Assembly: GCA_039636865.1 (NCBI GenBank) | Contig: CP144172.1 | Location: 3,162,001-3,226,000 of the forward strand | Source: Dermatophilaceae bacterium Sec6.4 | GTDB taxonomy: Bacteria > Actinomycetota > Actinomycetes > Actinomycetales > Dermatophilaceae | Direction: 5' to 3' | DNA length: 64,000 bases | In this document: positions 1 to 64,000 of the stretch, one piece after another | How the letters are laid out: each line of letters starts with the position of its first letter | Position numbering within the stretch: the first letter of the stretch is position 1 | Position numbers and translations under genes: made by a program | Notes under the pieces: generated by a model | What the model was told of the DNA's origin: nothing | Seen by the model: the letters and a program-made list of their open reading frames with translations, nothing else | Databases searched by the model: none

Positions 1-699
1 GGCGGGATGCGGACGGATGACCAGGCGCAGGCCGAGGGCGGCCGTTCGTTCGTGGATCGCCTCGATGTGCGCGCGGTAGACGTCCTCGGACAGGGACCCC
101 ATCTCGACCCACGGCTGCGTCAGCAGCACTGCCCGACCCGAGCCGTGCTCATCGCCCGCGCTCGTCCGCCACCGGAATTCCCCGGCGATGCGCCGATCCA
201 GCTCCCAGTTACGGGTCTTGTCGTACATGGCGAAACGCTGCGACGTCAGGGTGGCGTCGGCGACCCGTACTGCGGTGGTCCGCACCGAGCACCACGGTTC
301 ACGCAGGCCCTGGCGGGTCCACGCGTCATGTCGGGTACGCCAGGTGCCGTAGCTGCCGATCCCCTCGTCGGTCACCACGACCCGGATCCGCGATCGGCCC
401 TGGCGGCGCCGCAGGTCTGTCCACGGTTTGATCCCCGGTGCTCCGACGGCGACGTAGGTCAGCTCGGCGCCGTCCGGAGTCCACTCCTGCATCGAGGACA
501 GCACTCGGACCGACAGGCGGGCGTCGTCGGGCAGGAACTTCGCCACATCATCGGAGCTGACGGTGGCGTTGCCGATGAACCGGCCACCACCGACGTAGTC
601 GACGTCGAGTGAATCGGCGGTGCGCAGCGCATCGCGCAGATATGCCGACACATGCACCAGGTGGGTGCGACTACGCACACCGGTAACGACGACCCGCAT
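1..699 (-). CDS. Polysialyltransferase-like glycosyltransferase, C-terminus cut by window edge
   Basis: The reverse strand is open for 233 codons from ATG at 699 to base 1 and runs off the window, so only the N-terminal part is seen. The product begins MRVVVTGVRSRTHLVHVSAY, and near the edge has TQPWVEMG followed by RLVIRPHPA. A TQP motif followed by an xxPHP motif is typical of the alpha-2,8-polysialyltransferase-like GT-B families. The family call rests on these motifs and on the sugar-acid genes downstream. It starts 13 bases after the stop of the GT2 gene at 713-1582, so the two are probably co-transcribed. Expected role: transfer of a nonulosonic acid or similar sugar onto a cell-surface glycan. 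Donor and acceptor cannot be read from the sequence. Confidence 0.6.
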   Translation of the reverse strand, partial: MRVVVTGVRSRTHLVHVSAYLRDALRTADSLDVDYVGGGRFIGNATVSSDDVAKFLPDDARLSVRVLSSMQEWTPDGAELTYVAVGAPGIKPWTDLRRRQGRSRIRVVVTDEGIGSYGTWRTRHDAWTRQGLREPWCSVRTTAVRVADATLTSQRFAMYDKTRNWELDRRIAGEFRWRTSAGDEHGSGRAVLLTQPWVEMGSLSEDVYRAHIEAIHERTAALGLRLVIRPHPA

Positions 700-712
700 C
701 AGTTCACCCGCA

Positions 713-1582
713 TCAGATCACCGGCGGTCGTCCGGACCGGGTCAACAGGCCGACGGTGCGCCACGACATGGGCGCGCGCGCGCCGGCATCGGTGGTCCAC
801 CCCTCCCGGAAGCCCGCCAGCCACACCGACCGGACCCGGGCATCAGGGGCCCGCAGCATCATCACGCCCGTCCAGGTGCCCAGATACACCGGCACCAACG
901 GCAGCGGCAGCCGGCGGCGCGCGACCCAGACCCGGTTGCGTGCATTGGTGCGGTAGTAGACGTCGTGGCGGGCTGCATCCGTCGCAGGATGATGGATGGT
1001 GACCGACGGGTCGTACTCGATGTCCCAGCCCGCGTCGATCAGCCGCCAGGCCAGATCGATGCCCTCGTGCCCGAAGAAGAACTGACCGGGCCAGCCTCCG
1101 ACCTGCTCGAAAGCGGACCGCCTGATGACACAGAACGCCTCGGAGAAACACGTCACCGAACCGGGCCGACCGCCGTCGCGTACATCGATGCGCGGGACCC
1201 AGCGGCGCGGTGCCGGCCTGCCGTCGGGATCCGCGCCGCGCGCCACCGCGACAGCGCGACGTGGGTGGGATTGCAGCAGCCCGCACAGCCGGGACAGCAC
1301 GTCGTTCGCGGGCAGGGTGGCGTCGTCGTCGTGGAAGTAGAGGTACTCGCCGCGCGCCTCGCGGACCCCGATGTTGCGGCCCTCGGGCACCCCGGCATTG
1401 ACCGGCACGTACACACTGCGTACCCAGTCCGGGAGCCCCTGCGGCTGCCAGCCGTTGCCCACCACGACCACATCGAGTTCGACATCCCGTTGGGCGCGCA
1501 GGGTCGCGAGCCCCTCGGCGAGTTCGTCAGGGCGATCACCCATGTGCAGGATCACCACGCCGATCGTGGGGTGGGCAGGCAT
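713..1582 (-). CDS. Family 2 glycosyltransferase (GT-A fold)
   Basis: A 289-residue protein. The N-terminus (about residues 5-110) is a GT2 nucleotide-sugar domain with IGVVILHMGDRPDELAEGL, a VVVGNGW strand, and YLYFHDDDATLP carrying the DxD metal motif. GPEG-type text appears as NAGVPEGRNIGVREARG. The middle portion has VGGWPGQFFFGHEGIDLAWR, which matches the ED/acceptor loop of GT2 enzymes. No clear membrane segment is seen, so it is probably a cytoplasmic or peripheral transferase. It is transcribed away from the methyltransferase-like gene at 1633 and runs into the partial polysialyltransferase-like gene. It likely adds one sugar in the surface-glycan pathway; the sugar is unknown. Confidence 0.85.
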   Translation of the reverse strand: MPAHPTIGVVILHMGDRPDELAEGLATLRAQRDVELDVVVVGNGWQPQGLPDWVRSVYVPVNAGVPEGRNIGVREARGEYLYFHDDDATLPANDVLSRLCGLLQSHPRRAVAVARGADPDGRPAPRRWVPRIDVRDGGRPGSVTCFSEAFCVIRRSAFEQVGGWPGQFFFGHEGIDLAWRLIDAGWDIEYDPSVTIHHPATDAARHDVYYRTNARNRVWVARRRLPLPLVPVYLGTWTGVMMLRAPDARVRSVWLAGFREGWTTDAGARAPMSWRTVGLLTRSGRPPVI

Positions 1583-1632
1583 CGCTCTTCAGGTCCTCTT
1601 CCGTCGGCGGTCGTCCGCCCTAGGCTACGAGA

Positions 1633-3129
1633 ATGACGAGCTCGGCAACGACTGCGCCCATCCTGCTCGGCGGGGAGATGACCGGGTGGTGCGATGGGAT
1701 CGACCCGCCATCGGCGCTGACCGCATGGGTGGCCACCGTGTTGTCGCGCAGCAACGGCTCGGTGCTGCTGATCGGTCCTCGCGCGGCCGGTATCGCGCAA
1801 CACCTCGGTGCTCGCGCGGATGTGCTGGTACGCGGGACGATTGACGCAGACCGACTGCACAGCGAGGGAGTTCGGGTGCAGTGCGGGGGTTTGGACCGGC
1901 TGCCGACACGGGCCGGTTACGACACAGTCGTGATGTTGGACGGTCCCGACCGCGTGTTGACCCCCGACTCGCCCGGCCTGGGTCATCTCGATGTCCTCGA
2001 TCTGGCTGCGACCCATGCCGGTGGCCGGCTCATCGCCTATGTGCCGAACGCGCTGGCCGCCTACCCGCTTCCGCACAGCCGCGCATCCGGCGACCCGTCG
2101 TGGTGGGTCGGTTCTGCGGGGTACGACGAGAGGGTCCCGGTGCAGGCAGAGTTGCCCGCACCGCCCGCTCGGGTGGTCTTCGGCGATATCGCTGTCGTCG
2201 AATATCAGCGCATTGCCGACCCGCTCACCACGACCACGATGCGCGCGGCGCTCGTCGCACACCAGGGCTGGCTGGATGCCGTGGATGCGGGTGCCTGCAG
2301 TGCCCTGGCGACCGGGTGGGTGCTGGTGCGCGGTACGGCGTTGCCGCAGGATCTGCCGACTGTCTTCGCCACCACACTTCCGGAGCCCTCGGTGACTGCG
2401 GGTGACCCACTGGAAGTGCTGCTCACCAGCGCGTTACGGGTAGGCGGGCACGAGCAGATCGGCGCCCTGATCTGCTCCTACGCCGATCTGGTCGCTGCCC
2501 TGCCGGCCGATCAACGCGCCCTCGCCGCGCCTCGCAACGTGGTGCGAACAGATGCCGGCGTCCTCGCGCTCCGGATCGAGGTGAGTCGCCCCTCGCAGGA
2601 CTCGCTCCCGACCACGCCGACAGCACCGACAGCACCGACAGCACCGACAGCACCGACGACGACCGTCGCGACCGCGGCCGGCCTCCTGGATCTCGCCGCA
2701 CTGGTTGCGGGCACCGCCCACCATCCGTACGCGCCGGAGCTGGACACTACCGGCGTCGCTCAGGAGCTGGGAGTCTGGGCAGATCTCCGGCCGGATGCCG
2801 CCACATGGCGTCAGGCGCAGCAGCTGCGGCACGCGGTGGCCCTTCCTGCCCGTCGGCTGCCACCATCGGTCGACGCCGAACACGTCTCCCGGGTCACGCA
2901 GTTGGAGAGGCTCGCGCAGCTGGAGAGTGCATTACGCGAGCGGCACAGCAAGGTGGTGAGCCTGCAGGCCATGGCCACCCGGCAGGAGCGTCGGATCCGA
3001 GCGCTGGAGCACGCCATCAAGACCGAGCACGGCCCGCGCGCCCGGCAGGCGTTGTTCCTGATGACCGCACCCACGTCCCGGCTGGTCGAAGCCGCCCGGA
3101 GCAGGATCGGCAACCGGCCCGGTCGGTAA
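1633..3129 (+). CDS. Methyltransferase-fold protein with C-terminal coiled coil (paralogue 1)
   Basis: 498 residues of unknown function. Residues about 40-200 look like a worn class I SAM-methyltransferase/Rossmann fold (SVLLIGPRAAG, then YDTVVMLDGPDR, then HAGGRLIAYVPN where a methyltransferase would have PGGxLxxxxPN). A low-complexity Thr-Ala-Pro linker lies near residues 329-343, and residues about 420-470 are charged and heptad-like (LERLAQLESALRERH). The same layout occurs in the genes at 18350 and 20047, so this is a three-member paralogous set in one glycan locus. A glycan-modifying methyltransferase or a scaffold for the glycosyltransferases are both possible; SAM-binding residues are not convincingly intact. 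It is divergent from the GT2 gene at 713-1582 across about 50 bases. Confidence 0.65.
   Translation: MTSSATTAPILLGGEMTGWCDGIDPPSALTAWVATVLSRSNGSVLLIGPRAAGIAQHLGARADVLVRGTIDADRLHSEGVRVQCGGLDRLPTRAGYDTVVMLDGPDRVLTPDSPGLGHLDVLDLAATHAGGRLIAYVPNALAAYPLPHSRASGDPSWWVGSAGYDERVPVQAELPAPPARVVFGDIAVVEYQRIADPLTTTTMRAALVAHQGWLDAVDAGACSALATGWVLVRGTALPQDLPTVFATTLPEPSVTAGDPLEVLLTSALRVGGHEQIGALICSYADLVAALPADQRALAAPRNVVRTDAGVLALRIEVSRPSQDSLPTTPTAPTAPTAPTAPTTTVATAAGLLDLAALVAGTAHHPYAPELDTTGVAQELGVWADLRPDAATWRQAQQLRHAVALPARRLPPSVDAEHVSRVTQLERLAQLESALRERHSKVVSLQAMATRQERRIRALEHAIKTEHGPRARQALFLMTAPTSRLVEAARSRIGNRPGR
2618..2653 (+). repeat. 9-bp tandem repeat, four copies, in frame
   Basis: Four perfect copies of cgacagcac lie head to tail inside the methyltransferase-like gene and encode a Thr-Ala-Pro repeat. 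Because the unit is a multiple of three, a change in copy number would alter the length of the linker without breaking the frame. Confidence 0.9.
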
Positions 3130-3138
3130 GGTGCATTG

Positions 3139-4470
3139 ATGAGCGAAGCAACGACAACAGCCCTGACTCCCGACGACATCGAACTGCTGCGCAAAGAGTT
3201 CCGGTCCCAGTCCACCTACCGGGTCATGCAGAACGCTCTCACCGTGACGGCCCTCAAGGACGTGGCGCTCGACCGCGAGATCGTGACGCGCACCGACACG
3301 TCGATGTCCCACCGGTTGGACGACTGGAAGGTCACCAATCAGGAGAAGAGTGGACGGTGTTGGCTGTTCGCCGGTCTCAACCTGCTGCGGGTGGGCGCGG
3401 CGCGCCGGATGGGCCTGAAGGACTTCGAATTCTCCCAGAACCACCTGCTGTTCTGGGACAAGTTGGAGCGTTGCAACTACTTCATGGACTCCGTCGTCCG
3501 GCTGCGTGACCGCCCCAGCGACGACCGCACCCTCGGTTTCGTCCTCGACGAGGTGATGGGCGACGGCGGCCAGTGGAACATGTTCGTAGCACTGGTCCAG
3601 AAGCATGGCCTGGTCCCGAAGCAGGCGATGCCCGAGACGCAGTCGTCAGCACAGACCGCGCCGATGAACGCGGTACTGCAGTCGTTGCTACGCCAGGCTG
3701 CGCGTGATCTGCGGGCCGCCGCGGTGAAGGACGTGGACGGCATCAGAGCGCAGGTGATGTCGACGGCGTACCGGATCCTGGCAATGCATCTGGGCAGCCC
3801 GCCGGAGACCGTTGACTGGCAGTGGACCGACAAGGACAAACAGTTCCACCGCGACACCACACAGACCCCGCAGGAGTTCGCCGCCCGGTACGTCGAGCAG
3901 GACCTGAGCGACTACGTCTGCCTGGTGGACGACCCCCGGCAGAGCAGCCCGCGCGGGGCCACCTTCACCGTCGACGAGCTCGGCAACGTCGTGGGCGGAG
4001 CGCCCGTGACCTACCTCAATGTCGAGCCCGACCTGCTGAAAAGCATTGCCGCGGCGGCGATCAGCGGTGGTGAGCCCGTCTGGTTCGGGTGCGATGTAGG
4101 CAAGATGATGGCCGGCGACCTCGGCATCTGGGACGCCGATCTCTACGACTACGACGGTGTCTACGACGCCCAGCTCGGTATGGACAAGGCAGGACGGCTG
4201 GAGTTCCACGACACGCTGATGACGCACGCAATGTTGCTGACCGGGGTGGACCTGGACGGGGACACCCCGCGCAAGTGGCGGGTGGAGAACTCCTGGGGCG
4301 ACAGCAAGGCTGACCAGGGGTTCTACACGATGAACGATTCCTGGTTTGCGCCGTACGTGTTCGAGATCGCGGCGCACAAGGATCGACTGCCCGTCGAACT
4401 TCGGGCAGCGCTGGACACCGAGCCGATCGTGCTTCCGGCCTGGGACCCGATGGGTGCTCTCGCCAGATAG
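3139..4470 (+). CDS. pepC: Aminopeptidase C (C1B cysteine peptidase, bleomycin-hydrolase type)
   Basis: 443 residues, the usual length for PepC/bleomycin hydrolases (about 440-450). These are cytosolic homo-oligomeric cysteine aminopeptidases that trim peptides. The triad is visible: Cys in NQEKSGRCWLFAGLN (about residue 73), His in DTLMTHAMLLTGV (about 360) and Asn in WRVENSWGD (about 382). The start is ATG at 3139, immediately preceded by an in-frame TTG. It lies 9 bases after the methyltransferase-like gene on the same strand, but nothing links its function to glycan synthesis. It ends 30 bases before the convergent GntR-family gene. Confidence 0.95.
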   Translation: MSEATTTALTPDDIELLRKEFRSQSTYRVMQNALTVTALKDVALDREIVTRTDTSMSHRLDDWKVTNQEKSGRCWLFAGLNLLRVGAARRMGLKDFEFSQNHLLFWDKLERCNYFMDSVVRLRDRPSDDRTLGFVLDEVMGDGGQWNMFVALVQKHGLVPKQAMPETQSSAQTAPMNAVLQSLLRQAARDLRAAAVKDVDGIRAQVMSTAYRILAMHLGSPPETVDWQWTDKDKQFHRDTTQTPQEFAARYVEQDLSDYVCLVDDPRQSSPRGATFTVDELGNVVGGAPVTYLNVEPDLLKSIAAAAISGGEPVWFGCDVGKMMAGDLGIWDADLYDYDGVYDAQLGMDKAGRLEFHDTLMTHAMLLTGVDLDGDTPRKWRVENSWGDSKADQGFYTMNDSWFAPYVFEIAAHKDRLPVELRAALDTEPIVLPAWDPMGALAR

Positions 4471-4500
4471 CGCCGCAGCACCCCGTCAGGTGTGGCCCGG

Positions 4501-5196
4501 CTACTTCTCGGCGATCGACTTGTCGGCGATGGCGGACAGCAGGGCGGCGCAGGCACGATCGAGGTACCCGGTCAGGTAGTCGGACGCCCCGAGCCGGTCG
4601 CCGGCCTCCAGAAAGGCGCAGATCGCGTCGTTGTCGGCCAGATACGGCAGGTGGAACTCCTGCGATGGGCCCACCTGGTGGAAGACCAGGCGCATCTCGG
4701 CCAGGAGCAACGCCATCTGATGGTCGAGGCGTTCGCTACCTGCCAGGGCGACGAGTTCGCGGTGGAAGTGCTGGTTCGCACTGCCCACCCCGTCCCCGTC
4801 GTCGACGGCGGCGGCCCGCTGACCCTCGGCCACTGCGGCTCGCAGAGCTGCGGTGGCCGAGGGCGTGGGATCAACAGTGCGCAGCACGGCGGGTTCCAGA
4901 ATGCGTCGGGCCCGATAGATATCGCGGACCGTCTCGACACCGGGAGTGGCCACGAACACCCCGCGGTGCGCTTCCCGGACCAGCACCCGTTCACCGATGA
5001 GCTGTGTCAACGCCTCGCGCACGGTATTGCGAGAGACGGCCAGAGCCGCACAGATCTGCTGCTCGGGCAGCTGCATACCGCAGCGGAGCAGACCCTCGGC
5101 AATTTGGTCGCGCAGCACATTGGCGACGCGGTCCGCCGTGCTCTGCACCGCCATACCCGCTCTGGCGTGCACCAACGCATCGAACGGGTCAGCCAT
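4501..5196 (-). CDS. GntR-family (FCD-type) transcriptional regulator
   Basis: 231 residues from ATG at 5196; an in-frame GTG at 5217 would add seven residues. The N-terminal winged helix-turn-helix has ICAALAVSRNTVREALTQL (about residues 50-68), the FadR/FCD signature. The C-terminal all-helical FCD ligand domain includes RRILEPAVL and HREL, which supply typical metal- or effector-binding positions. It is divergent from the NRAMP-pxpABC operon, and the perfect operator-like palindrome at 5293-5307 lies between them. This makes it the likely local repressor, sensing 5-oxoproline or a related acid; the effector is inferred from context. Confidence 0.9.
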   Translation of the reverse strand: MADPFDALVHARAGMAVQSTADRVANVLRDQIAEGLLRCGMQLPEQQICAALAVSRNTVREALTQLIGERVLVREAHRGVFVATPGVETVRDIYRARRILEPAVLRTVDPTPSATAALRAAVAEGQRAAAVDDGDGVGSANQHFHRELVALAGSERLDHQMALLLAEMRLVFHQVGPSQEFHLPYLADNDAICAFLEAGDRLGASDYLTGYLDRACAALLSAIADKSIAEK

Positions 5197-5292
5197 ATCC
5201 CCTGTCGTCTTCACCACCTGACGATCCTAGGTCGATGCGCCACATCGCCGGTTCGGCACACGATTGCCGAGTTTCATACTGACCCCTTGTGG

Positions 5293-5307
5293 GATTGTTC
5301 AACAATC
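5293..5307. promoter_or_regulatory. GntR-type operator palindrome
   Basis: GATTGTTCAACAATC is a perfect inverted repeat with 7-base arms around one central base. It contains the TTGT-N3-ACAA core expected for FCD-type GntR regulators. It sits 55 bases before the transporter start and 97 bases from the regulator start, inside the shared divergent promoter region. Confidence 0.75.
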
Positions 5308-5361
5308 GCTATCTTTCGTTGTGGCCGTAGTCACACCCGACCGCCGACGAAAGTGAAACTG

Positions 5362-6585
5362 ATGACCGACACGACTCTCGACGAGAAGTCAGCCACCCGA
5401 GCATCGAAGGCGAACAGGGGCGCCGTCCTGGGTGCCATGTTCCTGATGGCCACCAGCGCGATCGGGCCGGGTTTCATCACCCAGACCACGACCTTCACCG
5501 CGAAACTCGGTGCTGCGTTCGCTTTCGCGGTGCTGGCCTCCACCCTGATCGACGTCGCGGTGCAGTTGAACGTATGGCGCGTCGTGGGGATATCCGGGTT
5601 ACGGGTCGGTGAGCTCGGCAACTCGGTGCTGCCGGGTCTGGGATGGGCACTGGCGGGCCTGGTCGTGCTGGGCGGGGTGGTGTTCAACATCGGCAATATC
5701 GGCGGCGCCGGCCTGGGGACCGCTGCCATGCTCGGTATGAACGTCAAGCTCGGCGGCGTGCTCTCCGCACTGATCGCCATCGGAATCTTCCTGGTCAAGC
5801 GGGCCGGCGTCGCCCTGGACCGGATCGTCGTGGTTCTCGGTGGGGCGATGATCCTCCTGACCGGGTACGTCGCGATCGTCTCGCGGCCCCCCGTTCTGTC
5901 CGCGCTGCGCAACACCGTCGCACCGAGCACCATCGATCTGGTCGTGATCACCACCCTCATCGGAGGAACCGTCGGCGGCTACATCACCTATGCCGGAGCA
6001 CACCGCGCGCTGGACTCCGGCCTCGCCGGGCCCGAGCACTCCCGTGACATCGCCCGCAGCTCGGTCATCGGCGTGCTGATCACCGCGGTCATGCGCGCAC
6101 TGCTCTTCCTCGCAGTGCTCGGTGTGGTCGCCGGCGGGGTGACCCTGTCCAAGGACAATCCCTCGGCCAGTGCATTCCAGGCCGCGGCCGGCGAGGTCGG
6201 GCTGCGTACCTTCGGCATCATCCTGTGGGCGGCGAGCCTCACCTCGGTGATCGGCGCGGCCTACACCTCGGTCAGCTTCCTGACCCGCCGGCAGAGTTCG
6301 GAGAAGCTACGCAATCTGCTGACCGTGGGCTTCATCGCATTCTGCGCCGTCATCTTCCTGATCATCGGCAGCGCACCGGTAAAACTGCTCATCTTCGCCG
6401 GGGCATTCAACGGGCTGATCCTGCCGATCGGGTTCACCCTGGTGCTATGGGTCGCCTGGCGCCGACGGGACCTGCTGCAGGGTTATGCATATCCGCGGTG
6501 GTTGCTGATCGTCGGTGTGGTCGCGTGGCTGATCACTCTCTACCTCGGCTACTCCTCCATCACCAGCCTCGGCAAACTCGCATGA
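5362..6585 (+). CDS. NRAMP-superfamily transporter of the 5-oxoproline operon (YcsG-like)
   Basis: 407 residues with about 11 hydrophobic segments. The open frame continues upstream, but ATG at 5362 gives the normal family N-terminus and lies after the divergent operator. The first helix has [16 protein letters not shown], where canonical metal-transporting NRAMPs carry a DPGN motif. Here the metal-binding Asp and Asn are absent (GPGF), so manganese or iron transport is unlikely. The stop overlaps the pxpA start by four bases (ATGA). The same partnership is known in Bacillus subtilis, where ycsG adjoins the pxp genes. Uptake of 5-oxoproline or a related amide/acid is the best inference. Confidence 0.8.
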
Positions 6586-7340
6586 CCCGCGTGGACCTGA
6601 ACAGCGATGTCGGCGAGTCCTTCGGTCGGTGGACACTCGGTGATGACGAGGCCGTCCTCGCGCAGGTGAGCAGTGCCAACGTGGCCTGCGGGTTCCATGC
6701 CGGGGACCCGACCACGTTGCGGCGGACCTGTCAGTTGGCGGTCGCTGCCGGTGTGGTCGTCGGCGCCCAGGTCGGATACCGGGATCTGGCCGGTTTCGGT
6801 CGGCGGTTCCTGGACGTGGCACCACGGGAGCTGACCGACGACGTGCTCTACCAACTGGGCGGGCTGGACGGACTGTGCCGGGCCACGGGCACCCAGGTGC
6901 GGTACCTCAAACCGCACGGCGCGCTGTACAACACGATCGTGCACCACGAAGCCCAGGCGCGGGCCGTGATCGATGCAGTCCTGGAGTACGACCCGACGCT
7001 GCCGGTGCTCGGTCTGCCCGGTTCGGTGTTCCTGGCTCAGGCGCAGGCTCGAGGCCTGCGCACGATCGCCGAGGCTTTCGCCGACCGCGGGTACACCCCG
7101 CAGGCGACCCTGGTGCCGCGTCATGAGCCCGGGGCGTTGTTACATGACCCGGACGAGGTCGCCGCCCGGATGCTGCGCCTGGTGCAGCAGGGGGTCATCA
7201 CCGCGGTCGACGGGTCGACCGTCAAGGTGCGGGCACAGTCGGTGTGCGTCCACGGGGACTCACCCGGTGCGGTGGACATGGCGCGCGCCGTGCGATCGGC
7301 TCTGGTCCGCGAGGGTGTGGAGGTGGGCAGCTTTGCCTGA
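6582..7340 (+). CDS. pxpA: 5-oxoprolinase subunit A (LamB/YcsF family)
   Basis: 252 residues, the standard PxpA length. PxpA works with PxpBC to open 5-oxoproline to glutamate at the cost of ATP, clearing a damage product of glutamine and glutamate. Signature motifs are [12 protein letters not shown] at the N-terminus, [12 protein letters not shown] (about residues 33-44), [28 protein letters not shown] and [11 protein letters not shown] near the C-terminus. All family-conserved His and Asp positions seem present. Its ATG overlaps the transporter stop, and its end overlaps the TTG start of pxpB, so translation is coupled. Confidence 0.95.
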
Positions 7341-7962
7341 CGTAACGGTTCTGCCTTGCGGCGACGCCGCCCTCCTGCTCGAACTGGCCGATCTGGACGC
7401 GGTCTTCGCCGTCGTTGCCGCGATCGAGGCGCAGCGCACCACGTTGCAGCTGTACGACGTCGTACCCGGTGGGCGCACCGTCCTGGTGACGGTCGCGCCC
7501 GGTCGATCCCTTGACGTGCTCAGCGCGCGACTGACCGAGCTTGCCGACCAGGCCGCGGACATCCGGCCCGGCAACGACACGGACGAGACCACGATCGAGG
7601 TGACGTACGACGGACCCGACCTGCAGGACGTCGCGCAGCTGACCGGGCTCAGCACCGATGAGGTGATCAGCGCGCACACGGCGACGCCCTGGCGGGTCGG
7701 ATTCGGTGGCTTCGCGCCGGGATTCGCCTACCTCGTCGGCGGTGACCCCCGACTCACAGTGGCTCGCCGCGCCGAGTCCCGCACCACCGTTCCGGCCGGA
7801 TCTGTTGGCTTGGCAGGCGAGTTCAGCGGCATCTACCCCCGGTCCTCACCCGGCGGCTGGCAGTTGATCGGGCACACCGACGCACCGTTGTGGGACTTGG
7901 AACGCCGACCGCCGGCACTGCTCCAGGTGGGCACCATGGTCCGATTCGTGGCACGCCGGTGA
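7333..7962 (+). CDS. pxpB: 5-oxoprolinase subunit B (KipI family)
   Basis: 209 residues. The start is TTG at 7333, chosen because GGAGGTG lies 7 bases upstream; GTG at 7315 is an in-frame alternative. The KipI/AHS1 domain is recognised by [16 protein letters not shown] (about residues 115-130), [18 protein letters not shown] and [14 protein letters not shown]. It forms the ATP-using PxpB-PxpC pair that activates 5-oxoproline. It overlaps pxpA by 8 bases and pxpC by 4 bases. Confidence 0.93.
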
Positions 7963-8810
7963 ACACCCTGACCGTGTTGGCGACCGGTCCGCTGGCCCTG
8001 CTGCAGGACCACGGACGGCCGGGTCTGGGTGGCCAAGGTGTCGGGCGCTCAGGCGCGGCGGACCGTGGGTCGCACGACCTCGCGAACCGGTTGGTCGGCA
8101 ACGCACCCGACGCCGCCAGCATCGAAATCGTCTTCGGTGGGCTCAACGTGCGCGCTGACCACGACCTGATCGTGGCCCTCACCGGTGCACCCGCCCCCGC
8201 AACCTTGGACGGCACCCCCGTCGGTCACAACGCCGTGCTGCGGATGCCCGCCGGGTCGGTCCTCGCCCTCGCCACTCCCCGGACCGGCCTACGCAGCTAT
8301 CTAGCGGTCCGCGGTGGCATCGCGGTGGCACCGGTACTCGGTTCCCGGGCCACCGACGTCCTGTCCGGCCTCGGGCCACCAGCACTGACAGCGGGAACCG
8401 TGCTACCGATCGCAGTGCCCGCACGCGCCCTACCCATCCTGGATCAGGCCGCCGTGTGGTCACCACCGGCCGGCGCCATCGTGCTGCGCGCCCGGCGCGG
8501 GCCTCGGGCGAGCCGGGTCGCTGACGACCCGTTCGGCCGCGCATGGACAGCATCCAGCCGTAGCGACCGGATCGGGATCCGACTGGAGGGCGAGCCGATG
8601 CGGTTCGTACCTGACCTGCCCGAGCTACCCAGCGAAGGCGTGGTCCGGGGAGCCCTTCAGGTCCCTCCCTCTGGGGAACCGGTCCTGTTCCTGTCCGACC
8701 ACCCCGTCACCGGTGGATACCCGGTCATCGCCGTCGTAATATCCACCGACGTCGACCTCGCCGCCCAGGCCCGACCCGGGCAACAAATCGTCTTCCGAGA
8801 CAAATCGTGA
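7959..8810 (+). CDS. pxpC: 5-oxoprolinase subunit C (KipA family)
   Basis: 283 residues from GTG at 7959, which overlaps the pxpB stop (GTGA). The AHS2/KipA domain is shown by LLQDHGRPGLGGQGVGRSGA at the N-terminus, RSYLAVRGGIAV, LGSRATD and SDRIGIRLEGEP, and near the end by PVTGGYPVIAVV. Length is at the short end for the family (about 280-330). It closes the 5-oxoprolinase operon that begins at 5362. The next gene is 92 bases further on and belongs to a different transporter pair. Confidence 0.93.
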   Translation: MNTLTVLATGPLALLQDHGRPGLGGQGVGRSGAADRGSHDLANRLVGNAPDAASIEIVFGGLNVRADHDLIVALTGAPAPATLDGTPVGHNAVLRMPAGSVLALATPRTGLRSYLAVRGGIAVAPVLGSRATDVLSGLGPPALTAGTVLPIAVPARALPILDQAAVWSPPAGAIVLRARRGPRASRVADDPFGRAWTASSRSDRIGIRLEGEPMRFVPDLPELPSEGVVRGALQVPPSGEPVLFLSDHPVTGGYPVIAVVISTDVDLAAQARPGQQIVFRDKS

Positions 8811-8902
8811 CCAGAAGCGTCGGTCACGATCACTTTTTTCGGGTTACGTTCCAGTGTTCGTGGTTTACAAGCCTTGTCCCCCTTCCGATTTGGAGGTTCG
8901 CA

Positions 8903-9190
8903 ATGTCAGAACATCAGAATCCTGATGAGGCACCGCCGGCCAGGGTCGGCCTGCTGTGGCTGACCGGCGTTTTGCTACTCATCCCCATGCTCGCGCTGAT
9001 TCCGGTCGGGTGGTACTCCCGGCAGGATCCGAAACTGGGCCCGTTCCCGTTCTTCATCTGGTACCAGCTGCTGTGGGTCCCCCTCACCGCCGGTTTCTGC
9101 TGGGCCGCCTACCTCGTGGTCCAAAAGGCCCGACCGTACCGTGCGATCCAGCGCGCCGAGCCGTCCGCATCCACCGAAGGTGACGCATGA
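8903..9190 (+). CDS. DUF3311 small membrane protein, symporter partner
   Basis: 95 residues from ATG at 8903, with TGGAGG 6-11 bases upstream; the longer open frame upstream lacks a ribosome site. Two membrane segments are visible (about residues 14-38 and 55-78), with a short Pro-rich loop between them. DUF3311 proteins are commonly encoded directly before a sodium:solute symporter, and here the stop overlaps the symporter start (ATGA). It is probably an accessory subunit of that permease. Function otherwise unknown. Confidence 0.85.
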   Translation: MSEHQNPDEAPPARVGLLWLTGVLLLIPMLALIPVGWYSRQDPKLGPFPFFIWYQLLWVPLTAGFCWAAYLVVQKARPYRAIQRAEPSASTEGDA

Positions 9191-10860
9191 ATGCCCTGAT
9201 CCCCCAGGTGGCCAACCCCTCCCGCCCCAACTCCGGCGTGCACAGCGTCGCGCTGACCGTGCTGATCGTGTTGTTCCTGCTGGTCACCGTCATCGGGTTC
9301 CTGGCCAGCCGCTGGCGTAAAGCCGACTCACTGGACAGCCTGGACGAGTGGGGCCTGGGCGGGCGATCCTTCGGCACCTGGGTTACCTGGTTCCTGCTCG
9401 GCGGCGACCTGTACACCGCCTACACCTTCGTTGCCGTGCCGGCCGCGATGTACGCCCTCGGTGCGGTCTCCGGCTTCTTCGCCGTGCCCTACACGATCGT
9501 CGCCTACCCGATCATCTTCTTCTTCATGTCCCGGCTGTGGTCGGTCAGTCACCGACACGGCTACGTCACCGGCGCGGATTTCGTACGCGGGCGCTACGGA
9601 TCGCGCGGCTTGTCCCTGGCGATTGCCATCACCGGGATCCTGGCCACCCTGCCCTACATCGCGTTGCAACTGGTCGGCATCCAGGCTGTGCTGGAAGTGG
9701 CCGGAGTCGGTGGCGGCAGCAACTGGTTCGTCAAGGACATCCCGCTGATCATCGCGTTCGCCGTGCTCGCGGCCTACACCTACACCAGTGGTCTACGCGC
9801 ACCGGCGATCATCGCCTTCGTCAAGGACGGGCTGATCTACCTGGTCATCATCGTGGCGATCATCTACCTGCCGAGCAAGGTCGGTGGCTGGGGTCATATC
9901 TTCGATGCCGTCAACGCCAAGAGTGCGGCCGCTCCGGCCGGTAAACCGTTCCCGGCCACCGTGCCCAAACCGGCGCAGTGGACCTACATCACCCTCGCGT
10001 TCGGATCGGCGTTGGCGCTGTTCATGTACCCACACTCGATTACCGCGGTGCTGGCGTCCAAGAGTCGCAAGACCATCCGACGTAACGCCGCGATCCTGCC
10101 GGCCTACTCGCTCGCGCTGGCACTGTTGGCGCTTCTTGGCTGGGTCGCGATCGCGGCCGGTACCAAACCCCTCGGTTTCGGTAACAAACCCAACGCGCAA
10201 CTGGTGGTCCCGCAGCTCTTCCTGGACCAGTTCCCCGGTTGGTTCGCAGGAGTCGCGTTCGCTGCCATCGCTATCGGCGCGCTCGTACCCGCAGCCATCA
10301 TGTCCATCGCCGCGTCCAACACCTTCACCCGCAACATCTACAAGGAGTGGCTGAAGCCCGATGCCACGCCCCAGGAGGAGGCCAAGATCTCCAAGCTGGT
10401 CTCCCTGGTCGTGAAGGTATTCGCGGTCGGGTTCGTCCTCGCTCTGGACAAGCAGAACGCGATCAACTTCCAACTGCTCGGCGGCATCTGGATCCTGCAG
10501 ACCTTCCCCGCCATCGTCGTCGGCCTGTACACCAAGTGGTTGCACCGGTGGGCGCTGTTGATCGGCTGGGCTGTCGCGATGATCTACGGCACCTGGAAGG
10601 CATTCGGCATCTCCTCCGCGACGACATCCCACTTCGCCGGATCCTCAGCGATCATCCCCGGCATCAACCAACTGGGTTATATCGGAGCCACCGCGTTGGC
10701 GCTGAACTTCATCGTGGCGGTCGTGCTCACCTTCGTCTTCCGGGCAATGAAGACACCGTACGGACACGATGAGACCGCGAAGATCGACTACTTCGCCGAC
10801 TCCGAGGACCCCAGGGCGGCGGTCTACAACCGCGACCCGCTGGGACAGGACAACTTCTGA
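9187..10860 (+). CDS. Sodium:solute symporter family permease (monocarboxylate type)
   Basis: 557 residues and about 13 hydrophobic segments. SSS-family features include DEWGLGGRSFGTWVTWFLLG (about residues 49-67), where the family has its Na+-site helix 1, and KDGLIYLVIIVAIIYLP, ALFMYPHSITAVLASKSR and AIMSIAASNTFTRNIYKEW further on. The DUF3311 pairing resembles actinobacterial monocarboxylate permeases (MctP/MctC group). Substrate is inferred only: organic acids such as acetate, propionate, pyruvate or lactate. Downstream is a strong hairpin and the convergent phosphopantetheinyl-transferase-like gene. Confidence 0.88.
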   Translation: MNALIPQVANPSRPNSGVHSVALTVLIVLFLLVTVIGFLASRWRKADSLDSLDEWGLGGRSFGTWVTWFLLGGDLYTAYTFVAVPAAMYALGAVSGFFAVPYTIVAYPIIFFFMSRLWSVSHRHGYVTGADFVRGRYGSRGLSLAIAITGILATLPYIALQLVGIQAVLEVAGVGGGSNWFVKDIPLIIAFAVLAAYTYTSGLRAPAIIAFVKDGLIYLVIIVAIIYLPSKVGGWGHIFDAVNAKSAAAPAGKPFPATVPKPAQWTYITLAFGSALALFMYPHSITAVLASKSRKTIRRNAAILPAYSLALALLALLGWVAIAAGTKPLGFGNKPNAQLVVPQLFLDQFPGWFAGVAFAAIAIGALVPAAIMSIAASNTFTRNIYKEWLKPDATPQEEAKISKLVSLVVKVFAVGFVLALDKQNAINFQLLGGIWILQTFPAIVVGLYTKWLHRWALLIGWAVAMIYGTWKAFGISSATTSHFAGSSAIIPGINQLGYIGATALALNFIVAVVLTFVFRAMKTPYGHDETAKIDYFADSEDPRAAVYNRDPLGQDNF

Positions 10861-10886
10861 CCCGAGGATCTTGATAAGAGGCAGTT

Positions 10887-10925
10887 ACAGCAGCGCGGTC
10901 GGAACTACTCCGGCCGCGTTGCTGT
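10887..10925. terminator. Bidirectional hairpin terminator
   Basis: Two 17-base arms pair with only G-U exceptions around a 5-base loop: ACAGCAGCGCGGTCGGA against TCCGGCCGCGTTGCTGT. It lies between the convergent symporter gene and the gene at 10905-11273, whose stop codon is in the loop. No U-run follows, as is usual in high-GC actinobacteria. Confidence 0.65.
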
Positions 10926-11273
10926 TCGCAACGATCCGACCGTGCCGCAGGTGACGCGGATGCCACCGGTCGCGTCGTCGGGCACGAGAACCGTACGGAG
11001 GGCGACCTGATCCGCCAACGCGGCGGGAGGCATGAGACCGGGCCACGCCAACCAGGACAGCACCGGAAGATCAAATAGTTTGGCGATCACTTCGGCGCGG
11101 GTCCACAGTGTCCAGACCACCACCGGGTCATCGCTGCCGACCCGTCGGGCCAGCCGTGACGACACCCGGGCGTACGCCGGTTCGGCATCGACAGCGTGCG
11201 CGGTGCCAGCCTCGTGCGGTGCGGCCCAGACCACGGCGCGACCGTCCGGAAGGTAGGTCCGCACCCCCGCCAC
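10905..11273 (-). CDS. 4'-phosphopantetheinyl-transferase-like protein
   Basis: 122 residues from GTG at 11273. The frame is open back to the SDR stop but has no ATG, GTG or TTG there, so the true start is uncertain. Motifs resemble the phosphopantetheinyl transferase superfamily: AVDAE (metal-binding D and E, about residues 28-32) and WTRAEVIAKL (the WxxxExxxK motif, about 57-66). The protein is short, with no extra N-terminal half. Context supports the call: it is the last gene of a four-gene unit with an acyl carrier protein that needs a phosphopantetheine arm. Homology is weak, so a divergent or degenerate enzyme is possible. Confidence 0.5.
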   Translation of the reverse strand: MAGVRTYLPDGRAVVWAAPHEAGTAHAVDAEPAYARVSSRLARRVGSDDPVVVWTLWTRAEVIAKLFDLPVLSWLAWPGLMPPAALADQVALRTVLVPDDATGGIRVTCGTVGSLRTATRPE

Positions 11274-11338
11274 TGCACGCGCCTCGGCGGCCGAGGCGAT
11301 GATCTGCAGGTCGGGTGCCCGCGGATCCGTCGGCGGGA

Positions 11339-12088
11339 TCAGATGCTGCCGCCGCCGTCGATGGTGATGACCTGGCCGTTGATGTTGGTGTCGGTGAAGA
11401 GCAGCGACCGCACGACGGGTGCGATGTTCTCCGGCTCCACCAACCGGCTCGTCGGGGTGCGGCGGGTGATGGTCGCCAGCTCTTCGCTGCCGAGCACCGA
11501 GGACATCTCGGAGGCGAAGAAGCCCGGTGCTACGGAGTTGACCAGGAATCTGCCGTGCATCTCCCGGGCGAGGGTCCGCATCGCTGAGTCCAGGCCGCCC
11601 TTGGTGGCGGAGTAGGTGACCAGGCCGGAGTAGCCGCGCTGTGCGCAGACCGACGTGACCATCACGATGCGCCCGCGACCTGCCTTGGCCATCGCATGCC
11701 GTAGGAAGGCGCGGGTGACGATCAGCGGAGCGGTCAGGTTGGTGGCGATGATGGCCGCGATGCGCTCGGGTGAGGTATGAACGTGCAGCGAATCCTGACC
11801 GATGGCGGCGTTGTTGACCAGCGCATCGATCGGGCCGAGGTGCGCTGCGGCCTCCTTGATGAAGGTCCGCACCGCCGACTCATCGGTGATGTCGACCGAG
11901 CCGATATGCACGTCGTCCGGACGTTGCGCAGCCAGCTGCTCCAGCTCCGGCGTCACCGTGCGCGCGAACGTCGCAACCTTGGCGCCCGCGTCGAGGGCAT
12001 CCATGACGAGGGCCAGACCGAGGCCCCGAGATCCGCCGGATACGAGCACGCAGCGGGCGGCGGGGATGGGTGCAGACATTTCAGACAT
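11339..12088 (-). CDS. Short-chain dehydrogenase/reductase (FabG-like)
   Basis: 249 residues, normal for classical SDRs. Cofactor motif VSGGSRGLG (about residues 15-23), DALVNNAA (about 87-94), catalytic Ser in VMVTSVCAQRG (about 144) and YSATK (Tyr and Lys, about 159-163). The C-terminal GQVITIDGGGSI is typical. It overlaps the AMP-ligase stop by 8 bases and lies in the unit ACP, ligase, SDR, PPTase-like. The likely role is NAD(P)H reduction of a carrier-bound 3-oxoacyl group to a 3-hydroxyacyl group; this is inferred from the partners, not from substrate residues. Confidence 0.88.
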   Translation of the reverse strand: MSEMSAPIPAARCVLVSGGSRGLGLALVMDALDAGAKVATFARTVTPELEQLAAQRPDDVHIGSVDITDESAVRTFIKEAAAHLGPIDALVNNAAIGQDSLHVHTSPERIAAIIATNLTAPLIVTRAFLRHAMAKAGRGRIVMVTSVCAQRGYSGLVTYSATKGGLDSAMRTLAREMHGRFLVNSVAPGFFASEMSSVLGSEELATITRRTPTSRLVEPENIAPVVRSLLFTDTNINGQVITIDGGGSI

Positions 12089-13304
12089 CGGATTTCAGGG
12101 ACTCCTTGATGGGGATTTCGGGCAGCAGTTTCAGGCGGCGCGGCACGCTGTAGTCGGGTAGTCGCGCTGCACACCAGGCCGTCAGGTCCGCCTCCGTGCA
12201 TTCGGTGGCCTCGCTGGACAACACGACCTGGGCGGTGACGACATTGCCCACCAGCGGTGCGCGCCGTCCCTTGACCGCCGCCCATACGACACCAGGATGT
12301 GCCAACAACACGCCGCGAACCGTTGCGGCAGAAGCCTTCGACCCGCCCACATTGATCTCATCCGAGGCGATGCGACCGGTGATCAACACGCGGCCGTCGA
12401 CGACCTCGGCGCGGTCACCGGTACGGATCTGGGCGTCCATTCCCTCGGCGGCCTTCGCGGAGGCGATGAGCAGCTCGCCGTCACGGATGCGCAGCTCGGG
12501 GCGCCCCGGAGTCGCGCGTTCCAACCATGCCGAAGGGAAACCCGCCAGACCGTCATGCACCACGATGGCCGCGCCGGCCTCGGACGAGGCGTAGATCCAG
12601 GAGATCCGGGCCGCCGGGTAGAACTCGTGCAACTGCGTCAGGATGGCCTGATCGACGGGCTCGCCGCCCAGGGTGATCTGCTCCAACGGCACCTGTGCGA
12701 GCGCGTCCGCAGCGCGGAATATCGCCTGCCGCCAGAAGGTCGGCGTGCCGGACGCCGCGGTGACCCCGTGCTCGGCGGCGAGCTGCGGCCAGCTGTCGAT
12801 CTGATCAGGCTCGACGAACACCACGTCCTGCCCCGGCAGCTGCAAAGACAAGGTGACGATCTGCCACCAGGCGTAGGCGCCCGTGGCGTACGGGCACAGC
12901 CAGGTCCGACGTGGCTGGGTACCGCCGATGGTCGTCAACGACTCCAGGGTGTGCCCGACCTGCTTGGGCCGGCCGGTGGATCCGCTGGTGAGTAGCCAGA
13001 TACGGCCCGGTTCGGGGTCGCGGCGGGTGGTCGCCTCGGTCACCTGCGGCGGATGGACGACCGCCAGCCCGGAGTCGAGGAACTGCTGCTGCTGCTCTTC
13101 GCCGATCCGGGACGAGGCGGCGATCAGCGTTTCGCGTCGTGGGTCACGCGCGTGTGCCCAGACCGCACTCAGGGCCTGCGCGTTGTCACTGACCAGGTGG
13201 GCCGCCGCAACCGGCCCGGGCGCGGACGGCAGATCCCGCCAGGTGCCGGTGTAACCGCGAGCGACGACCGTGTTGTCCGCGCCCGCTGGCAGGGCAGGAC
13301 TCAA
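12081..13304 (-). CDS. AMP-forming acyl ligase, probably acyl-ACP synthetase
   Basis: 407 residues, short for the ANL superfamily (usually 500-600), because the N-terminal domain is reduced. The ATP loop LLTSGSTGRPKQV (about residues 104-116), IYASSEAGAAIV (adenine site), IRTGDRAEV with the hinge aspartate, and a C-terminal Lys in IKESLKSDV are all present, so it should be active. It starts with TTG at 13304 overlapping the ACP stop (TTGA), which implies obligatory coupling. It most likely adenylates a short carboxylic acid and loads it on the neighbouring ACP. Acid identity cannot be read from the sequence. Confidence 0.85.
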   Translation of the reverse strand: MSPALPAGADNTVVARGYTGTWRDLPSAPGPVAAAHLVSDNAQALSAVWAHARDPRRETLIAASSRIGEEQQQQFLDSGLAVVHPPQVTEATTRRDPEPGRIWLLTSGSTGRPKQVGHTLESLTTIGGTQPRRTWLCPYATGAYAWWQIVTLSLQLPGQDVVFVEPDQIDSWPQLAAEHGVTAASGTPTFWRQAIFRAADALAQVPLEQITLGGEPVDQAILTQLHEFYPAARISWIYASSEAGAAIVVHDGLAGFPSAWLERATPGRPELRIRDGELLIASAKAAEGMDAQIRTGDRAEVVDGRVLITGRIASDEINVGGSKASAATVRGVLLAHPGVVWAAVKGRRAPLVGNVVTAQVVLSSEATECTEADLTAWCAARLPDYSVPRRLKLLPEIPIKESLKSDV

Positions 13305-13552
13305 GACTGCTGAAGTTGTTCGATGAAGGTCAGGACGTCGGCGATGGTCTGCACGGACCGCAACCCGGGCGCGTCGAAGTTGAGCTCCTCGTCCAACTCG
13401 TCCTCGACACGCAACGCCAGCTCGGAGAAGTCCAGGGAGCGGAAGCCGATCGTATCCAGCTGGGTGTCGTCGTCGGCGGGAAGCTCCTTACCCTGCGCGG
13501 CGAGGACCTCGCCCATCATGGTGCGGACCTGTTCACGGGGAAGGGTGGTCAT
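13301..13552 (-). CDS. Stand-alone acyl carrier protein
   Basis: 83 residues, the usual ACP size. The start is ATG at 13552 rather than further upstream because the extension is short and lacks support. Attachment serine lies in DTIGFRSLDFSELAL (about residue 43). Most ACPs have DSL at this site; here the residue before Ser is Arg. The acidic helix EDELDEEL after it is normal. It is the first gene of the unit ACP, AMP ligase, SDR and PPTase-like, transcribed divergently from pseH across 68 bases. It is therefore likely to carry the acyl group used on the pseudaminic-acid precursor. Confidence 0.9.
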   Translation of the reverse strand: MTTLPREQVRTMMGEVLAAQGKELPADDDTQLDTIGFRSLDFSELALRVEDELDEELNFDAPGLRSVQTIADVLTFIEQLQQS

Positions 13553-13620
13553 GGCGATGTAGTCTAGACATCCGCCAGACACCTATCACTTTCCACCGAC
13601 CAGCCCTGCCGGAGGCTCGA

Positions 13621-14151
13621 TTGCTGCGCCCTGCCACCGAGGCGGACAAAGAGTCCATTCGCGTCTGGCGAAACCATCCGCAGGTCCGCGAAGTCTCGCT
13701 CACCCGCGATGTCATCTCGGTCCAGGAACACCAGCGTTACTGGGACTCCCTCCAGGACAACCCCAGCCGCATCGTGCTGATGTACGACCGCGGCGAGACA
13801 CCGAGCGGAGTGGTGACGTTCTTCGACATCGGCCAGGTGGCCACCGAAGACACTGCAGCCGGTACCGAACGTCACGCGATGTGGGGCTACTACCTGGACA
13901 ACGACGGGCTGCAGGATCGTGGGGAGCTGATCCCCGCGTGGATCAAGATCCAACGAGAGGCCGTGCGGTACGCCTTCGACGAACTGGGGCTGGACCAGTT
14001 GGACGGCGAAGTGCTGGATGCGAATGAAGCAGTGCGCAGGATGAACACCCGCAACGGCTTCGAAGAGATTTCAGCGACCGAGCACACCATCGATGGGGAG
14101 CAGGTGCTCGTGCACACCATCCGACGCAGGAGGCAACAACGTGACAACTGA
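13621..14151 (+). CDS. pseH: PseH-like GNAT N-acyltransferase
   Basis: 176 residues of the GNAT fold. The start is TTG at 13621 with GGAGG six bases upstream. N-terminal LRPATEADKESIRVWRNHPQ is the usual PseH/RimJ-like opening, and the C-terminal DANEAVRRMNTRNGFEE is the GNAT motif B region. PseH transfers an acyl group to the C4 amine of the UDP-altrosamine intermediate in pseudaminic acid synthesis. It overlaps pseI by 11 bases. Its acyl donor may be acetyl-CoA or, given the divergent ACP/ligase module, an acyl-ACP. Confidence 0.85.
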   Translation: MLRPATEADKESIRVWRNHPQVREVSLTRDVISVQEHQRYWDSLQDNPSRIVLMYDRGETPSGVVTFFDIGQVATEDTAAGTERHAMWGYYLDNDGLQDRGELIPAWIKIQREAVRYAFDELGLDQLDGEVLDANEAVRRMNTRNGFEEISATEHTIDGEQVLVHTIRRRRQQRDN

Positions 14152-15199
14152 GAACCACGTACGAATCGGCGAACACGAGATCGGGCCGGCTTCGCCGCCG
14201 TTCATCATCGCGGAGATGTCGGGTAATCACGACGGATCGCTGGACAAGGCGCTCGACATCGTGCGGATGGTCGCCGCGTCCGGGGCCCATGCCCTGAAAC
14301 TGCAGACGTACACGCCCGAGACGATCACCCTCGAATCCGACGCGCCCGACTTCCGGCTGTCGGCAGGGCACGAGCTGTGGGGTGGGCGCACCCTGTGGGA
14401 CCTCTATGTCGAGGCGCACACCCCGTTCGAGTGGCACGAGCCGATCTTCGCCGAGGCCCGCAAGCACGGACTGACGGTCTTCTCCTCACCGTTCGACCCG
14501 ACCGCCATCGACCTGTTGGAGTCGCTGGACACCCCGGCGTACAAGATCGCCAGCTCCGAGATCGTGGACCTGCCGCTGATCCGGCTGGCGGCCAGCAAGG
14601 GCAAGCCCATCATCATCTCCACCGGTATGGCGTCGGTCGGCGAGATCCATGCGGCCGTGCAGGCAGCCCGCAGCACGGGCAACGAGCAGATCGTCGTGCT
14701 GGCGTGTACGGCGAACTACCCTGCCGACCCCAGCGAATCCAACCTGCGGGGTATCCCGGTGATGCGCGACGCCTTCGGCACGCTGATCGGCTACTCCGAC
14801 CACACCATGGGCATCGGCGCCGCGATCGCCGCGGTGGCGCTCGGTGCGGTGCTCGTGGAGAAGCACGTCACGCTGTCCCGCGAGAGCGGTGGCGTCGACT
14901 CGGCGTTCTCCTCAGAGCCCGATGAGCTGGCCGCGTTAGTCAGCCAGACCAAGGTCGCGTGGCAGTGCCTGGGCGAGCCGCGTATCGGCGCCCGCCAGCA
15001 GGAGAAGGAAGGACTGCGCTTCCGCCGGTCGCTCTACGTCGTCGCCGATGTCGTGCAGGGCGAGACCGTCACTGCCGCCAACGTACGGTCCATCCGCCCG
15101 GCGAACGGCTTGGCGCCCGACGACTTCGCCGCGGTGGTGGGTCGGACCTTCACCCGCGACGTGGCACGTGGCACGGCGCTGTCGCTGGATCTGATCTAG
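14141..15199 (+). CDS. pseI: Pseudaminic acid synthase
   Basis: 352 residues. The start is GTG at 14141 with AGGAGG eight bases upstream. PseI/NeuB enzymes condense phosphoenolpyruvate with the 6-deoxy-diacylamino hexose to give the nine-carbon acid. The barrel domain shows FIIAEMSGNHDGSLDKAL (about residues 19-36), ALKLQTYTPETITL, VFSSPFDPTAIDLLE, YKIASSEI, IISTGMA, IGYSDHTMGI and LVEKHVTLSRESGGVDSAFS. The AEMSGNH form favours PseI over sialic-acid NeuB (which has AEIGxNH). The C-terminal SAF domain spans about residues 290-350 (RRSLYVVADV, VRSIRPANGL). It heads the + strand glycan run to 20041. Confidence 0.93.
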   Translation: MTTENHVRIGEHEIGPASPPFIIAEMSGNHDGSLDKALDIVRMVAASGAHALKLQTYTPETITLESDAPDFRLSAGHELWGGRTLWDLYVEAHTPFEWHEPIFAEARKHGLTVFSSPFDPTAIDLLESLDTPAYKIASSEIVDLPLIRLAASKGKPIIISTGMASVGEIHAAVQAARSTGNEQIVVLACTANYPADPSESNLRGIPVMRDAFGTLIGYSDHTMGIGAAIAAVALGAVLVEKHVTLSRESGGVDSAFSSEPDELAALVSQTKVAWQCLGEPRIGARQQEKEGLRFRRSLYVVADVVQGETVTAANVRSIRPANGLAPDDFAAVVGRTFTRDVARGTALSLDLI

Positions 15200-15205
15200 C
15201 CGCTC

Positions 15206-17524
15206 GTGGCCGCTCCACTGCTGTCGGTCGTCGTGCCCTACTACGGCGTGCAGGATTACATCGCGCCGTGCCTGGAATCCATCCGGGTGCAGCGGTTGCA
15301 GGACATCGAAGTGATCATGGTCGATGACGGGTCACTGGACGCCAGTGTCGAGGTCGCCCGCGAGTACGCCGAACGTGACGAGCGGTTCCGCATCGTCACC
15401 AAGGTCAACGGTGGCCTCGGCCCGGCCCGTAACACCGGCACCGGCGAGGCGACCGGTCAATACCTGACCTTCATCGACAGTGACGACCTGGTGAGCCGCT
15501 CCAGTTTCGAGCTGATGGTGGCCTCGCTGGAACGCAGCAGCTCCTCGTTCGCGTTGTGCAACGCGCGACGGTTCAGCCGCACGTCCGGCGTGCGGCAGAG
15601 CTGGACGCACAATCAGATCTGCCAAACCACCGTCGCCGGGACCGACATCTTCGAGGCGCCCGCGCTGGTACGCGACCGGATGGTCTGGAACAAGGTCTAC
15701 CGGCGGACCTTCTGGGACGAGTACGGCTATGAGTTCCCGCCGATCCGGTACGAGGACTACCCGGTAACCCTCGGCGCGCACCTGGACGCCGTCACCGTCG
15801 ACATCATCTCTGCGCATGGCTATTACTGGCGCGAGCGCGAATCCGGGGACTCCATCACCCAGCAGGTCTTCCGGTACGACAACCTGCTGGACCGCGTCAT
15901 CTCGGCAGAGATGGTGCTGGATCTGGCCGACCGCAAGGGCACCCCGCAGATCCGGGAGAACCTGCACTGGTATCTCGCGGGGATCGATCTGGCCGCCATG
16001 TGCGCGGCGTTCGCAGTCGTGCCCGATGAGGATGTCGAGAACCTGCTCCTGCTGGGCCACAGATTGACCTCCCGGCTGCGCTTCGACGTGTCAGCGCGGC
16101 CCCGGATCGACCAGATCCAGTACCACGCACTGCGGGCAGGAGATGTGCCGTTACTGCGCGAACTCGCCCGGTTCCGCGACGGCGGCGGCCTCACCGGTGG
16201 CGTCGCGTTGCATCGGTCGCTACGACGTCCGTGGCGCTACGACGCGGCGTACCCGGGCAGAGGTCGCTCCACCGCTCCTGACCGCGCCTTCTCCTATCCG
16301 CTGACGGCCCTCAAACTCTCCAGCGCGGTCACGCAGCTGCGCTGGGACGGCGACGATCTGGTGATCCAGGGCCGCGTGGAGCTGGCGCATTTCGAGCCTG
16401 CCGACGACTACGAACTGAAGATCAGCGCCGTGTGCGGCATCTCGCGGTCCCCGCTGGCGGTGACCCGTCGCCGTACCCGCGACCTGCGCGGTGGCATCGG
16501 CAACGTCGGATTCGAGACCCGGGTCAACGTCTCGGCGCTTGCGCGGCGCTCGGACATGGTGTGGCCGCTGCGTTTCGAGGTCGAGCTGACCAATGGCGGC
16601 ATCCGTCGTGTCGGCCCGCTCACCGGTTTGTTCGACGGCAGCCCCCGGTATCCGCCGTCCCACCCGCTGGGCGCTGATGCGCTGTTACAGCCCGCCTCGT
16701 CGCAAGGCGGGATGCTTGCGGTGTTCCGCGTGTACGCGCCGACGACGGTGTCGCAGGTGGTTGCCGATGGCAACGATCTGGTCGTCCGGGGCACCATCCC
16801 CGAGCGGTGCAACGAGGCATCCCTGCAGGTCGGCCGGGCCCGTCCGCTGCTGCCGGTGTCCTTTCCGGTGACATTGGAACCGCAACGGGGCACCACCAGC
16901 TTCGAGGTCCGCGTCCCTGCTGCGCAGGTCCTGGACGGCGACCACGCCGACGACCCGTTCACGCTGGCCTCGGTGCGGTCGGTCGAGCTGATCACCGACA
17001 TCGGTCCGCTGCCGCTGTCGTGGCCGCACTACCTGCGCGATATCGAGGTCGCGGTGGCCGGTGAGGTCGTCACCCTCACCCGCACCCCGTTCGGACTGAT
17101 GCGTCTGACACACGGTCCGGCACGTCCCTCGGCCTACCTGCTCGCTGCGAACTCACACGGGACCGACGAGATGGTGGTCGCACGCGGCGTGGTGTGGCCT
17201 GGGGTGCCCGTCACCGGAATGGCGTGGCGCCGGTACCTACCCGGCAGCGACGACTTTGTCGAGATCGGTTGCGACTACGACGCCGTCAGCGGCGAATTCA
17301 CCGCCACCGCCGATCAGGCCCGCCTCATCCCCGCTGTCGACGAACCGGTGACGCCCGGAGCGCCGGCTGCGGACTGGACACTTTTCGCGCACATCGACAG
17401 CGGTGACTTCCCGGTCCTCTGCCAACCGGGTGCGGCTACGGGACTGCCGCATGAAATACCCGTATCGGGACGGATGCTCTTCCTGACCACCGTGGCCGAC
17501 ACCCTCCGCGCGCAGGTGCGCTGA
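15206..17524 (+). CDS. GT2 glycosyltransferase with long beta-rich C-terminal region
   Basis: 772 residues from GTG at 15206. Residues 1-230 are a GT2 domain: PLLSVVVPYYGVQDYIAPCL, VIMVDDGSLDAS, GGLGPARNTG and YLTFIDSDDLVS (DxD). Residues about 330-770 have no recognised catalytic motif. They look like several beta-sandwich repeats with alternating hydrophobic strands (LRWDGDDLVIQGRVEL near 390 and VVADGNDLVVRGTIPE near 525 are similar). This layout is seen in wall-polymer glycosyltransferases of Gram-positive bacteria. It ends overlapping the next gene by one base. It probably builds the repeating unit of the glycan. Confidence 0.82.
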   Translation: MAAPLLSVVVPYYGVQDYIAPCLESIRVQRLQDIEVIMVDDGSLDASVEVAREYAERDERFRIVTKVNGGLGPARNTGTGEATGQYLTFIDSDDLVSRSSFELMVASLERSSSSFALCNARRFSRTSGVRQSWTHNQICQTTVAGTDIFEAPALVRDRMVWNKVYRRTFWDEYGYEFPPIRYEDYPVTLGAHLDAVTVDIISAHGYYWRERESGDSITQQVFRYDNLLDRVISAEMVLDLADRKGTPQIRENLHWYLAGIDLAAMCAAFAVVPDEDVENLLLLGHRLTSRLRFDVSARPRIDQIQYHALRAGDVPLLRELARFRDGGGLTGGVALHRSLRRPWRYDAAYPGRGRSTAPDRAFSYPLTALKLSSAVTQLRWDGDDLVIQGRVELAHFEPADDYELKISAVCGISRSPLAVTRRRTRDLRGGIGNVGFETRVNVSALARRSDMVWPLRFEVELTNGGIRRVGPLTGLFDGSPRYPPSHPLGADALLQPASSQGGMLAVFRVYAPTTVSQVVADGNDLVVRGTIPERCNEASLQVGRARPLLPVSFPVTLEPQRGTTSFEVRVPAAQVLDGDHADDPFTLASVRSVELITDIGPLPLSWPHYLRDIEVAVAGEVVTLTRTPFGLMRLTHGPARPSAYLLAANSHGTDEMVVARGVVWPGVPVTGMAWRRYLPGSDDFVEIGCDYDAVSGEFTATADQARLIPAVDEPVTPGAPAADWTLFAHIDSGDFPVLCQPGAATGLPHEIPVSGRMLFLTTVADTLRAQVR

Positions 17525-18357
17525 TGTACGTCGACAACCACCGTCTGGGCCAGTCCCAGATCTTCGCGGTCTACGCCGATCCCACGCACGCTGCCATTGA
17601 CCCGTGGAGCCCGCCCAGCATCCGGGGCCGGCTCCAGTCGCACTGGGATCTGGTTTCCCGGCCGGACCCGGTCATCGACCTGTTCCCGTACTTCGCCTGG
17701 AGCGACGCGGCCCGACAGCGCCGTATCGCCCGGGGGGCCGGCGCAGGCTTCGTCCTCGGGGCCGCCTGGGCCTATCTGCTGAGAACCGATCGGGACGGGT
17801 ACCGATCCGAGGCAGAGCTGGAAGAGCGAGCCGAGGAACCACCACCACCGCTCGTCACACCCGCCGGGACGCTGTTCCTGCCTCGGCACGGCCTGCAGGG
17901 TCTGCACCTCGCGCGGCGTCTCGCCGACCATCTGCAACGCACCGTCGGCGCGGCCACCGTGGCGCTGTACCCAGCCGATCTCGCAGTCCCGGACATCGAA
18001 CGCGCCTACCGCGAACTCGGGCACGCCGTGGTGGCCCTCACCGGAGTCGAGGACGAACCCGGCAGTGACGCGCCGCGCCCGCTGATACAGCTACGCGACC
18101 TGTTCCAGGCACACACCGCCGTGAGTTCCAACGTGCCGCGCGTCGAACTGCTCTACGCCGCCTGCTCCGGACAACAGGTCACCATCACCGGGCCGATCGT
18201 CGCGGAGCTGGACCCGGTACGACGCCAACTTGCCCGACAACTGGGCGAATTCGATGCCTCGGACTGGCGTACCTACGCCGACCGCGAACTGGGCACCTCC
18301 CGCGTCGTGCCGCCCCACGAACTCCGCGTACTCCTGGATTGGACCCACGATGCCTGA
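17524..18357 (+). CDS. GT-B-like glycan protein (paralogue 1 of 3)
   Basis: 277 residues, not assigned to a named family. It aligns along its length with the proteins at 21756 and 22624: an N-terminal LGQSQIFAVYADP matches their GHAHIFAEYCGL, PYFAWSD matches PRFVWSD, and the C-terminal RELGTSRVVPPHELRVLLDW matches RELGRDAMMSPQELREIFGW. The region SSNVPRVELLYAACSG aligns with ASNRLSTATFYGAALG, a GT-B/polysialyltransferase-style donor-site segment. This copy is the most divergent: it lacks the WYPFHG motif found in the others. Function unknown; a glycosyltransferase or polymer-transfer role is inferred from context. Confidence 0.65.
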   Translation: MYVDNHRLGQSQIFAVYADPTHAAIDPWSPPSIRGRLQSHWDLVSRPDPVIDLFPYFAWSDAARQRRIARGAGAGFVLGAAWAYLLRTDRDGYRSEAELEERAEEPPPPLVTPAGTLFLPRHGLQGLHLARRLADHLQRTVGAATVALYPADLAVPDIERAYRELGHAVVALTGVEDEPGSDAPRPLIQLRDLFQAHTAVSSNVPRVELLYAACSGQQVTITGPIVAELDPVRRQLARQLGEFDASDWRTYADRELGTSRVVPPHELRVLLDWTHDA

Positions 18358-20041
18358 CCCCACCTCCCTGCGGGTGCTGCCCGGCGCCCATCGCGCGTGC
18401 TGCGAGCCGGCCGCGGTCGCCGGCCCGGTCCTGAGCGCCCTACTGGCCGATGTGGTGCCGAAATCGGACTCCCTGCTCGTCCTGGGCCCGGTCGCAGCAG
18501 AGACCCTGCAGATCCTGCAGGGGCGTGCCCGCACCTGCACCGTGCTCCTGCGATCGCATGCGGATGCCCAGCAGCTCACCGAGAATGCGACACCCGCGCT
18601 GCACGTCATCGCCGGATCCCTCGCCGCGTTCGCCGCGCAGGACTCGCGGCTCTTCGACACCATCGTGGCAGTCGACGGGTTGGAGCGCACCGCCGAACTG
18701 GGCGCAGAGCCGGTGAGTTGGGCCGACGCATTCGCCTGCGTCGCGGCTCGGCTGGCACCCGGCGGCACGCTCGTGCTCGGGGTGGCGAATCCGGCCCGGC
18801 TCGACACGCTGGTGACCGTACCCGCGGCCGCTGATCGCACGGCGGGCATTTCCGGCGACAGCACCGCACCGACGTCCCTGCAGGCCCTGCACGCCGCGTT
18901 CACCGACCAGGGCTTCGTCGTACCCGCGGTGCACTGCGGTTTCGGCCGCGCTGATGATCTGCAGACGCTGTTGAGCGCCGACGCGCTCGGTGACAGCGGC
19001 CCCGGCACGGCGTTGACGGCCCTCGCGCAGCGTGCGATCGAGCGTGACTGCGCGGACCGGCCCAGAGTCCTGGCGCCGGCAACCCTGGTTCGGCGACTCT
19101 CACTCGCGGGGTCGCTGCCCGCAGCTGCCAGCAGGTGGCTAACGGTCGTGGGTGGTCGGGGCAGGTCGGCGTACCTGCAGGATGGTGCGGACGTCCTCTG
19201 GCTGGACCGCGCCGGATCGCACCTGATCACCGGCGGAGGGACCCGGGCCGTTCCCGCTGCCGTACCGACCTCGACAAGTGTTGAACACCTTCTGCTGCAA
19301 CAGATCGGCACGGCTCAGACGGAGCAGTTCCGTGAGATCGCCGCCGGCCTGGGGGTATGGATACGCGAGTCGGTGGCTTCATTCACCGGTGACACGATTG
19401 CCTTCGAGGATGTCTACACCGACGCGGGCACCTTCGTGCGCGGACTCGGGCTCGATCAGGACAGCCACCATTCCTCGTCCACCTCGTCCAATTCTTCGAC
19501 GGAGTTGCTGACGCGTGCCTGGCGGCACTTCGCGGTCCGCCTGGCCGACTCCGAATACCTCAACCCCTGGCCCGACACGCTGTCCACCGGGCAGCTGGTG
19601 TCGATGTGGTTGGAAATGTCCGGGGTTCCAGAGGGCGCGTCGGATGCCGTGGGCGACACCGACGACGTGGACGACGACGCAACCGCCGTGTCGGCACCCG
19701 TCGAGGACCTGCGGTCACGCGCCGAGCACACGGAGCAGGCGCTGGAACGCGCCGAGACGTTGCGCGCCGAGATGGACGTCATGGCGCAACTGCTCGCCGA
19801 CCGGGACACGTCCCTGCAACTTCGCGAGGCACGCATCCGCCGCTTACGCGTCCAGGTGGTGCAGCAGAACGCCCTCCGCGAGGAAGCTGTAGCAAAGGGT
19901 GCTGCCCTGAGCGCCGGGTCGACCTACCGGCTGGCCCGCCGGATCGACCAGCTGCGCGATGCCCGCGATCCGAAGAAGGTGGCCCGCGCCGCCCTGAAAC
20001 GCGCGGACGGTGCGATCCGCGCCTACCGCAGAATGCGCTGA
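18350..20041 (+). CDS. Methyltransferase-fold protein with C-terminal coiled coil (paralogue 2)
   Basis: 563 residues from ATG at 18350, overlapping the previous gene by 8 bases. Residues about 35-165 form a Rossmann domain: SLLVLGPVAAETL, FDTIVAVDGLERT and RLAPGGTLVLGVANPARLD, the last being a good match to methyltransferase motif post-III. The middle is variable and rich in Ser (SSTSSNSSTELL) and Asp. Residues about 450-510 are a predicted coiled coil (RAEHTEQALERAETLRAEMD). The end is basic. It shares this plan with the genes at 1633 and 20047. Its stop is 5 bases from the convergent stop of paralogue 3. Confidence 0.65.
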   Translation: MPDPTSLRVLPGAHRACCEPAAVAGPVLSALLADVVPKSDSLLVLGPVAAETLQILQGRARTCTVLLRSHADAQQLTENATPALHVIAGSLAAFAAQDSRLFDTIVAVDGLERTAELGAEPVSWADAFACVAARLAPGGTLVLGVANPARLDTLVTVPAAADRTAGISGDSTAPTSLQALHAAFTDQGFVVPAVHCGFGRADDLQTLLSADALGDSGPGTALTALAQRAIERDCADRPRVLAPATLVRRLSLAGSLPAAASRWLTVVGGRGRSAYLQDGADVLWLDRAGSHLITGGGTRAVPAAVPTSTSVEHLLLQQIGTAQTEQFREIAAGLGVWIRESVASFTGDTIAFEDVYTDAGTFVRGLGLDQDSHHSSSTSSNSSTELLTRAWRHFAVRLADSEYLNPWPDTLSTGQLVSMWLEMSGVPEGASDAVGDTDDVDDDATAVSAPVEDLRSRAEHTEQALERAETLRAEMDVMAQLLADRDTSLQLREARIRRLRVQVVQQNALREEAVAKGAALSAGSTYRLARRIDQLRDARDPKKVARAALKRADGAIRAYRRMR

Positions 20042-20046
20042 CCGCG

Positions 20047-21759
20047 TCAGGGACGCAGGTTCCCACCGAGCTTGCGGATCGGGTTGATCAACGCTGCGCC
20101 GGTCCGGTAGGTGATCGAGCGGCGTAGGTCTTCGGCCGACGCCTGCAGGATGCTCTGCTGCTTGAGGGCGAGTTTGAGTTCGGCTGCATGCCGCTCGGCA
20201 CGCACGCGCATCTCGCGCTCGCGGATGTTCAGCCGCTCCTCGAACCACCGCGACCGGGCGGACAGCGCCGCGTTGGTCTCAGTGAGTCGCTCGATCACCG
20301 CGAGTAGACCCGGCACGTCGTGGGCCGGCAGCTGCGCCGATATATCGTCGCCGGCGGGCAGTAGATCCTGCGGGGCATCGCGGCCGGGTAACCCGACCAT
20401 CGCGCCGAGGGTCGCCAGCATCGTCGCGTCGTCGGTTGCAACGGGCCAGGGATGGCGTGCACCACGGGCTCGGATGACGAGCACCAAATCGGCCAACGCC
20501 GACCAGGTGGCCGTGTCGACCTCAACGGCGCGATCACCGGGAGCCAAGGCCGTGAAATTCGCCGAACCCGGCGAATCCAACAGCACATTGTCCAATCTCG
20601 TGTCCGCGTAGGCCGCAGGCAGGGTGCCGTCCTGCTCTGTGGTGGCCACCAGCCAACTGCGGTAGCGCCCCAACAGTTCGCGCAGGCCCGGCAGATCCTG
20701 GGCCGCGCAGGCATCCAGCGCCAGGCCGGACAGCAACCGGGCATCATCGGAGATCGACAGTTCGGTGTCGGGCGCGCCGGGCACGCGACGTACGATCCGT
20801 TCGCCCGTCTCGACGTAGGTCGCCGCGCGGTCCACCAGGTCGTCGGCGATGATCGTGGTGGCCGCCAGACCAGGCACCGGGGCAGACCCGGTGATCAGCA
20901 GCCATCCAGAGCACAGCTGGGCCAACCGCCCCGACAGCACGGCCGCCCGGGTCACCCGCGAGGGATCGGCACCGACCCGGCGGTAGGCGGGCGACCCGAG
21001 CGTCAACGCGCCGAGCAACGTGGTCATCGGCGCCGATGCGTCATCGAATTCGCTGATCAGGACGGTCTGTTCCTGCCACGTCGGCAGCGCTCCCAGAATC
21101 TGCGTGTGCCCTGCCGATGCCGCTACCTGCGCGAGCGCTCGGGAGGAACGAGGCCTGGTGTCATCGAACGTCGCGGTCACCGACCAGTCCTCGTCGCGAT
21201 CACTGGTGTACCGCGAGTGCAGACTGGTCAGCTGCGCCAGGCCCAGTTCATTCTCGACCGCCAACAGCAGCGTGCCGCCGGGCGCGAGCAGCGCCTGGGT
21301 AGCGGCGTACATCGCTGCCCAGGTCGTCGGCTCACTCTCGGAGGACCACACCCGGGTCAGATCGTCCAGGGCCACCACCACGTCGTAGGGCTCAGGCTGC
21401 GTAGCGAGCGTCGCGGCATCGGCGCAGATGACGTCGACATGCTCGCGGTCGGCCAGCGCGTTCCCGATCGTCACCGCATCCGGGATCGAACGAATGATCA
21501 CCGTGAGCGCGCTGACCTGGTCGGCCAACCCGACGATCAGGTCCAGACAATGCGGTCCGAGCACCACCACACGGTGTTCGGGGCGCGCGACCTGCGCCAG
21601 GACGGCGCGGTGGGCTGCGCTGGAACCGGCCGGCGAGTGCTCCAGGTCCGACCAGTTCTGCGCCGCCCCCGGGCCCAACAGGACGTTGCTCGGTCGGCTG
21701 GACCGGTGTGCGCCGCCCGCGGGAGTCGCCGTATTGGTCATGTCAGCCGTATTCGTCAT
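20047..21759 (-). CDS. Methyltransferase-fold protein with C-terminal coiled coil (paralogue 3)
   Basis: 570 residues from ATG at 21759, which overlaps the stop of the upstream gene (ATGA). The Rossmann part includes RVVVLGPHCLDLIVGL (about residues 60-75), YDVVVALDDLTRVW and ALLAPGGTLLLAVENELGL. There is a variable middle, then SARSRWFEERLNIREREMR and RHAAELKLALKQQS near the end, a clear coiled coil. The layout is that of the genes at 1633 and 18350, with which it forms a paralogous set. Two copies sit tail to tail (18350 and 20047), suggesting duplication by inversion or recruitment to both operons. Confidence 0.65.
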   Translation of the reverse strand: MTNTADMTNTATPAGGAHRSSRPSNVLLGPGAAQNWSDLEHSPAGSSAAHRAVLAQVARPEHRVVVLGPHCLDLIVGLADQVSALTVIIRSIPDAVTIGNALADREHVDVICADAATLATQPEPYDVVVALDDLTRVWSSESEPTTWAAMYAATQALLAPGGTLLLAVENELGLAQLTSLHSRYTSDRDEDWSVTATFDDTRPRSSRALAQVAASAGHTQILGALPTWQEQTVLISEFDDASAPMTTLLGALTLGSPAYRRVGADPSRVTRAAVLSGRLAQLCSGWLLITGSAPVPGLAATTIIADDLVDRAATYVETGERIVRRVPGAPDTELSISDDARLLSGLALDACAAQDLPGLRELLGRYRSWLVATTEQDGTLPAAYADTRLDNVLLDSPGSANFTALAPGDRAVEVDTATWSALADLVLVIRARGARHPWPVATDDATMLATLGAMVGLPGRDAPQDLLPAGDDISAQLPAHDVPGLLAVIERLTETNAALSARSRWFEERLNIREREMRVRAERHAAELKLALKQQSILQASAEDLRRSITYRTGAALINPIRKLGGNLRP

Positions 21760-22622
21760 CCGGTGTGCCTTTCGTTCTCGATGGCCTGCTGCAGTTCCCA
21801 CTCGTCCTGCCAGCCGAAGATCTCCCGTAGCTCCTGCGGGGACATCATCGCGTCACGACCCAGCTCGCGGTCGGCAAGATGCTGCGCCGCTGCCCGATCG
21901 GTGTGCTTGCCGTGCAGCTGCGCGAAGGTCCATTCCAGCAACTGCTCGCCGTTGAAGCCGTCCTTGACACCGATGAACTCCATCGGGTCGCCATAGACGG
22001 CGGGTTCCAGACCGAGGGCAGCACCGTAGAACGTCGCCGTCGAGAGCCTGTTGGACGCGACCCGGGTGTGGCGGCGTAGCTCGGTCAGCTGCCGACGCAG
22101 GAAGTCATGATTGCCGCCGGTCCAGAAGGTGCCCCGCTTGCCGTGGCAGATCACCCGGAAGCCGGCGTCCTCGTATTTGGCTCGGATGGCCGGCTGCTCG
22201 TATTCGACGTAGTAGAGGCACATCGTGACGGGCCCGGTCTCGGTCTCCTTGATCTCGGCGATCAGCCGGTCGTGGTCACCGCTGACCTCCTCGTAATCCG
22301 CTGTGCCGTGGAAGGGATACCAGATGGTCCCCTCCGGCGCGGGAGCATCCGGGTCGGGGGCCAGCAAGGTGTCCAGGTAGAGCAGGGGGGCTCCCGTCAC
22401 GACGTAGTCACGCCACCCGATCGCCTGACCGCGGCGGCGGCAGACGTCGGACCAGACGAACCGGGGGAAGCCTTTCGGCGGGTTGTGGCCGTGCCCGAAG
22501 CCGTGCACAAAGGTCCACCCGTGCTGCAGGATGCCGTTGATACGAGGCGGGTTCGAGGCGTCGAGGCCGCAGTACTCCGCGAAGATGTGAGCGTGGCCGT
22601 ACCAGTGGTTGCTGGAATCCAT
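21756..22622 (-). CDS. GT-B-like glycan protein (paralogue 2 of 3)
   Basis: 288 residues from ATG at 22622. The upstream open frame is only the antisense shadow of the neighbour. Conserved pieces shared with the two paralogues are GHAHIFAEYCGL, GILQHGW, FPRFVWSD, IWYPFHGT (about residue 112), VTMCLYYVEYEQP, YEDAGFRVICHGKRG, VASNRLSTATFYGAALG and VYGDPMEF. The H, ASN and GDP motifs resemble the donor-binding half of GT-B polysialyl- or glycerophosphotransferases. It lies one base after the stop of paralogue 3 and overlaps the methyltransferase-like gene by four, so these are one operon with pseC and pseB. Exact activity unknown. Confidence 0.7.
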   Translation of the reverse strand: MDSSNHWYGHAHIFAEYCGLDASNPPRINGILQHGWTFVHGFGHGHNPPKGFPRFVWSDVCRRRGQAIGWRDYVVTGAPLLYLDTLLAPDPDAPAPEGTIWYPFHGTADYEEVSGDHDRLIAEIKETETGPVTMCLYYVEYEQPAIRAKYEDAGFRVICHGKRGTFWTGGNHDFLRRQLTELRRHTRVASNRLSTATFYGAALGLEPAVYGDPMEFIGVKDGFNGEQLLEWTFAQLHGKHTDRAAAQHLADRELGRDAMMSPQELREIFGWQDEWELQQAIENERHTG

Positions 22623-22623
22623 G

Positions 22624-23508
22624 TCAGCGCAACTTATCCCACGAGAGCACGTGTTCGAGCACGCCCGGCGCCAGCGTGGCGTCGATGCCGAGCTCGATCC
22701 GCGCGACCTCCTGCGCAATGGCGTCCGGTACACGAGTCTGATGCAGGTCGGGAAACATCCGTTGCTGACGCGCCATCCCACCGAGCACCGCGTGGTCGCC
22801 CTGCAGCACCATCGGATCGCCGTAGACCCCGATAGAGGCACCGACGGATGCGCCGTACAACAGCGCCGACCCCATCCGGTTGCTGACCACCCGCCGGTGC
22901 GCGCGAAGTTCGAGCAGTTGCCGGTCCAGGAAGTCGGTGTCACCGCCCGTGTACATATGACCTCGGCGGCCGTGGGTGATCACCCGGAACCCTGCGTCTT
23001 CGTACACCCGCCGCACCGCCGCCTGGTCGTAGTCGTTCCAGTAGAGGCAGAGCGTGATGGGCACATCACCCTCGGTCGAGCGCACCTGCGCCGCGTACGC
23101 CGCATGGTCACCGACGATCTGCTGACCCTCCCACCCGTGGAAGGGATAGACGATGGTGCCGCGCGCATCGGGGTTCGACGTGGTTGAGGGATCCAGCGTG
23201 GTTGAGGGATCCAGCGTGGTTGAGGGATCCAGCGTGGTTGAGGGATCCAGCATCAGCAGGTAGGCCCAGGGCGACCCGATGACTCGGTATTCTCCGCCGC
23301 TCAGCGACCGTCCGCGGCGGGCCACCGCCTGCGACCAGACCAGCCGCGGATAACCGGCGATGAAGTCGTGACCGACGGCGAAACCGTCATGGGTGTTCCA
23401 GCCGTGCTGCAGGTATCCCCAGATGGTGGGTGGCGCAGCTGACTCGGGCAGCCCGCAGTACCTGGCCAGGATGTTCGCGTGCCCGTAGAAAACGTTCGCG
23501 TGGTGCAT
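22624..23508 (-). CDS. GT-B-like glycan protein with LDPSTT repeat (paralogue 3 of 3)
   Basis: 294 residues from ATG at 23508, 6 bases after the pseC stop. It is strongly similar to the gene at 21756: YGHANILARYCGL, WGYLQHGWN, YPRLVWSQ, IVYPFHGW, ITLCLYWNDYDQAA, YEDAGFRVITHGRRG, VVSNRMGSALLYGASVG and VYGDPMVL. A four-copy LDPSTT repeat (about residues 86-109) is inserted before the YPFHG motif, where the paralogue has only a short acidic Pro-rich loop. It likely encodes a glycosyltransferase acting in the pseudaminic-acid polymer pathway; this is inferred from the operon. Confidence 0.7.
   Translation of the reverse strand: MHHANVFYGHANILARYCGLPESAAPPTIWGYLQHGWNTHDGFAVGHDFIAGYPRLVWSQAVARRGRSLSGGEYRVIGSPWAYLLMLDPSTTLDPSTTLDPSTTLDPSTTSNPDARGTIVYPFHGWEGQQIVGDHAAYAAQVRSTEGDVPITLCLYWNDYDQAAVRRVYEDAGFRVITHGRRGHMYTGGDTDFLDRQLLELRAHRRVVSNRMGSALLYGASVGASIGVYGDPMVLQGDHAVLGGMARQQRMFPDLHQTRVPDAIAQEVARIELGIDATLAPGVLEHVLSWDKLR
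23180..23251 (-). repeat. 18-bp tandem repeat, four perfect copies, in frame
   Basis: The unit gtggttgagggatccagc occurs four times without a mismatch inside the GT-B-like gene at 22624-23508 and encodes a six-residue LDPSTT unit. Perfect identity, including third-codon positions, points to recent expansion by slippage or unequal exchange. Confidence 0.95.
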
Positions 23509-23514
23509 GCCGCG

Positions 23515-24648
23515 TTACGCGCCGACGAACGCGCGCACCAGTTCGATGACACGGTCGATATCGTCCTCGCGCAGGTCCGGGAACATCGGCAGGCTGATCT
23601 CCTGCTCGTAGTACGTCTCGGCGACCGGGCACATTCCGCGCCGGTATCCGCGGTCCTCGTAGAAGGGCTGCCAGTGCACGGGAATGTAGTTGACCTGCAC
23701 CAGGATCCCGTTGGCGCGCAGGTGGTCGAACAGCTCGCGGCGCCGACCGTCCCGGATCCGCAACGGGTAGAGGTGCCACATCGGGTCGGCGCCGGCCCGG
23801 TGGCCAGGCAGTCGCAGCACGTCGACGTCGGCGAATCCGGCGTTGTATCGGTCGGCGATCTGCTGACGGCGCGCCTTGAACTGCCCGAGTCGTTTCAGCT
23901 GGTTGGAACCCAGGGCCGCGAGAACGTCGGGAAGTCGGTAGTTCAGACCGAGCTGCGGCATCTCGTAGTACCAACCGCCCGGGGACGAGTGGCGCAGGGA
24001 CTCCTCGTCGCGGACCATCCCGATGCCCTTGAAACACCGTGCCCGTTCCACGATGTCCGCGTCGAGGCCGACCACCGCGCCGCCTTCGGCCGTCGTGAGG
24101 TTCTTGGTCGGGAAGAAGGAGAAAGTCGTCACGTCGGCCATCGAGCCGACGGGCACCCCGTGCAGCGACCCGCCGATGCTGTGCGCGGCGTCCTGCAGTA
24201 GCAGGGCGCCCGCGTCGTGGGCGACCTGCGACAGGGCCGGTGCGTCGATCGGGTGACCGCCGAAGTCGACACCGGCGATCACTTTCGTGCGGTCGGTGAC
24301 GGCAGCCTCGGCGGCCGCCGGGTCCAGGTTGCCGGTGTCTTCGGATACATCCGCGAACACCACGTCGGCGCCCTGCCAACTCGCGCAGGTCGCGGTCGCC
24401 AGGAAGGTCAGCGGCGTGGTGATGACCTGGTCACCGGGGCCGATGCCCAGACCCGCGTAGGCCGTGTGCAGCGCAGCAGTCCCGGAGCTGACGGCGACGG
24501 CCGTCTGGGACACCCCGGCAAGGTCTGCAATGTCCCGCTCGAAGGCGCTGACAGCTGGACCGGTGGTCAGCCAGTCGCCGCGCAGTACCGCCGCGACAGC
24601 CTCGATGTCGGACTCGTCGATCGACTGACGGCCATACGGAACGGGCAC
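23515..24648 (-). CDS. pseC: UDP-4-amino-4,6-dideoxy-N-acetyl-altrosamine transaminase
   Basis: 377 residues of the DegT/DnrJ/EryC1/StrS aminotransferase family. It aminates C4 of the PseB product using glutamate and PLP. Seen: VPYGRQSIDESDIEAV at the start, SSGTAALHTAY (PLP phosphate), GVDFGGHPIDAP, LLQDAAHSIGG, and FSFFPTKNLTTAEGG with the PLP lysine (about residue 182). The start is GTG at 24648, which shares one base with the pseB TAG stop. The two enzymes are adjacent in pathway order, as in known pseudaminic acid loci. Confidence 0.92.
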   Translation of the reverse strand: MPVPYGRQSIDESDIEAVAAVLRGDWLTTGPAVSAFERDIADLAGVSQTAVAVSSGTAALHTAYAGLGIGPGDQVITTPLTFLATATCASWQGADVVFADVSEDTGNLDPAAAEAAVTDRTKVIAGVDFGGHPIDAPALSQVAHDAGALLLQDAAHSIGGSLHGVPVGSMADVTTFSFFPTKNLTTAEGGAVVGLDADIVERARCFKGIGMVRDEESLRHSSPGGWYYEMPQLGLNYRLPDVLAALGSNQLKRLGQFKARRQQIADRYNAGFADVDVLRLPGHRAGADPMWHLYPLRIRDGRRRELFDHLRANGILVQVNYIPVHWQPFYEDRGYRRGMCPVAETYYEQEISLPMFPDLREDDIDRVIELVRAFVGA

Positions 24649-25637
24649 TAGATGCCTGTCTCGAGCACCTTGCGGATGTCCTCGGCGGAATACCACAGGT
24701 CGTTCTTGTCCGAGGAGCAGTGGAAGCCCTCCGGCACCGCCTCGCCGTCGGTGATCGGCCGGTAGCCCCAGGTGCCCAGCTCCGGCTCCAACACGAAGTA
24801 CTTGCCGCCCATCACGATGACTGCGCGCCGGCCCTCCTCCGGGCTGATCATCTCTTCGTGCAGCTTCTCCCCCGGCCGCAGGCCGATGTCGTGCATCTTC
24901 GCGCCGGGCGCTACTGCCTGCGCCAGGTCGGTGACCATGTGCGAGGGAATGTGCGGCACGACCAGCTCGCCGCCCTGCATCATGTCGAAGGTGTCCATCA
25001 CCATCTGGACCGCGTCCGGCAGGGTGATCAGGAAGCGCGTGCAGCGCAGGTCGGTGATCGGCAGCGATTCGCCCGCAGCGTGCAACGCGCGGAACTTCGG
25101 GATGATGGAACCGCGCGACCCGGTGACATTGCCGTACCGGACGACCGCGAACCGGGTGGGGTAGGCCGCTGCGTAGTGGTTGCCGAGAATGAAGAGCTTG
25201 TCGGCGGTCAACTTGGTGGCGCCGTAGAGGTTGATCGGGCTGGAGGCCTTGTCGGTGGACAGCGCCACGACCTTCTGTACGCCGGAGTCAATGGCGGCCT
25301 CGACGACGTTCTGGCTACCCATCACGTTGGTCTTGACGAATTCGAACGGGTTGTACTCCCCCGTATCGACCTGCTTGAGCGCCGCTGCGTGGACCACGTA
25401 GTCGACCTGGTGCATCGCGCGCTTGAGGCGGGGCAGATCGCGCACGTCGCCGATGAACCACCGCAGCCGGGGGTCGTCACCGAACAATTGGCGCGCTTCC
25501 CACTGCTTGAGCTCGTCGCGGGAATAGATCACCACACGCTTGGGTCCGACGTCGGCCAGGAGTCGGGTGATGAAGGCTTTACCGAACGATCCGGTACCAC
25601 CGGTGACGAGGATGGACGAACCTTCAAGAATGCTCAC
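24648..25637 (-). CDS. pseB: UDP-N-acetylglucosamine 4,6-dehydratase (inverting)
   Basis: 329 residues of the extended SDR family. It performs the first step of pseudaminic acid synthesis, 4,6-dehydration with C5 inversion. Cofactor motif VTGGTGSFGKAF (about residues 9-20); DVRDLPRL; AALKQVDTGEYNP; ALSTDKASSPINLYGATKL, which carries the Thr-Asp-Lys and Tyr-Lys catalytic residues (about 120-138); and RYGNVTGSRGS. The TDKA plus YGATK pattern matches PseB/FlaA1 rather than retaining dehydratases. The start is GTG at 25637 with a GGGAG site about nine bases upstream. It heads the minus-strand unit pseB, pseC and three further genes to 20047. Confidence 0.94.
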   Translation of the reverse strand: MSILEGSSILVTGGTGSFGKAFITRLLADVGPKRVVIYSRDELKQWEARQLFGDDPRLRWFIGDVRDLPRLKRAMHQVDYVVHAAALKQVDTGEYNPFEFVKTNVMGSQNVVEAAIDSGVQKVVALSTDKASSPINLYGATKLTADKLFILGNHYAAAYPTRFAVVRYGNVTGSRGSIIPKFRALHAAGESLPITDLRCTRFLITLPDAVQMVMDTFDMMQGGELVVPHIPSHMVTDLAQAVAPGAKMHDIGLRPGEKLHEEMISPEEGRRAVIVMGGKYFVLEPELGTWGYRPITDGEAVPEGFHCSSDKNDLWYSAEDIRKVLETGI

Positions 25638-25773
25638 GCTGAGGACTCCCACTGCAGTGACCGAGCCGGTCAAGGGTTGACGAAACTACCGGGCCGCGAC
25701 ACCCGCTGACCAGCGACGAGGCTAGCATTCCGACGCTGGTGACACCGACGATGAACGGGGAGTGGCGCGGATC

Positions 25774-26841
25774 ATGGCGGTAGACAGGGTTCGCCGGGTG
25801 GCGTTGCGGTGCGACGGCGGACCCACCATGGGCGTCGGGCACGTCATGCGGTGCGTGGCGCTCGGCGAGGAACTGTCGGCGCGCGGTCACGAGGTGCTGT
25901 TGTGGGGGGATCTGGGCGGCATCGGCTGGTTGCACGAGCTGATCACCCAGCACGGGTATCCGGTGCATGCGGCTCCGACGGACCCGCAGGACTGCGCGAG
26001 CTCTGCTGCGGACCTGCAGCTGGACGCGGTCGTGCTCGACGGGTACCACCTGCACCCTGGCATCGGTGGTGCGCTCGCTGCGGACTCGCGCAGGGTACTG
26101 ACCCTCGTCGACTACGGCTTCGGGGTAGCGCAGTATGCCGATGTGTACGTCGATCAGAATCTCGGCGCCCGGCGGCATCCCGACCTACCCGCAGACTCGA
26201 TCGATCTGAGCGGAATCGACTACGCGCTCTTTCGCGACAGCGTCCGCGAACGGCGCCGTTCGTTGCCCCACCATTCGCCACCGCGCCACTTCGACGAGGA
26301 CGGAACCGGTCCAGCAGTCACCCGCGTGGTCGCCGTCTTCGGTGGGACCGACGCGTACGGCGCCGCGCCCGTGGTGCTCCCCGCCCTGCTCGCGGTCGGG
26401 GCACCGGTGGATGTGACGGCCGTCGCCACCGACGAGCAGCACATCGCAGCGCTGCGGGCATTGCCGTTGGGGCCGGGCCAGTCGCTTCGCATCCACCCGC
26501 CGCAGCCCGATTTCGGTGCTCTCGTCCAGGATGCCGACCTGGTGCTGAGCGCATCCGGGACCTCGGTGTGGGAGCTGCTGTGTATGGGCATCCCGACCGC
26601 GGTCATCTGCGTCGTGGACAACCAGGAGGAGGGCTACCGCCAGGGCCTGGAGCACGCTGTGGTGACCGGCCTGGGGCACCTGGGCCATTTCGACAGCGCA
26701 GTCGCGAGCGCCGCACTGGCCCCCTTGGTGACCGACGCGTCGGTACGAGCCGCCTTCGCCGGCCGCGGTGAGGTGCTCATCGATGGTCGCGGTCGTGGGC
26801 GGGTCGTGGACGCGTTCCTGCGCGGACCGACGAACGACTAG
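25774..26841 (+). CDS. pseG: UDP-2,4-diacetamido-2,4,6-trideoxy-altropyranose hydrolase
   Basis: 355 residues of the GT-B-like PseG family, which removes UDP from the diacylamino sugar before condensation by PseI. N-terminal RCDGGPTMGVGHVMRC contains the catalytic His (about residue 26). DGYHLHPG, VYVDQNLGARRHPD, RVVAVFGGTDAYGAAP and DLVLSASGTSVWELLCMGIP (UDP site, about 255-274) follow. ATG at 25774 is preferred to GTG at 25762 because the GGGGAG site is too near the latter. It is divergent from pseB and lies 47 bases before the pseF fusion gene. Confidence 0.92.
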   Translation: MAVDRVRRVALRCDGGPTMGVGHVMRCVALGEELSARGHEVLLWGDLGGIGWLHELITQHGYPVHAAPTDPQDCASSAADLQLDAVVLDGYHLHPGIGGALAADSRRVLTLVDYGFGVAQYADVYVDQNLGARRHPDLPADSIDLSGIDYALFRDSVRERRRSLPHHSPPRHFDEDGTGPAVTRVVAVFGGTDAYGAAPVVLPALLAVGAPVDVTAVATDEQHIAALRALPLGPGQSLRIHPPQPDFGALVQDADLVLSASGTSVWELLCMGIPTAVICVVDNQEEGYRQGLEHAVVTGLGHLGHFDSAVASAALAPLVTDASVRAAFAGRGEVLIDGRGRGRVVDAFLRGPTND

Positions 26842-26888
26842 CCTTCCGGGCAAGCCCGTACCCGCCGTATCGGAAAGGCCCACCCCCC

Positions 26889-28370
26889 GTGACCCGCACC
26901 CGAGTGGTCGTCCAATCGCGTCTGAATTCTTCCCGTCTGCCCGGCAAGGCCCTGATGACGATCGCCGGTCTTCCGCTGATCGAGTTGGTTGCCCGCCGTG
27001 CGGCCCGCAGCGGCCACGAGGTGGTGGTGGCCACCAGCGACGAGCACTACGACACCCGGATCGCGGAGCACCTGACGTCGGTCGGCATCTCGGTGATGCG
27101 CGGCGAGCTCGACGACGTGCTGGGCCGGTTCGTGCATGCGACAGCCGATCTTGCGCCGGACGACCGGGTCGTGCGGCTGACCGGTGACAACCCGGTCATG
27201 GACGCGGATGTCATCGACGAGTTGCTCGCCGCGATGGACCGGTCGGGGCACGACTACGGCCGCGTCGACGTCGATGTCGTGCCGGAGGGGCTGGGCGCCG
27301 AGGGTTTCTGGGTGCGCGACCTGCGCCTGGCCGCCGCATCGACCACCGATCCGTACGACCGCGAACACGTCACCCCATGGCTACGTCGGCACCTGGGCGA
27401 GCTGCTCTTCGCGCCGGCTGACAATCCCGGGGAGCCGAAGAGGTTCCGCTGCACTGTGGACACGCTGGACGACTTCGACCGTGCCAGCAGACTCTTCGCG
27501 CAGGTCGGTGATCCGGTCGCCGCGCCGTGGACCGACGTGATGGACGTGCTCGCCCGGGAGGTCCGCGATGCGGGATGCAGTGTCCCGGAACGCTCTTCAG
27601 CACTGGGTCTGAGCTCGATCGTCTTCGGCGGTAGCCGGCTGGCCGAGCCCGCCGCCCCGGTCACCAGGGCGATGCTCGCCGATGCAGTCGCTCGCGGCGT
27701 CACCCACGTGGAGGTGGGCCGCGCCGACGGTGAGGCGGAGGCGGTGTTGCGGGCCTGCGCCGATCCGCAGCTCGTGCAACGGATGAAGGTGCTCAGCAGG
27801 TTGGCCCCGCTGGCCGGCGGCGGTGCGCCGAAAGCGGAGGCAGCCCTGGAACGCTCCTTCGCAACGATCGGACGCCGTTCTGCCACGGCGGTTCTCGTGG
27901 ACGCGTTGGTCGATGCAGGACCGGCGGTCTGGGCCCGCCTGCGGCGCTACCGCGACGAGGGGACGGTAGCCGCGATCGGTGTTGCCGCCCGCTCCGCGCA
28001 GGAGGCTCAGCAGGCGCTTGCGCTGCATGGCATCGGCATCATCGAACTCCCGGTCAATCCCTGCTCCCCGCTTCCCGCCGAGCTCGCGTCGGCAGCCCGG
28101 GCAGGCGGCGTGGAGCTGGTCGCCCGCAGCGTCTACGGCGGCGGCCGCCTGACGGCCGACCCGCGACTGGCCAGCCTCGCCAAGGAGTTGGGCCGCGACG
28201 GGAGCGACGATCTGCTGCTCGCGTACGCCCTCGGACACCCCGAAATCGCAGCAGTCGCGATCGGCTCGCTGGACCGCGCACAGCTGGCCCGCAACCTCGA
28301 CCTTTCCTCGCTGACGCCCCTCACCCGACAACAGATCCACCATGTTTCACAGGAGATGAATGAGTCGTGA
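26889..28370 (+). CDS. pseF: CMP-pseudaminic acid synthetase fused to a degenerate aldo/keto reductase domain
   Basis: 493 residues from GTG at 26889. Residues 1-230 are an SpsF/PseF-type cytidylyltransferase: VVQSRLNSSRLPGKAL with the CTP-binding RxxSxRxPGK pattern, RLTGDNPVMDADVIDE with metal-binding Asp, and TTDPYDREHVTPWL. It should activate pseudaminic acid with CMP. Residues about 237-480 resemble an aldo/keto reductase barrel (LGLSSIVFGGSRLAEP). Its tetrad appears lost: the usual FDTAxxYG segment reads VEVGRADGE, the Lys strand reads VLSRLA and the His strand reads VLVDALVD. The second half is thus probably non-catalytic. It overlaps the next gene by four bases. Confidence 0.88.
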   Translation: MTRTRVVVQSRLNSSRLPGKALMTIAGLPLIELVARRAARSGHEVVVATSDEHYDTRIAEHLTSVGISVMRGELDDVLGRFVHATADLAPDDRVVRLTGDNPVMDADVIDELLAAMDRSGHDYGRVDVDVVPEGLGAEGFWVRDLRLAAASTTDPYDREHVTPWLRRHLGELLFAPADNPGEPKRFRCTVDTLDDFDRASRLFAQVGDPVAAPWTDVMDVLAREVRDAGCSVPERSSALGLSSIVFGGSRLAEPAAPVTRAMLADAVARGVTHVEVGRADGEAEAVLRACADPQLVQRMKVLSRLAPLAGGGAPKAEAALERSFATIGRRSATAVLVDALVDAGPAVWARLRRYRDEGTVAAIGVAARSAQEAQQALALHGIGIIELPVNPCSPLPAELASAARAGGVELVARSVYGGGRLTADPRLASLAKELGRDGSDDLLLAYALGHPEIAAVAIGSLDRAQLARNLDLSSLTPLTRQQIHHVSQEMNES

Positions 28371-29029
28371 CCCCCGCTGACGTTCTGGCCGGACTGCTGA
28401 AGTCGGACCCCACCTCACCGCGCATCACCTGCTATGACGATGCCACCGGCGAACGTATCGAGCTGTCCGGGAAGGTGTTGGCCAACTGGGTCGCCAAGGC
28501 CGCAAACCTCCTGCAGGACGAGCTGGACTCCGCGCCGGGCACCGTGGTGTCGCTGCGGTTGCCGCCGGACCACTGGCGCACCTACTACTGGGCCTTCGCG
28601 GCGTGGTGCGTCGGCGCCACCGTGGTCACGACGGGCTCACCGTGCGATATTGCCATCAGCACCACGGGAGCCGACGGTGCAGAGCAGCAGATCATCGTCA
28701 CGCTCGCCGCGCTGGCACGTGTCGCCACCGTCGATCTACCGGCCGGCGGAGTCGACGAAGCCCGCGAGCTCGCCACCTACGGTGACGCATTCGCCCCCTA
28801 CCTGGTCCCTGCCTCGACCGACGCAGCGTTGGACGAGGTGTCCTACGCTGATCTCGTCGAGACGGGTCATGGAGCACCGCACCGCCGGGTACGGGTGGAG
28901 GGGGATCTGCAGGCCGCGCTGCGTGAAGCGTTGGCCGTGTGGGCCGACGACGGGTCGGTGTTGCTCCTGCGCAATGTGCAGGAGGCGGACGTCGAACACC
29001 GGTTGGCCACCGAGGGAGTAACCTCATGA
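28367..29029 (+). CDS. TIGR03089 family protein (reduced AMP-ligase-like)
   Basis: 220 residues from GTG at 28367, overlapping the pseF-fusion stop. It resembles only the N-terminal subdomain of acyl-CoA synthetases: ITCYDDATGERIELSG, then LANWVAKAANLLQDEL and WAFAAWCVGATVV. The ATP loop, adenine motif and C-terminal domain are absent. Such TIGR03089 proteins are widespread in actinobacteria, often next to LCP ligases or glycosyltransferases, without known function. It cannot be an active ligase by itself. The stop overlaps the next start (ATGA). Confidence 0.85.
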   Translation: MTPADVLAGLLKSDPTSPRITCYDDATGERIELSGKVLANWVAKAANLLQDELDSAPGTVVSLRLPPDHWRTYYWAFAAWCVGATVVTTGSPCDIAISTTGADGAEQQIIVTLAALARVATVDLPAGGVDEARELATYGDAFAPYLVPASTDAALDEVSYADLVETGHGAPHRRVRVEGDLQAALREALAVWADDGSVLLLRNVQEADVEHRLATEGVTS

Positions 29030-30075
29030 CCCTCTCGTTGCCCACCACCCGCACCCCCGATCCCTCGCTGGCGCCGACGCTGAGATGGGGCATCGCGGCC
29101 ACCGGCGGCATCGCGGCGTCGATGGTCGACGCCCTGCACAAACACACCCGGCAGGACGTCGTGGCGGTCAGTTCCCGATCCCAGGCGCGCGCGGACCGCT
29201 TCGCGGCCACCTGGTCGGTCCCGCACGCCTATGAGGGCCTGGACACGATGCTGGCCGACGACGGCATCGACATCGTCTACGTCGCGTCGCCGCACTCCGG
29301 GCACCACCGCGACGCGCTGGCCGCCCTGCGGGCCGGCAAACACGTGCTGGTCGAGAAGGCCTTCACCCAGAACAGCGCGCAGGCACGCGAGGTGCTCGAC
29401 ACCGCCGCAGCTGCGGGCCTGGTCGCCATGGAGGCGATGTGGACCCGCTTCCTACCCGGCACGGACGTCGTCCGCCAACTTCTGAGCAGCGGTGCGCTCG
29501 GTGAGATCACCACCGTCCTCGCCGACCACGGGCAGTGGTTCGCGCCGGACCCGCAGCACCGGTTGTTCGCACCCTCGCTGGCCGGCGGCGCGCTGCTGGA
29601 TCTGGGGATCTACCCGCTGTCCTTCGCAGATTTCGCGCTGCCCGGTAACGAACGATCGCTGACGGCGATCGGCGACCTCACCGATACCGGCGTGGATCGG
29701 CAGGTCAGCATGACCGTGTACAGCGGGTCTGCCTACGCGGCGCTCAGCACGACGCTGGCCGCGCGTACCCCCACCACCGCCTCCATCAACGGCAGTGCCG
29801 CGCGGGTGGAGCTGGCCGGAGATTTCTACGCACCCACGACGCTCACGCTCGTCACCCGCGACGGCGAGCGGGCCGGCCATGACGGCGGGCCGATCCGCGG
29901 ACACGAGGCGCTGGCCTACGAGGCCGCCCATCTCGCACAGCTGGTGGCGGACGGTACGCCGCACTCACCGCTGCTGCCGCCCGAGACGACGCTGCGGGTG
30001 ATGTCCATGCTCGATCTGGCCCGCGCCCAGGTCGGCGTACGTTACCCGGGGGAAGCTGGCGGGTTGGACGGGTAG
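29026..30075 (+). CDS. Gfo/Idh/MocA family oxidoreductase
   Basis: 349 residues from ATG at 29026. The N-terminal NAD(P)-binding fold has RWGIAATGGIAASMV (about residues 16-30). The sugar-dehydrogenase signature VEKAFTQNSAQAREV (about 107-121) contains the EKP-motif lysine, with Ala in place of Pro. ALLDLGIYPLSFADF (about 188-202) supplies the D-x3-Y motif seen in scyllo-inositol and trans-dihydrodiol type dehydrogenases. It is translationally coupled to the upstream gene, so it belongs to the pseG unit. It probably oxidises or reduces a sugar or cyclitol; whether this feeds the glycan is not shown. Confidence 0.87.
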   Translation: MTLSLPTTRTPDPSLAPTLRWGIAATGGIAASMVDALHKHTRQDVVAVSSRSQARADRFAATWSVPHAYEGLDTMLADDGIDIVYVASPHSGHHRDALAALRAGKHVLVEKAFTQNSAQAREVLDTAAAAGLVAMEAMWTRFLPGTDVVRQLLSSGALGEITTVLADHGQWFAPDPQHRLFAPSLAGGALLDLGIYPLSFADFALPGNERSLTAIGDLTDTGVDRQVSMTVYSGSAYAALSTTLAARTPTTASINGSAARVELAGDFYAPTTLTLVTRDGERAGHDGGPIRGHEALAYEAAHLAQLVADGTPHSPLLPPETTLRVMSMLDLARAQVGVRYPGEAGGLDG

Positions 30076-30085
30076 GGTCGAAATC

Positions 30086-30877
30086 ATGGACAAGGTCGTT
30101 CCCTCGGCCGCTCTGGCCGTCTCCCAGGTGGTGAGCGGATCCTCGCTCGCCGTCGGCGGATTCGGGCTGTGCGGCGTTCCCAGCGTGCTCATCGCAGAGT
30201 TACTGGCCAAGGGGGTGAGTGATCTGTCGGTGGTCTCCAACAACTGCGGGGTCGATGACTGGGGTCTCGGAATCCTGCTGCGGGAGAAACGGATCTCCCG
30301 GATGACGGCGTCGTACGTCGGGGAGAACAAAGAGTTCGCGCGCCAGTACCTGCAGGGCGAACTGGAGGTCGAGCTCACCCCGCAGGGCACCCTCGCGGAG
30401 AAGCTGCGAGCGGGCGGCGCCGGCATCCCCGCGTTCTACACCGCCACCGGGGTGGGCACCCAGGTCGCTGAGGGCGGCATGCCGTGGCGCTACGCACCGG
30501 ACGGAAGTATCGCCATCGCGTCGCCACCGAAGGAGACCCGCGAGTTCGAGGTCGACGGCGCGCGCCGGACCTTCGTGCTGGAGGAGGCGATCACCACCGA
30601 TGTGGCGCTGGTCCGGGCCCGCCGCGGCGACCGGCACGGAAATCTGGTCTTCCACGAGACCGCCCGCAATTTCAACCCCCTCGCCGCAATGGCGGGTCGC
30701 TACACGATCGCTGAGGTCGAGGAGCTGGTGGAACCCGGTGAGATTGCACCGGATGACGTGCATCTGCCGGGGATCTACGTGCACTGCGTGCTCGCGCTGA
30801 CGGCTCAGCAGGTCGACGACAAGCGGATCGAGAAACGCACCGTTCAGGCATCCGCACCCGCACAGGAAGATCACTGA
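30086..30877 (+). CDS. scoA: 3-oxoacid CoA-transferase subunit A
   Basis: 263 residues. Family I CoA-transferase alpha subunit with [18 protein letters not shown] (the GGFGxxGxP CoA loop, about residues 23-40), [25 protein letters not shown] and [16 protein letters not shown]. With subunit B it moves CoA between succinyl-CoA and 3-oxoacids in ketone-body or aromatic-acid catabolism. The start of B overlaps its stop by one base. It is 10 bases downstream of the Gfo/Idh/MocA gene and could be co-transcribed with it. Confidence 0.93.
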
Positions 30878-31506
30878 TGGCACTCACCCGCGACGAGATG
30901 GCCGCCCGCGCGGCGCGCGAACTGCATGACGGCGACTACGTCAACCTCGGTATCGGTCTGCCGACCCTGGTACCCAACTTCGTGGACGAGTCCACCGAGT
31001 TGGTCCTGCAGTCCGAGAACGGCGTGCTGGGCGTCGGCGCCTACCCCCAGGCCGGCAGCGAAGACCCGGACCTGATCAACGCCGGCAAGGAGACCATCAC
31101 CCTGCGTCGTGGCGCGTCGATCTTCGACTCAGCGCTCAGTTTCGGGATGATCCGCGGCGGAAAGGTGGATGCCGCGATCCTGGGCGCCATGCAGGTCTCG
31201 GCGGGCGGTGACATCGCCAACTGGATGATCCCCGGCAAGATGATCAAAGGCATGGGCGGCGCCATGGACCTGGTGCACGGCGCCAAAAAAGTCATCGTGC
31301 TGATGGAGCACGTCGCGCGCGACGGCTCGGCCAAGATCGTGCCCGAATGCACCTTGCCGCTGACCGGGAAAGGCGTCGTCCAACGCATCATCACCGACCT
31401 CGCCGTGATCGATGTCACGCCCGAGGGGCTGGTACTGATTGAATGCGCACCGGGCGTGACAGAAGAAGAGGTACGCCGCGCGACCGCGGCCCCGCTCCTC
31501 GCTTAA
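30877..31506 (+). CDS. scoB: 3-oxoacid CoA-transferase subunit B
   Basis: 209 residues. The catalytic Glu that forms the CoA thioester lies in [12 protein letters not shown] (about residue 48). [20 protein letters not shown]-type text seen as [19 protein letters not shown], and [14 protein letters not shown] are further family motifs. It completes the heterodimer with scoA. Its stop lies in the first copy of a 17-base direct repeat whose second copy carries the stop of the convergent ABC-transporter gene. Confidence 0.93.
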
Positions 31507-31535
31507 CGGCTCGGATCGCTTAACGACTCGGATCA
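31502..31535. repeat. 17-bp tandem direct repeat holding two convergent stop codons
   Basis: cttaacggctcggatcg is followed at once by cttaacgactcggatca (15 of 17 identical). The first copy contains the TAA of scoB and the second contains, on the other strand, the TAA of the ABC ATPase gene. It may be a simple local duplication. Confidence 0.8.
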
Positions 31536-32350
31536 TTGACGAATTCAGGCGGCCGCACCCATGGGGTGCCCAGCAGATCCTCCATGTATTCCTTCATGAT
31601 CTCCTCCATCGACCCGTCGGCCATCATCTTGCCGGCCTTGAGGTAGATGCCGCGGGTGCAGAAACGCAGCAGATCGCCTTGGGAATGCGAGACCAGGAAG
31701 AGAGTGCGGCCCTGGGCCAGTAAACCTTCCATCCGCTGATAGCACTTCTCGCGGAATCCGGCGTCCCCGACAGCGAGCACCTCGTCCACCAGGATGATCG
31801 GCTCATCCAGGCAGGTGATCACCGCGAAGCCGAGGCGTACCTGCATACCCGAGGAAAAATGCCGGTAGGGCAGATCGAGCCCGTCGCGCACCTTTTCGCC
31901 GGCGAAGTCGACGATGTCCTCGAAACGGTCCTCGATCTCGGCCTTGGTCATCCCGTGCAGTCCACCGGTGAGGTAGATGTTCTCCCGCGCCGACAGATCG
32001 CCACTGAAACCACCGGTCAACTCGATCAGCGGTGCGACGCCGTCCTTCACCTTCACCTCGCCCTCGTCGGGCAACAGGGTACCGGCGATCATCTTCAGCA
32101 GAGTCGACTTGCCGCCGCCGTTGCCGCCGACCAGACCGACTGCTTCACCGCGCCCGACCGTGAACGAAATGTTCCGCAGCCCCCAGAAGGTGTCCTTCTG
32201 GTGGGCGCTACCACGTCGGTAGACGATCTCGCGCAGCGAGAGATTGCGTTTGCGGCCGGTCAGGAATTCAATGCCCACATTGTCGACGGCAATAACCGGC
32301 TCGCCGGTGGACGATTTCCACTTGACCTTTTCTGCGGAGGGAAGTGACAC
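31520..32350 (-). CDS. Polysaccharide/teichoic-acid ABC exporter, ATP-binding subunit (Wzt/TagH type)
   Basis: 276 residues. Walker A GLVGGNGGGKSTLLKMI (about residues 74-90), signature HFSSGMQVRLGFA (LSGGQ region replaced by FSSGM, as in Wzt and TagH), Walker B EPIILVDEVLAVGD, and a His switch in LVSHSQGDLL. It lacks the C-terminal carbohydrate-binding domain of O-antigen Wzt proteins, so it is closer to the TagH core. With the permease at 32352 it should export a lipid-linked polymer made by this locus. Confidence 0.9.
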   Translation of the reverse strand: MSLPSAEKVKWKSSTGEPVIAVDNVGIEFLTGRKRNLSLREIVYRRGSAHQKDTFWGLRNISFTVGRGEAVGLVGGNGGGKSTLLKMIAGTLLPDEGEVKVKDGVAPLIELTGGFSGDLSARENIYLTGGLHGMTKAEIEDRFEDIVDFAGEKVRDGLDLPYRHFSSGMQVRLGFAVITCLDEPIILVDEVLAVGDAGFREKCYQRMEGLLAQGRTLFLVSHSQGDLLRFCTRGIYLKAGKMMADGSMEEIMKEYMEDLLGTPWVRPPEFVNDPSR

Positions 32351-32351
32351 C

Positions 32352-33242
32352 TCAGATCTCCTTCAAAATCGGCTTTTCGAGCTTACGGAAGACCCACATA
32401 CCGAAAACGAGCCACAGCACGCTGATCACTGCGGCGATGATCCACAGGTGCCACTGCAGCGACTCTCTGGCGATGATGCCTTGGTGGTACAGATCGATGA
32501 TGCCGGACAACGGGTTGTATTCCAGCACGTGACCCATGATGCCCAGCACTGCATCCGGCGCCTTCGCGGCGCTGGTAGCTGTCGCGGGGGTGCCAACACC
32601 CTTTGCCCGCAGGAACGCGAGCGAGTAAACGATAGGCGTCATGTAGAAGCCGATCCGCAGCACGATCCGCACGATCCGCACGAAATCGTCGACCAACGCC
32701 GTGACAGGCGCCATCACCAAGCCGACGCCGATCAGCAGAATGAGCTCGATCAGCAGCGCAGGAATCCACAGCACGAGCTTCCAGTTGAGAATGACCGCAT
32801 GTTCGACGTATGCGAAATACAAGATGAAGAGAATGAGGATCGGCAGCGACAACAGGTGCTCGATCCCCTTGGCGAGCACCACCCGGATCACCCAGAGCTC
32901 GCGGGGTAGGTTGGTCGAACGGACCAGCAGCCGCTCGGCGTACAGCGCGCGTGCGGTCTCGTTGACCGAATTGCTGAACCAGTTCCAGGCAAGCACTCCG
33001 GCCACCATGAACAGCACGAACGGAATGCCGTCGCTGCGCAGTTCCTGACTCCTGGAATTGCCGATCTGGTAGATCTTGCCGAAGACGAACCAGTAGACCA
33101 GGATCATCGACAGCGGATCGATGAGCGTCCACAGATATCCGAGCACACTGCGGGCGTACCTGATGCGCAGATCGCGCTTGACCAGGGTCCAGAGAACCGC
33201 GCGATACTCCACGATGCTTCTGAGACGTTGGGCGTACGACAT
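32352..33242 (-). CDS. Polysaccharide/teichoic-acid ABC exporter, permease (Wzm/TagG type)
   Basis: 296 residues with six hydrophobic segments. The start is ATG at 33242, chosen because GAAGGA lies just upstream. The N-terminal VKRDLRIRYARSVLGYLWTL (about residues 23-42) is the ABC-2 type amphipathic gate helix seen in TagG and Wzm permeases. It lies one base upstream of the ATPase gene. The pair follows the pseudaminic acid genes and precedes an LCP ligase, consistent with export of the finished glycan across the membrane. Confidence 0.92.
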   Translation of the reverse strand: MSYAQRLRSIVEYRAVLWTLVKRDLRIRYARSVLGYLWTLIDPLSMILVYWFVFGKIYQIGNSRSQELRSDGIPFVLFMVAGVLAWNWFSNSVNETARALYAERLLVRSTNLPRELWVIRVVLAKGIEHLLSLPILILFILYFAYVEHAVILNWKLVLWIPALLIELILLIGVGLVMAPVTALVDDFVRIVRIVLRIGFYMTPIVYSLAFLRAKGVGTPATATSAAKAPDAVLGIMGHVLEYNPLSGIIDLYHQGIIARESLQWHLWIIAAVISVLWLVFGMWVFRKLEKPILKEI

Positions 33243-33298
33243 AAATTCCTTCGGCTGGTCCTCTTGCCCGGGGGTCCGGGCGCATTTCATTCGACGAG

Positions 33299-34318
33299 TC
33301 AGGCTACCGGGGTGTCCCTGGAAACCTGCTGGGCATCATCGGCCAGCCGCACGCGGCTGGTCAGGAAGCCCCAACCCCACGACATGTGCATGGTGGCCAG
33401 GACGGCGGGTACCTGCACGCGGGTTCGCGGTGTCTCCTTGCGGGAGATGACCAGGCCACCGACCGTGATGGCAGTGACGTACGCCGCCGGGATCGCCCAC
33501 AGCGGTCGCCACTTCAGGCCACCCACCGCACTGAACGCGATCGCTGTCACGGCTGCCGGCGGCGCGAGATATCGCGCGTTGATGGAGCCCTTGTGCTCGC
33601 GGGCCACGACGCGGCGCCAACGGCCGTAATCGCGGTACTGCCGTGCCAGAGTCTGGAAGCTGCCGCGCGGACGGTAGGTCACCAGGAGCTGCGGGGTGAA
33701 CCACACCACCCCGCCCTGCTGGCGGATCCGGAAGTTCATCTCCCAGTCCTGCGCCCGGATGTAACGGCGGTCGTAGCCGCCGACGCGGCGCAGCCAGTCA
33801 CGCCGGAACACCCCGAGGTAGACGGTGTCGGCGGGGCCGGGGGCGCCGCCTTGTTTGAACTTGACCCCACCCACGCCGATCTTGCTCTTCATCGCCGCTG
33901 CGACCGCGCGCTCGAAGTCGATGGTGCCCTCGGCGTCCATGATCCCGCCCACGTTCGCCGCGCCCGTCGCCTCCAGCACCTCAACGGCGGTGCGTAGGTA
34001 ACCGGGCGAGAGGATTCCATGCCCGTCGACACGGGCCACCACGTCGTAGGACGCCGCAGCGATCGCCGCGTTGAGCGCATCGGGGGTACGCCCGCTGGGA
34101 TTGCGCACGGTACGAACGCGGTCATCGGCTGCGCTCAACCCGGCGGCGACGTCATCGGTTCGATCATTGGAGGGACCCAGCGCGAGCACGACCTCCAAAG
34201 GCCCGGACCAGTCCTGCGCGAGGATCGCAGCCACCGATTCGGTGAGGTGGCGCTCTTCGTTCAGGATCGGCATAACCACTGAAATTCCCTGCAATAACGG
34301 GGTTTCAGTCGACTGCAC
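33299..34318 (-). CDS. Membrane-associated GT2 glycosyltransferase (ExoA-like)
   Basis: 339 residues. Residues about 10-240 form a GT2 domain: ISVVMPILNEERHLTESV, VVLALGPSNDRTDDVA, NPSGRTPDALNAAI, VVARVDGHGILSPGYL (DxD-like) and IRAQDWEMNFRIRQQGG with the QxxRW-like region further on (YRDYGRWRRVV). One or two hydrophobic segments near residues 255-310 anchor it. It resembles succinoglycan-type transferases such as ExoA. It is in the same orientation as the exporter genes, 56 bases upstream of the permease start. Confidence 0.88.
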   Translation of the reverse strand: MQSTETPLLQGISVVMPILNEERHLTESVAAILAQDWSGPLEVVLALGPSNDRTDDVAAGLSAADDRVRTVRNPSGRTPDALNAAIAAASYDVVARVDGHGILSPGYLRTAVEVLEATGAANVGGIMDAEGTIDFERAVAAAMKSKIGVGGVKFKQGGAPGPADTVYLGVFRRDWLRRVGGYDRRYIRAQDWEMNFRIRQQGGVVWFTPQLLVTYRPRGSFQTLARQYRDYGRWRRVVAREHKGSINARYLAPPAAVTAIAFSAVGGLKWRPLWAIPAAYVTAITVGGLVISRKETPRTRVQVPAVLATMHMSWGWGFLTSRVRLADDAQQVSRDTPVA

Positions 34319-34367
34319 GGGCGCAACGTTACACGGAATGCACAGCCGCGCCGGTTAGCCTGAGCCG

Positions 34368-35684
34368 ATGACGGACGACTACCGACGGCGTGACGACGAG
34401 AAGGTTGCGCGTCCTCTACCGGTGCGCCGGCCCCGACCTGCATCCGATGGTCATGGCGCAAACAGCAGCAACGATGTCGACGCTACTCAGGCAATGCCAC
34501 GCGGCCCCCGCCCGTCTGCCGGCCGCCCGCCTGCGAACCGGCCTGCTGCGAACCGCGCTCCGATGGACCGGCCTTCCGTTGACCGGCAGTACGCCAATCG
34601 ACCTCCGGTAAACCGCCCGCCGGTACATCGGCCTCCCGCCGGCCGCCCGCCTGTGGGCCGACCTCCGGGAAATCGCCCGCCTCCCAACGGCCGGTACGAC
34701 AATCGCCCCGCACCGCGACCACCTCGACGGCGCCGCCGTCGTTGGCCACGCTTTCTGACGGTCTTCGTGGTCCTGGTCGGGTTGTGGGCAGGGGTGCTGC
34801 TCTGGGCCGGCTTGGCCGCGTGGGGCAAAGTCGCGCGAGTGGATGCCATTCCCACCGGCAACCAACCCGCGGCCGGCAAGGGCACCAATGTGCTGCTGGT
34901 GGGTTCGGACAGTAGAGCCGGACTGACCTCGGCGCAGGCCAAGAAATTGCGCACCGGCGGATCCGACATCGCCGGCGCGCGGACCGACTCGATCATGCTG
35001 CTGCACATGCCCGACAGTGGAGCGCCGACCCTGGTCAGCATCCCGCGCGACACCTACGTGCGGATTCCCGGTCACCGTTCCAACAAGATCAACGCCGCGT
35101 TCGCGTATGGGCCCAAGACGCTGGTGCAGACCGTGGAGAACGTCACGGGACTACGCATCGAGCACTACATGGAGATCGGTTTCGGCGGTTTCGCCGGGAT
35201 CGTCAACGCCGTCGGCGGCGTGCAGATGTGCCTCCCGAAGGCGATGAACGACAGGGATGCTCACATCAACCTGCCCGCAGGTTGTCAGAACCTGGCGGGG
35301 GCCAACGCCCTGGGCTACGTCCGCTCCCGCCACGTCGACGCCACCAGCGACCTGGCACGGATCAAGCGTCAGCGCGAATTCCTGTCCGCGCTCACCAAGA
35401 AGATCGCCTCGCCAGGCAACCTGCTCGTCCCGTGGCGGCTGAAGAACATCGGCGAATCCGGTGCGCAGGGACTTGCAGTGGAGAACGGGATGCACTCCTG
35501 GACTGCGCTGAACATCCTCTGGACATTGAAGAAGATCAGTGGCGGCGGCAATTCGGTCCAGGTACCGATCGCCAACGCGAACTACTCCACGCCCGCCGGA
35601 TCATCGGTGCTGTGGGACAAGGCCAAGGCACGAGCGCTCTTCGACGCACTCAACAACGACCGCTCCCCCAACGTCGCTCCCTGA
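34368..35684 (+). CDS. LCP-family glycopolymer ligase with Pro/Arg-rich cytoplasmic tail
   Basis: 438 residues. Residues 1-120 are a low-complexity tail with repeated RPP and NRPP units, ending in a run of arginines, followed by one membrane segment (about 128-150). The LytR-CpsA-Psr domain follows: TNVLLVGSDSR (about 172-182), ARTDSIMLLHM, LVSIPRDTYVRIPG (Arg-Asp catalytic region), KINAAFAYG and GYVRSRH. LCP enzymes transfer lipid-linked glycopolymers to peptidoglycan outside the membrane. It is divergent from the GT2 gene and marks the end of the glycan locus. The tail is unusual and may bind partners or be phosphorylated; neither is shown. Confidence 0.92.
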   Translation: MTDDYRRRDDEKVARPLPVRRPRPASDGHGANSSNDVDATQAMPRGPRPSAGRPPANRPAANRAPMDRPSVDRQYANRPPVNRPPVHRPPAGRPPVGRPPGNRPPPNGRYDNRPAPRPPRRRRRRWPRFLTVFVVLVGLWAGVLLWAGLAAWGKVARVDAIPTGNQPAAGKGTNVLLVGSDSRAGLTSAQAKKLRTGGSDIAGARTDSIMLLHMPDSGAPTLVSIPRDTYVRIPGHRSNKINAAFAYGPKTLVQTVENVTGLRIEHYMEIGFGGFAGIVNAVGGVQMCLPKAMNDRDAHINLPAGCQNLAGANALGYVRSRHVDATSDLARIKRQREFLSALTKKIASPGNLLVPWRLKNIGESGAQGLAVENGMHSWTALNILWTLKKISGGGNSVQVPIANANYSTPAGSSVLWDKAKARALFDALNNDRSPNVAP

Positions 35685-35770
35685 CCCCCGACGGGTAGGA
35701 GGCCACCTGGCACCGGGCTGGGACAGGTTGCCACCGCCCTGAGAAATCGCGGCTGGCGACCGACAAAAAG

Positions 35771-36937
35771 TTAGCGCTTGAGGAGCTGGCGCGCCATGAC
35801 AACACGCTGGATCTGGTTGGTGCCCTCATAGATCTGGGTGATCTTCGCGTCGCGCATCATCCGCTCCACCGGGTGATCCTGGACGTATCCGGCGCCACCG
35901 AGCAACTGCACGGCATCGGTCGTGATCTCCATCGCGACGTCGGAGGCGTAGCACTTGGCGGCCGCACCGAAGAAGGACAGGTCGGCGTCGGACCGTTCGG
36001 ATTTGGATGCTGCCACGTAGACAAGTTGCCGCGCGGCTTCCAACTTCATCGCCATATCGGCGAGCATGAACTGCAGCCCTTGGAACTCGGCAATGGCCTT
36101 ACCGAACTGCCGACGCTCCTTGACGTAGCCGAGCGCGTAGTCCAGCGCGCCCTGGGCGATCCCGACGGCCTGCGCACCGATGGTGACGCGGGTGTGATCC
36201 AGGGTGCGCAACGCGATCTTCAGCCCTTCGCCCGGCTCACCGATCATCCGGTCGGCGGGGATACGACAGCCGTCGAAGTGCAGTTCGCGAGTCGGCGAAC
36301 CCTTGATGCCGAGCTTTCGCTCCTTGGCGCCGAAGTCGAAGCCCTCGTCGCCCTTCTCCACCACGAAGGCGGAGATATTCCGACCGCGTTCACCGTCCGG
36401 GTCGGTCACGGCGAGCACAGTGTAGAGCTGGGACTCACCGGCGTTGGTGATCCACGACTTCTGGCCGTTCAATACGTATGAGTCACCGTCGGCGATGGCC
36501 TTGCACCGCATCGATGCGGTATCCGAACCGGCTTCCCGCTCGGACAGTCCATAAGAGATCATCGCCTCGCCGGAAGCGATCAGTGGGAGATATTTCTTCT
36601 TCAGCTCATCGCCGGCTCCGAGAATGATCGGCATCGAGCCGAGCTTGTTGACGGCCGGGATCAGCGAGGACGACGCGCAGGCCCGGGCCACCTCCTCGAT
36701 CACGATGCAGGTGGCCAGCGCGTCGGCACCCGCGCCGCCGTACTCCTCGCCGATGTGCGGCGCGTGCAGATCGGAGGCCACCAGAGCCTTCAATGCCTCG
36801 TGCGGGAAACGCGACTCGGCGTCGACTTCTGCCGCGAAGGGCGCGATTTTGTCGTTTGCGATGTCACGAACTGCTTCGCGCAGCGCCTCGTGATCTTCGT
36901 TGATCTTGAAGAGGTCGAAGTCCTTGTTTCCGCTCAC
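35771..36937 (-). CDS. Acyl-CoA dehydrogenase
   Basis: 388 residues, typical length. FAD-linked oxidation of acyl-CoA to enoyl-CoA. Motifs: SYGLSEREAGSDTASMRCKA (about residues 130-150), SWITNAGESQLYTVLA and the C-terminal LLGGAGYVQDHPVERMMRDAKITQIYEGTNQIQR (positions about 344-377) with the catalytic Glu in YEGTN, characteristic of short- and branched-chain types. It lies 9 bases downstream of purE on the same strand and shares a transcription unit by position, though not by function. Confidence 0.93.
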   Translation of the reverse strand: MSGNKDFDLFKINEDHEALREAVRDIANDKIAPFAAEVDAESRFPHEALKALVASDLHAPHIGEEYGGAGADALATCIVIEEVARACASSSLIPAVNKLGSMPIILGAGDELKKKYLPLIASGEAMISYGLSEREAGSDTASMRCKAIADGDSYVLNGQKSWITNAGESQLYTVLAVTDPDGERGRNISAFVVEKGDEGFDFGAKERKLGIKGSPTRELHFDGCRIPADRMIGEPGEGLKIALRTLDHTRVTIGAQAVGIAQGALDYALGYVKERRQFGKAIAEFQGLQFMLADMAMKLEAARQLVYVAASKSERSDADLSFFGAAAKCYASDVAMEITTDAVQLLGGAGYVQDHPVERMMRDAKITQIYEGTNQIQRVVMARQLLKR

Positions 36938-36946
36938 GACATCACC

Positions 36947-37468
36947 CTACTTCTCGGTACTACCTGCCACCTCGGCGCGTAGTGCAGCACCCTTGGCATG
37001 TGCTGCCTCTTGCAGTGCGACCTGGAAGTCCTGCATGGCCGATCGCAACCGAACGGCCTGCTCGTCACCACCGCTGGCGAGGATCCGCACCGCGAGCAGT
37101 CCGGCGTTGCGGGCACCGCCGATCGAGACCGTCGCTACCGGCACACCGGCCGGCATCTGAACTATGGACAACAGCGAATCCATCCCGTCCAGGTACGCGA
37201 GCGGCACCGGCACACCGATCACCGGTAGCGCGGTGACCGAGGCGAGCATGCCCGGTAGATGCGCGGCGCCGCCCGCTCCCGCAATGATCACCCGCAGCCC
37301 ACGATCTGCGGCCTGTTCGCCGTAGCCGATCATCTCGCGCGGCATCCGGTGAGCGGACACGACGTCCGCTTCGTACCCGATCCCGAACTCGGCAAGTGCC
37401 TGCGCTGCAGCTCGCATCGTCGGCCAATCCGAGTCGCTGCCCATCACGAGGCCGACCTGAGCATTCAT
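36947..37468 (-). CDS. purE: N5-carboxyaminoimidazole ribonucleotide mutase
   Basis: 173 residues, class I PurE. N-terminal [14 protein letters not shown] (about residues 5-18), [10 protein letters not shown] with the active-site His, and [14 protein letters not shown] are diagnostic. It converts N5-CAIR to CAIR in purine synthesis. The ATG overlaps the purK stop by four bases. Gene order purK then purE is the reverse of that in Escherichia coli but common in actinobacteria. Confidence 0.96.
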
Positions 37469-38649
37469 TCGTGCACCACGCCCCGCAGGTAGTCGGCGGC
37501 ATGCTGCCCGCGGGCCACCACCTGTTCCAGATCATCACCGAATGTGTTGACGTGGCCGATCTTGCGCCCGAGCCGCACCGATTTGCCGTAGAGGTGCACC
37601 CGAAGACCGGGATCGCGCGCCATCAGGTGCCGGTAGGTGGGGTAGAGCTCGCCGTACTGCTGCGGGTCGCCACCGAGCACGTTGGTCATGACGGTCCACG
37701 TCGACCTCGGTGCCACGTCGCCGAGGGGCAGGTCCAGCACCGCACGCAGGTGCTGCTCGAACTGGCTGGTGACGCTACCGTCCTGAGTCCAGTGCCCGCT
37801 GTTGTGCGGGCGCATCGCGAGCTCGTTGACGACGTACGCGTGCTCATCACCGGGAGCGAGCTGGAAGATCTCGACGGCCATCACTCCGGTGACCTGTAGC
37901 TGGCCGGCTATCTGGAGGCCGACATATGCGAGCTCGCCCGCAAGATCGTCGGGCAGATCGGCCGCTGGAGCAATGACGCTGGTGCAGATTCCGTCGGTCT
38001 GCACGGTATGCACGATCGGCCAGACCGATGCCTGACCGGATGGGCTACGCGCTACCAAGACGGCTAGTTCCCGGACGAAGTCCACCTTTTCTTCGGCGAG
38101 CAACGGGTCTCCGTGCGCAAACCAGTCGGCCGCATCGGAGGCCGCGTGGACGACCCGCACACCTTTGCCGTCATACCCGCCGCGCGGGGTCTTGAGCACG
38201 ACGGGCCAGCCGTGCCTGTCGCCGAACGCAGCAAGCGCTTCGACGTCATCGACCTGCGCCCAGACCGGGCATGGAACACCGAGTTCGGTCAGGCGTGCTC
38301 GCATGGCCAGTTTGTCCTGGGCGAAGATCAGGGCCTGCGGTCCCGGATGGACGACGACACCGTCGGCGACCAGCGCCGCCAGCACTTCCTGCGGTACCTG
38401 CTCGTGATCAAAGGTGACCACGTCGCATCCTGCAGCGAACTCCCGGACCGCGTCGATGTCGTCTGCGGCGCCGAGAAACACCGACCCGATCGCGAGCGCC
38501 GCCGCATCATTCTGCGATTCGGACAGGACGCTGAGCGTGATGCCGAGTTCGACGGCGGGGCCGACACACATACGGGCAAGTTGACCTGCCCCCACGATGC
38601 CGACCACTGGGAAACCGCCGGGGGCGCGAGGGGGGCGATGCACGGACAC
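37465..38649 (-). CDS. purK: N5-carboxyaminoimidazole ribonucleotide synthase
   Basis: 394 residues, ATP-grasp enzyme that carboxylates AIR with bicarbonate. [17 protein letters not shown] (about residues 16-32), [20 protein letters not shown] (ATP loop, about 142-161) and [18 protein letters not shown] (about 269-286) are the PurK signatures. The start is GTG at 38649. It is divergent from the GtrA gene, with very little space between the two. Confidence 0.96.
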
Positions 38650-38688
38650 ATGCTACTGACCCTCAGTTGCACGCCGTACTCTCCTCGG

Positions 38689-39138
38689 GTGCTGGCATCC
38701 CTTCGGACAACCTTTGATCGACTGTGGCTGGAGCTTGCCAAGTTCGGACTCGTCGGACTGGTGTCCTTCGTCATCGACCTCGGTGGATTCAACCTGCTGG
38801 TGGCCGGGCCGCTGGACCACAAGGTCACCACGGCAAAATTGATCAGCGGCGGAGTCGCGACCGTCGTCGCGTGGGTCGGCAACCGGTACTGGACCTTCCG
38901 GCACCGCCGCAATCGTCCCGTGCACCACGAGGTAGCACTCTTCTTCATCGTCAACGCCATCGCGCTGGCGCTGTCAGCGGCAACGGTCGCACTGGCGCAC
39001 TACGCGTTCAACGCCAAGGGTGCGCTCGCGCTGAACTTCGCGGCGTTCGTCGGTATCGGGCTCGGCACCCTCTTCCGCTTCTGGACCTACCGCCGATTCG
39101 TCTTCACGAACGAACCGGACGTCACCGGCTCAGCCTGA
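38689..39138 (+). CDS. GtrA-family membrane protein
   Basis: 149 residues from GTG at 38689; ATG at 38650 would add 13 residues but abut the divergent purK start. Four membrane segments are visible, with FGLVGLVSFVIDLGGFNLL near the N-terminus and GNRYWTFRHRR (about residues 65-75), the GtrA signature also repeated as FWTYRRFVF at the end. GtrA proteins assist transfer of lipid-linked sugars across the membrane during decoration of surface glycans. Its stop overlaps the convergent histidine-kinase gene by 9 bases. Confidence 0.9.
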   Translation: MLASLRTTFDRLWLELAKFGLVGLVSFVIDLGGFNLLVAGPLDHKVTTAKLISGGVATVVAWVGNRYWTFRHRRNRPVHHEVALFFIVNAIALALSAATVALAHYAFNAKGALALNFAAFVGIGLGTLFRFWTYRRFVFTNEPDVTGSA

Positions 39139-40089
39139 CGCCGAGGACAGGAACAGGGCGAACACCGCGGGCTGGGCGCTCCGCAGCTCCAGGCGACCGC
39201 CGATCGTCTCCGCGAGGTCACGGGCCAGAGCAAGTCCGAGGCCGGTCCCGCCCGAGCTGACCCGTCGCTCGAAGATATGCGGCGCGAGGTTGACGTCCAC
39301 GCCCGGTCCGCCGTCACTGGTCTGCACGATCACGGAGGGACCGCTCCTTCTCGCGAGGATCTCCACCGTCCCCTCGCCGTGGATCAGCGCATTCTCCAAC
39401 AGGGTCGCGAGGATCTGGGACAGTCCGCTGCGGGTGGCGACCACGTACAGACCTCGCTCACCACTTACCAGCACACTGCGGCGTGCCGTCTCGAATGCAG
39501 GCTGCCACTCCGTCTGCAACGCCGCAATCACCGAGTCCAGCGAGATGTCGGACGGTAGGTCGACGCTACCCCTGGAACGGGCGAGCAGTTCCTCGACCAC
39601 CTTCGTCAGGCGTTCGACCTGAGCTATCGCCACCTGTGCTTCGTCCCTGGTCGTATCGAGGTCCTCGGCCACGACGATTTCCTCCAGCCGCATCAGCAGT
39701 GCGGTCAGCGGGGTGCGCAACTGGTGACTGGCATCGGAGGCAAAATCACGCTCGGAAGCCAGCAGCCGCGCCTGTTCTGCGGATCTGGACTCGTAGAACG
39801 CCGATATCCGATCGACCTCGTCGATGCCGGTGCGCAACGGCGCCACGTTGACCGTTCCCGCAGCCAGCTGATCGGCTCGATCCGCCAGTTCGCGTACCGG
39901 ATCGACCACCGCACCGATACGCCGCGCGCCGATGAAGACCGCGAGCCCTCCGGACACCACCGCAACGGCGGTCACCACCGCCGCTATCCGCCAGGACGGT
40001 CGCAGCAGCACCCCGAGCACCGCCAGGCAGAGCAGCGGCGTCAGCAGTGCCGCACCCAGGACGAGCGTGAGCCGACCTCGCAGCGTCAC
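39130..40089 (-). CDS. Sensor histidine kinase
   Basis: 319 residues. Two membrane helices near the N-terminus (about residues 9-30 and 34-54) with almost no outside loop. HAMP-like linker, then the H-box DASHQLRTPLTALL (phospho-accepting His, about residue 121), N-box ILATLLENALIHG (about 223-235) and G-box GTGLGLALARDLAE. The DGGPGVD loop is present. The lack of an extracytoplasmic domain suggests sensing in or near the membrane. GTG start at 40089 directly follows the regulator stop, so the two are co-transcribed. Confidence 0.93.
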   Translation of the reverse strand: MTLRGRLTLVLGAALLTPLLCLAVLGVLLRPSWRIAAVVTAVAVVSGGLAVFIGARRIGAVVDPVRELADRADQLAAGTVNVAPLRTGIDEVDRISAFYESRSAEQARLLASERDFASDASHQLRTPLTALLMRLEEIVVAEDLDTTRDEAQVAIAQVERLTKVVEELLARSRGSVDLPSDISLDSVIAALQTEWQPAFETARRSVLVSGERGLYVVATRSGLSQILATLLENALIHGEGTVEILARRSGPSVIVQTSDGGPGVDVNLAPHIFERRVSSGGTGLGLALARDLAETIGGRLELRSAQPAVFALFLSSASG

Positions 40090-40776
40090 CTACGCGTCAC
40101 CGTCGTTGACCTCGAAGCGGAAACCCACCCCACGCACCGTGCTGATGTACCGCGGATCGGCTGCGTCGTCCCCCAACTTTCGGCGTAGCACGGATACATG
40201 CATGTCAAGGGTCTTGGTCGAGCCCACCCACACGGTGTGCCACACCTCGCGCATCAACTCCTCGCGGGAGACGACTTTGCCCCCCTCACGCACGAGCACC
40301 CGGAGCAGATCGAATTCCTTCGCCGTCAGATGTACTTCGCGATCACCGGTGAACGCGCGGCGACTGGCGATATCAACCCGCACACGCGAGTCGTGGCCCT
40401 CGCCGACCTCGTCGGAGGTGGTCCTGCGAAGAAGGGCACGCGCACGAGCCATCAGTTCCGCGAGCCTGAACGGCTTTGCGACGTAGTCGTCGGCACCCGC
40501 GTCCAGACCGACCACCATGTCCACTTCGTCGGCCCGGGCCGTCAGGATCAACACCGGCACCGTGTTGCCCTCGGCCCGGATCCGTCGGCACACCTCGAGA
40601 CCGTCCATCCGCGGCAGCCCCAGATCCAGGATCACCAGGTCCGGGCTCTCGCTCGCAGCGGCCAGCGCAGCGACGCCATCGGCCCGCACGCTCACGTCGT
40701 ACCCCTCGCGGCGCAACGCCCGGGTCAGGGGTTCAGAGATCGTGGAATCGTCCTCTGCAAGCAGCACTTTTGTCAT
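40090..40776 (-). CDS. OmpR/PhoB-type response regulator
   Basis: 228 residues. Receiver domain with acidic pair in LLAEDDSTI (about residues 5-13), phospho-Asp in DLVILDLGLPRMDG (about 52) and Lys in VAKPFRLAEL (about 102). C-terminal winged helix about 130-224, with LTAKEFDLLRVLVREGGKVV and VSVLRRKLGDDAADPRYIST plus RGVGFRF, the PhoB-type DNA-binding signature. It partners the kinase at 39130. No target gene can be assigned from the window. Confidence 0.95.
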   Translation of the reverse strand: MTKVLLAEDDSTISEPLTRALRREGYDVSVRADGVAALAAASESPDLVILDLGLPRMDGLEVCRRIRAEGNTVPVLILTARADEVDMVVGLDAGADDYVAKPFRLAELMARARALLRRTTSDEVGEGHDSRVRVDIASRRAFTGDREVHLTAKEFDLLRVLVREGGKVVSREELMREVWHTVWVGSTKTLDMHVSVLRRKLGDDAADPRYISTVRGVGFRFEVNDGDA

Positions 40777-40785
40777 GACAAGCTC

Positions 40786-42636
40786 CTATGGCCGCGGGTC
40801 GGGTTCGGTTGGGCCGCGCTCGAGCACCCAGGTATCGATCGGTCCAATGCCGGCGAGTTCGACACGTTTACGTCGACGGGCATGCACGCCCGCCGCCGGA
40901 TCCAGCCCCTTGACGACATCTGCGTCGACCAGGATGCGGCCCGGTTTTGCAGCCACTGTAAGCCTGCTGGCCCGGTTCACCGTCGTGCCGAATACGTCGC
41001 CGAGTCGCGCCAGAACCCGTCCGCGCGCCAGACCGACCCGCATCCGGGGCACCAGTTCGTCGGCTTCGGCAGCTTCCCGCAGCGCGAAGGCGATATCGAC
41101 GGCGCCTTGAACGGAGGTATGCGTGAAGAGCACCTCGTCTCCGACAGTCTTGACCACTGCCCCGCCGCCTGCGCCGATCACATCGGAGGCCACCGATTCG
41201 AACCGCAGCACCAGCTGCGCCAGTTCACGCTCGGTCAGCCGTCGCACGAGGTTGGTGAAGTTGACCAGATCGGCGAACCCGACGGTACGCACGATGCCGA
41301 CCTGGGATTCAGGTTCGGAATCGGCGATCATCCGCGATATTGCGATTGACAGGTTGCGGCGCCACACATAGTCCACCAGCGGGGACAGCCGCCCGGCGAG
41401 GTCGACCGTCAACGCCGCGGTGCGCTTGGCGGTCTCCCGGTCCAGACCGCCCCGATCCTCACTGACCAGGTCGGCGATCAACTGCAGTGACCACATGGCC
41501 ATCCGGTCCGTCGAACGACCTACTGCGCGAGCCAGTCCGAAGGCAGTGGTCAGGTCGATGACACCTTCGCGGATCAGATCATCGAACAACCGCAGCGCCT
41601 CGATATCGGCCTGTCCGAAGAACAACTCGTCACCGCGCGCGCGAACGAATCCCAGCGAGCGCCAGATCTGTGCGCTGACCTCCGCGGGAATCCCTGAGGC
41701 CTCAGAGATGTCGCCGCGCCGCATCGTCCGAGGATGACCCATCAGTTGCTCGTCGATCTTGTCCACGAACTCGGCGGCGTCATCTGCCGCGACGCGCTGC
41801 GCAGTGACCACGCGCGAGACCGGCGGTTCGCTGGCTCGCACGTGCACCACGTCGCCCACGGAGTAGGCATCGGTCCGATTGGCATGCGAGATGAGGATGC
41901 GCCCCGACGCATCCACCCCGACCGCTTCCCCAGCGATCGTCCCCTCGGGCGTCTGCAACTGCACCTGCTGGCCGATGGTCACGCAGGCAGCACGGTAATC
42001 ATCGTCGGACTGCGCTGTGGCCCAGACGCGTTGCACCACCACCAGCTCGCGAAGTATCGCGAGGATGAGTTCTTCGCGCGCCACCTCGACGCCACACAAC
42101 GCCAGGGATGTCGACTGTTCGGTGGGTAGCTCGTGCTGTGTCTGGTGCACATTGAGACCGATGCCGATCACCACGACAGGATTGACGCCGGCCGCCACCG
42201 AGCACAGCACCCCGGCCACCTTGTGCCAGGGTTGCCCGCCCTCGTCGTCACCGTTGCCGCCGGGTTTCGCAAGAACGCCGGGTTTCGCAAGAACATCGTT
42301 GGGCCATTTCAAGCCGAGTGGTACTGCGGCGAGATCGGCGACGGCACGTCGTACGGCCAGCCCCGTCAGCAGCGGAACCCACCCCCACCGCGACTGTTGC
42401 GTCGGTAGCGGCAGACTCACCGACAAGGCGATCGACGTCCCGGCAGGAGCTTCCCACCGGCGATCCAGCCGGCCCCGGCCGCTGGTCTGATGGTCCGCGG
42501 TGACGACCCGCCAGATTCTCGGGTCGGCCATCAGGACGTCGTTGGTGGACACCACTTGGTCGCGCACCTCGACGTCGCGCCAGACCGTCGCGGCGAGCGC
42601 GTCGTTCAGCAACTCCGGTCGCAGGCGGTCTCTCAC
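40786..42636 (-). CDS. birA: Biotin-protein ligase fused to class III nucleotidyl cyclase
   Basis: 616 residues from GTG at 42636; the open frame upstream is antisense to accD. Residues about 1-270 are a complete Bir[42 protein letters not shown] and a C-terminal SH3-like part. Residues about 300-360 hold a winged or MerR-like helix region ([27 protein letters not shown]). Residues about 450-600 are a cyclase domain with FADLVNFT and [10 protein letters not shown], which keep both metal-binding Asp residues. In many relatives these are two adjacent genes; here they are one frame. It is divergent from its likely client accD region across 25 bases. Confidence 0.9.
42258..42293 (-). repeat. 18-bp in-frame tandem duplication in birA fusion gene
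   Basis: Two perfect copies of cgccgggtttcgcaagaa sit next to the conserved [12 protein letters not shown] motif and give VLAKPG twice. A loop rich in Gly, Asp and Glu follows, so the duplication probably lies in a flexible surface loop. Confidence 0.9.
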
Positions 42637-42661
42637 GATGACAAGGCTAGAGTCTGGCCAC

Positions 42662-44296
42662 ATGAGCGATGCCGCCCCCATCGGAAAAGAATCACCTGCA
42701 GTTGATGTAGACCTGCACACGACGGCGGGCCGACTCGCCGATCTGCACCTACGCAACGAGGAAGCCGTCCACGCCGGCTCAGCACGCGCAGTGCAGAAAC
42801 AGCACGCCAAGGGCAAGCTGACCGCTCGCGAGCGCATCGACCTCCTGATGGACGAGGGCTCGTTCATCGAGCTGGACGAGTTGGCGCGGCACCGCTCCAC
42901 AAGTTTCGGGCAGGACAAGAACCGCCCCTACGGCGATGGCGTCGTTACCGGCTACGGCACCGTCGACGGCCGTCCGGTCTGTGTTTTCTCCCAGGACTTC
43001 ACGGTCTTCGGCGGCTCACTCGGAGAGGTCTTCGGGGAAAAGATCGTGAAGGTCATGGACCTCGCGGCCAAGATCGGGGCCCCCGTCGTAGGCATCAACG
43101 ACTCCGGCGGCGCCCGCATCCAGGAAGGCGTCGTAGCGCTCGGTCTCTACGCGGAGATCTTTCGGCGCAACGTGCATGCCTCCGGAGTCATCCCGCAGAT
43201 CTCGCTGGTCATGGGCCCATGCGCAGGCGGCGCGGTCTACTCCCCCGCCATCACCGACTTCACGATCATGGTCGATCAGACCTCGCACATGTTCGTTACC
43301 GGCCCGGACGTCATCAAAACCGTTACCGGTGAGGACGTCGGCATGGAGGAGCTCGGCGGGGCGCGCTCGCACAACACCCGTTCCGGGGTGGCGCACTACA
43401 TGGCCAGCGACGAGGAGGACGCGATCTCCTACGCAAAGGAGCTGTTGTCCTATCTGCCGTCCAACAACATGGACGAACCGGTGGTGTTCGATGCCGAGCC
43501 GGATCTGGCGATCAGCGACTACGACCGCGAGCTGGATACGCTGATACCCGACTCGGCAAACATGCCCTACGACATGCACACGGTCATCGAGCACATCCTG
43601 GACGACGCCGAATTCCTGGAGACCTCCGCGTTGTTCGCACCCAACATTCTCACCGGCTTCGGACGCGTCGAGGGCTACCCCGTCGGAGTTGTGGCCAACC
43701 AGCCGATGCAGTTGGCCGGCACCCTCGACATCAACTCATCGGAGAAAGCGGCCCGGTTCGTCCGCACGTGTGATGCATTCAACGTGCCGGTCCTGACCTT
43801 TGTGGACGTGCCCGGTTTTCTGCCCGGCACCGACCAGGAGTGGGGCGGAATCATCCGCCGCGGTGCGAAGCTGCTCTTCGCGTATGCCGAGGCCACGGTG
43901 CCACTGGTCACGGTCATCACCCGGAAGGCCTACGGCGGCGCGTACGACGTGATGGGTTCCAAGCACCTGGGCGCCGATATGAACCTCGCCTGGCCGACCG
44001 CGCAGATCGCCGTAATGGGGGCACAGGGCGCTGCCAACATTCTCTACCGCAAACAGATCAAAGCAGTGGCTGAGGCCAATCCGGAAGATCCGGGTGCGGT
44101 GGAAGCCAAGCGCCAGGAGTTGATCACCCAGTACGAGGACGCGCTCGCGAATCCTTATCTGGCTGCCGAACGTGGCTACGTCGACTCGGTGATCCCGCCC
44201 AGTTACACCCGCAGTTACGTCGTCCGTGCGTTGCGTACGCTACGCACCAAGCGCGAGACCCTGCCGCCCAAGAAGCACGGGAACATCCCGCTGTGA
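42662..44296 (+). CDS. accD: Acyl-CoA carboxylase beta subunit (propionyl-CoA carboxylase type)
   Basis: 544 residues from ATG at 42662. Carboxyltransferase domains N and [38 protein letters not shown] (about residues 144-162), [52 protein letters not shown] and [18 protein letters not shown]. The substrate-specificity position lies in AYDVMGSKH, where Asp is typical of propionyl-CoA-preferring enzymes. It carboxylates acyl-CoA using biotin carried by an alpha subunit not in this window. The epsilon subunit overlaps its stop by four bases. Confidence 0.95.
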
Positions 44297-44499
44297 GCGA
44301 TCCATCACCCACGGCCAAGACTGCTCAGACTCCGACGCTGCGGGTGATTTCGGCCTCCGCGACACCGGAAGAGGTAGCTGCGATCGTGGCCGTTCTCGCT
44401 GCGGTCGGCGGATCCAGCACAACGCCTGAATCACCCGCGTCGCGCTGGACAGGACGCAGCCGGACCGGTTGGAAGGGATCGTCGTTGCCCCGCAGATGA
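44293..44499 (+). CDS. accE: Acyl-CoA carboxylase epsilon subunit
   Basis: 68 residues from GTG at 44293 (GTGA overlap with accD). The typical actinobacterial AccE core is present: [20 protein letters not shown] (about residues 16-35) followed by SRWTGRSR and a basic tail. AccE tethers the alpha and beta subunits of acyl-CoA carboxylases and occurs only in actinobacteria. Confidence 0.9.
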
Positions 44500-44538
44500 G
44501 TCGAGTGCGAGCGCAGCACCCGGGGTAACGTCGGGCAG

Positions 44539-46224
44539 GTGACCGAACAGATGCCGGACCGCCCAACCACCCCCGTCGACGCGATTGCCGAGAGGTACCA
44601 CGACGCTTCGATCGCTCTCAGCCCGATTACGGCAACAACGCTCGGCGTCCCCGGGCAGGACGACCGCCTGGACGACTTCTCGCCGGCCGGTTTGCAGGCC
44701 CGTGCGGACCTGGCCCGCGACACGCTGGGCCGCCTTTCTGAGGCAACCGCAGCGGACGACGTCGATCAGGTCACGATCAGTGCGATGACCGAGCGGCTCG
44801 GGTTGCAGGTGGAAGCGTTCGAGGCAGGAACGACGCTGATGTCGCTGAACGTGATCGCGTCCCCGCTGCAGGACGTGCGGGACATCTTTGATCTGATGAA
44901 TACCGCTGATACAGAGGCAGTTTCGACGATCGGCAGCCGGATGGCCGCCATCCCGCAAGCCCTCGACCAGTGGTTCGAGTCGCTGCACGAGGCGGCCGGC
45001 CGTGGCCTCGTGGCCCCGCAGCGTCAGGTCCTCGCCTGTATCCAGCAGACCCGGGACCACACGGCCGACGACGGCTATTTCCGCTCGTTTGCGGGCCAGC
45101 ACCCAGCCATTGCCGGACAGATCGAGGTTGCAGCGGCGGCCTACGCGGCAGCCGGCGACCGACTGCACGATGAGATTCTGCCCAAGGCACCCGAAGCCGA
45201 CGCGTGCGGTCGGGAGATATACCCGCTGTATTCACGCGAATTCCTCGGCACCACAGTGGATCTGGAAGAGACCTATGCGTGGGGCCAGCAGGAGCTGGCC
45301 CGGATCACCGGTGAGATGCGCAAGGTGGCCGAGCAGATTCAGCCCGGCGCGGGGGTGAAAGAGGCGATGGCTGTGCTGGAGGCCGATCCGGCCTACCAGT
45401 TGCACGGCACGGACGCACTGCAGCGGTGGATGCAGGAGAAGGCCGACCAGGCGATCTCCGAGCTCGGTGCCAGTCACTTCGACATCCCGCAGCAGGTCCA
45501 GCGCATCGAATGCATGATCGCGCCCACGCAGTCCGGCGGCATCTATTACACCGGGCCGAGCGAGGACTTCTCGCGGCCGGGCCGCATGTGGTGGTCGGTT
45601 CCGAAAGGCGTCGAACAGTTCGGGACCTGGCGTGAACTCACGACCGTCTACCACGAGGGCGTACCCGGCCACCACCTACAGGTCGCGCAGACGATGGTGC
45701 GCTCAGGGCTGCTGAACTCCTGGCGTCGCACGGATGCCTGGACCTCCGGGCACGGAGAGGGCTGGGCGTTGTACGCGGAGCGACTGATGCAGGAGCTGGG
45801 TTATCTGGACGATCCAGGCAACCTGATGGGGATGTACGACGGTCAGTCGATGCGCGCTGCCCGGGTCGTTCTGGACATCGGGGTGCACTGCGGGTTCGAG
45901 GCACCAGCCGAGGTGGGCGGCGGCGAGTGGACGTACGAGAAGGCCTGGACCTTCCTCAAATCACACTGCGATATGGACGACGGGTTCCTACGGTTCGAGT
46001 TGGATCGCTACCTCGGCTGGCCGGGACAGGCACCGTCGTACAAGATCGGAGAGCGGATCTGGCTCGAGCTACGCGATGAGGCACGCCACCGCGACGGAGC
46101 GGCGTTCGACCTCAAGGCGTTCCACCGCCGAGCGCTGGACATCGGTGGCGTCGGTCTGGACACTCTGCGCCAAGCAGTGCTCGGTGATCTCGGCGGACCG
46201 GAAGTAGCGCGCACCACCGGCTGA
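44539..46224 (+). CDS. DUF885 protein, putative metallo-carboxypeptidase-like
   Basis: 561 residues, the normal DUF885 length. The zinc-peptidase-like motif TVYHEGVPGHHLQ (HExxxHH-type, about residues 373-385) and GWALYAERLMQELGY (about 415-429, Glu ligand) are present. The family has M32-like gluzincin features, but most bacterial members have no shown activity. No signal peptide is seen, so it is cytoplasmic. It is 39 bases downstream of accE on the same strand; the link is probably only positional. Confidence 0.88.
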   Translation: MTEQMPDRPTTPVDAIAERYHDASIALSPITATTLGVPGQDDRLDDFSPAGLQARADLARDTLGRLSEATAADDVDQVTISAMTERLGLQVEAFEAGTTLMSLNVIASPLQDVRDIFDLMNTADTEAVSTIGSRMAAIPQALDQWFESLHEAAGRGLVAPQRQVLACIQQTRDHTADDGYFRSFAGQHPAIAGQIEVAAAAYAAAGDRLHDEILPKAPEADACGREIYPLYSREFLGTTVDLEETYAWGQQELARITGEMRKVAEQIQPGAGVKEAMAVLEADPAYQLHGTDALQRWMQEKADQAISELGASHFDIPQQVQRIECMIAPTQSGGIYYTGPSEDFSRPGRMWWSVPKGVEQFGTWRELTTVYHEGVPGHHLQVAQTMVRSGLLNSWRRTDAWTSGHGEGWALYAERLMQELGYLDDPGNLMGMYDGQSMRAARVVLDIGVHCGFEAPAEVGGGEWTYEKAWTFLKSHCDMDDGFLRFELDRYLGWPGQAPSYKIGERIWLELRDEARHRDGAAFDLKAFHRRALDIGGVGLDTLRQAVLGDLGGPEVARTTG

Positions 46225-46267
46225 AACGCCCGCCCGAGATGGGGCGCCGGCCTGACACACTGTCGCG

Positions 46268-48142
46268 GTGCACGTAGCAATCTCGGTTTTCTTCATTGCC
46301 GCGACGGTCGTTGTGATTGCCTCTCTGGCCCGGCGCGTGAACATCTCGGCGCCTCTGCTGCTCGTCGCGGTGGGAGCGGCGTACTCCTACCTGCCCGGGG
46401 TTGCCGCTATCCGGCTGGAACCCGACGTCATTCTGCTCGGTTTCCTGCCGCCGTTACTCTTCGCAGCGGCATCGACCACCTCCGTCGTGGACATCGCCCG
46501 GGACAAGCGCCAGATACTCGGGCTGTCGGTTCTCCTGGTGCTGTTCACCGCGTTCGGGGTGGCGCTGGTCGCCTGGAAGTTGTTGGAGGTGCCGTTCGCC
46601 GTCGCGGTCGCGCTCGGTGCCATCGTGGCGCCACCCGATGCCGTGGCCGCCACGGCGATAGCGCGAAAGATCGGGTTGCCACGACGGGTGGTGCTGATCC
46701 TGGAGGGCGAATCGCTGCTCAACGACGCCACCGCACTCGTCACGGTCACCACCGCCAAGACCATCATCGCGACCGGCTCCATCACGTGGTACGGCATCAG
46801 CGGCAACGTCGCCCTTGCCTCCTTGGGTGGCGGCGCCATCGGATTCGTCGCGTTCAAGCTGATTGCCTTCGTGCGGGGTCGGGTTCAGGACACGGTGACC
46901 AGCGTCGCCATCTCTTTCATCTCCCCGTGGATCGCCTACCTACCGGCGGAGGAACTGCACTCGTCGGGTGTCATCGCCGTGGTCGTCGCTGGGCTGCTAC
47001 TTGCTCACGACGCACATCTGATCCAGACACCGCAGTCGCGGGTTGCCGAGCGGATCAACTGGTCGACGGTCACCTTCCTGCTCGAGAACACGGTCTTCCT
47101 GCTCATCGGGGTGCAGGCCCGCTCGATCATCGACGGCGTCCGAAACTCCGAGCTCGGCGACGGGAGGGTGGTGCTCACCAGCCTCGTGGTGCTCGTCACG
47201 GTCATCGCGCTGCGCCCGGTGTACCTCGGGTTCTGGCAGGTCTTGAGCCGTTTCGTGCATTTCCAGCAGGATCCGATCACCCCCCGCGAGGCGGTCGTCG
47301 CATCCTGGGCCGGGATGCGTGGCGTGGTGACCATCGCCGCTGCACTGCTGTTGGCACCGAATACCCCCGAACGGGACGCGATCATCTTCATCGCCCTGGT
47401 CGTCACCATCGGCACGCTGGCCCTGCAGGGATTTTCGCTCGGTTCGCTGGCCCGCAGCCTCGACCTGCACGGTCCCGACCCACGGGAGGACGCGTTACAG
47501 CAGGCCCAGCTCGTCCAGGCGTCCGTCGATGCAGGCCGGGAAAGACTGGACGAGATCCTCACGAAAGAAACGCTCCCGGACGAGGTCGTGGAGCAGCTAC
47601 GACGCGGCGGTGACCGACGGGCCAACCTGGTCTGGGAACGGCTGGGTACTGGGCAGGCCGCCGACTCCGAGACCCCCACACACACCTATCGGCGGATCCG
47701 GACCCAGATGCTGGATGCCGAGCGCTCCACGATGCTCAAGATCCGCGACAAGGGGGTGATGGATCACGAAGTACTCGAGCAGGTGATGCGCTCGTTGGAT
47801 CTGGAGGAGTCGGCAATCACCTATAGCGATGAACGCTCCGAGACCATCCGCGAGCACACCCTGCTGACTCCTGAATCCCGCTCCTTCGGCTGCGAACACC
47901 TGCGCGCGGCGCCCGTCGCAGTGGATCCGTTGACCCCCGAAGGATGCCCGGACTGCGCCCGGGAAGGCACCGACCCGGTGCACCTGCGGCTGTGCCTGAC
48001 CTGCGGCCGTGTCGGATGTTGTGATTCATCGGTGGGGATGCACGCCGACCAGCACTTCCGGGAGACCGGCCACCCGGTGATGCGCTCCTTCGAGCCCGGC
48101 GAGGCCTGGCGCTGGTGTTACGTGGACAGCAAACTCGGCTGA
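46268..48142 (+). CDS. CPA1 Na+/H+ antiporter with C-terminal UBP zinc finger
   Basis: 624 residues. About 12 membrane segments fill residues 1-410, with the ion-translocating motif LEGESLLNDATALVTV (about residues 139-154), APPDAVAATAIARKIGLP and ASWAGMRGVVTIAAALLL. A charged cytoplasmic region follows (about 420-530). Residues about 540-620 form a UBP-type zinc finger: FGCEHL, GCPDC, CLTCGRVGCCDS and the His pair in HADQHFRETGHPV. UBP fingers bind the C-terminus of ubiquitin in eukaryotes; the bacterial ligand is unknown. The finger may regulate exchange. Confidence 0.93.
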   Translation: MHVAISVFFIAATVVVIASLARRVNISAPLLLVAVGAAYSYLPGVAAIRLEPDVILLGFLPPLLFAAASTTSVVDIARDKRQILGLSVLLVLFTAFGVALVAWKLLEVPFAVAVALGAIVAPPDAVAATAIARKIGLPRRVVLILEGESLLNDATALVTVTTAKTIIATGSITWYGISGNVALASLGGGAIGFVAFKLIAFVRGRVQDTVTSVAISFISPWIAYLPAEELHSSGVIAVVVAGLLLAHDAHLIQTPQSRVAERINWSTVTFLLENTVFLLIGVQARSIIDGVRNSELGDGRVVLTSLVVLVTVIALRPVYLGFWQVLSRFVHFQQDPITPREAVVASWAGMRGVVTIAAALLLAPNTPERDAIIFIALVVTIGTLALQGFSLGSLARSLDLHGPDPREDALQQAQLVQASVDAGRERLDEILTKETLPDEVVEQLRRGGDRRANLVWERLGTGQAADSETPTHTYRRIRTQMLDAERSTMLKIRDKGVMDHEVLEQVMRSLDLEESAITYSDERSETIREHTLLTPESRSFGCEHLRAAPVAVDPLTPEGCPDCAREGTDPVHLRLCLTCGRVGCCDSSVGMHADQHFRETGHPVMRSFEPGEAWRWCYVDSKLG

Positions 48143-48170
48143 CCCCCGCGCTTCTCCATCTTTCACACCC

Positions 48171-48228
48171 CGAGATGTCACTTTTGGAGGGTATTTGGCC
48201 GCAAACACCCTCCGAAACTGACATCTCG
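48171..48228. repeat. 58-bp imperfect palindrome, copy 1
   Basis: Outer arms CGAGATGTCA and TGACATCTCG pair perfectly, inner arms GGAGGGTATTTG and CAAACACCCTCC pair with one mismatch, and the loop is GCCG. It lies 28 bases past the stop of the DUF559-like gene and 28 bases past the antiporter stop. The same 58-base design recurs at 49180. Confidence 0.9.
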
Positions 48229-48256
48229 CGCCCGGGGTGGAGGGGTGGAGTAGGTG

Positions 48257-49123
48257 TTAGTTGCGGAGAAGTCGCTGCAGCCGTGCGCGCAGGTCAGCCG
48301 CACCAGGGCCGAGGTCTCGCGATGTCATCACCACGACTCGGTAGCCGGCGTCCTCCAACTGCGCAGCACGCTTGAGGTCACTGGTCCACGACGCTGCGTG
48401 GACGCCCCCGTAGTACTCGCCGATGACCCACGCCGCGCGCCACAGGAAGTCGACCCGGCCGATCCAGCCACCTCGGGCATCGAGGATGTCGACGTTCAAC
48501 TCGGGCTCCGGTAGCTTCCACCTGGCGAACGCCAACCGGGCACGGGTCTCCATCGGAGATGCGCTCGAGTGGCGCAGCAGCGGAAGAGCATCGCTGGTTC
48601 TACGCAGACCCCTTGCTCCCCGACGACCGGCAACAGCCGCGTGCAGGTCATCTGAACTGCAGAGCTGCGCGCGCAACAGGAAGTCACCCGCGACGACCAG
48701 ATCGGACGCGCTCAGGATGGACGCCAGGTCGACCCAGGTGTCCGCCACGGCAACCAGCGGCAAACCCGACCATGTCGTTCCGGCACGGTCAGCATGGTGC
48801 TCGACAAAACCTTCGTGCCGCCAGCGGGCAGCCTTCCTGGGCACGGTCACATGCAGGCCAGCGGATGACTCCAGAGCAATCGGCAACGGGACACCCATCA
48901 ACCGGGCTGCGGTGGTGTGGCTGAAGAGAGCCCCGCCCGGCATGACGACCAGAGCGGCCTCGGCAAGATCGGCATACGTTGTGGGTTCCTGCGTGACGCG
49001 CATCCCCCGGAACGGCGCGGTGAGGTCGCCTGCGTCCAGCCGTTTGGGATGAATTCCTGCGCCCATGGCCTGCGCGACGGAGAAATGGGTGCCCAGCGCA
49101 GCAGGGAGTGGACGTCGTTCCAT
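48257..49123 (-). CDS. DUF559 (Vsr-like) protein with AbiEi-type N-terminal region
   Basis: 288 residues from ATG at 49123; an in-frame GTG at 49153 would add ten. Residues 1-180 resemble actinobacterial AbiEi-antitoxin/regulator-like proteins (FSHTTAARLMGVPLP and LPLVAVADTWVDLASIL). The C-terminal 100 residues follow the DUF559 endonuclease-fold plan: SPMETRARLAFARWKLPEPELN, GRVDFLWRAAWVIGEYYG and GYRVVVMTSRDL. The VDF Asp and GEY Glu are kept, but the usual EYDG reads EYYG. It stands alone, without a toxin partner, between two 58-base palindromes in near-mirror spacing. Function unknown; nuclease or repeat-binding activity is possible. Confidence 0.75.
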   Translation of the reverse strand: MERRPLPAALGTHFSVAQAMGAGIHPKRLDAGDLTAPFRGMRVTQEPTTYADLAEAALVVMPGGALFSHTTAARLMGVPLPIALESSAGLHVTVPRKAARWRHEGFVEHHADRAGTTWSGLPLVAVADTWVDLASILSASDLVVAGDFLLRAQLCSSDDLHAAVAGRRGARGLRRTSDALPLLRHSSASPMETRARLAFARWKLPEPELNVDILDARGGWIGRVDFLWRAAWVIGEYYGGVHAASWTSDLKRAAQLEDAGYRVVVMTSRDLGPGAADLRARLQRLLRN

Positions 49124-49179
49124 CGCGCGAGCCTGACAGGAACGGTGCGTCACCCGCGGGCGTCATCCACAGGCTTCGT

Positions 49180-49237
49180 CGAGATGTCACGTTCGGAGGG
49201 TCATACCCGGCAGACACCCTCCGAAACCGACATCTCG
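49180..49237. repeat. 58-bp imperfect palindrome, copy 2
   Basis: Same length and plan as copy 1. The outer arm CGAGATGTCA pairs with CGACATCTCG (one G-U type pair), the inner GGAGGG and CCCTCC arms are kept, and the loop region differs (CATACCCGGCAGA). It lies 56 bases upstream of the DUF559-like start and 44 bases before maf. Confidence 0.9.
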
Positions 49238-49281
49238 GAGGGCTGCGTCACGTGTGCTGTCGCCGGACGTAGGGTCCTTCT

Positions 49282-49926
49282 GTGCAACTTGTTCTCGCTT
49301 CTGCCTCCCCCGCACGACTCGCAACGCTGCGCTCCGCGGGCATCGAGCCACGCGTCGTGGTCTCCGACGTCGATGAACCGGCGGTGGTGCAGAAGGCCCG
49401 CTCGGCGTACCCCGAACTGGAACCCGCCGATGTCGCGCTCCTGCTTGCCCGCGCCAAGTGCGAGGACGTGACCGGCCGACAGGATGCCGGCGATGCACTG
49501 GTTCTGGGCTGCGATTCAGTGCTCGAACTGGACGGCAGGGACTACGGCAAACCCGAAGACGCCGCGACTGCGATCACCCGATGGAAGGACATGCGGGGCC
49601 GCGCCGGAGTACTGCACACCGGCCATTGGCTCATCGACGACCGCGAGGACTCCACCGGCGCAACATTCGGGGTGACCTGCTCGACCGTCGTACATTTCGC
49701 CGACCTGAGCGACGCCGAGATCGAGGCGTACGTCGCGACCGGCGAACCACTCTGGGTGGCAGGTGGATTCACCGTCGACGGGCTCGGCGGCGCATACGTC
49801 ACAGCAATAGAGGGCGACTTTCACAACGTCGTCGGAGTCAGCCTCACCACGCTGCGCGAACTCCTGGCCCAGATCAACGTCGCGTGGCATGACCTCTGGA
49901 CCGCATCCCCACTCGTCAACGGCTAG
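49282..49926 (+). CDS. maf: Maf-like nucleotide pyrophosphatase
   Basis: 214 residues from GTG at 49282. LVLASASPARLATLRSAGI (about residues 3-21) is the Maf N-terminal motif, ALVLGCDSVLEL holds the catalytic Asp and AGGFTVDGLGGAYVTAIEGDFHNVVGV spans about 155-181 with conserved Gly and Asp. Maf proteins hydrolyse non-canonical or selected NTPs to NMP and pyrophosphate as housekeeping. Its stop overlaps the convergent carboxyltransferase gene by four bases. Confidence 0.93.
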   Translation: MQLVLASASPARLATLRSAGIEPRVVVSDVDEPAVVQKARSAYPELEPADVALLLARAKCEDVTGRQDAGDALVLGCDSVLELDGRDYGKPEDAATAITRWKDMRGRAGVLHTGHWLIDDREDSTGATFGVTCSTVVHFADLSDAEIEAYVATGEPLWVAGGFTVDGLGGAYVTAIEGDFHNVVGVSLTTLRELLAQINVAWHDLWTASPLVNG

Positions 49927-51491
49927 ACCGGCGGAATCGCGCGGCGCCGCTGCGTGAACGACCGGTCTCGGCGCGCCGCGTATCGCAGTCGCCCCAGTAA
50001 CTCTGCGCGCAGGTCTTCGGCCTCGATCACGCCGTCCACCACCAGATCCGCTGCAAGCCGCTGGATGTCGACGTCCTCCAGGTACTCCTCGCGCTTGACG
50101 CGAACGAACTCCTCGCGTTCTTCCGCATCCTCGATCGCTGCGATCTTCCCCGCGTAGACCGCGTTGATCGCTGCTTCGGGACCCATCACGGCAATCCGAG
50201 CAGTTGGCAGCGCCAGCGTGGCATCCGGACCGAAACCCGGCCCGCCCATCGCATACAGCCCTGCGCCGTAGGCCTTGCGCACGACCACACAGATCTGGGG
50301 CACGGTTGCCTCTGACACAGCCGCCACCATTTTTGCGCCATGTCGGATGATGCCACCGCGCTCGACCTCGGAGCCGATCATGAAACCGGGCACGTCGGCC
50401 AGGTAGACAAGCGGGATCGAGTAGGCGTCGCAGGTCCAGATGAAACGAGTGGCTTTGTCGGCGCTGTCGGTGAACAGCACGCCGCCCTTGACCGCGGAGT
50501 TGTTGGCCACGAAGCCCACACTGCGCCCGTCCATTCGACCGAAGCCGATGACCAGTTCAGGCGCGAAAAGAGGCTTGATCTCGAAGAAGGAATCGTCATC
50601 GACCAGTCCATCGATGACGTCGTGGATATCGAACGGTTGGCTCTCGACCTCAGGGACCGTGTCGGCATCCAGCAGCGTTGCAGGTGCCTCCGGGTCGTAC
50701 GTCGGGGGCTCGTCGCGCCAGGTGGTGGGCATGTACGAGAAATAGAGCTTTGCGAGGTCGATGGCCTCGGGATCGTCTGCCACCAGCAGGTCACCGACAC
50801 CGCTGACCGTGCAGTGCATCCGCGCGCCGCCCATCTCCTCCAAGGACACCCGCTCCCCCACCACCATCTCGGCCATCCGCGGGCTGCCCAGGTACATCGA
50901 GGCGTTGCCCTCGACCATGATCAGTACGTCCGTGAAGCTCGGGATGTACGCTCCGCCGGCAGCCGATGGACCGAAGAGGCAGCAGATCTGCGGGACCCGG
51001 CCGGACAACGCGACCTGGTTGTGGAAGATCCGACCAGCTCCACGACGGCCCGGGAAGAGTTGCACCTGATCGGTGATGCGCGCGCCCGCGGAGTCCACGA
51101 ACCAGAAGATCGGCAGTTCCTCGCGCAATGCCGACTCGGTCGCGCGGACGATCTTCTCGACCGTTCGCGCGCCCCACGAACCGGCCTTGACCGTCGGGTC
51201 GTTCGCGACGACGATCGCCGGACGACCGTCCACAGTGCCCCGACCGGTCACCACGCCGTCGGCGGGTAGACCCGGTGCAGTGGAGTTGGCGTACCGGCCG
51301 TCTTCGATGAACGAGCCTTCATCGAAGAGTAACGAAATGCGCTCGCGGACATATAGCTTGGACTGTCGATCCAGCTTTGCACGCGCAGCCGCGGGTGGTT
51401 GCGCGGAGGCGTCGTGTGCCGCATGCAACCGGTCGCGAGCGTCCTGGACACGCGGATCGGTCGGGTGCGTGGGTCCGGACGCCCGGGTCAT
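49923..51491 (-). CDS. Acyl-CoA carboxylase carboxyltransferase subunit
   Basis: 522 residues from ATG at 51491, overlapping the dehydrogenase stop (ATGA). Upstream open frame is not coding. DEGSFIEDGRYA, FWFVDSAGARITDQVQLFPG, LFGPSAAGGAYIPSF, MYLGSPRMAEMVVGE, VPGFMIGSEVERGGIIRHG and VRKAYGAGLYAMGG are carboxyltransferase motifs. It differs clearly from the accD at 42662 (LYAMG instead of YDVMG), so another acyl-CoA is expected. It pairs with an acyl-CoA dehydrogenase, as in methylcrotonyl-CoA (leucine) or AccD2-type operons. No biotin-carrying alpha subunit is encoded within the window. Confidence 0.9.
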   Translation of the reverse strand: MTRASGPTHPTDPRVQDARDRLHAAHDASAQPPAAARAKLDRQSKLYVRERISLLFDEGSFIEDGRYANSTAPGLPADGVVTGRGTVDGRPAIVVANDPTVKAGSWGARTVEKIVRATESALREELPIFWFVDSAGARITDQVQLFPGRRGAGRIFHNQVALSGRVPQICCLFGPSAAGGAYIPSFTDVLIMVEGNASMYLGSPRMAEMVVGERVSLEEMGGARMHCTVSGVGDLLVADDPEAIDLAKLYFSYMPTTWRDEPPTYDPEAPATLLDADTVPEVESQPFDIHDVIDGLVDDDSFFEIKPLFAPELVIGFGRMDGRSVGFVANNSAVKGGVLFTDSADKATRFIWTCDAYSIPLVYLADVPGFMIGSEVERGGIIRHGAKMVAAVSEATVPQICVVVRKAYGAGLYAMGGPGFGPDATLALPTARIAVMGPEAAINAVYAGKIAAIEDAEEREEFVRVKREEYLEDVDIQRLAADLVVDGVIEAEDLRAELLGRLRYAARRDRSFTQRRRAIPPV

Positions 51492-52669
51492 GCGGGCAGT
51501 CCCAGACCGCGCGCGATCACCATCCGCTGCACCTCGGACGTCCCTTCGCCGATCTCCAGAATCTTCGCGTCCCGGTAGAACCGGGCCACCGGATACTCCT
51601 CCATGAAGCCGTTGCCACCGAAGATCTGGGTCGCGATCCGGGTCGCGGCCACTGCAGCCTCGGTGGAATAGAGCTTGGCGATGGCGGCGGCCTGCTTGAC
51701 GTCCGCCACCCCGCGGCGACCGGCTTCCTGCTCGTCCTTGAGCCACGCCGCCTTGTAGGTCAGCAGGCGCGCCGCCTCCACGGAGGTGGCGAGATCCGCC
51801 AGCTGGAAGGAGACCCCCTGGTTGACCCCGATGGGCCGACCGAAGCTGGTGCGGGTCTTCGCGTAGTCGGTAGCCAACTCCAGGCACGCCTGGGCGCAAC
51901 CGAGGGCGAGGGCCGAGATGGCGATCCGACCGTCGTCCAAAATCTTCAGGAACTGTTTGAAGCCCTGTCCGCGCTGCCCCAGCAGGTTTGCCTCCGGCAC
52001 GACGCAGTCGGCGAAGGACAACCCGTGGGTATCGGAGATGTGCCAACCGAGCTTGTCGTACGGCGACTCGGCAGTGAAGCCGGGCGTACCGGACGGGACC
52101 ATGATGGCGCTGATCTCCGGGCGGCCCCGGTCGTCGGTGCCGGTGCGCGTGGTGACGGTGACCACCGACGTACGGTCGGTGCCGGAGTTGGTGATGAACG
52201 CCTTGGCACCGTTGATGGTCCAGTTACCGTCGGCCAGGTCGGCCTTGGTACGGGTCGCGCCGGCGTCCGAGCCGGCGTCCGGCTCGGTCAGTCCGAACCC
52301 GGCCAATGTCCGTCCGGCGACCAGGTCGGGCAGGAACTGCTGCTTCTGCTCGTCGGTGCCGTAGCTGAGGATCGGGTTGATACCCAGACCCACCCCAGCC
52401 GAGAGCGTGATGCCGATCGACTGGTCGACGCGGCCGAGCTCTTCGATGGCGAGGCACAGGTAGGTGAAGCCGCCGTACTCCAGCCCCGAGCCGCCGTACT
52501 CCTCCGGGACGACGAGCCCGAAGAGGCCGAATTCGCCCATCTGCGGCATCAGATCGGAGGGGAAGTAATGGTCCCGATCCCATTGCGCCACGTGCGGTGC
52601 GACCTTGTCAGCCGCGAAGTCACGCACTGAATGACGGAAGTCGTCGTGGTCCTTGGAGAGCTCGAACAT
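51488..52669 (-). CDS. Acyl-CoA dehydrogenase (LiuR-type operon)
   Basis: 393 residues from ATG at 52669, with AAAGG eight bases upstream. FGLTEPDAGSDAGATRTKAD (about residues 131-150), KAFITNSG and the C-terminal QIFGGNGFMEEYPVARFYRDAKILEIGEGTSEVQR (positions about 348-382) with the catalytic Glu in IGEGTSE are present. This sequence type is close to isovaleryl-CoA and related branched dehydrogenases. It heads the operon with the carboxyltransferase and is divergent from the MerR gene; the palindrome between them is the likely control site. Confidence 0.93.
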   Translation of the reverse strand: MFELSKDHDDFRHSVRDFAADKVAPHVAQWDRDHYFPSDLMPQMGEFGLFGLVVPEEYGGSGLEYGGFTYLCLAIEELGRVDQSIGITLSAGVGLGINPILSYGTDEQKQQFLPDLVAGRTLAGFGLTEPDAGSDAGATRTKADLADGNWTINGAKAFITNSGTDRTSVVTVTTRTGTDDRGRPEISAIMVPSGTPGFTAESPYDKLGWHISDTHGLSFADCVVPEANLLGQRGQGFKQFLKILDDGRIAISALALGCAQACLELATDYAKTRTSFGRPIGVNQGVSFQLADLATSVEAARLLTYKAAWLKDEQEAGRRGVADVKQAAAIAKLYSTEAAVAATRIATQIFGGNGFMEEYPVARFYRDAKILEIGEGTSEVQRMVIARGLGLPA

Positions 52670-52687
52670 CGATGAACCTTTCACTTG

Positions 52688-52703
52688 ACGTTGACGTCAA
52701 CGT
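52688..52703. promoter_or_regulatory. LiuR-like MerR operator
   Basis: ACGTTGACGTCAACGT is a perfect 16-base palindrome, set in the wider TTGACGTTGACGTCAACGTAAA at 52685-52706. It lies between the divergent acyl-CoA dehydrogenase and MerR genes, 18 bases before each start. A spaced palindrome in a divergent promoter is the normal site for MerR-type regulators. Confidence 0.8.
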
Positions 52704-52720
52704 AAAGCATGCTCGGCCGC

Positions 52721-53134
52721 ATGACAACTCGCGACCGCACCTGGACGATCGCGCAGCTCGCCACCGAGTACGACGTCACGCACCGTACGCTGCGCCACTA
52801 TGAGGAACTGGGCCTGCTGAGCCCCGAAAGACGCGGCACGGCACGGGCCTTCACGAGGCGCGACCGCACCCGGTTGGCGTTGATCCTGCGTGGTCGACGA
52901 CTCGGCTTCGCGCTGGAAGAAATCCGCAAGATCGTCGACATGTACGACGAACAACCGGGCAGGGTCGGGCAGTTGAATTACCTGTTGGGGCAGATCCACG
53001 AACGACGCAGTGATCTCGAGGCGCGCCGTCGGGATATCGAGGACTCCCTCGCTGAGCTCGTCGAGCTGGAGCATCGTTGCAGTGCGGATCTTCAGGCGCT
53101 GCGGGCGCAGCGTGCGCTTCCCGTCAGCCGGTAG
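52721..53134 (+). CDS. MerR-family regulator, LiuR-like
   Basis: 137 residues from ATG at 52721. N-terminal helix-turn-helix WTIAQLATEYDVTHRTLRHY (about residues 7-26), wing with LLSPERRGTARAF, RDRTRLALILRGRRLGFALE, then a long dimer helix (DLEARRRDIEDSLAELVELE, about 101-120). No Cys-rich metal site. LiuR-like regulators control branched-chain amino acid and fatty-acid oxidation genes, matching the divergent acyl-CoA dehydrogenase operon. Its 3' end overlaps the convergent HD-domain gene by 11 bases. Confidence 0.92.
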   Translation: MTTRDRTWTIAQLATEYDVTHRTLRHYEELGLLSPERRGTARAFTRRDRTRLALILRGRRLGFALEEIRKIVDMYDEQPGRVGQLNYLLGQIHERRSDLEARRRDIEDSLAELVELEHRCSADLQALRAQRALPVSR

Positions 53135-54416
53135 CGGGCGAATGCTGTCGTAGAGCGGCTACGACGGCCGGGTCGTACTCGTAGCCGAGCCCCAGGGACA
53201 GGCGCTCCAGCGCAAGGTCAGTGGGCTGCCCAGCCGCACCGGTGAGATCGTCGAATGCGTTGCACACCTTGATGATCCGAGCTGCGAGGGGCACGTCTTC
53301 ACCGAGTTCGCGCACTCGCCGGTACGGCACGGCCTGGGCCTCGATGATCACGGCGACCTCGTCGAGGACTCCGCTTCGCCGCACGATGCTGCCACCTTCG
53401 CGAGCCAGCTCCTCCTGGTCGCGTGGGGCAGCTTCGATGGTTGCTCCACCTGGGATCGGGGTATCCAGGGAGACCTGACCGATGTCGTGCAGCAGGGCGG
53501 CATCCTCCAGGACGGCCAGGTCGTTGTCCGACAGCCCGAGCGACTCACCCACTCGGCGGGCCAACGACGCCACCCGCGTCGAATGTCCGGCACAGGTGAA
53601 GCCGGCGACGTCGGTCATCGTCGCAAGTGCTGCAATGGTCTCCCGCCGTTCGGCGCGCATCACATACCCTCGCTGGAGCCCCGAGCGGGCCAGCATCAGA
53701 GGCAGCGAAATCAACGGGATCGCCCACAACGACAAGGTCGGTAGCGCAATCGCAATTGCCAGACCCGTCGAGGCCGCTGCCACGTAGATAGGGCCCAGTA
53801 CCCGCAGCGCCGATCGAATGAAGGTCGGCCGTGCGAGGACGGGGGCAGTGAAGAATCCGAGCATCACCACCTCGAAGGTCAGTGGAAGCGCGATGCACCC
53901 GGCCATCACCCCCATCCATCGCTGGGACGCCACTTCCCGGGCCATCACAAGGCCGGAAACCCCGTTCCAGATGGGCAGCCACCGGTAGACCACGGAGATC
54001 GCAGAAACGGTCAGCACATGCAGCGCGAGGTCGAGGGGCCGCACCGCGCCTTGCTTCCTGACCCGACGCAATCCGCCGCCCAGGGCGTAGCCGGCACCGG
54101 CAGCCAGGATGGCCGCCGATGTCTGCGACGGCAAGCCGGTGCCGGCAGCCGTGGCGGGTACCAAGGCCACCACCACCGAAAACGCCGTTGCGAGCGGCGT
54201 CACGGCGGCGAACTCGCCGATCCGGACCGGAAACGCGGCCGCAGCCCCGATCGCGACCGCCAGGATGAGGAAGACCATCGCGTCCCAGGAGCCCATTCGC
54301 CGGCCATTGCTCAGATCGTGGACGACGATCAACAGAGCCAGCGCCAGGCACACCAACGATGACGCCACCACGAGCCGCCCGGACCACCGGCGCAGTACGT
54401 CATCAGGAGTGGTCAT
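53124..54416 (-). CDS. Membrane HD-domain protein, degenerate HD-GYP (HD gene 1)
   Basis: 430 residues. About seven hydrophobic segments fill residues 15-250, including VVASSLVCLALALLIVVHD and LTFEVVMLGFFTAPV. The cytoplasmic HD domain (about 270-410) keeps HSTRVASLARRVGESLGL and ALLHDIGQVSLDTPI, so the first His and the HD pair are intact. The HHExxDGxGYP loop is missing: VIIEAQAVPYRRVRELGEDV takes its place. It may hydrolyse another phosphoester or act as a regulator. Its start overlaps the stop of HD gene 2 by 14 bases, so the two are coupled and probably work together. Confidence 0.85.
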   Translation of the reverse strand: MTTPDDVLRRWSGRLVVASSLVCLALALLIVVHDLSNGRRMGSWDAMVFLILAVAIGAAAAFPVRIGEFAAVTPLATAFSVVVALVPATAAGTGLPSQTSAAILAAGAGYALGGGLRRVRKQGAVRPLDLALHVLTVSAISVVYRWLPIWNGVSGLVMAREVASQRWMGVMAGCIALPLTFEVVMLGFFTAPVLARPTFIRSALRVLGPIYVAAASTGLAIAIALPTLSLWAIPLISLPLMLARSGLQRGYVMRAERRETIAALATMTDVAGFTCAGHSTRVASLARRVGESLGLSDNDLAVLEDAALLHDIGQVSLDTPIPGGATIEAAPRDQEELAREGGSIVRRSGVLDEVAVIIEAQAVPYRRVRELGEDVPLAARIIKVCNAFDDLTGAAGQPTDLALERLSLGLGYEYDPAVVAALRQHSPATG

Positions 54417-55821
54417 CAGCTACCTGCAGTCCATCAGCGAACATTTCCGACACCCAGGGAAGATGCGGATCAACCCCGACCATCGGCTGTGGCGGATCCC
54501 CGATCACCAAGGCGCTACACCCGTGGATGACCCGCTCGTGGGCGCGCCGCAACGCATCGACAACAGCCGGGTCGAATTGCGTGTAAGCCCCGGCCTCCAC
54601 CGCCGCAAGGCTGCGTTCCGCGATCTTCGCGAAACCGACCCCGGTGACATCAGCGTCCGCTCGGCCAGCGTCGGCAAGCAGCAACGCGCAGTAAGCGTCG
54701 GCCACGCTGAGGATTAAGGCCAACTGTGGGATCTGTTGCTCCCGCAACCCATCCGGGTATCCGCGACCGTCCCAACGCTCATGATGGTGCTCCGCGGCGC
54801 TACGCGATTCGGCGAGGAAGTCGATCCCGTCCAGCATCCGCATACCTTGTCGCGGGTGCGCGAGGATCCACTCGCGCTCGGCACCGGTCAGATGGATGCC
54901 CGGGCTGCGGGAGGCGGGGGCCACCAGACCGATGTCATGCAGTAGTGCTGCGTGTTGCAGGGACCGCATGGCAGCAGGCGGCAGCCGCAACGCCACCCCG
55001 ATCTCGCGGGCGACCGCCTCGACCCAGACGCTGCGCCCGCGCAGCATCGGCTGGCCTGCCTGCCCGGCTGCAACCAGGGTCTCAATAGTTCGTAAGTGCG
55101 CTTCGTACTCCTGCGCCCGCAGCCCGATGGACCACTGCGCGATCAGCAACGGCGCGACGATCGGTAGGAAGCTGACCGGTCCCAACTTGATGGGGGCCCA
55201 CAGCACCGCGAAGACGAAGGCGATGACGGCATACGCCGGGTAAAGCGTCCACACGTTTGCCGCCACTTCGTACAGCGAAAGATCCAGCGGCTGACCGGAG
55301 GCAAGCGACACCATGACGGCGACACAGATCACGTTGACGGCGAAGTTCAAGACCATCGCCACGATCAGCGGAACAAGTACGTGGACGATCATCGAGTTGG
55401 CACTTGCAGTCGCCGGTATCGGGGAGGTACCGGAGAACAGTGCGTATCCGAATGCGCCGCTCACGGCGCACAGCGTGATGGTCGCGGTATTGAACAATCG
55501 CACCGACATCGGAACCCGCTGCGGAGCCAACGCCGCACTGCAGAATGCCACTATTACGCTGCCGAACAGCCCCGCAAGGGGAAGCGCCGCTAGGATCGCA
55601 ATTGTTGTCAGCGACAGCGTCCTAGCGTGGCGCAAGTTACCGTAGTTTGACTGCGCGAGGAGTCCGAGCAATGCCAGACAGACGGTCGGCACGAGCGGCG
55701 GAGATCTGATGACCGCTGCCGATGCGACGATTGCCCCGACGGTGGCCGCGATTGCCGTCGTCACCAGCGCCACGATGAAGGTTAACTGCGCAGAGGACAA
55801 TCCCAAACGTGAACGTCGCAT
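54403..55821 (-). CDS. Membrane HD-GYP-domain protein (HD gene 2)
   Basis: 472 residues from ATG at 55821 (GTG at 55824 also possible). Six or seven hydrophobic segments occupy residues 10-235 with almost no long loops, so any signal must be met in the membrane. The HD-GYP domain (about 265-430) has ALLHDIGLV, HPRQGMRMLDGI and the diagnostic EHHHERWDGRGYPDGL. This is the cyclic di-GMP phosphodiesterase loop. The first family His seems replaced (RGRSVWV where gene 1 has HSTRV), so the metal site is not entirely standard. It is 87 bases downstream of the peptide gene on the same strand. Confidence 0.87.
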   Translation of the reverse strand: MRRSRLGLSSAQLTFIVALVTTAIAATVGAIVASAAVIRSPPLVPTVCLALLGLLAQSNYGNLRHARTLSLTTIAILAALPLAGLFGSVIVAFCSAALAPQRVPMSVRLFNTATITLCAVSGAFGYALFSGTSPIPATASANSMIVHVLVPLIVAMVLNFAVNVICVAVMVSLASGQPLDLSLYEVAANVWTLYPAYAVIAFVFAVLWAPIKLGPVSFLPIVAPLLIAQWSIGLRAQEYEAHLRTIETLVAAGQAGQPMLRGRSVWVEAVAREIGVALRLPPAAMRSLQHAALLHDIGLVAPASRSPGIHLTGAEREWILAHPRQGMRMLDGIDFLAESRSAAEHHHERWDGRGYPDGLREQQIPQLALILSVADAYCALLLADAGRADADVTGVGFAKIAERSLAAVEAGAYTQFDPAVVDALRRAHERVIHGCSALVIGDPPQPMVGVDPHLPWVSEMFADGLQVADDHS

Positions 55822-55908
55822 CACAATTCACAGATTACTCAAACAACCCGGCGGCACCGCAGTTCAGTTAGCTACGCACCGCGAGCCCGTGAGTGACCAG
55901 GCGAATGT

Positions 55909-56055
55909 TCAGCGGCCGGTGGGGTTCCAACCGATGAAGCTGTCGGCCGGGTCGGTCTTCACGATGCGGCCGGTGGGGTTCCAGCCGATGAAGCCGTCGA
56001 CGCCGACGCTGGTGAAGCGGCCGAAAGTGGCGGTGGAGTTCGTTGCAGCGTCCAT
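55909..56055 (-). CDS. 48-residue peptide with duplicated FIGWNPTGR motif
   Basis: The start is ATG at 56055, with AGGAGA eight bases upstream; the longer 97-codon frame would begin inside the promoter region and has no ribosome site. Residues 1-19 are a Ser/Thr-rich, signal-less leader. DGFIGWNPTGR ends at residue 30 and DSFIGWNPTGR ends at the C-terminal residue 48. The two units repeat with an 18-residue period. The matching DNA is nearly identical over 28 bases, with one synonymous change. No Cys, no signal peptide, no membrane segment. Placed first in line with two membrane HD genes. It could be a precursor of a short peptide signal, a modified peptide, or a small partner protein. I know no family for it. 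Confidence 0.7.
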   Translation of the reverse strand: MDAATNSTATFGRFTSVGVDGFIGWNPTGRIVKTDPADSFIGWNPTGR

Positions 56056-56140
56056 GATGGCTCTCCTGAATTGAGAATCTGGGTGACAGCGCCTGATGTA
56101 TCGGCCGTCGCTACCATGATCAAATAATTCAATTTGCATG

Positions 56141-56168
56141 TCTATAAAATTCGCCATCGTTGACTCAA
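56141..56168 (-). promoter_or_regulatory. Predicted promoter of the peptide-HD unit
   Basis: Reading the minus strand, TTGAGT and TATAGA are separated by 16 bases, a good housekeeping-sigma match. It would start transcription near 56134 and leave a leader of about 80 bases. It lies in an AT-rich island (about 56100-56200) in otherwise high-GC DNA. A TTGACT at 56160-56165 on the plus strand could serve the divergent bL37 gene, though no good minus-10 follows. Confidence 0.5.
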
Positions 56169-56330
56169 AAAAGACGCAATTTACCCCTGCTTTACCAGTC
56201 AAAGACTCCGTCGAGACCAGGTGTCCGCATGTCGGGGCTGCATTCGAACGGCTGCCGGGCGGGCTACCCTGTTACGGCATCAACCAACGGTCCTGCGCTT
56301 CGCGCGGCCGTACGTCACCTGGAGGACATC

Positions 56331-56405
56331 ATGAGCAAACGAGCTCGCAAGCGCCGCTCCCGCAAGGGCAAGTCCGCTAACCACGGCAAGAAGCCCAACG
56401 CCTGA
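56331..56405 (+). CDS. Ribosomal protein bL37 (24 residues)
   Basis: The product MSKRARKRRSRKGKSANHGK plus four residues is almost entirely basic. It matches mycobacterial bL37 in plan, a 24-residue large-subunit protein ending HGKxPNA. GGAGG lies five bases before ATG. It sits beside rsrA-sigR, the position known for this gene in actinobacteria. It is too short for normal gene finders. A strong hairpin follows. Confidence 0.85.
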   Translation: MSKRARKRRSRKGKSANHGKKPNA

Positions 56406-56430
56406 GTAGTTCAGTCTGTCGAGACGCAAC

Positions 56431-56459
56431 GAGGCCCGCACCGAATCGGTGCGGGCCTC
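56431..56459. terminator. Hairpin terminator between bL37 and rsrA
   Basis: GAGGCCCGCACCGA and TCGGTGCGGGCCTC are perfect 14-base arms around a single base (in practice a 3-5 base loop). It lies 26 bases after bL37 and 26 bases after the convergent rsrA stop, and so can end both transcripts. Confidence 0.85.
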
Positions 56460-56484
56460 GTGATGTCTGCAGGGAGGAAGAATG

Positions 56485-56751
56485 TCAGCCCATCGGCCGA
56501 CGGACACCGATCTCGGTATAGGACACCGTCGTGATCTGAGTGAGGATCTGCGCTCGAAGCGTGGCCGGTGCCTGCTCACAGGCACACGAGCGGCGCACCA
56601 ACGCCTTCAGGATCGCGTCGCGCTCGTACTCCTGCAGGCAGGGCGGGCAGTCCTCAAGATGCGCTTTGAGGTGCGAGCATTCATCGCGGCTCAGCTCGCC
56701 GTCCAAATAGGAGTAGAGCTGGCTCAGGTAGTCATCACACTTATGACTCAT
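56485..56751 (-). CDS. rsrA: Mycothiol-system anti-sigma factor RsrA
   Basis: 88 residues of the zinc-binding anti-sigma (ZAS) family. HLEDCPPC (about residues 31-38) is the HxxxCxxC motif, with further Cys at 5 and at SCACEQ (about 55-57). In the reduced state it binds SigR; oxidation to a disulphide releases zinc and the sigma factor. Its ATG overlaps the sigR stop (ATGA), so anti-sigma and sigma are made in step. Confidence 0.94.
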
Positions 56752-57398
56752 GAACGCGCCTCCTCACGGATGAAGCCCCGCTCGAGCGCGTAGTCGGTCA
56801 GCAGTTCCCGCAGCAACCGGCGGCCACGGTGCAGTCGGGACATCACCGTGCCGATCGGGGTCTGCATGATCTCGGCGATCTCCTTGTAGGCGAAACCCTC
56901 CACATCGGCGAGGTAGACCGCCATCCGAAAGTCCTCCGGGATCTCCTGCAGTGCGCGCTTCACGTCCGAGTCAGGCAGATGGTCCAACGCCTGTGTCTCG
57001 GCGGACTGCAAGCCGGTGGAGTTGTGCGATGCGGCCCGCGCCAACTGGTAGTCCTGCACTTCTGCGGCATCGGACTGCAGGGGCTGACGCTGCTTTTTGC
57101 GATAGGTGTTGATGTAGCTGTTCGTCAGAATCCGGTATAGCCAGGCCTTGAGGTTTGTACCCGGCTTGTACTGGTGGAATGCGGCGTAGGCCTTGGCGAA
57201 GGTCTCCTGCACCAGGTCTTCGGCATCGGTCGGGTTGCGCGTGGTGCGCAGCGCGGCGCTGTACAGCTGGTCGAGATAGGGCATCGCGTCCCGCTCGAAC
57301 CGCTGGGCCCGCTCGGCCGCGGTCTCGGTGGCCACGTCGACATTACCGTCATCGGTGTTGACTCGTTCTTGCGGAAGCACCGCTTCGTTATCAGTCAT
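56748..57398 (-). CDS. sigR: Thiol-stress ECF sigma factor SigR (SigH)
   Basis: 216 residues from ATG at 57398. Region 2: [20 protein letters not shown] with [10 protein letters not shown] and [20 protein letters not shown] (about residues 46-110). Region 4: [20 protein letters not shown], then [20 protein letters not shown] (about 148-190). It directs thioredoxin, mycothiol-recycling and proteolysis genes after disulphide stress. An in-frame upstream GTG with its own ribosome site could give a longer isoform, and a SigR-type promoter lies before it; see the next two entries. Confidence 0.95.
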
Positions 57399-57527
57399 CA
57401 CCGGCCAGCTTAGACCGCCGGGACGCCGGGCACCCGTGTAGATCTGCTGAGTGGGTACGCGACCGGCGCTGGGCGCGGCGCCCGTGCGCCCGCTCTCCTG
57501 AGCCGGGGCTTCCGACAGTGCAAACAC
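57399..57527 (-). other. Possible N-terminal extension giving long SigR isoform
   Basis: The frame is open for 43 codons upstream of the short ATG and begins with GTG at 57527. GGAG lies nine bases before that GTG, whereas the short start has no clear ribosome site. Streptomyces SigR is known to have an unstable long form made from a similar upstream start on the stress-induced transcript. This sequence offers the same arrangement. The extension is low in charge and rich in Ala, Gly and Pro. Confidence 0.55.
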
Positions 57528-57571
57528 TGGGTGTTACTCCTTCGGTTCTGACGCTCTCTGACGCCTTCTAC

Positions 57572-57597
57572 AACCGACTCCCACTGCCGCTCATTCC
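57572..57597 (-). promoter_or_regulatory. SigR-type promoter (GGAAT-N18-GTT)
   Basis: On the minus strand GGAAT (57597-57593) and GTT (57574-57572) are 18 bases apart, the exact consensus for SigR/SigH promoters. Transcription would begin near 57565, just before the long-form GTG at 57527. This predicts autoregulation of sigR-rsrA. Confidence 0.8.
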
Positions 57598-57619
57598 CCG
57601 GCTGCCCATTCCTGGCCAT

Positions 57620-58621
57620 TCACAGTTCGCGCAGGGCCGGCATCACGTCGGTGGCGAATTGGTCCAGGAAGCGGCGTTGGTCCGCCCCCGGAGCATGCAC
57701 CACGAGATGGTCGAAACCCAGTGCTCGGTAGGGCTCGATACCGTCCAGCACGGTTTGAACGTCGGAGGCGACGATCCACCGGCCGGCAATCTGCTCGATC
57801 GGCAGGGCGTCGGCGGCCCGCTCCATCTCCATCGGATCGGACAGCGAGTGTTTCTGCTCGGCGGTCAACGCAAGAGGTGCCCAGAACCGGGTGTTCTCCA
57901 GGGCTCTTTCGGGATCGCGGTCGTAGGAGATCTTCACTTCCAGCAGTTGGTCGGTGCTGCCTGGCTCCTTGTGCGCCAACGCCATCCCCTCGCGCATGGC
58001 CGGCACCAGCGAGTCCTCGTACAGCTCGCGGCCCTTGCCGGACGTAACGATGATCCCGTCGCCCATCCGACCGGCGTACTTGGCCATCGTGGGCCCCCCG
58101 GCAGCCACGTAGACCGGGATCGGAGTGTCCGGCCGGTCGTAGATGGTCGCCTCGGACGTGCGGTAGTAGTCACCCTCGAAGGTGACCCGGTCCCTCGTCC
58201 ACAGCTGACGCATCAGCCGCACCGACTCCCGCAGTCGGGCGAACCGCTCCTTGAAGTCCGGCCACCCCTGCAGACCGACGGCGATCTCGTTCAGCGCCTC
58301 GCCGCTACCGACACCGAGGGCGATCCGCCCCGGGAACAGGCAACCCATCGTGGCGAACGTCTGCGCGAGCACCGCGGGGTTGTAGCGGAAGCTCGGTGTC
58401 AGCACCGAGGTGCCGAGCACGACCCGCTCGGTCCGGGCACCAGCTGCCGCCATCCAGGTCAGCGCGTGTGGGGCGTGACCACCCTCGTGCCGCCACGGCT
58501 GGAAATGGTCGGACGCGAAGACGCTGTCCAGGCCGGCCTCCTCCGCCGCGATAGCGAGATCCACGAGCTCCCGCGGCCCGAACTGCTCGGCTGAGGCCTT
58601 GTAACCGATCCGTAACGACAT
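57620..58621 (-). CDS. fgd: F420-dependent glucose-6-phosphate dehydrogenase
   Basis: 333 residues from ATG at 58621. Luciferase-like (LLM) barrel that oxidises glucose 6-phosphate while reducing coenzyme F420. It follows mycobacterial Fgd1 nearly block for block: [36 protein letters not shown] (active-site His region, about residues 38-55), [54 protein letters not shown] and [16 protein letters not shown]. Presence of fgd implies the organism makes F420. It is the last gene of a three-gene minus-strand run with the hydrolase and YedK genes. Confidence 0.94.
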
Positions 58622-58631
58622 GCCAGTGACG

Positions 58632-59270
58632 CTACTGCGCGAACTGCGCCAGCCAGCCTCGGGCCGCAGCAAGGACGTCCGCGGGATGTCTGGTGAAGCT
58701 GTGGTCACCTCGTGCGGGCAGGATGTGCGCCGCATCCCCGACCGCGCGCTGCACATCCGCCGGGGTGCCGAACGGGTCCCGCTCACCCTGGATGACCGTC
58801 AGCGGCAGACCCGCGGACAGCACCAGCGCCATCTCGGGGGCCCGGCTCGTACCCCCTTTCGGCGGCACGAGGGGGAAGGACAACGCGATCACCGCGTCCG
58901 CGCCGACGGCTGCAGCCGTCCGGCAGGCTACCCGCGCGCCGGCGGAGCGCCCACCCACGATCACCGGTCCGGGCAGTGCCCACCGCCCACGCCGGAGCCG
59001 CGCCAGCACCTCGATCCAGGCGATGTCCAACGTCCGCGGTGGGGTCGCGATACGCCGGCCGGCTACCCGCCACGGTTGCTCGACCCGCACGTAGGTCCAG
59101 CCGTCGCCCACCACGGCGCGCAACGCCACCAGATCGGGCGCTTCGATCCCGCCACCGGCACCGTGCGACAGCACCAGTGAACCGAGGCTCACCACATCCG
59201 GCGAAGGCCTCTCGATCGTGGCACGCGCAGGGCCCACCGACGTCTGGATCGTGCGGACCCGCACGGGCAC
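58632..59270 (-). CDS. Alpha/beta hydrolase (KANL3/Tex30-like)
   Basis: 212 residues from GTG at 59270, a small alpha/beta hydrolase. [10 protein letters not shown] supplies the oxyanion loop (about residues 32-41), GGRSAGAR holds the nucleophile Ser (about 105), [10 protein letters not shown] the acid Asp and RGDHSF the His. The family has no settled substrate; esterase or thioesterase-like activity is possible. It lies 3 bases after the YedK stop and 10 bases before fgd, so the three are likely one transcript. Confidence 0.88.
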
Positions 59271-59273
59271 GCC

Positions 59274-60062
59274 TCAGTCCCCCAGGATTTCGCCGACCGG
59301 TGCCAGATCCAGCAAATGCGGGCCGTTGTTGCGGCCCGAACTCACGGCGGCACTGACCGGCCACGCCTCGAACCGCCCCGGGGTGTGCGGAGCAAGAGCT
59401 GCTCGGACGAACTCCGGATCCTGCTGGTCAGGATCCAGCCATTCGTCCCAGTCATCTCTGTCCAGCACGACGGGCTGCCGGTCGTGGATGCGCGCGAGAC
59501 CCTCTTCGGCAGCAGTCGTGATGATCGAGAAGGACACCAGCCATGCCAATGGGTCGTCGCCGTCTGCAACGCTGCGGTCCCGCCAGAACTCGTAGATACC
59601 AGCGAAGGCGAGCGGCTCACCGTCGCCCTGGTCACCACGACGGATGAAGAACGGCTGTTTGCGCGGCTTGCCCGCCTTCGTGGTCGCTGTCGGGCTGACC
59701 TGCCACTCGTACCAGCCGGCAGCCGGCACCAGCGCGCGTCGAGCAACCGCGGCTTTGGCGAAGGCTCCTTTGTCCAGCAACGTCTCGGCCCGGGCGTTGA
59801 TCATTCGGATTCCGACCTTGATGTCCTTGGCCCAACTCGGCACCAGACCCCACGTGAGCAAGCGCAACTGACGCACATCGCCCCGGGTAAGCACCACGGG
59901 CGCCTGCTTGGTCGGCGCCAGGTTCCAGTCAGGGCGCCCTGCAGGCGGGTCCTGGGGGTTGACCAGCACGGAACGGGTCGGATCAGCGGTGCAGTCCAAC
60001 TCGATCTGCATCTGCTGCACCAGATCGTCGGCGGTGAAGGTTGCGGCATACCGTCCACACAT
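59274..60062 (-). CDS. yedK: SRAP-family DNA-protein crosslink shield (YedK/HMCES)
   Basis: 262 residues. The start at ATG 60062 is fixed by the need for Cys at position 2: MCGRYAATF. After Met removal this Cys forms a thiazolidine link with abasic sites in single-stranded DNA, protecting them. WNLAPTKQAPVV, MINARAETL, RRALVPAAGWYEW and ARIHDRQPVVLD (active His) are the other SRAP motifs. It is divergent from aroA. No LexA box is seen upstream, so SOS control is not supported here. Confidence 0.94.
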   Translation of the reverse strand: MCGRYAATFTADDLVQQMQIELDCTADPTRSVLVNPQDPPAGRPDWNLAPTKQAPVVLTRGDVRQLRLLTWGLVPSWAKDIKVGIRMINARAETLLDKGAFAKAAVARRALVPAAGWYEWQVSPTATTKAGKPRKQPFFIRRGDQGDGEPLAFAGIYEFWRDRSVADGDDPLAWLVSFSIITTAAEEGLARIHDRQPVVLDRDDWDEWLDPDQQDPEFVRAALAPHTPGRFEAWPVSAAVSSGRNNGPHLLDLAPVGEILGD

Positions 60063-60112
60063 GCACCCGAGCGTATGCCGGGGCCCATGTTGCGCCGCTA
60101 CCGTAGGCCGGG

Positions 60113-61411
60113 ATGAGCACAACACACGCAGCCTCAGCCGACTGGGCATCGCCCCGAGCCCAGGGCCCGATCGACGCCGATGTCACCGTCCCTGGGAGCA
60201 AGTCACTCACCAACCGCTTCCTGGTCCTGGCGGCGCTGGCGTCCGACACCTCGCGGCTGCGGCTACCCCTGGAATCACGCGACACCGCCCTGATGGCGAA
60301 TGCGCTGCGCAGCATGGGCACCAGGATCGAGCGCGAGGACTTGCAGACACTACGCATCGAGCCCGCACCGCTGCGTGGACCGGCGCAGATCGACTGCGGT
60401 CTGGCCGGCACCGTCATGCGGTTCCTACCGCCAGTCGCTGCACTAGCGCGCGGCACCGTGCACTTCGACGGAGACGACGGCGCCCGGCGCAGACCGATGG
60501 GACCGGTCCTTTCAGCACTGCGCGACCTCGGGGTTTCGGTGCAGGGCGACGCGTTGCCGTTCACGATCGAAGGAACGGGACAGGTGTCCGGCGGCACCGT
60601 TCATGTCGACGCCTCCAACTCATCACAGTTCGTGTCAGCCCTGCTGCTGTCGGGCGCGCGGTACGAGAACGGACTGACCGTCGTCAACGACGGGAAACCG
60701 GTGCCCTCCCTGCCGCACATCGAGATGACGGTGGAGGTGCTGCGCGACGCGGGGGTCATCGTCGACGACGGCGACGCGAACCGCTGGCGGGTCGAACCGT
60801 CCGAGATCTTCGGCCTCGATGTCGACGTCGAGCCAGACCTGTCCAATGCCGCCCCGTTCCTCGCGGCGGCGCTCGTCGCGGGTGGTGAGGTGCGGGTGCC
60901 CGGGTGGCCGCAGGTGACGACCCAGGCGGGTGACCAGATCCGCGACATTCTCGACATGATGGGAGCCGAGGTCCGTCTGGACCGGGACGGCCTGACGGTG
61001 CGCAGCGGCGGCCCCATCGGATCGCTGGACGTGGACCTGCACGACGTCGGAGAGCTCACTCCCGTCGTCGCTGCGCTGGCCGCACTCGCCGACGCCCCGT
61101 CGCACCTGCACGGCATCGCGCATCTACGACACCACGAGACCGACCGGTTGGCCGCGCTGACGAACGAGTTGAGTTCGCTCGGTAGCGACGTCACGCAGAC
61201 CGACGACGGGCTCATCATCCGGCCCCGCGAATTGCACACAGGGACCTTCCACACCTACGCCGACCACCGGATGGCGATGGCAGGTGCCGTCCTCGGGCTG
61301 GCCGTACCAGGCCTGATCGTGCAGGACATCGCCACCGTCGCCAAGACGTTGCCGACCTTCACCACGCTGTGGGCCCAGATGCTCGGTGTGAGCACGGACC
61401 CCACGCCGTGA
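60113..61411 (+). CDS. aroA: 3-phosphoshikimate 1-carboxyvinyltransferase (EPSP synthase)
   Basis: 432 residues. Transfers the enolpyruvyl group of PEP to shikimate 3-phosphate in aromatic amino acid synthesis. [17 protein letters not shown] (about residues 26-42), [43 protein letters not shown] (about 166-179), [15 protein letters not shown] and [15 protein letters not shown] near the C-terminus are diagnostic. It overlaps or abuts rsgA, an arrangement common in actinobacteria. Confidence 0.96.
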
Positions 61412-61413
61412 CA

Positions 61414-62472
61414 ATGCGGCGCGACTGGGACGAGAGCGACGTACGCATCCGTCCGGGTCGCCGCTCGCGCCCCCGCACCAAGGACCGTCCCGCTCACGAC
61501 GACGCAGTCGTCGCGCTGGTCATCGGGGTGGACCGGGGGCGCTGGACGTGCCTGCTCGAAGGGAATCCGGTCATCGCGATGCGGGCCCGCGAGCTGGGTC
61601 GCAAATCAATCGTGGTCGGTGATCAGGTCGGTCTCGTCGGAGACGTCAGCGGTCGACCCGGCTCGTTGGCGCGCATCGTGCGCGTGCAGCCGCGTACTTC
61701 GCTGCTGCGTCGCACCGCCGAAGACGACTCGGACAAGATCGAGCGGGTGATCGTCGCGAACGCCGACCAGCTCGGCATCGTCACCGCACTGGCCGACCCG
61801 GAACCGCGGCCGCGGATGATCGACCGCTGCCTCGTCGCGGCCTACGACGCCGGAATGACGCCTCTGCTCATACTCACCAAGGCCGACCTGCGCGATCCCA
61901 CCCAGTTCCTGCAGGACTACGTCTCCCTGGATGTCCCCTACGTCATCACCAGCTCCTACGCCGGGCCGGGCACCGACGGCCTCGCCGACCTGCGGGCCCG
62001 GTTGACCGACCGGATGACTGTGCTGGTCGGGCATTCCGGGGTGGGCAAGTCGACCCTGGTGAATGCGCTGGTACCGCAAGCTCATCGAGCCATCGGGGTC
62101 GTCAACGCAGTCACCGGACGCGGTCGGCATACCTCCACCTCCGCGGTTGCACTGCCCCTCATCGACGGCGGTTGGGTCATCGACACACCAGGCGTGCGAT
62201 CCTTCGGTCTCGCCCACGTCGACCTCGACCGCATCATCGACCACTTCCCCGACCTTGCGGCCGGGACCGACGACTGCCCTCGTGGCTGCACTCATGACGA
62301 GCCCGAATGCGGCCTGGACGCATGGGTCGACGGCGGTCATGCCGGCCTCGCCGGACCGTCGCGCCTGGAGTCGTTGAGGCGACTGCTGAGGTCACGGGCG
62401 GGCCTGCCTGAGGCCGATGGCGATTCGGGCGACGTGTACGACGCCAACAGCACCGGATCGGGCAGAACATGA
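61414..62472 (+). CDS. rsgA: Ribosome small-subunit biogenesis GTPase RsgA
   Basis: 352 residues from ATG at 61414 (GTG at 61408 overlaps the aroA stop and is an alternative). An N-terminal OB fold (about residues 30-95) is followed by the circularly permuted GTPase: LTKADLRD (G4 before G1, about 166-173), GHSGVGKSTLVNAL (G1, about 208-221) and VIDTPGVRSFG (G3). The C-terminal zinc site is CPRGCTHDEPEC. It checks maturation of the 30S decoding centre. The stop overlaps the next gene (ATGA). Confidence 0.95.
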   Translation: MRRDWDESDVRIRPGRRSRPRTKDRPAHDDAVVALVIGVDRGRWTCLLEGNPVIAMRARELGRKSIVVGDQVGLVGDVSGRPGSLARIVRVQPRTSLLRRTAEDDSDKIERVIVANADQLGIVTALADPEPRPRMIDRCLVAAYDAGMTPLLILTKADLRDPTQFLQDYVSLDVPYVITSSYAGPGTDGLADLRARLTDRMTVLVGHSGVGKSTLVNALVPQAHRAIGVVNAVTGRGRHTSTSAVALPLIDGGWVIDTPGVRSFGLAHVDLDRIIDHFPDLAAGTDDCPRGCTHDEPECGLDAWVDGGHAGLAGPSRLESLRRLLRSRAGLPEADGDSGDVYDANSTGSGRT

Positions 62473-64000
62473 CGATGTGGCGCGTAGAGGTGCCCGAGAC
62501 GCTCGCTCGTCACGTGATGGCCTTCACCGAGATCACCCCGGCACCAGGTCGGTGGCGATTCGCACTGGAGGCCACGTTCCTGACGGCGGTCTCCCTGGTG
62601 ACCGTGAGCATCGTCGTATCGCCGGCTCTGTCGATCATCGGGTTGACCGGCGCGTTCCTGGCGGTCACGGCGCGCTCCCGACCACTGCGGGCGCGGGCAG
62701 CCATCCTGGCGGTGATGTATGCCGGCTACCTGATCTCGGTCACGCTCGGTGCGCTCACCGGCTCCAGACCCTGGCTGCTGACCATTGCCCTCACCGGTAT
62801 CTCGGTGGTGGCCGTGATGGGCTACAACGCCCTGGTCGGTGATCAGCCGGGTCCGATGTTCTTGATCATCGGGGCCGCTATCGCGGCGTACCTGCCTACC
62901 GTGAACATCCCGGTCGCGACCGTCATCGAGATCAACGCGCTGGGCGCAGGCAGCGCATGCGCGGTAGCCCTGCTGCTGCAGTCGTTGCGCCGCGACACTG
63001 TGGTGCACGACGTCGTGGACGGCGCAGAGCAGGCGATCAAGGCCTATACCGCCACCGCACCGGGGCAGGGCGAACCCGCCGAACGCGGCCGGTTGCGCGA
63101 CGCGGCGTACGCCTCCGTCTTCCGCGCGAGCAGTGTCCTGGAGTCGGCCGTCGGATCCACCCCGCGCAGCGCCCGCTGGGCGACCGAACATCAACGACTG
63201 CGGCGCCTGCACGTGGATCTGGTGGGTCGGATCTCACTCGCGCGGCTGGGCAATGCGCCGGTCGCCGTCGGCGCGATGGAGCAGAGCCGGTACCTCGGAC
63301 TGCCCTCTTCGGCATACCTGCTGCGATGGGGGCTGTCCCAGCGTTCGCTGCCGTGGCTCGCCGCACGCCGCCTCGCCGCCGCCGTGATCCTCAGCTGCGC
63401 GGTGTCCTACGGGCTGCGGATCGGCCACCCTTACTGGGCCGTGCTCACCACGGCGTTGATCATCACCGTTGGCACAGACCGGCTCTCCCTCACCCACCGC
63501 GCACTGCGCAGGCTGGCCGGGACCCTGGCCGGCGTGCTGGTCTTCTTCGGTCTGCATGCGCTGCATCCCGGTGGCACCTGGCTGCTGATCGCTGTGCTGG
63601 TGCTGGTGTTCGTGATGCAGATGGTGGTCGTGCGCAACTATGCGCTGGGCGCGATTTTCATCACGCCTATGGCGCTGCTCATCTCCTCGGCCGGCGAGCC
63701 CTATGAGCCAGTGCTCAATATTGCCGGCCTGCGCATCCTGCAGACGGCCATCGGAGCGGCGTGCTCGCTCCTGGTGATCTGGGTCAGCAGCCGGGGCACT
63801 CCGATCCTGCTCGTGCGACGCCAGTACCGGCGGGCGTTGCGCGCATTGGAGCATCTTCTCGTGCTGCTGGCCGAGGGTGAACAGTCCACCGATCGTGGTT
63901 TCTCCGCGCGCCGCGACCTGGCCTTCGAACAACTTCAGTGCGCCCAGATCCTGGCGATCGCCCAGGTCGACCTGCCCTTGGTACTCGGACGCTGGGATGA
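62469..64000 (+). CDS. FUSC-family membrane protein, C-terminus cut by window edge
   Basis: 510 codons are open from ATG at 62469 to the window end; no stop is reached. The plan is that of the FUSC/aromatic-acid-exporter family. Four to six hydrophobic segments lie at about residues 32-160 (VSLVTVSIVVSPALSIIGL and others), then a soluble helical stretch (about 170-280). A second membrane block spans about 300-430 with RIGHPYWAVLTTALIITV, the FUSC signature. A basic helical tail begins near 440. Substrate not identifiable. Confidence 0.85.
   Translation, partial: MTMWRVEVPETLARHVMAFTEITPAPGRWRFALEATFLTAVSLVTVSIVVSPALSIIGLTGAFLAVTARSRPLRARAAILAVMYAGYLISVTLGALTGSRPWLLTIALTGISVVAVMGYNALVGDQPGPMFLIIGAAIAAYLPTVNIPVATVIEINALGAGSACAVALLLQSLRRDTVVHDVVDGAEQAIKAYTATAPGQGEPAERGRLRDAAYASVFRASSVLESAVGSTPRSARWATEHQRLRRLHVDLVGRISLARLGNAPVAVGAMEQSRYLGLPSSAYLLRWGLSQRSLPWLAARRLAAAVILSCAVSYGLRIGHPYWAVLTTALIITVGTDRLSLTHRALRRLAGTLAGVLVFFGLHALHPGGTWLLIAVLVLVFVMQMVVVRNYALGAIFITPMALLISSAGEPYEPVLNIAGLRILQTAIGAACSLLVIWVSSRGTPILLVRRQYRRALRALEHLLVLLAEGEQSTDRGFSARRDLAFEQLQCAQILAIAQVDLPLVLGRWD

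Follow-up and report, generated by a model that had tools for sequence, protein, structure and literature searches.

A tryptophan-tailed short open reading frame upstream of HdgA-type membrane HD-domain genes in Actinomycetota, and its possible role as the precursor of a peptide signal

The locus described here lies in a window of 64,000 nucleotides, the whole stretch of DNA analyzed, from the 3.8 Mb genome of Dermatophilaceae bacterium Sec6.4 (G000), which was compared with those of two further species of the genus (G002 and G003). The genes sigR and rsrA, both on the minus strand, are followed by bL37 on the plus strand, and then by a short peptide gene and two genes for membrane HD-domain proteins, named HD1 and HD2, on the minus strand:

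56331-56405, plus strand: bL37, divergent from the peptide gene, HD1 and HD2
56180..56196, minus strand: GGTAAAG...GGTAAA, resembling the GGTAAAG word enriched upstream of the family peptides
56061..56067, minus strand: Shine-Dalgarno sequence AGGAGAG of the peptide gene, five bases ahead of the ATG
55909..56055, minus strand: peptide gene, 48 amino acids plus stop, with two FIGWNPTGR units at its end (ORF reading, Shine-Dalgarno sequence, and diverged syntenic ORFs in congeners)
55966..55992, minus strand: FIGWNPTGR copy 1, residues 22-30 (from the sequence)
55912..55938, minus strand: FIGWNPTGR copy 2, residues 40-48 (from the sequence)
55825..55908, minus strand: gap from the peptide stop to the HD1 start, without a terminator-like site
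54403..55824, minus strand: HD1, HdgA type, proposed receptor (Pfam, profile, AlphaFold model and structure matches)
55111-55824, minus strand: membrane part of HD1, about residues 1-238
54406-55110, minus strand: HD part of HD1
53124..54416, minus strand: HD2, membrane protein with a degenerate HD domain, HdgB type (Pfam and motif check)

The original prediction had described a 48-codon ORF with a good ribosome site and two FIGWNPTGR units 18 residues apart, followed on the same strand by two overlapping HD genes, one of them of HD-GYP type, and this description agrees with the features found. The unit copies are spaced by 18 residues from start to start, HD1 and HD2 overlap by 14 nt, both contain an HD domain according to Pfam, and HD1 carries the HD-GYP motif HHERWDGRGYP while HD2 lacks the GYP motif. 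At the DNA level the two units form a 34-nt direct repeat with 94% identity, so that the window by itself could be explained by a recent duplication. No signal sequence is present in the window peptide, and neither it (Pfam and NCBIfam) nor its relatives (eight searched in NCBIfam, nine in Pfam) gave a match above the curated cut-offs.

Regarding the HD proteins, HDxGK is part of the classical HD-GYP motif; in HD1 this site reads HDIGL, and GRS stands where the consensus of its relatives has GHS. Among family HD1s, HDxGK is found in only 11 of 90 and HHE..GYP is absent from 27 of 90, while a GYP stretch occurs in none of 68 HD2s. The AlphaFold model of HD1 (mean pLDDT 92.8) has roughly six membrane helices, with a long helix running into the HD domain, and the predicted fold of residues 40-217, approximately, appears to resemble the S-components of ECF transporters: when the full-length model was used as query, 12 of the 50 matches listed aligned only to the membrane part, and all 12 were transporter S-components (including PDB 7nnt_C, 4huq_S, 5kbw_B and 3rlb_A). 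At E 0.1, Pfam assigned no ECF family to any of 18 HD1s, one of which matched MASE9 weakly. In the window genome, an HD1 profile (E <= 0.001) recovered HD1 and HD2 only, and the closest named relatives of HD1 are from Allobranchiibius (Dermacoccaceae). At 45 of 48 order and class loci HD2 is found downstream; at the remaining three, little downstream sequence was available. At L071, L084 and L100, HD1 and HD2 appear to be fused in a single frame of about 957-1039 amino acids, which suggests that the pair works as one unit.

We then looked at the peptide in relatives. Against a database of 5.8 billion proteins, the only match of the window peptide at E <= 10, and the one candidate returned, was the peptide itself. 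Searching 186 family genomes in six frames gave matches at E <= 1 in 107 of them, but the strongest one outside the window (E 0.004) lies in G003 on a contig other than that of its HD1, and neither congener ORF was recovered; relatives of the peptide were recovered through synteny rather than similarity. HD1 is 56% and 53% identical to its counterparts in the two congeners, in each of which a different short ORF occupies the syntenic position (MLTSATSASTATSSFTGWIPRVNNFTGWIPQR and MLTSTTSATTATSSFNGWLPRVTSFNGWLPR). One has FTGWIP twice and the other FNGWLPR twice, that is, the two units nearly match within a species and differ between species. Moreover, the SFNGWLPR copies of G002 differ at five bases and at no residue, indicating that the unit is kept at the protein level, and in two copies.

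To survey the wider distribution, HD1 was searched for in 186 family genomes (E <= 1e-25), where it is present in at least 143, a lower bound since a profile later detected HD1 in G054 and G185, and in 296 genomes of a class-level search (E <= 1e-55), where it is present in 93. Loci were sampled from 90 of the 143 family genomes (L084 was then dropped). Nine more family loci and four order loci were added, as were loci from 44 of the 87 remaining class-level genomes with HD1. An ORF was counted if it started with ATG or GTG, had a Shine-Dalgarno sequence, encoded 13-90 amino acids with a Trp in the last nine residues, and lay on the strand of HD1 between 400 nt upstream of HD1 and 30 nt inside it. 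This rule, formulated after inspection of the same loci, matched at 107 of 146 loci (family 80/98, order 3/4, class 24/44), compared with 10 of 146 on the reverse strand and 10.7 of 146 in dinucleotide shuffles. L084, with 183 nt of upstream sequence, and L188, whose flank lacked HD1, had been dropped ahead of this count, while the L189 match and the first of two L196 matches, which look like chance, were kept in it. Five of the 39 loci where the rule failed have a Trp-tailed ORF in looser scans (L085, L099, L100, L135 and L192). Typical tails are SWED, IWGWGG, TWTWGG, VIWDPVSR, GISWT and GWSWW; a frequent class-level form is MKKIVSAVEQFLQTTAQWKW, and some relatives are only 15-19 amino acids long, also without a signal sequence (MITQPSLRRSWWWQP). 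Beyond the class, similar ORFs occur at two of six loci. At L308 and L310 the short ORFs upstream of HD1 are MKRIFAILGAIAAVFLAAGANTTWH and one ending in AQARW, and at L313 a similar ORF lacks Trp. Overall, the suggestion that motif-bearing short ORFs should be sought upstream of homologous tandem HD genes proved fruitful in both congeners and, in diverged form, at the family and class-level loci counted above, and the arrangement goes beyond chance.

When the rule was run divergently from bL37, it matched at 72 of 87 HD1-positive family loci (9 of 87 on the reverse strand) and at one of 17 loci without HD1, where the sole match is arginine-rich and unlike the peptides. These 17 are what is left of a nominally HD1-negative set of 27 loci (27 genomes asked, 26 with SigR) after setting aside four without bL37, two short ones and four that hold an HD1-like stretch; none of these last four has a peptide ORF. 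In addition, 12 of 18 class loci have the peptide ORF with no sigR, rsrA or bL37 found in the fetched stretch. Taken together, these counts indicate that the peptide travels with HD1 and not with the sigR locus. Its frequency is similar beside HD1s without HHE..GYP (23/27) and with it (56/63), counts which include three ORFs taken by hand (L085, L099 and L100). In a coevolution analysis on 68, then 63, of 79 peptide loci, with the same three counted as peptides, the peptide core correlated with the membrane part of HD1 (partial rank correlation 0.241 [0.142, 0.344]), and the other four partial-correlation intervals span zero.

The precursors themselves were then compared. Exact tandem Trp words are present in 15 of 112 ORFs, W.W in 56, and Sec-like leaders, by a crude rule, in 15, of which 14 are from the family. 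Following such a leader, L111 has GYTWQG four times and L096 has GWEWGGF three times; L071 has TWWWHPRPVA twice, L117 has SRFWWYHSA twice, with five synonymous and no other differences between the copies, and upstream of HD1 in L099 there are 13 copies of GYHNWEPKA, grouped into three clusters (positions 967-1565, approximately, on the strand read). At L044, three tandem near-identical genes, each with an identical Shine-Dalgarno stretch, encode a 28-residue peptide ending in SIWGWGG. A search with the L063 peptide returned 24 relatives, none functionally named, and among these and eight loci exactly two xWxWx units are present in 18 of 32. In 28 precursors starting with MKAITT or MKTITT, the leader is near-constant over ten residues, which partly reflects how the relatives were retrieved, and the units vary (GWEWR, GWDWG, GWHWE, GWQWG, AWEWH). 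Paired units within a precursor of this subgroup agree at 34 of 36 variable positions, versus 7.7 when permuted (p = 0.00001), and at 22 of 24 versus 4.4 for distinct pairs, as expected if each unit were released as the same ligand. Coding constraint is also indicated by a dN/dS of 0.41 over 19 close ORF pairs, each locus used once, a value that leans low because pairs were picked at >= 55% protein identity and equal length; differences by codon position in these pairs are 87, 54 and 136. Among repeats, 40.8 synonymous changes over 151.5 sites compare with 12.2 other changes over 640.5, a ratio biased by the choice of repeats through matching protein letters.

As for the non-coding flanks, GGTAAAG is found upstream of the peptide at 16 of 80 family loci (0.4 expected) and GTAAAGA at 15 of 80 (0.25 expected), and at some loci these AT-rich words sit in a direct repeat, e.g., GGTAAAGACTTGTTCAAGAA. 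Such words are possibly an operator or promoter element, reflecting a shared regulator or promoter type. Downstream of the peptide, gaps such as that of L075 hold stable hairpins, mostly without T-runs, which exceed shuffled and neighboring controls.

Based on these results, we slightly favor the interpretation that the ORF encodes the precursor of a peptide signal that is read by HD1 and passed to the HD pair of HD1 and HD2. The 48-residue product would be the precursor of a short Trp-bearing signal whose C-terminal unit, here FIGWNPTGR in two copies, is the active part. This unit would be released from the precursor, by the Sec route in some relatives. HD1 would recognize it through its S-component-like membrane domain and relay the signal to the cytoplasmic HD pair. 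Export, cleavage, binding to HD1 and output are steps that we infer, whereas the association with HD1, the coding constraint and the matching repeats are directly apparent at the sequence level. Counting against this reading are the missing signal sequence of the window peptide and of some relatives of 15-19 amino acids, the excess RNA structure of the gaps described below, and the 39 loci at which the rule failed. A peptide signal with a receptor pair was also the original prediction, and the repeats, the Sec-like leaders of some lineages, the tracking of the peptide with the HD1 membrane part and the S-component-like fold are in line with it; c-di-GMP as the second messenger found no support, although a different cyclic dinucleotide may serve.

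It is conceivable, though unlikely, that the product is an uncleaved membrane microprotein that binds HD1 in the same cell, in the manner of regulatory microproteins, with the Trp tail as the contact. Many relatives, 20-30 amino acids long, do have a hydrophobic front and, by eye, no evident cleavage site (e.g., MSALLVKLAYLAIESAWLVTTVAGWSWW), and a membrane partner would also account for the peptide core tracking the HD1 membrane part. However, two to four tail copies per ORF that match within a precursor, and the Sec-like leaders assigned by the crude rule in 14 family ORFs, fit a released product better, and inspection by eye reveals no hydrophobic stretch in the forms of the congeners and g4.

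We consider it improbable that the peptide is a bacteriocin or RiPP, for which HD1 would provide immunity or act as the sensor, with the W-x-W units maybe cross-linked. A conserved leader with a variable core and the occurrence of W.W in half of the ORFs (56/112) would be in line with this, but the peptide's closest neighbors in the window are sigR, rsrA, bL37, HD1 and HD2, no RiPP-modifying enzyme was found among the four neighboring proteins scanned (HD1, HD2, RsrA and SigR), and ORFs of 15-19 amino acids are too short for much of a leader.

Marginally less probable still is a leader ORF controlling translation or transcription of HD1 through Trp-dependent or arrest-type ribosome stalling. 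Forms with WWW (g4, L071 and L100) resemble trp leader peptides, the ORF ends 62 nt before HD1 (median, 107 loci), and RNA structure in 83 gaps has a mean z of -1.68 (36% below z -2; antisense mean z -1.22), compared with -0.34 ahead of the peptide gene and -0.12 within HD1. This excess structure could act as a leader device, or could form a hairpin setting the amounts of precursor and receptor apart. Yet terminator-like sites occur in 4 of 107 gaps versus 1.8 in shuffles, with none in the window stretch, and Rfam gave no match at gathering score in 20 loci. Moreover, residues other than Trp are kept through synonymous change, as in the two SRFWWYHSA copies, and Sec-like leaders and single-Trp tails fit such a role poorly. 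Finally, that HD1 senses a small metabolite through its S-component-like domain, with neighboring ORFs unrelated or there by chance, would suit the resemblance to S-components and the nine Streptomyces-like loci without the peptide, but is very improbable given the reverse-strand, shuffle and HD1-negative controls and the coding constraint (dN/dS 0.41).

Concerning the output of the proposed peptide-receptor system, no GGDEF protein was found in G000, G002 or G003 at E 1e-5, nor in 108 of the 143 HD1-bearing family genomes. The same search was positive in 8 of the 14 genomes used as controls and, across the family, in 45 of 186; over these 186, GGDEF and HD1 show no association (p = 1). With no GGDEF match in the three genomes, c-di-GMP signaling was rejected for this genus, and HD1 and HD2 probably do not act here by breaking down c-di-GMP. 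A DAC domain, of the family that synthesizes c-di-AMP, is found in the window genome, so that c-di-AMP is probably made; the HD1/HD2 pair may instead act on a different nucleotide or switch conformation.

Altogether, the peptides are a real, widespread and previously undescribed class tied to an HdgA-type membrane protein. We see an even chance that they represent a new communication class of Actinomycetota, possibly phylum-wide, in which hypervariable, Trp-tailed and often multi-copy peptides act on cognate receptors combining ECF-S-like and HD domains, in many species without c-di-GMP. If so, HdgA/HdgB-type proteins would gain a ligand gene next door and bacterial peptide signaling a receptor class, with species-specific peptides that can be synthesized from sequence alone, and the persistence of HD-GYP proteins in genomes without GGDEF proteins would be easier to explain. 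What is new are the parts, i.e., the peptides and the receptor type, as signaling by a peptide through a receptor is already a known principle. A full-text literature search, with preprints and most subscription papers outside its scope, gave no description of either, and we know of no described peptide system with these peptides or this receptor type.

Among known systems, the nearest are HdgA and HdgB of Streptomyces venezuelae, a 6TM-HD-GYP and a 6TM-degenerate HD-GYP protein encoded by adjacent genes, very likely in one operon (PMC6205966). Both are membrane-bound and are treated among c-di-GMP proteins, and their mutants have no developmental phenotype, which the authors propose may be due to a lack of activating signals (PMC6205966). 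The window genus differs in that the search for GGDEF proteins found none. HD1 and HD2 are likewise encoded side by side, one being a membrane protein of HD-GYP type and the other a membrane protein with a degenerate HD domain, and we equate the pairs because of this shared architecture and of the rsrA synteny: at Streptomyces-like loci rsrA lies just upstream of HD1 in 8 of 9 and HD2 comes next in 9 of 9. They differ in that no peptide ORF was found under the rule at these nine loci (g145). ECF transporter S-components differ from HD1, where the S-component-like part is fused to an HD domain, and Agr differs in that FIGWNPTGR has no Cys or Ser for a ring and AgrB is not among the four neighboring proteins scanned. 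ComX of ComQXPA is a hypervariable ribosomal peptide in which a Trp close to the C-terminus is essential, and is similar in lying beside a membrane receptor; it is, however, single-copy, with a histidine kinase receptor and an adjacent ComQ prenyltransferase, while here the units are multi-copy, the neighbors are HD proteins, and neither a histidine kinase nor ComQ lies beside the peptide. SHP and ComS/XIP of the Rgg family are also tiny ORFs adjacent to their receptor gene, whose products begin with a hydrophobic stretch and carry the short active part, in some cases rich in Trp, at the C-terminus, but they are single units without tandem copies acting on cytoplasmic Rgg receptors, as opposed to tandem copies and the membrane protein HD1, and no RRNPP/Rgg-type cytoplasmic TPR regulator was found among the four neighboring proteins scanned. 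Yeast alpha-factor precursors, eukaryotic, multi-copy and acting on a GPCR, are alike in layout only, with several identical units per precursor and, in some of the lineages studied here, a secretion leader.
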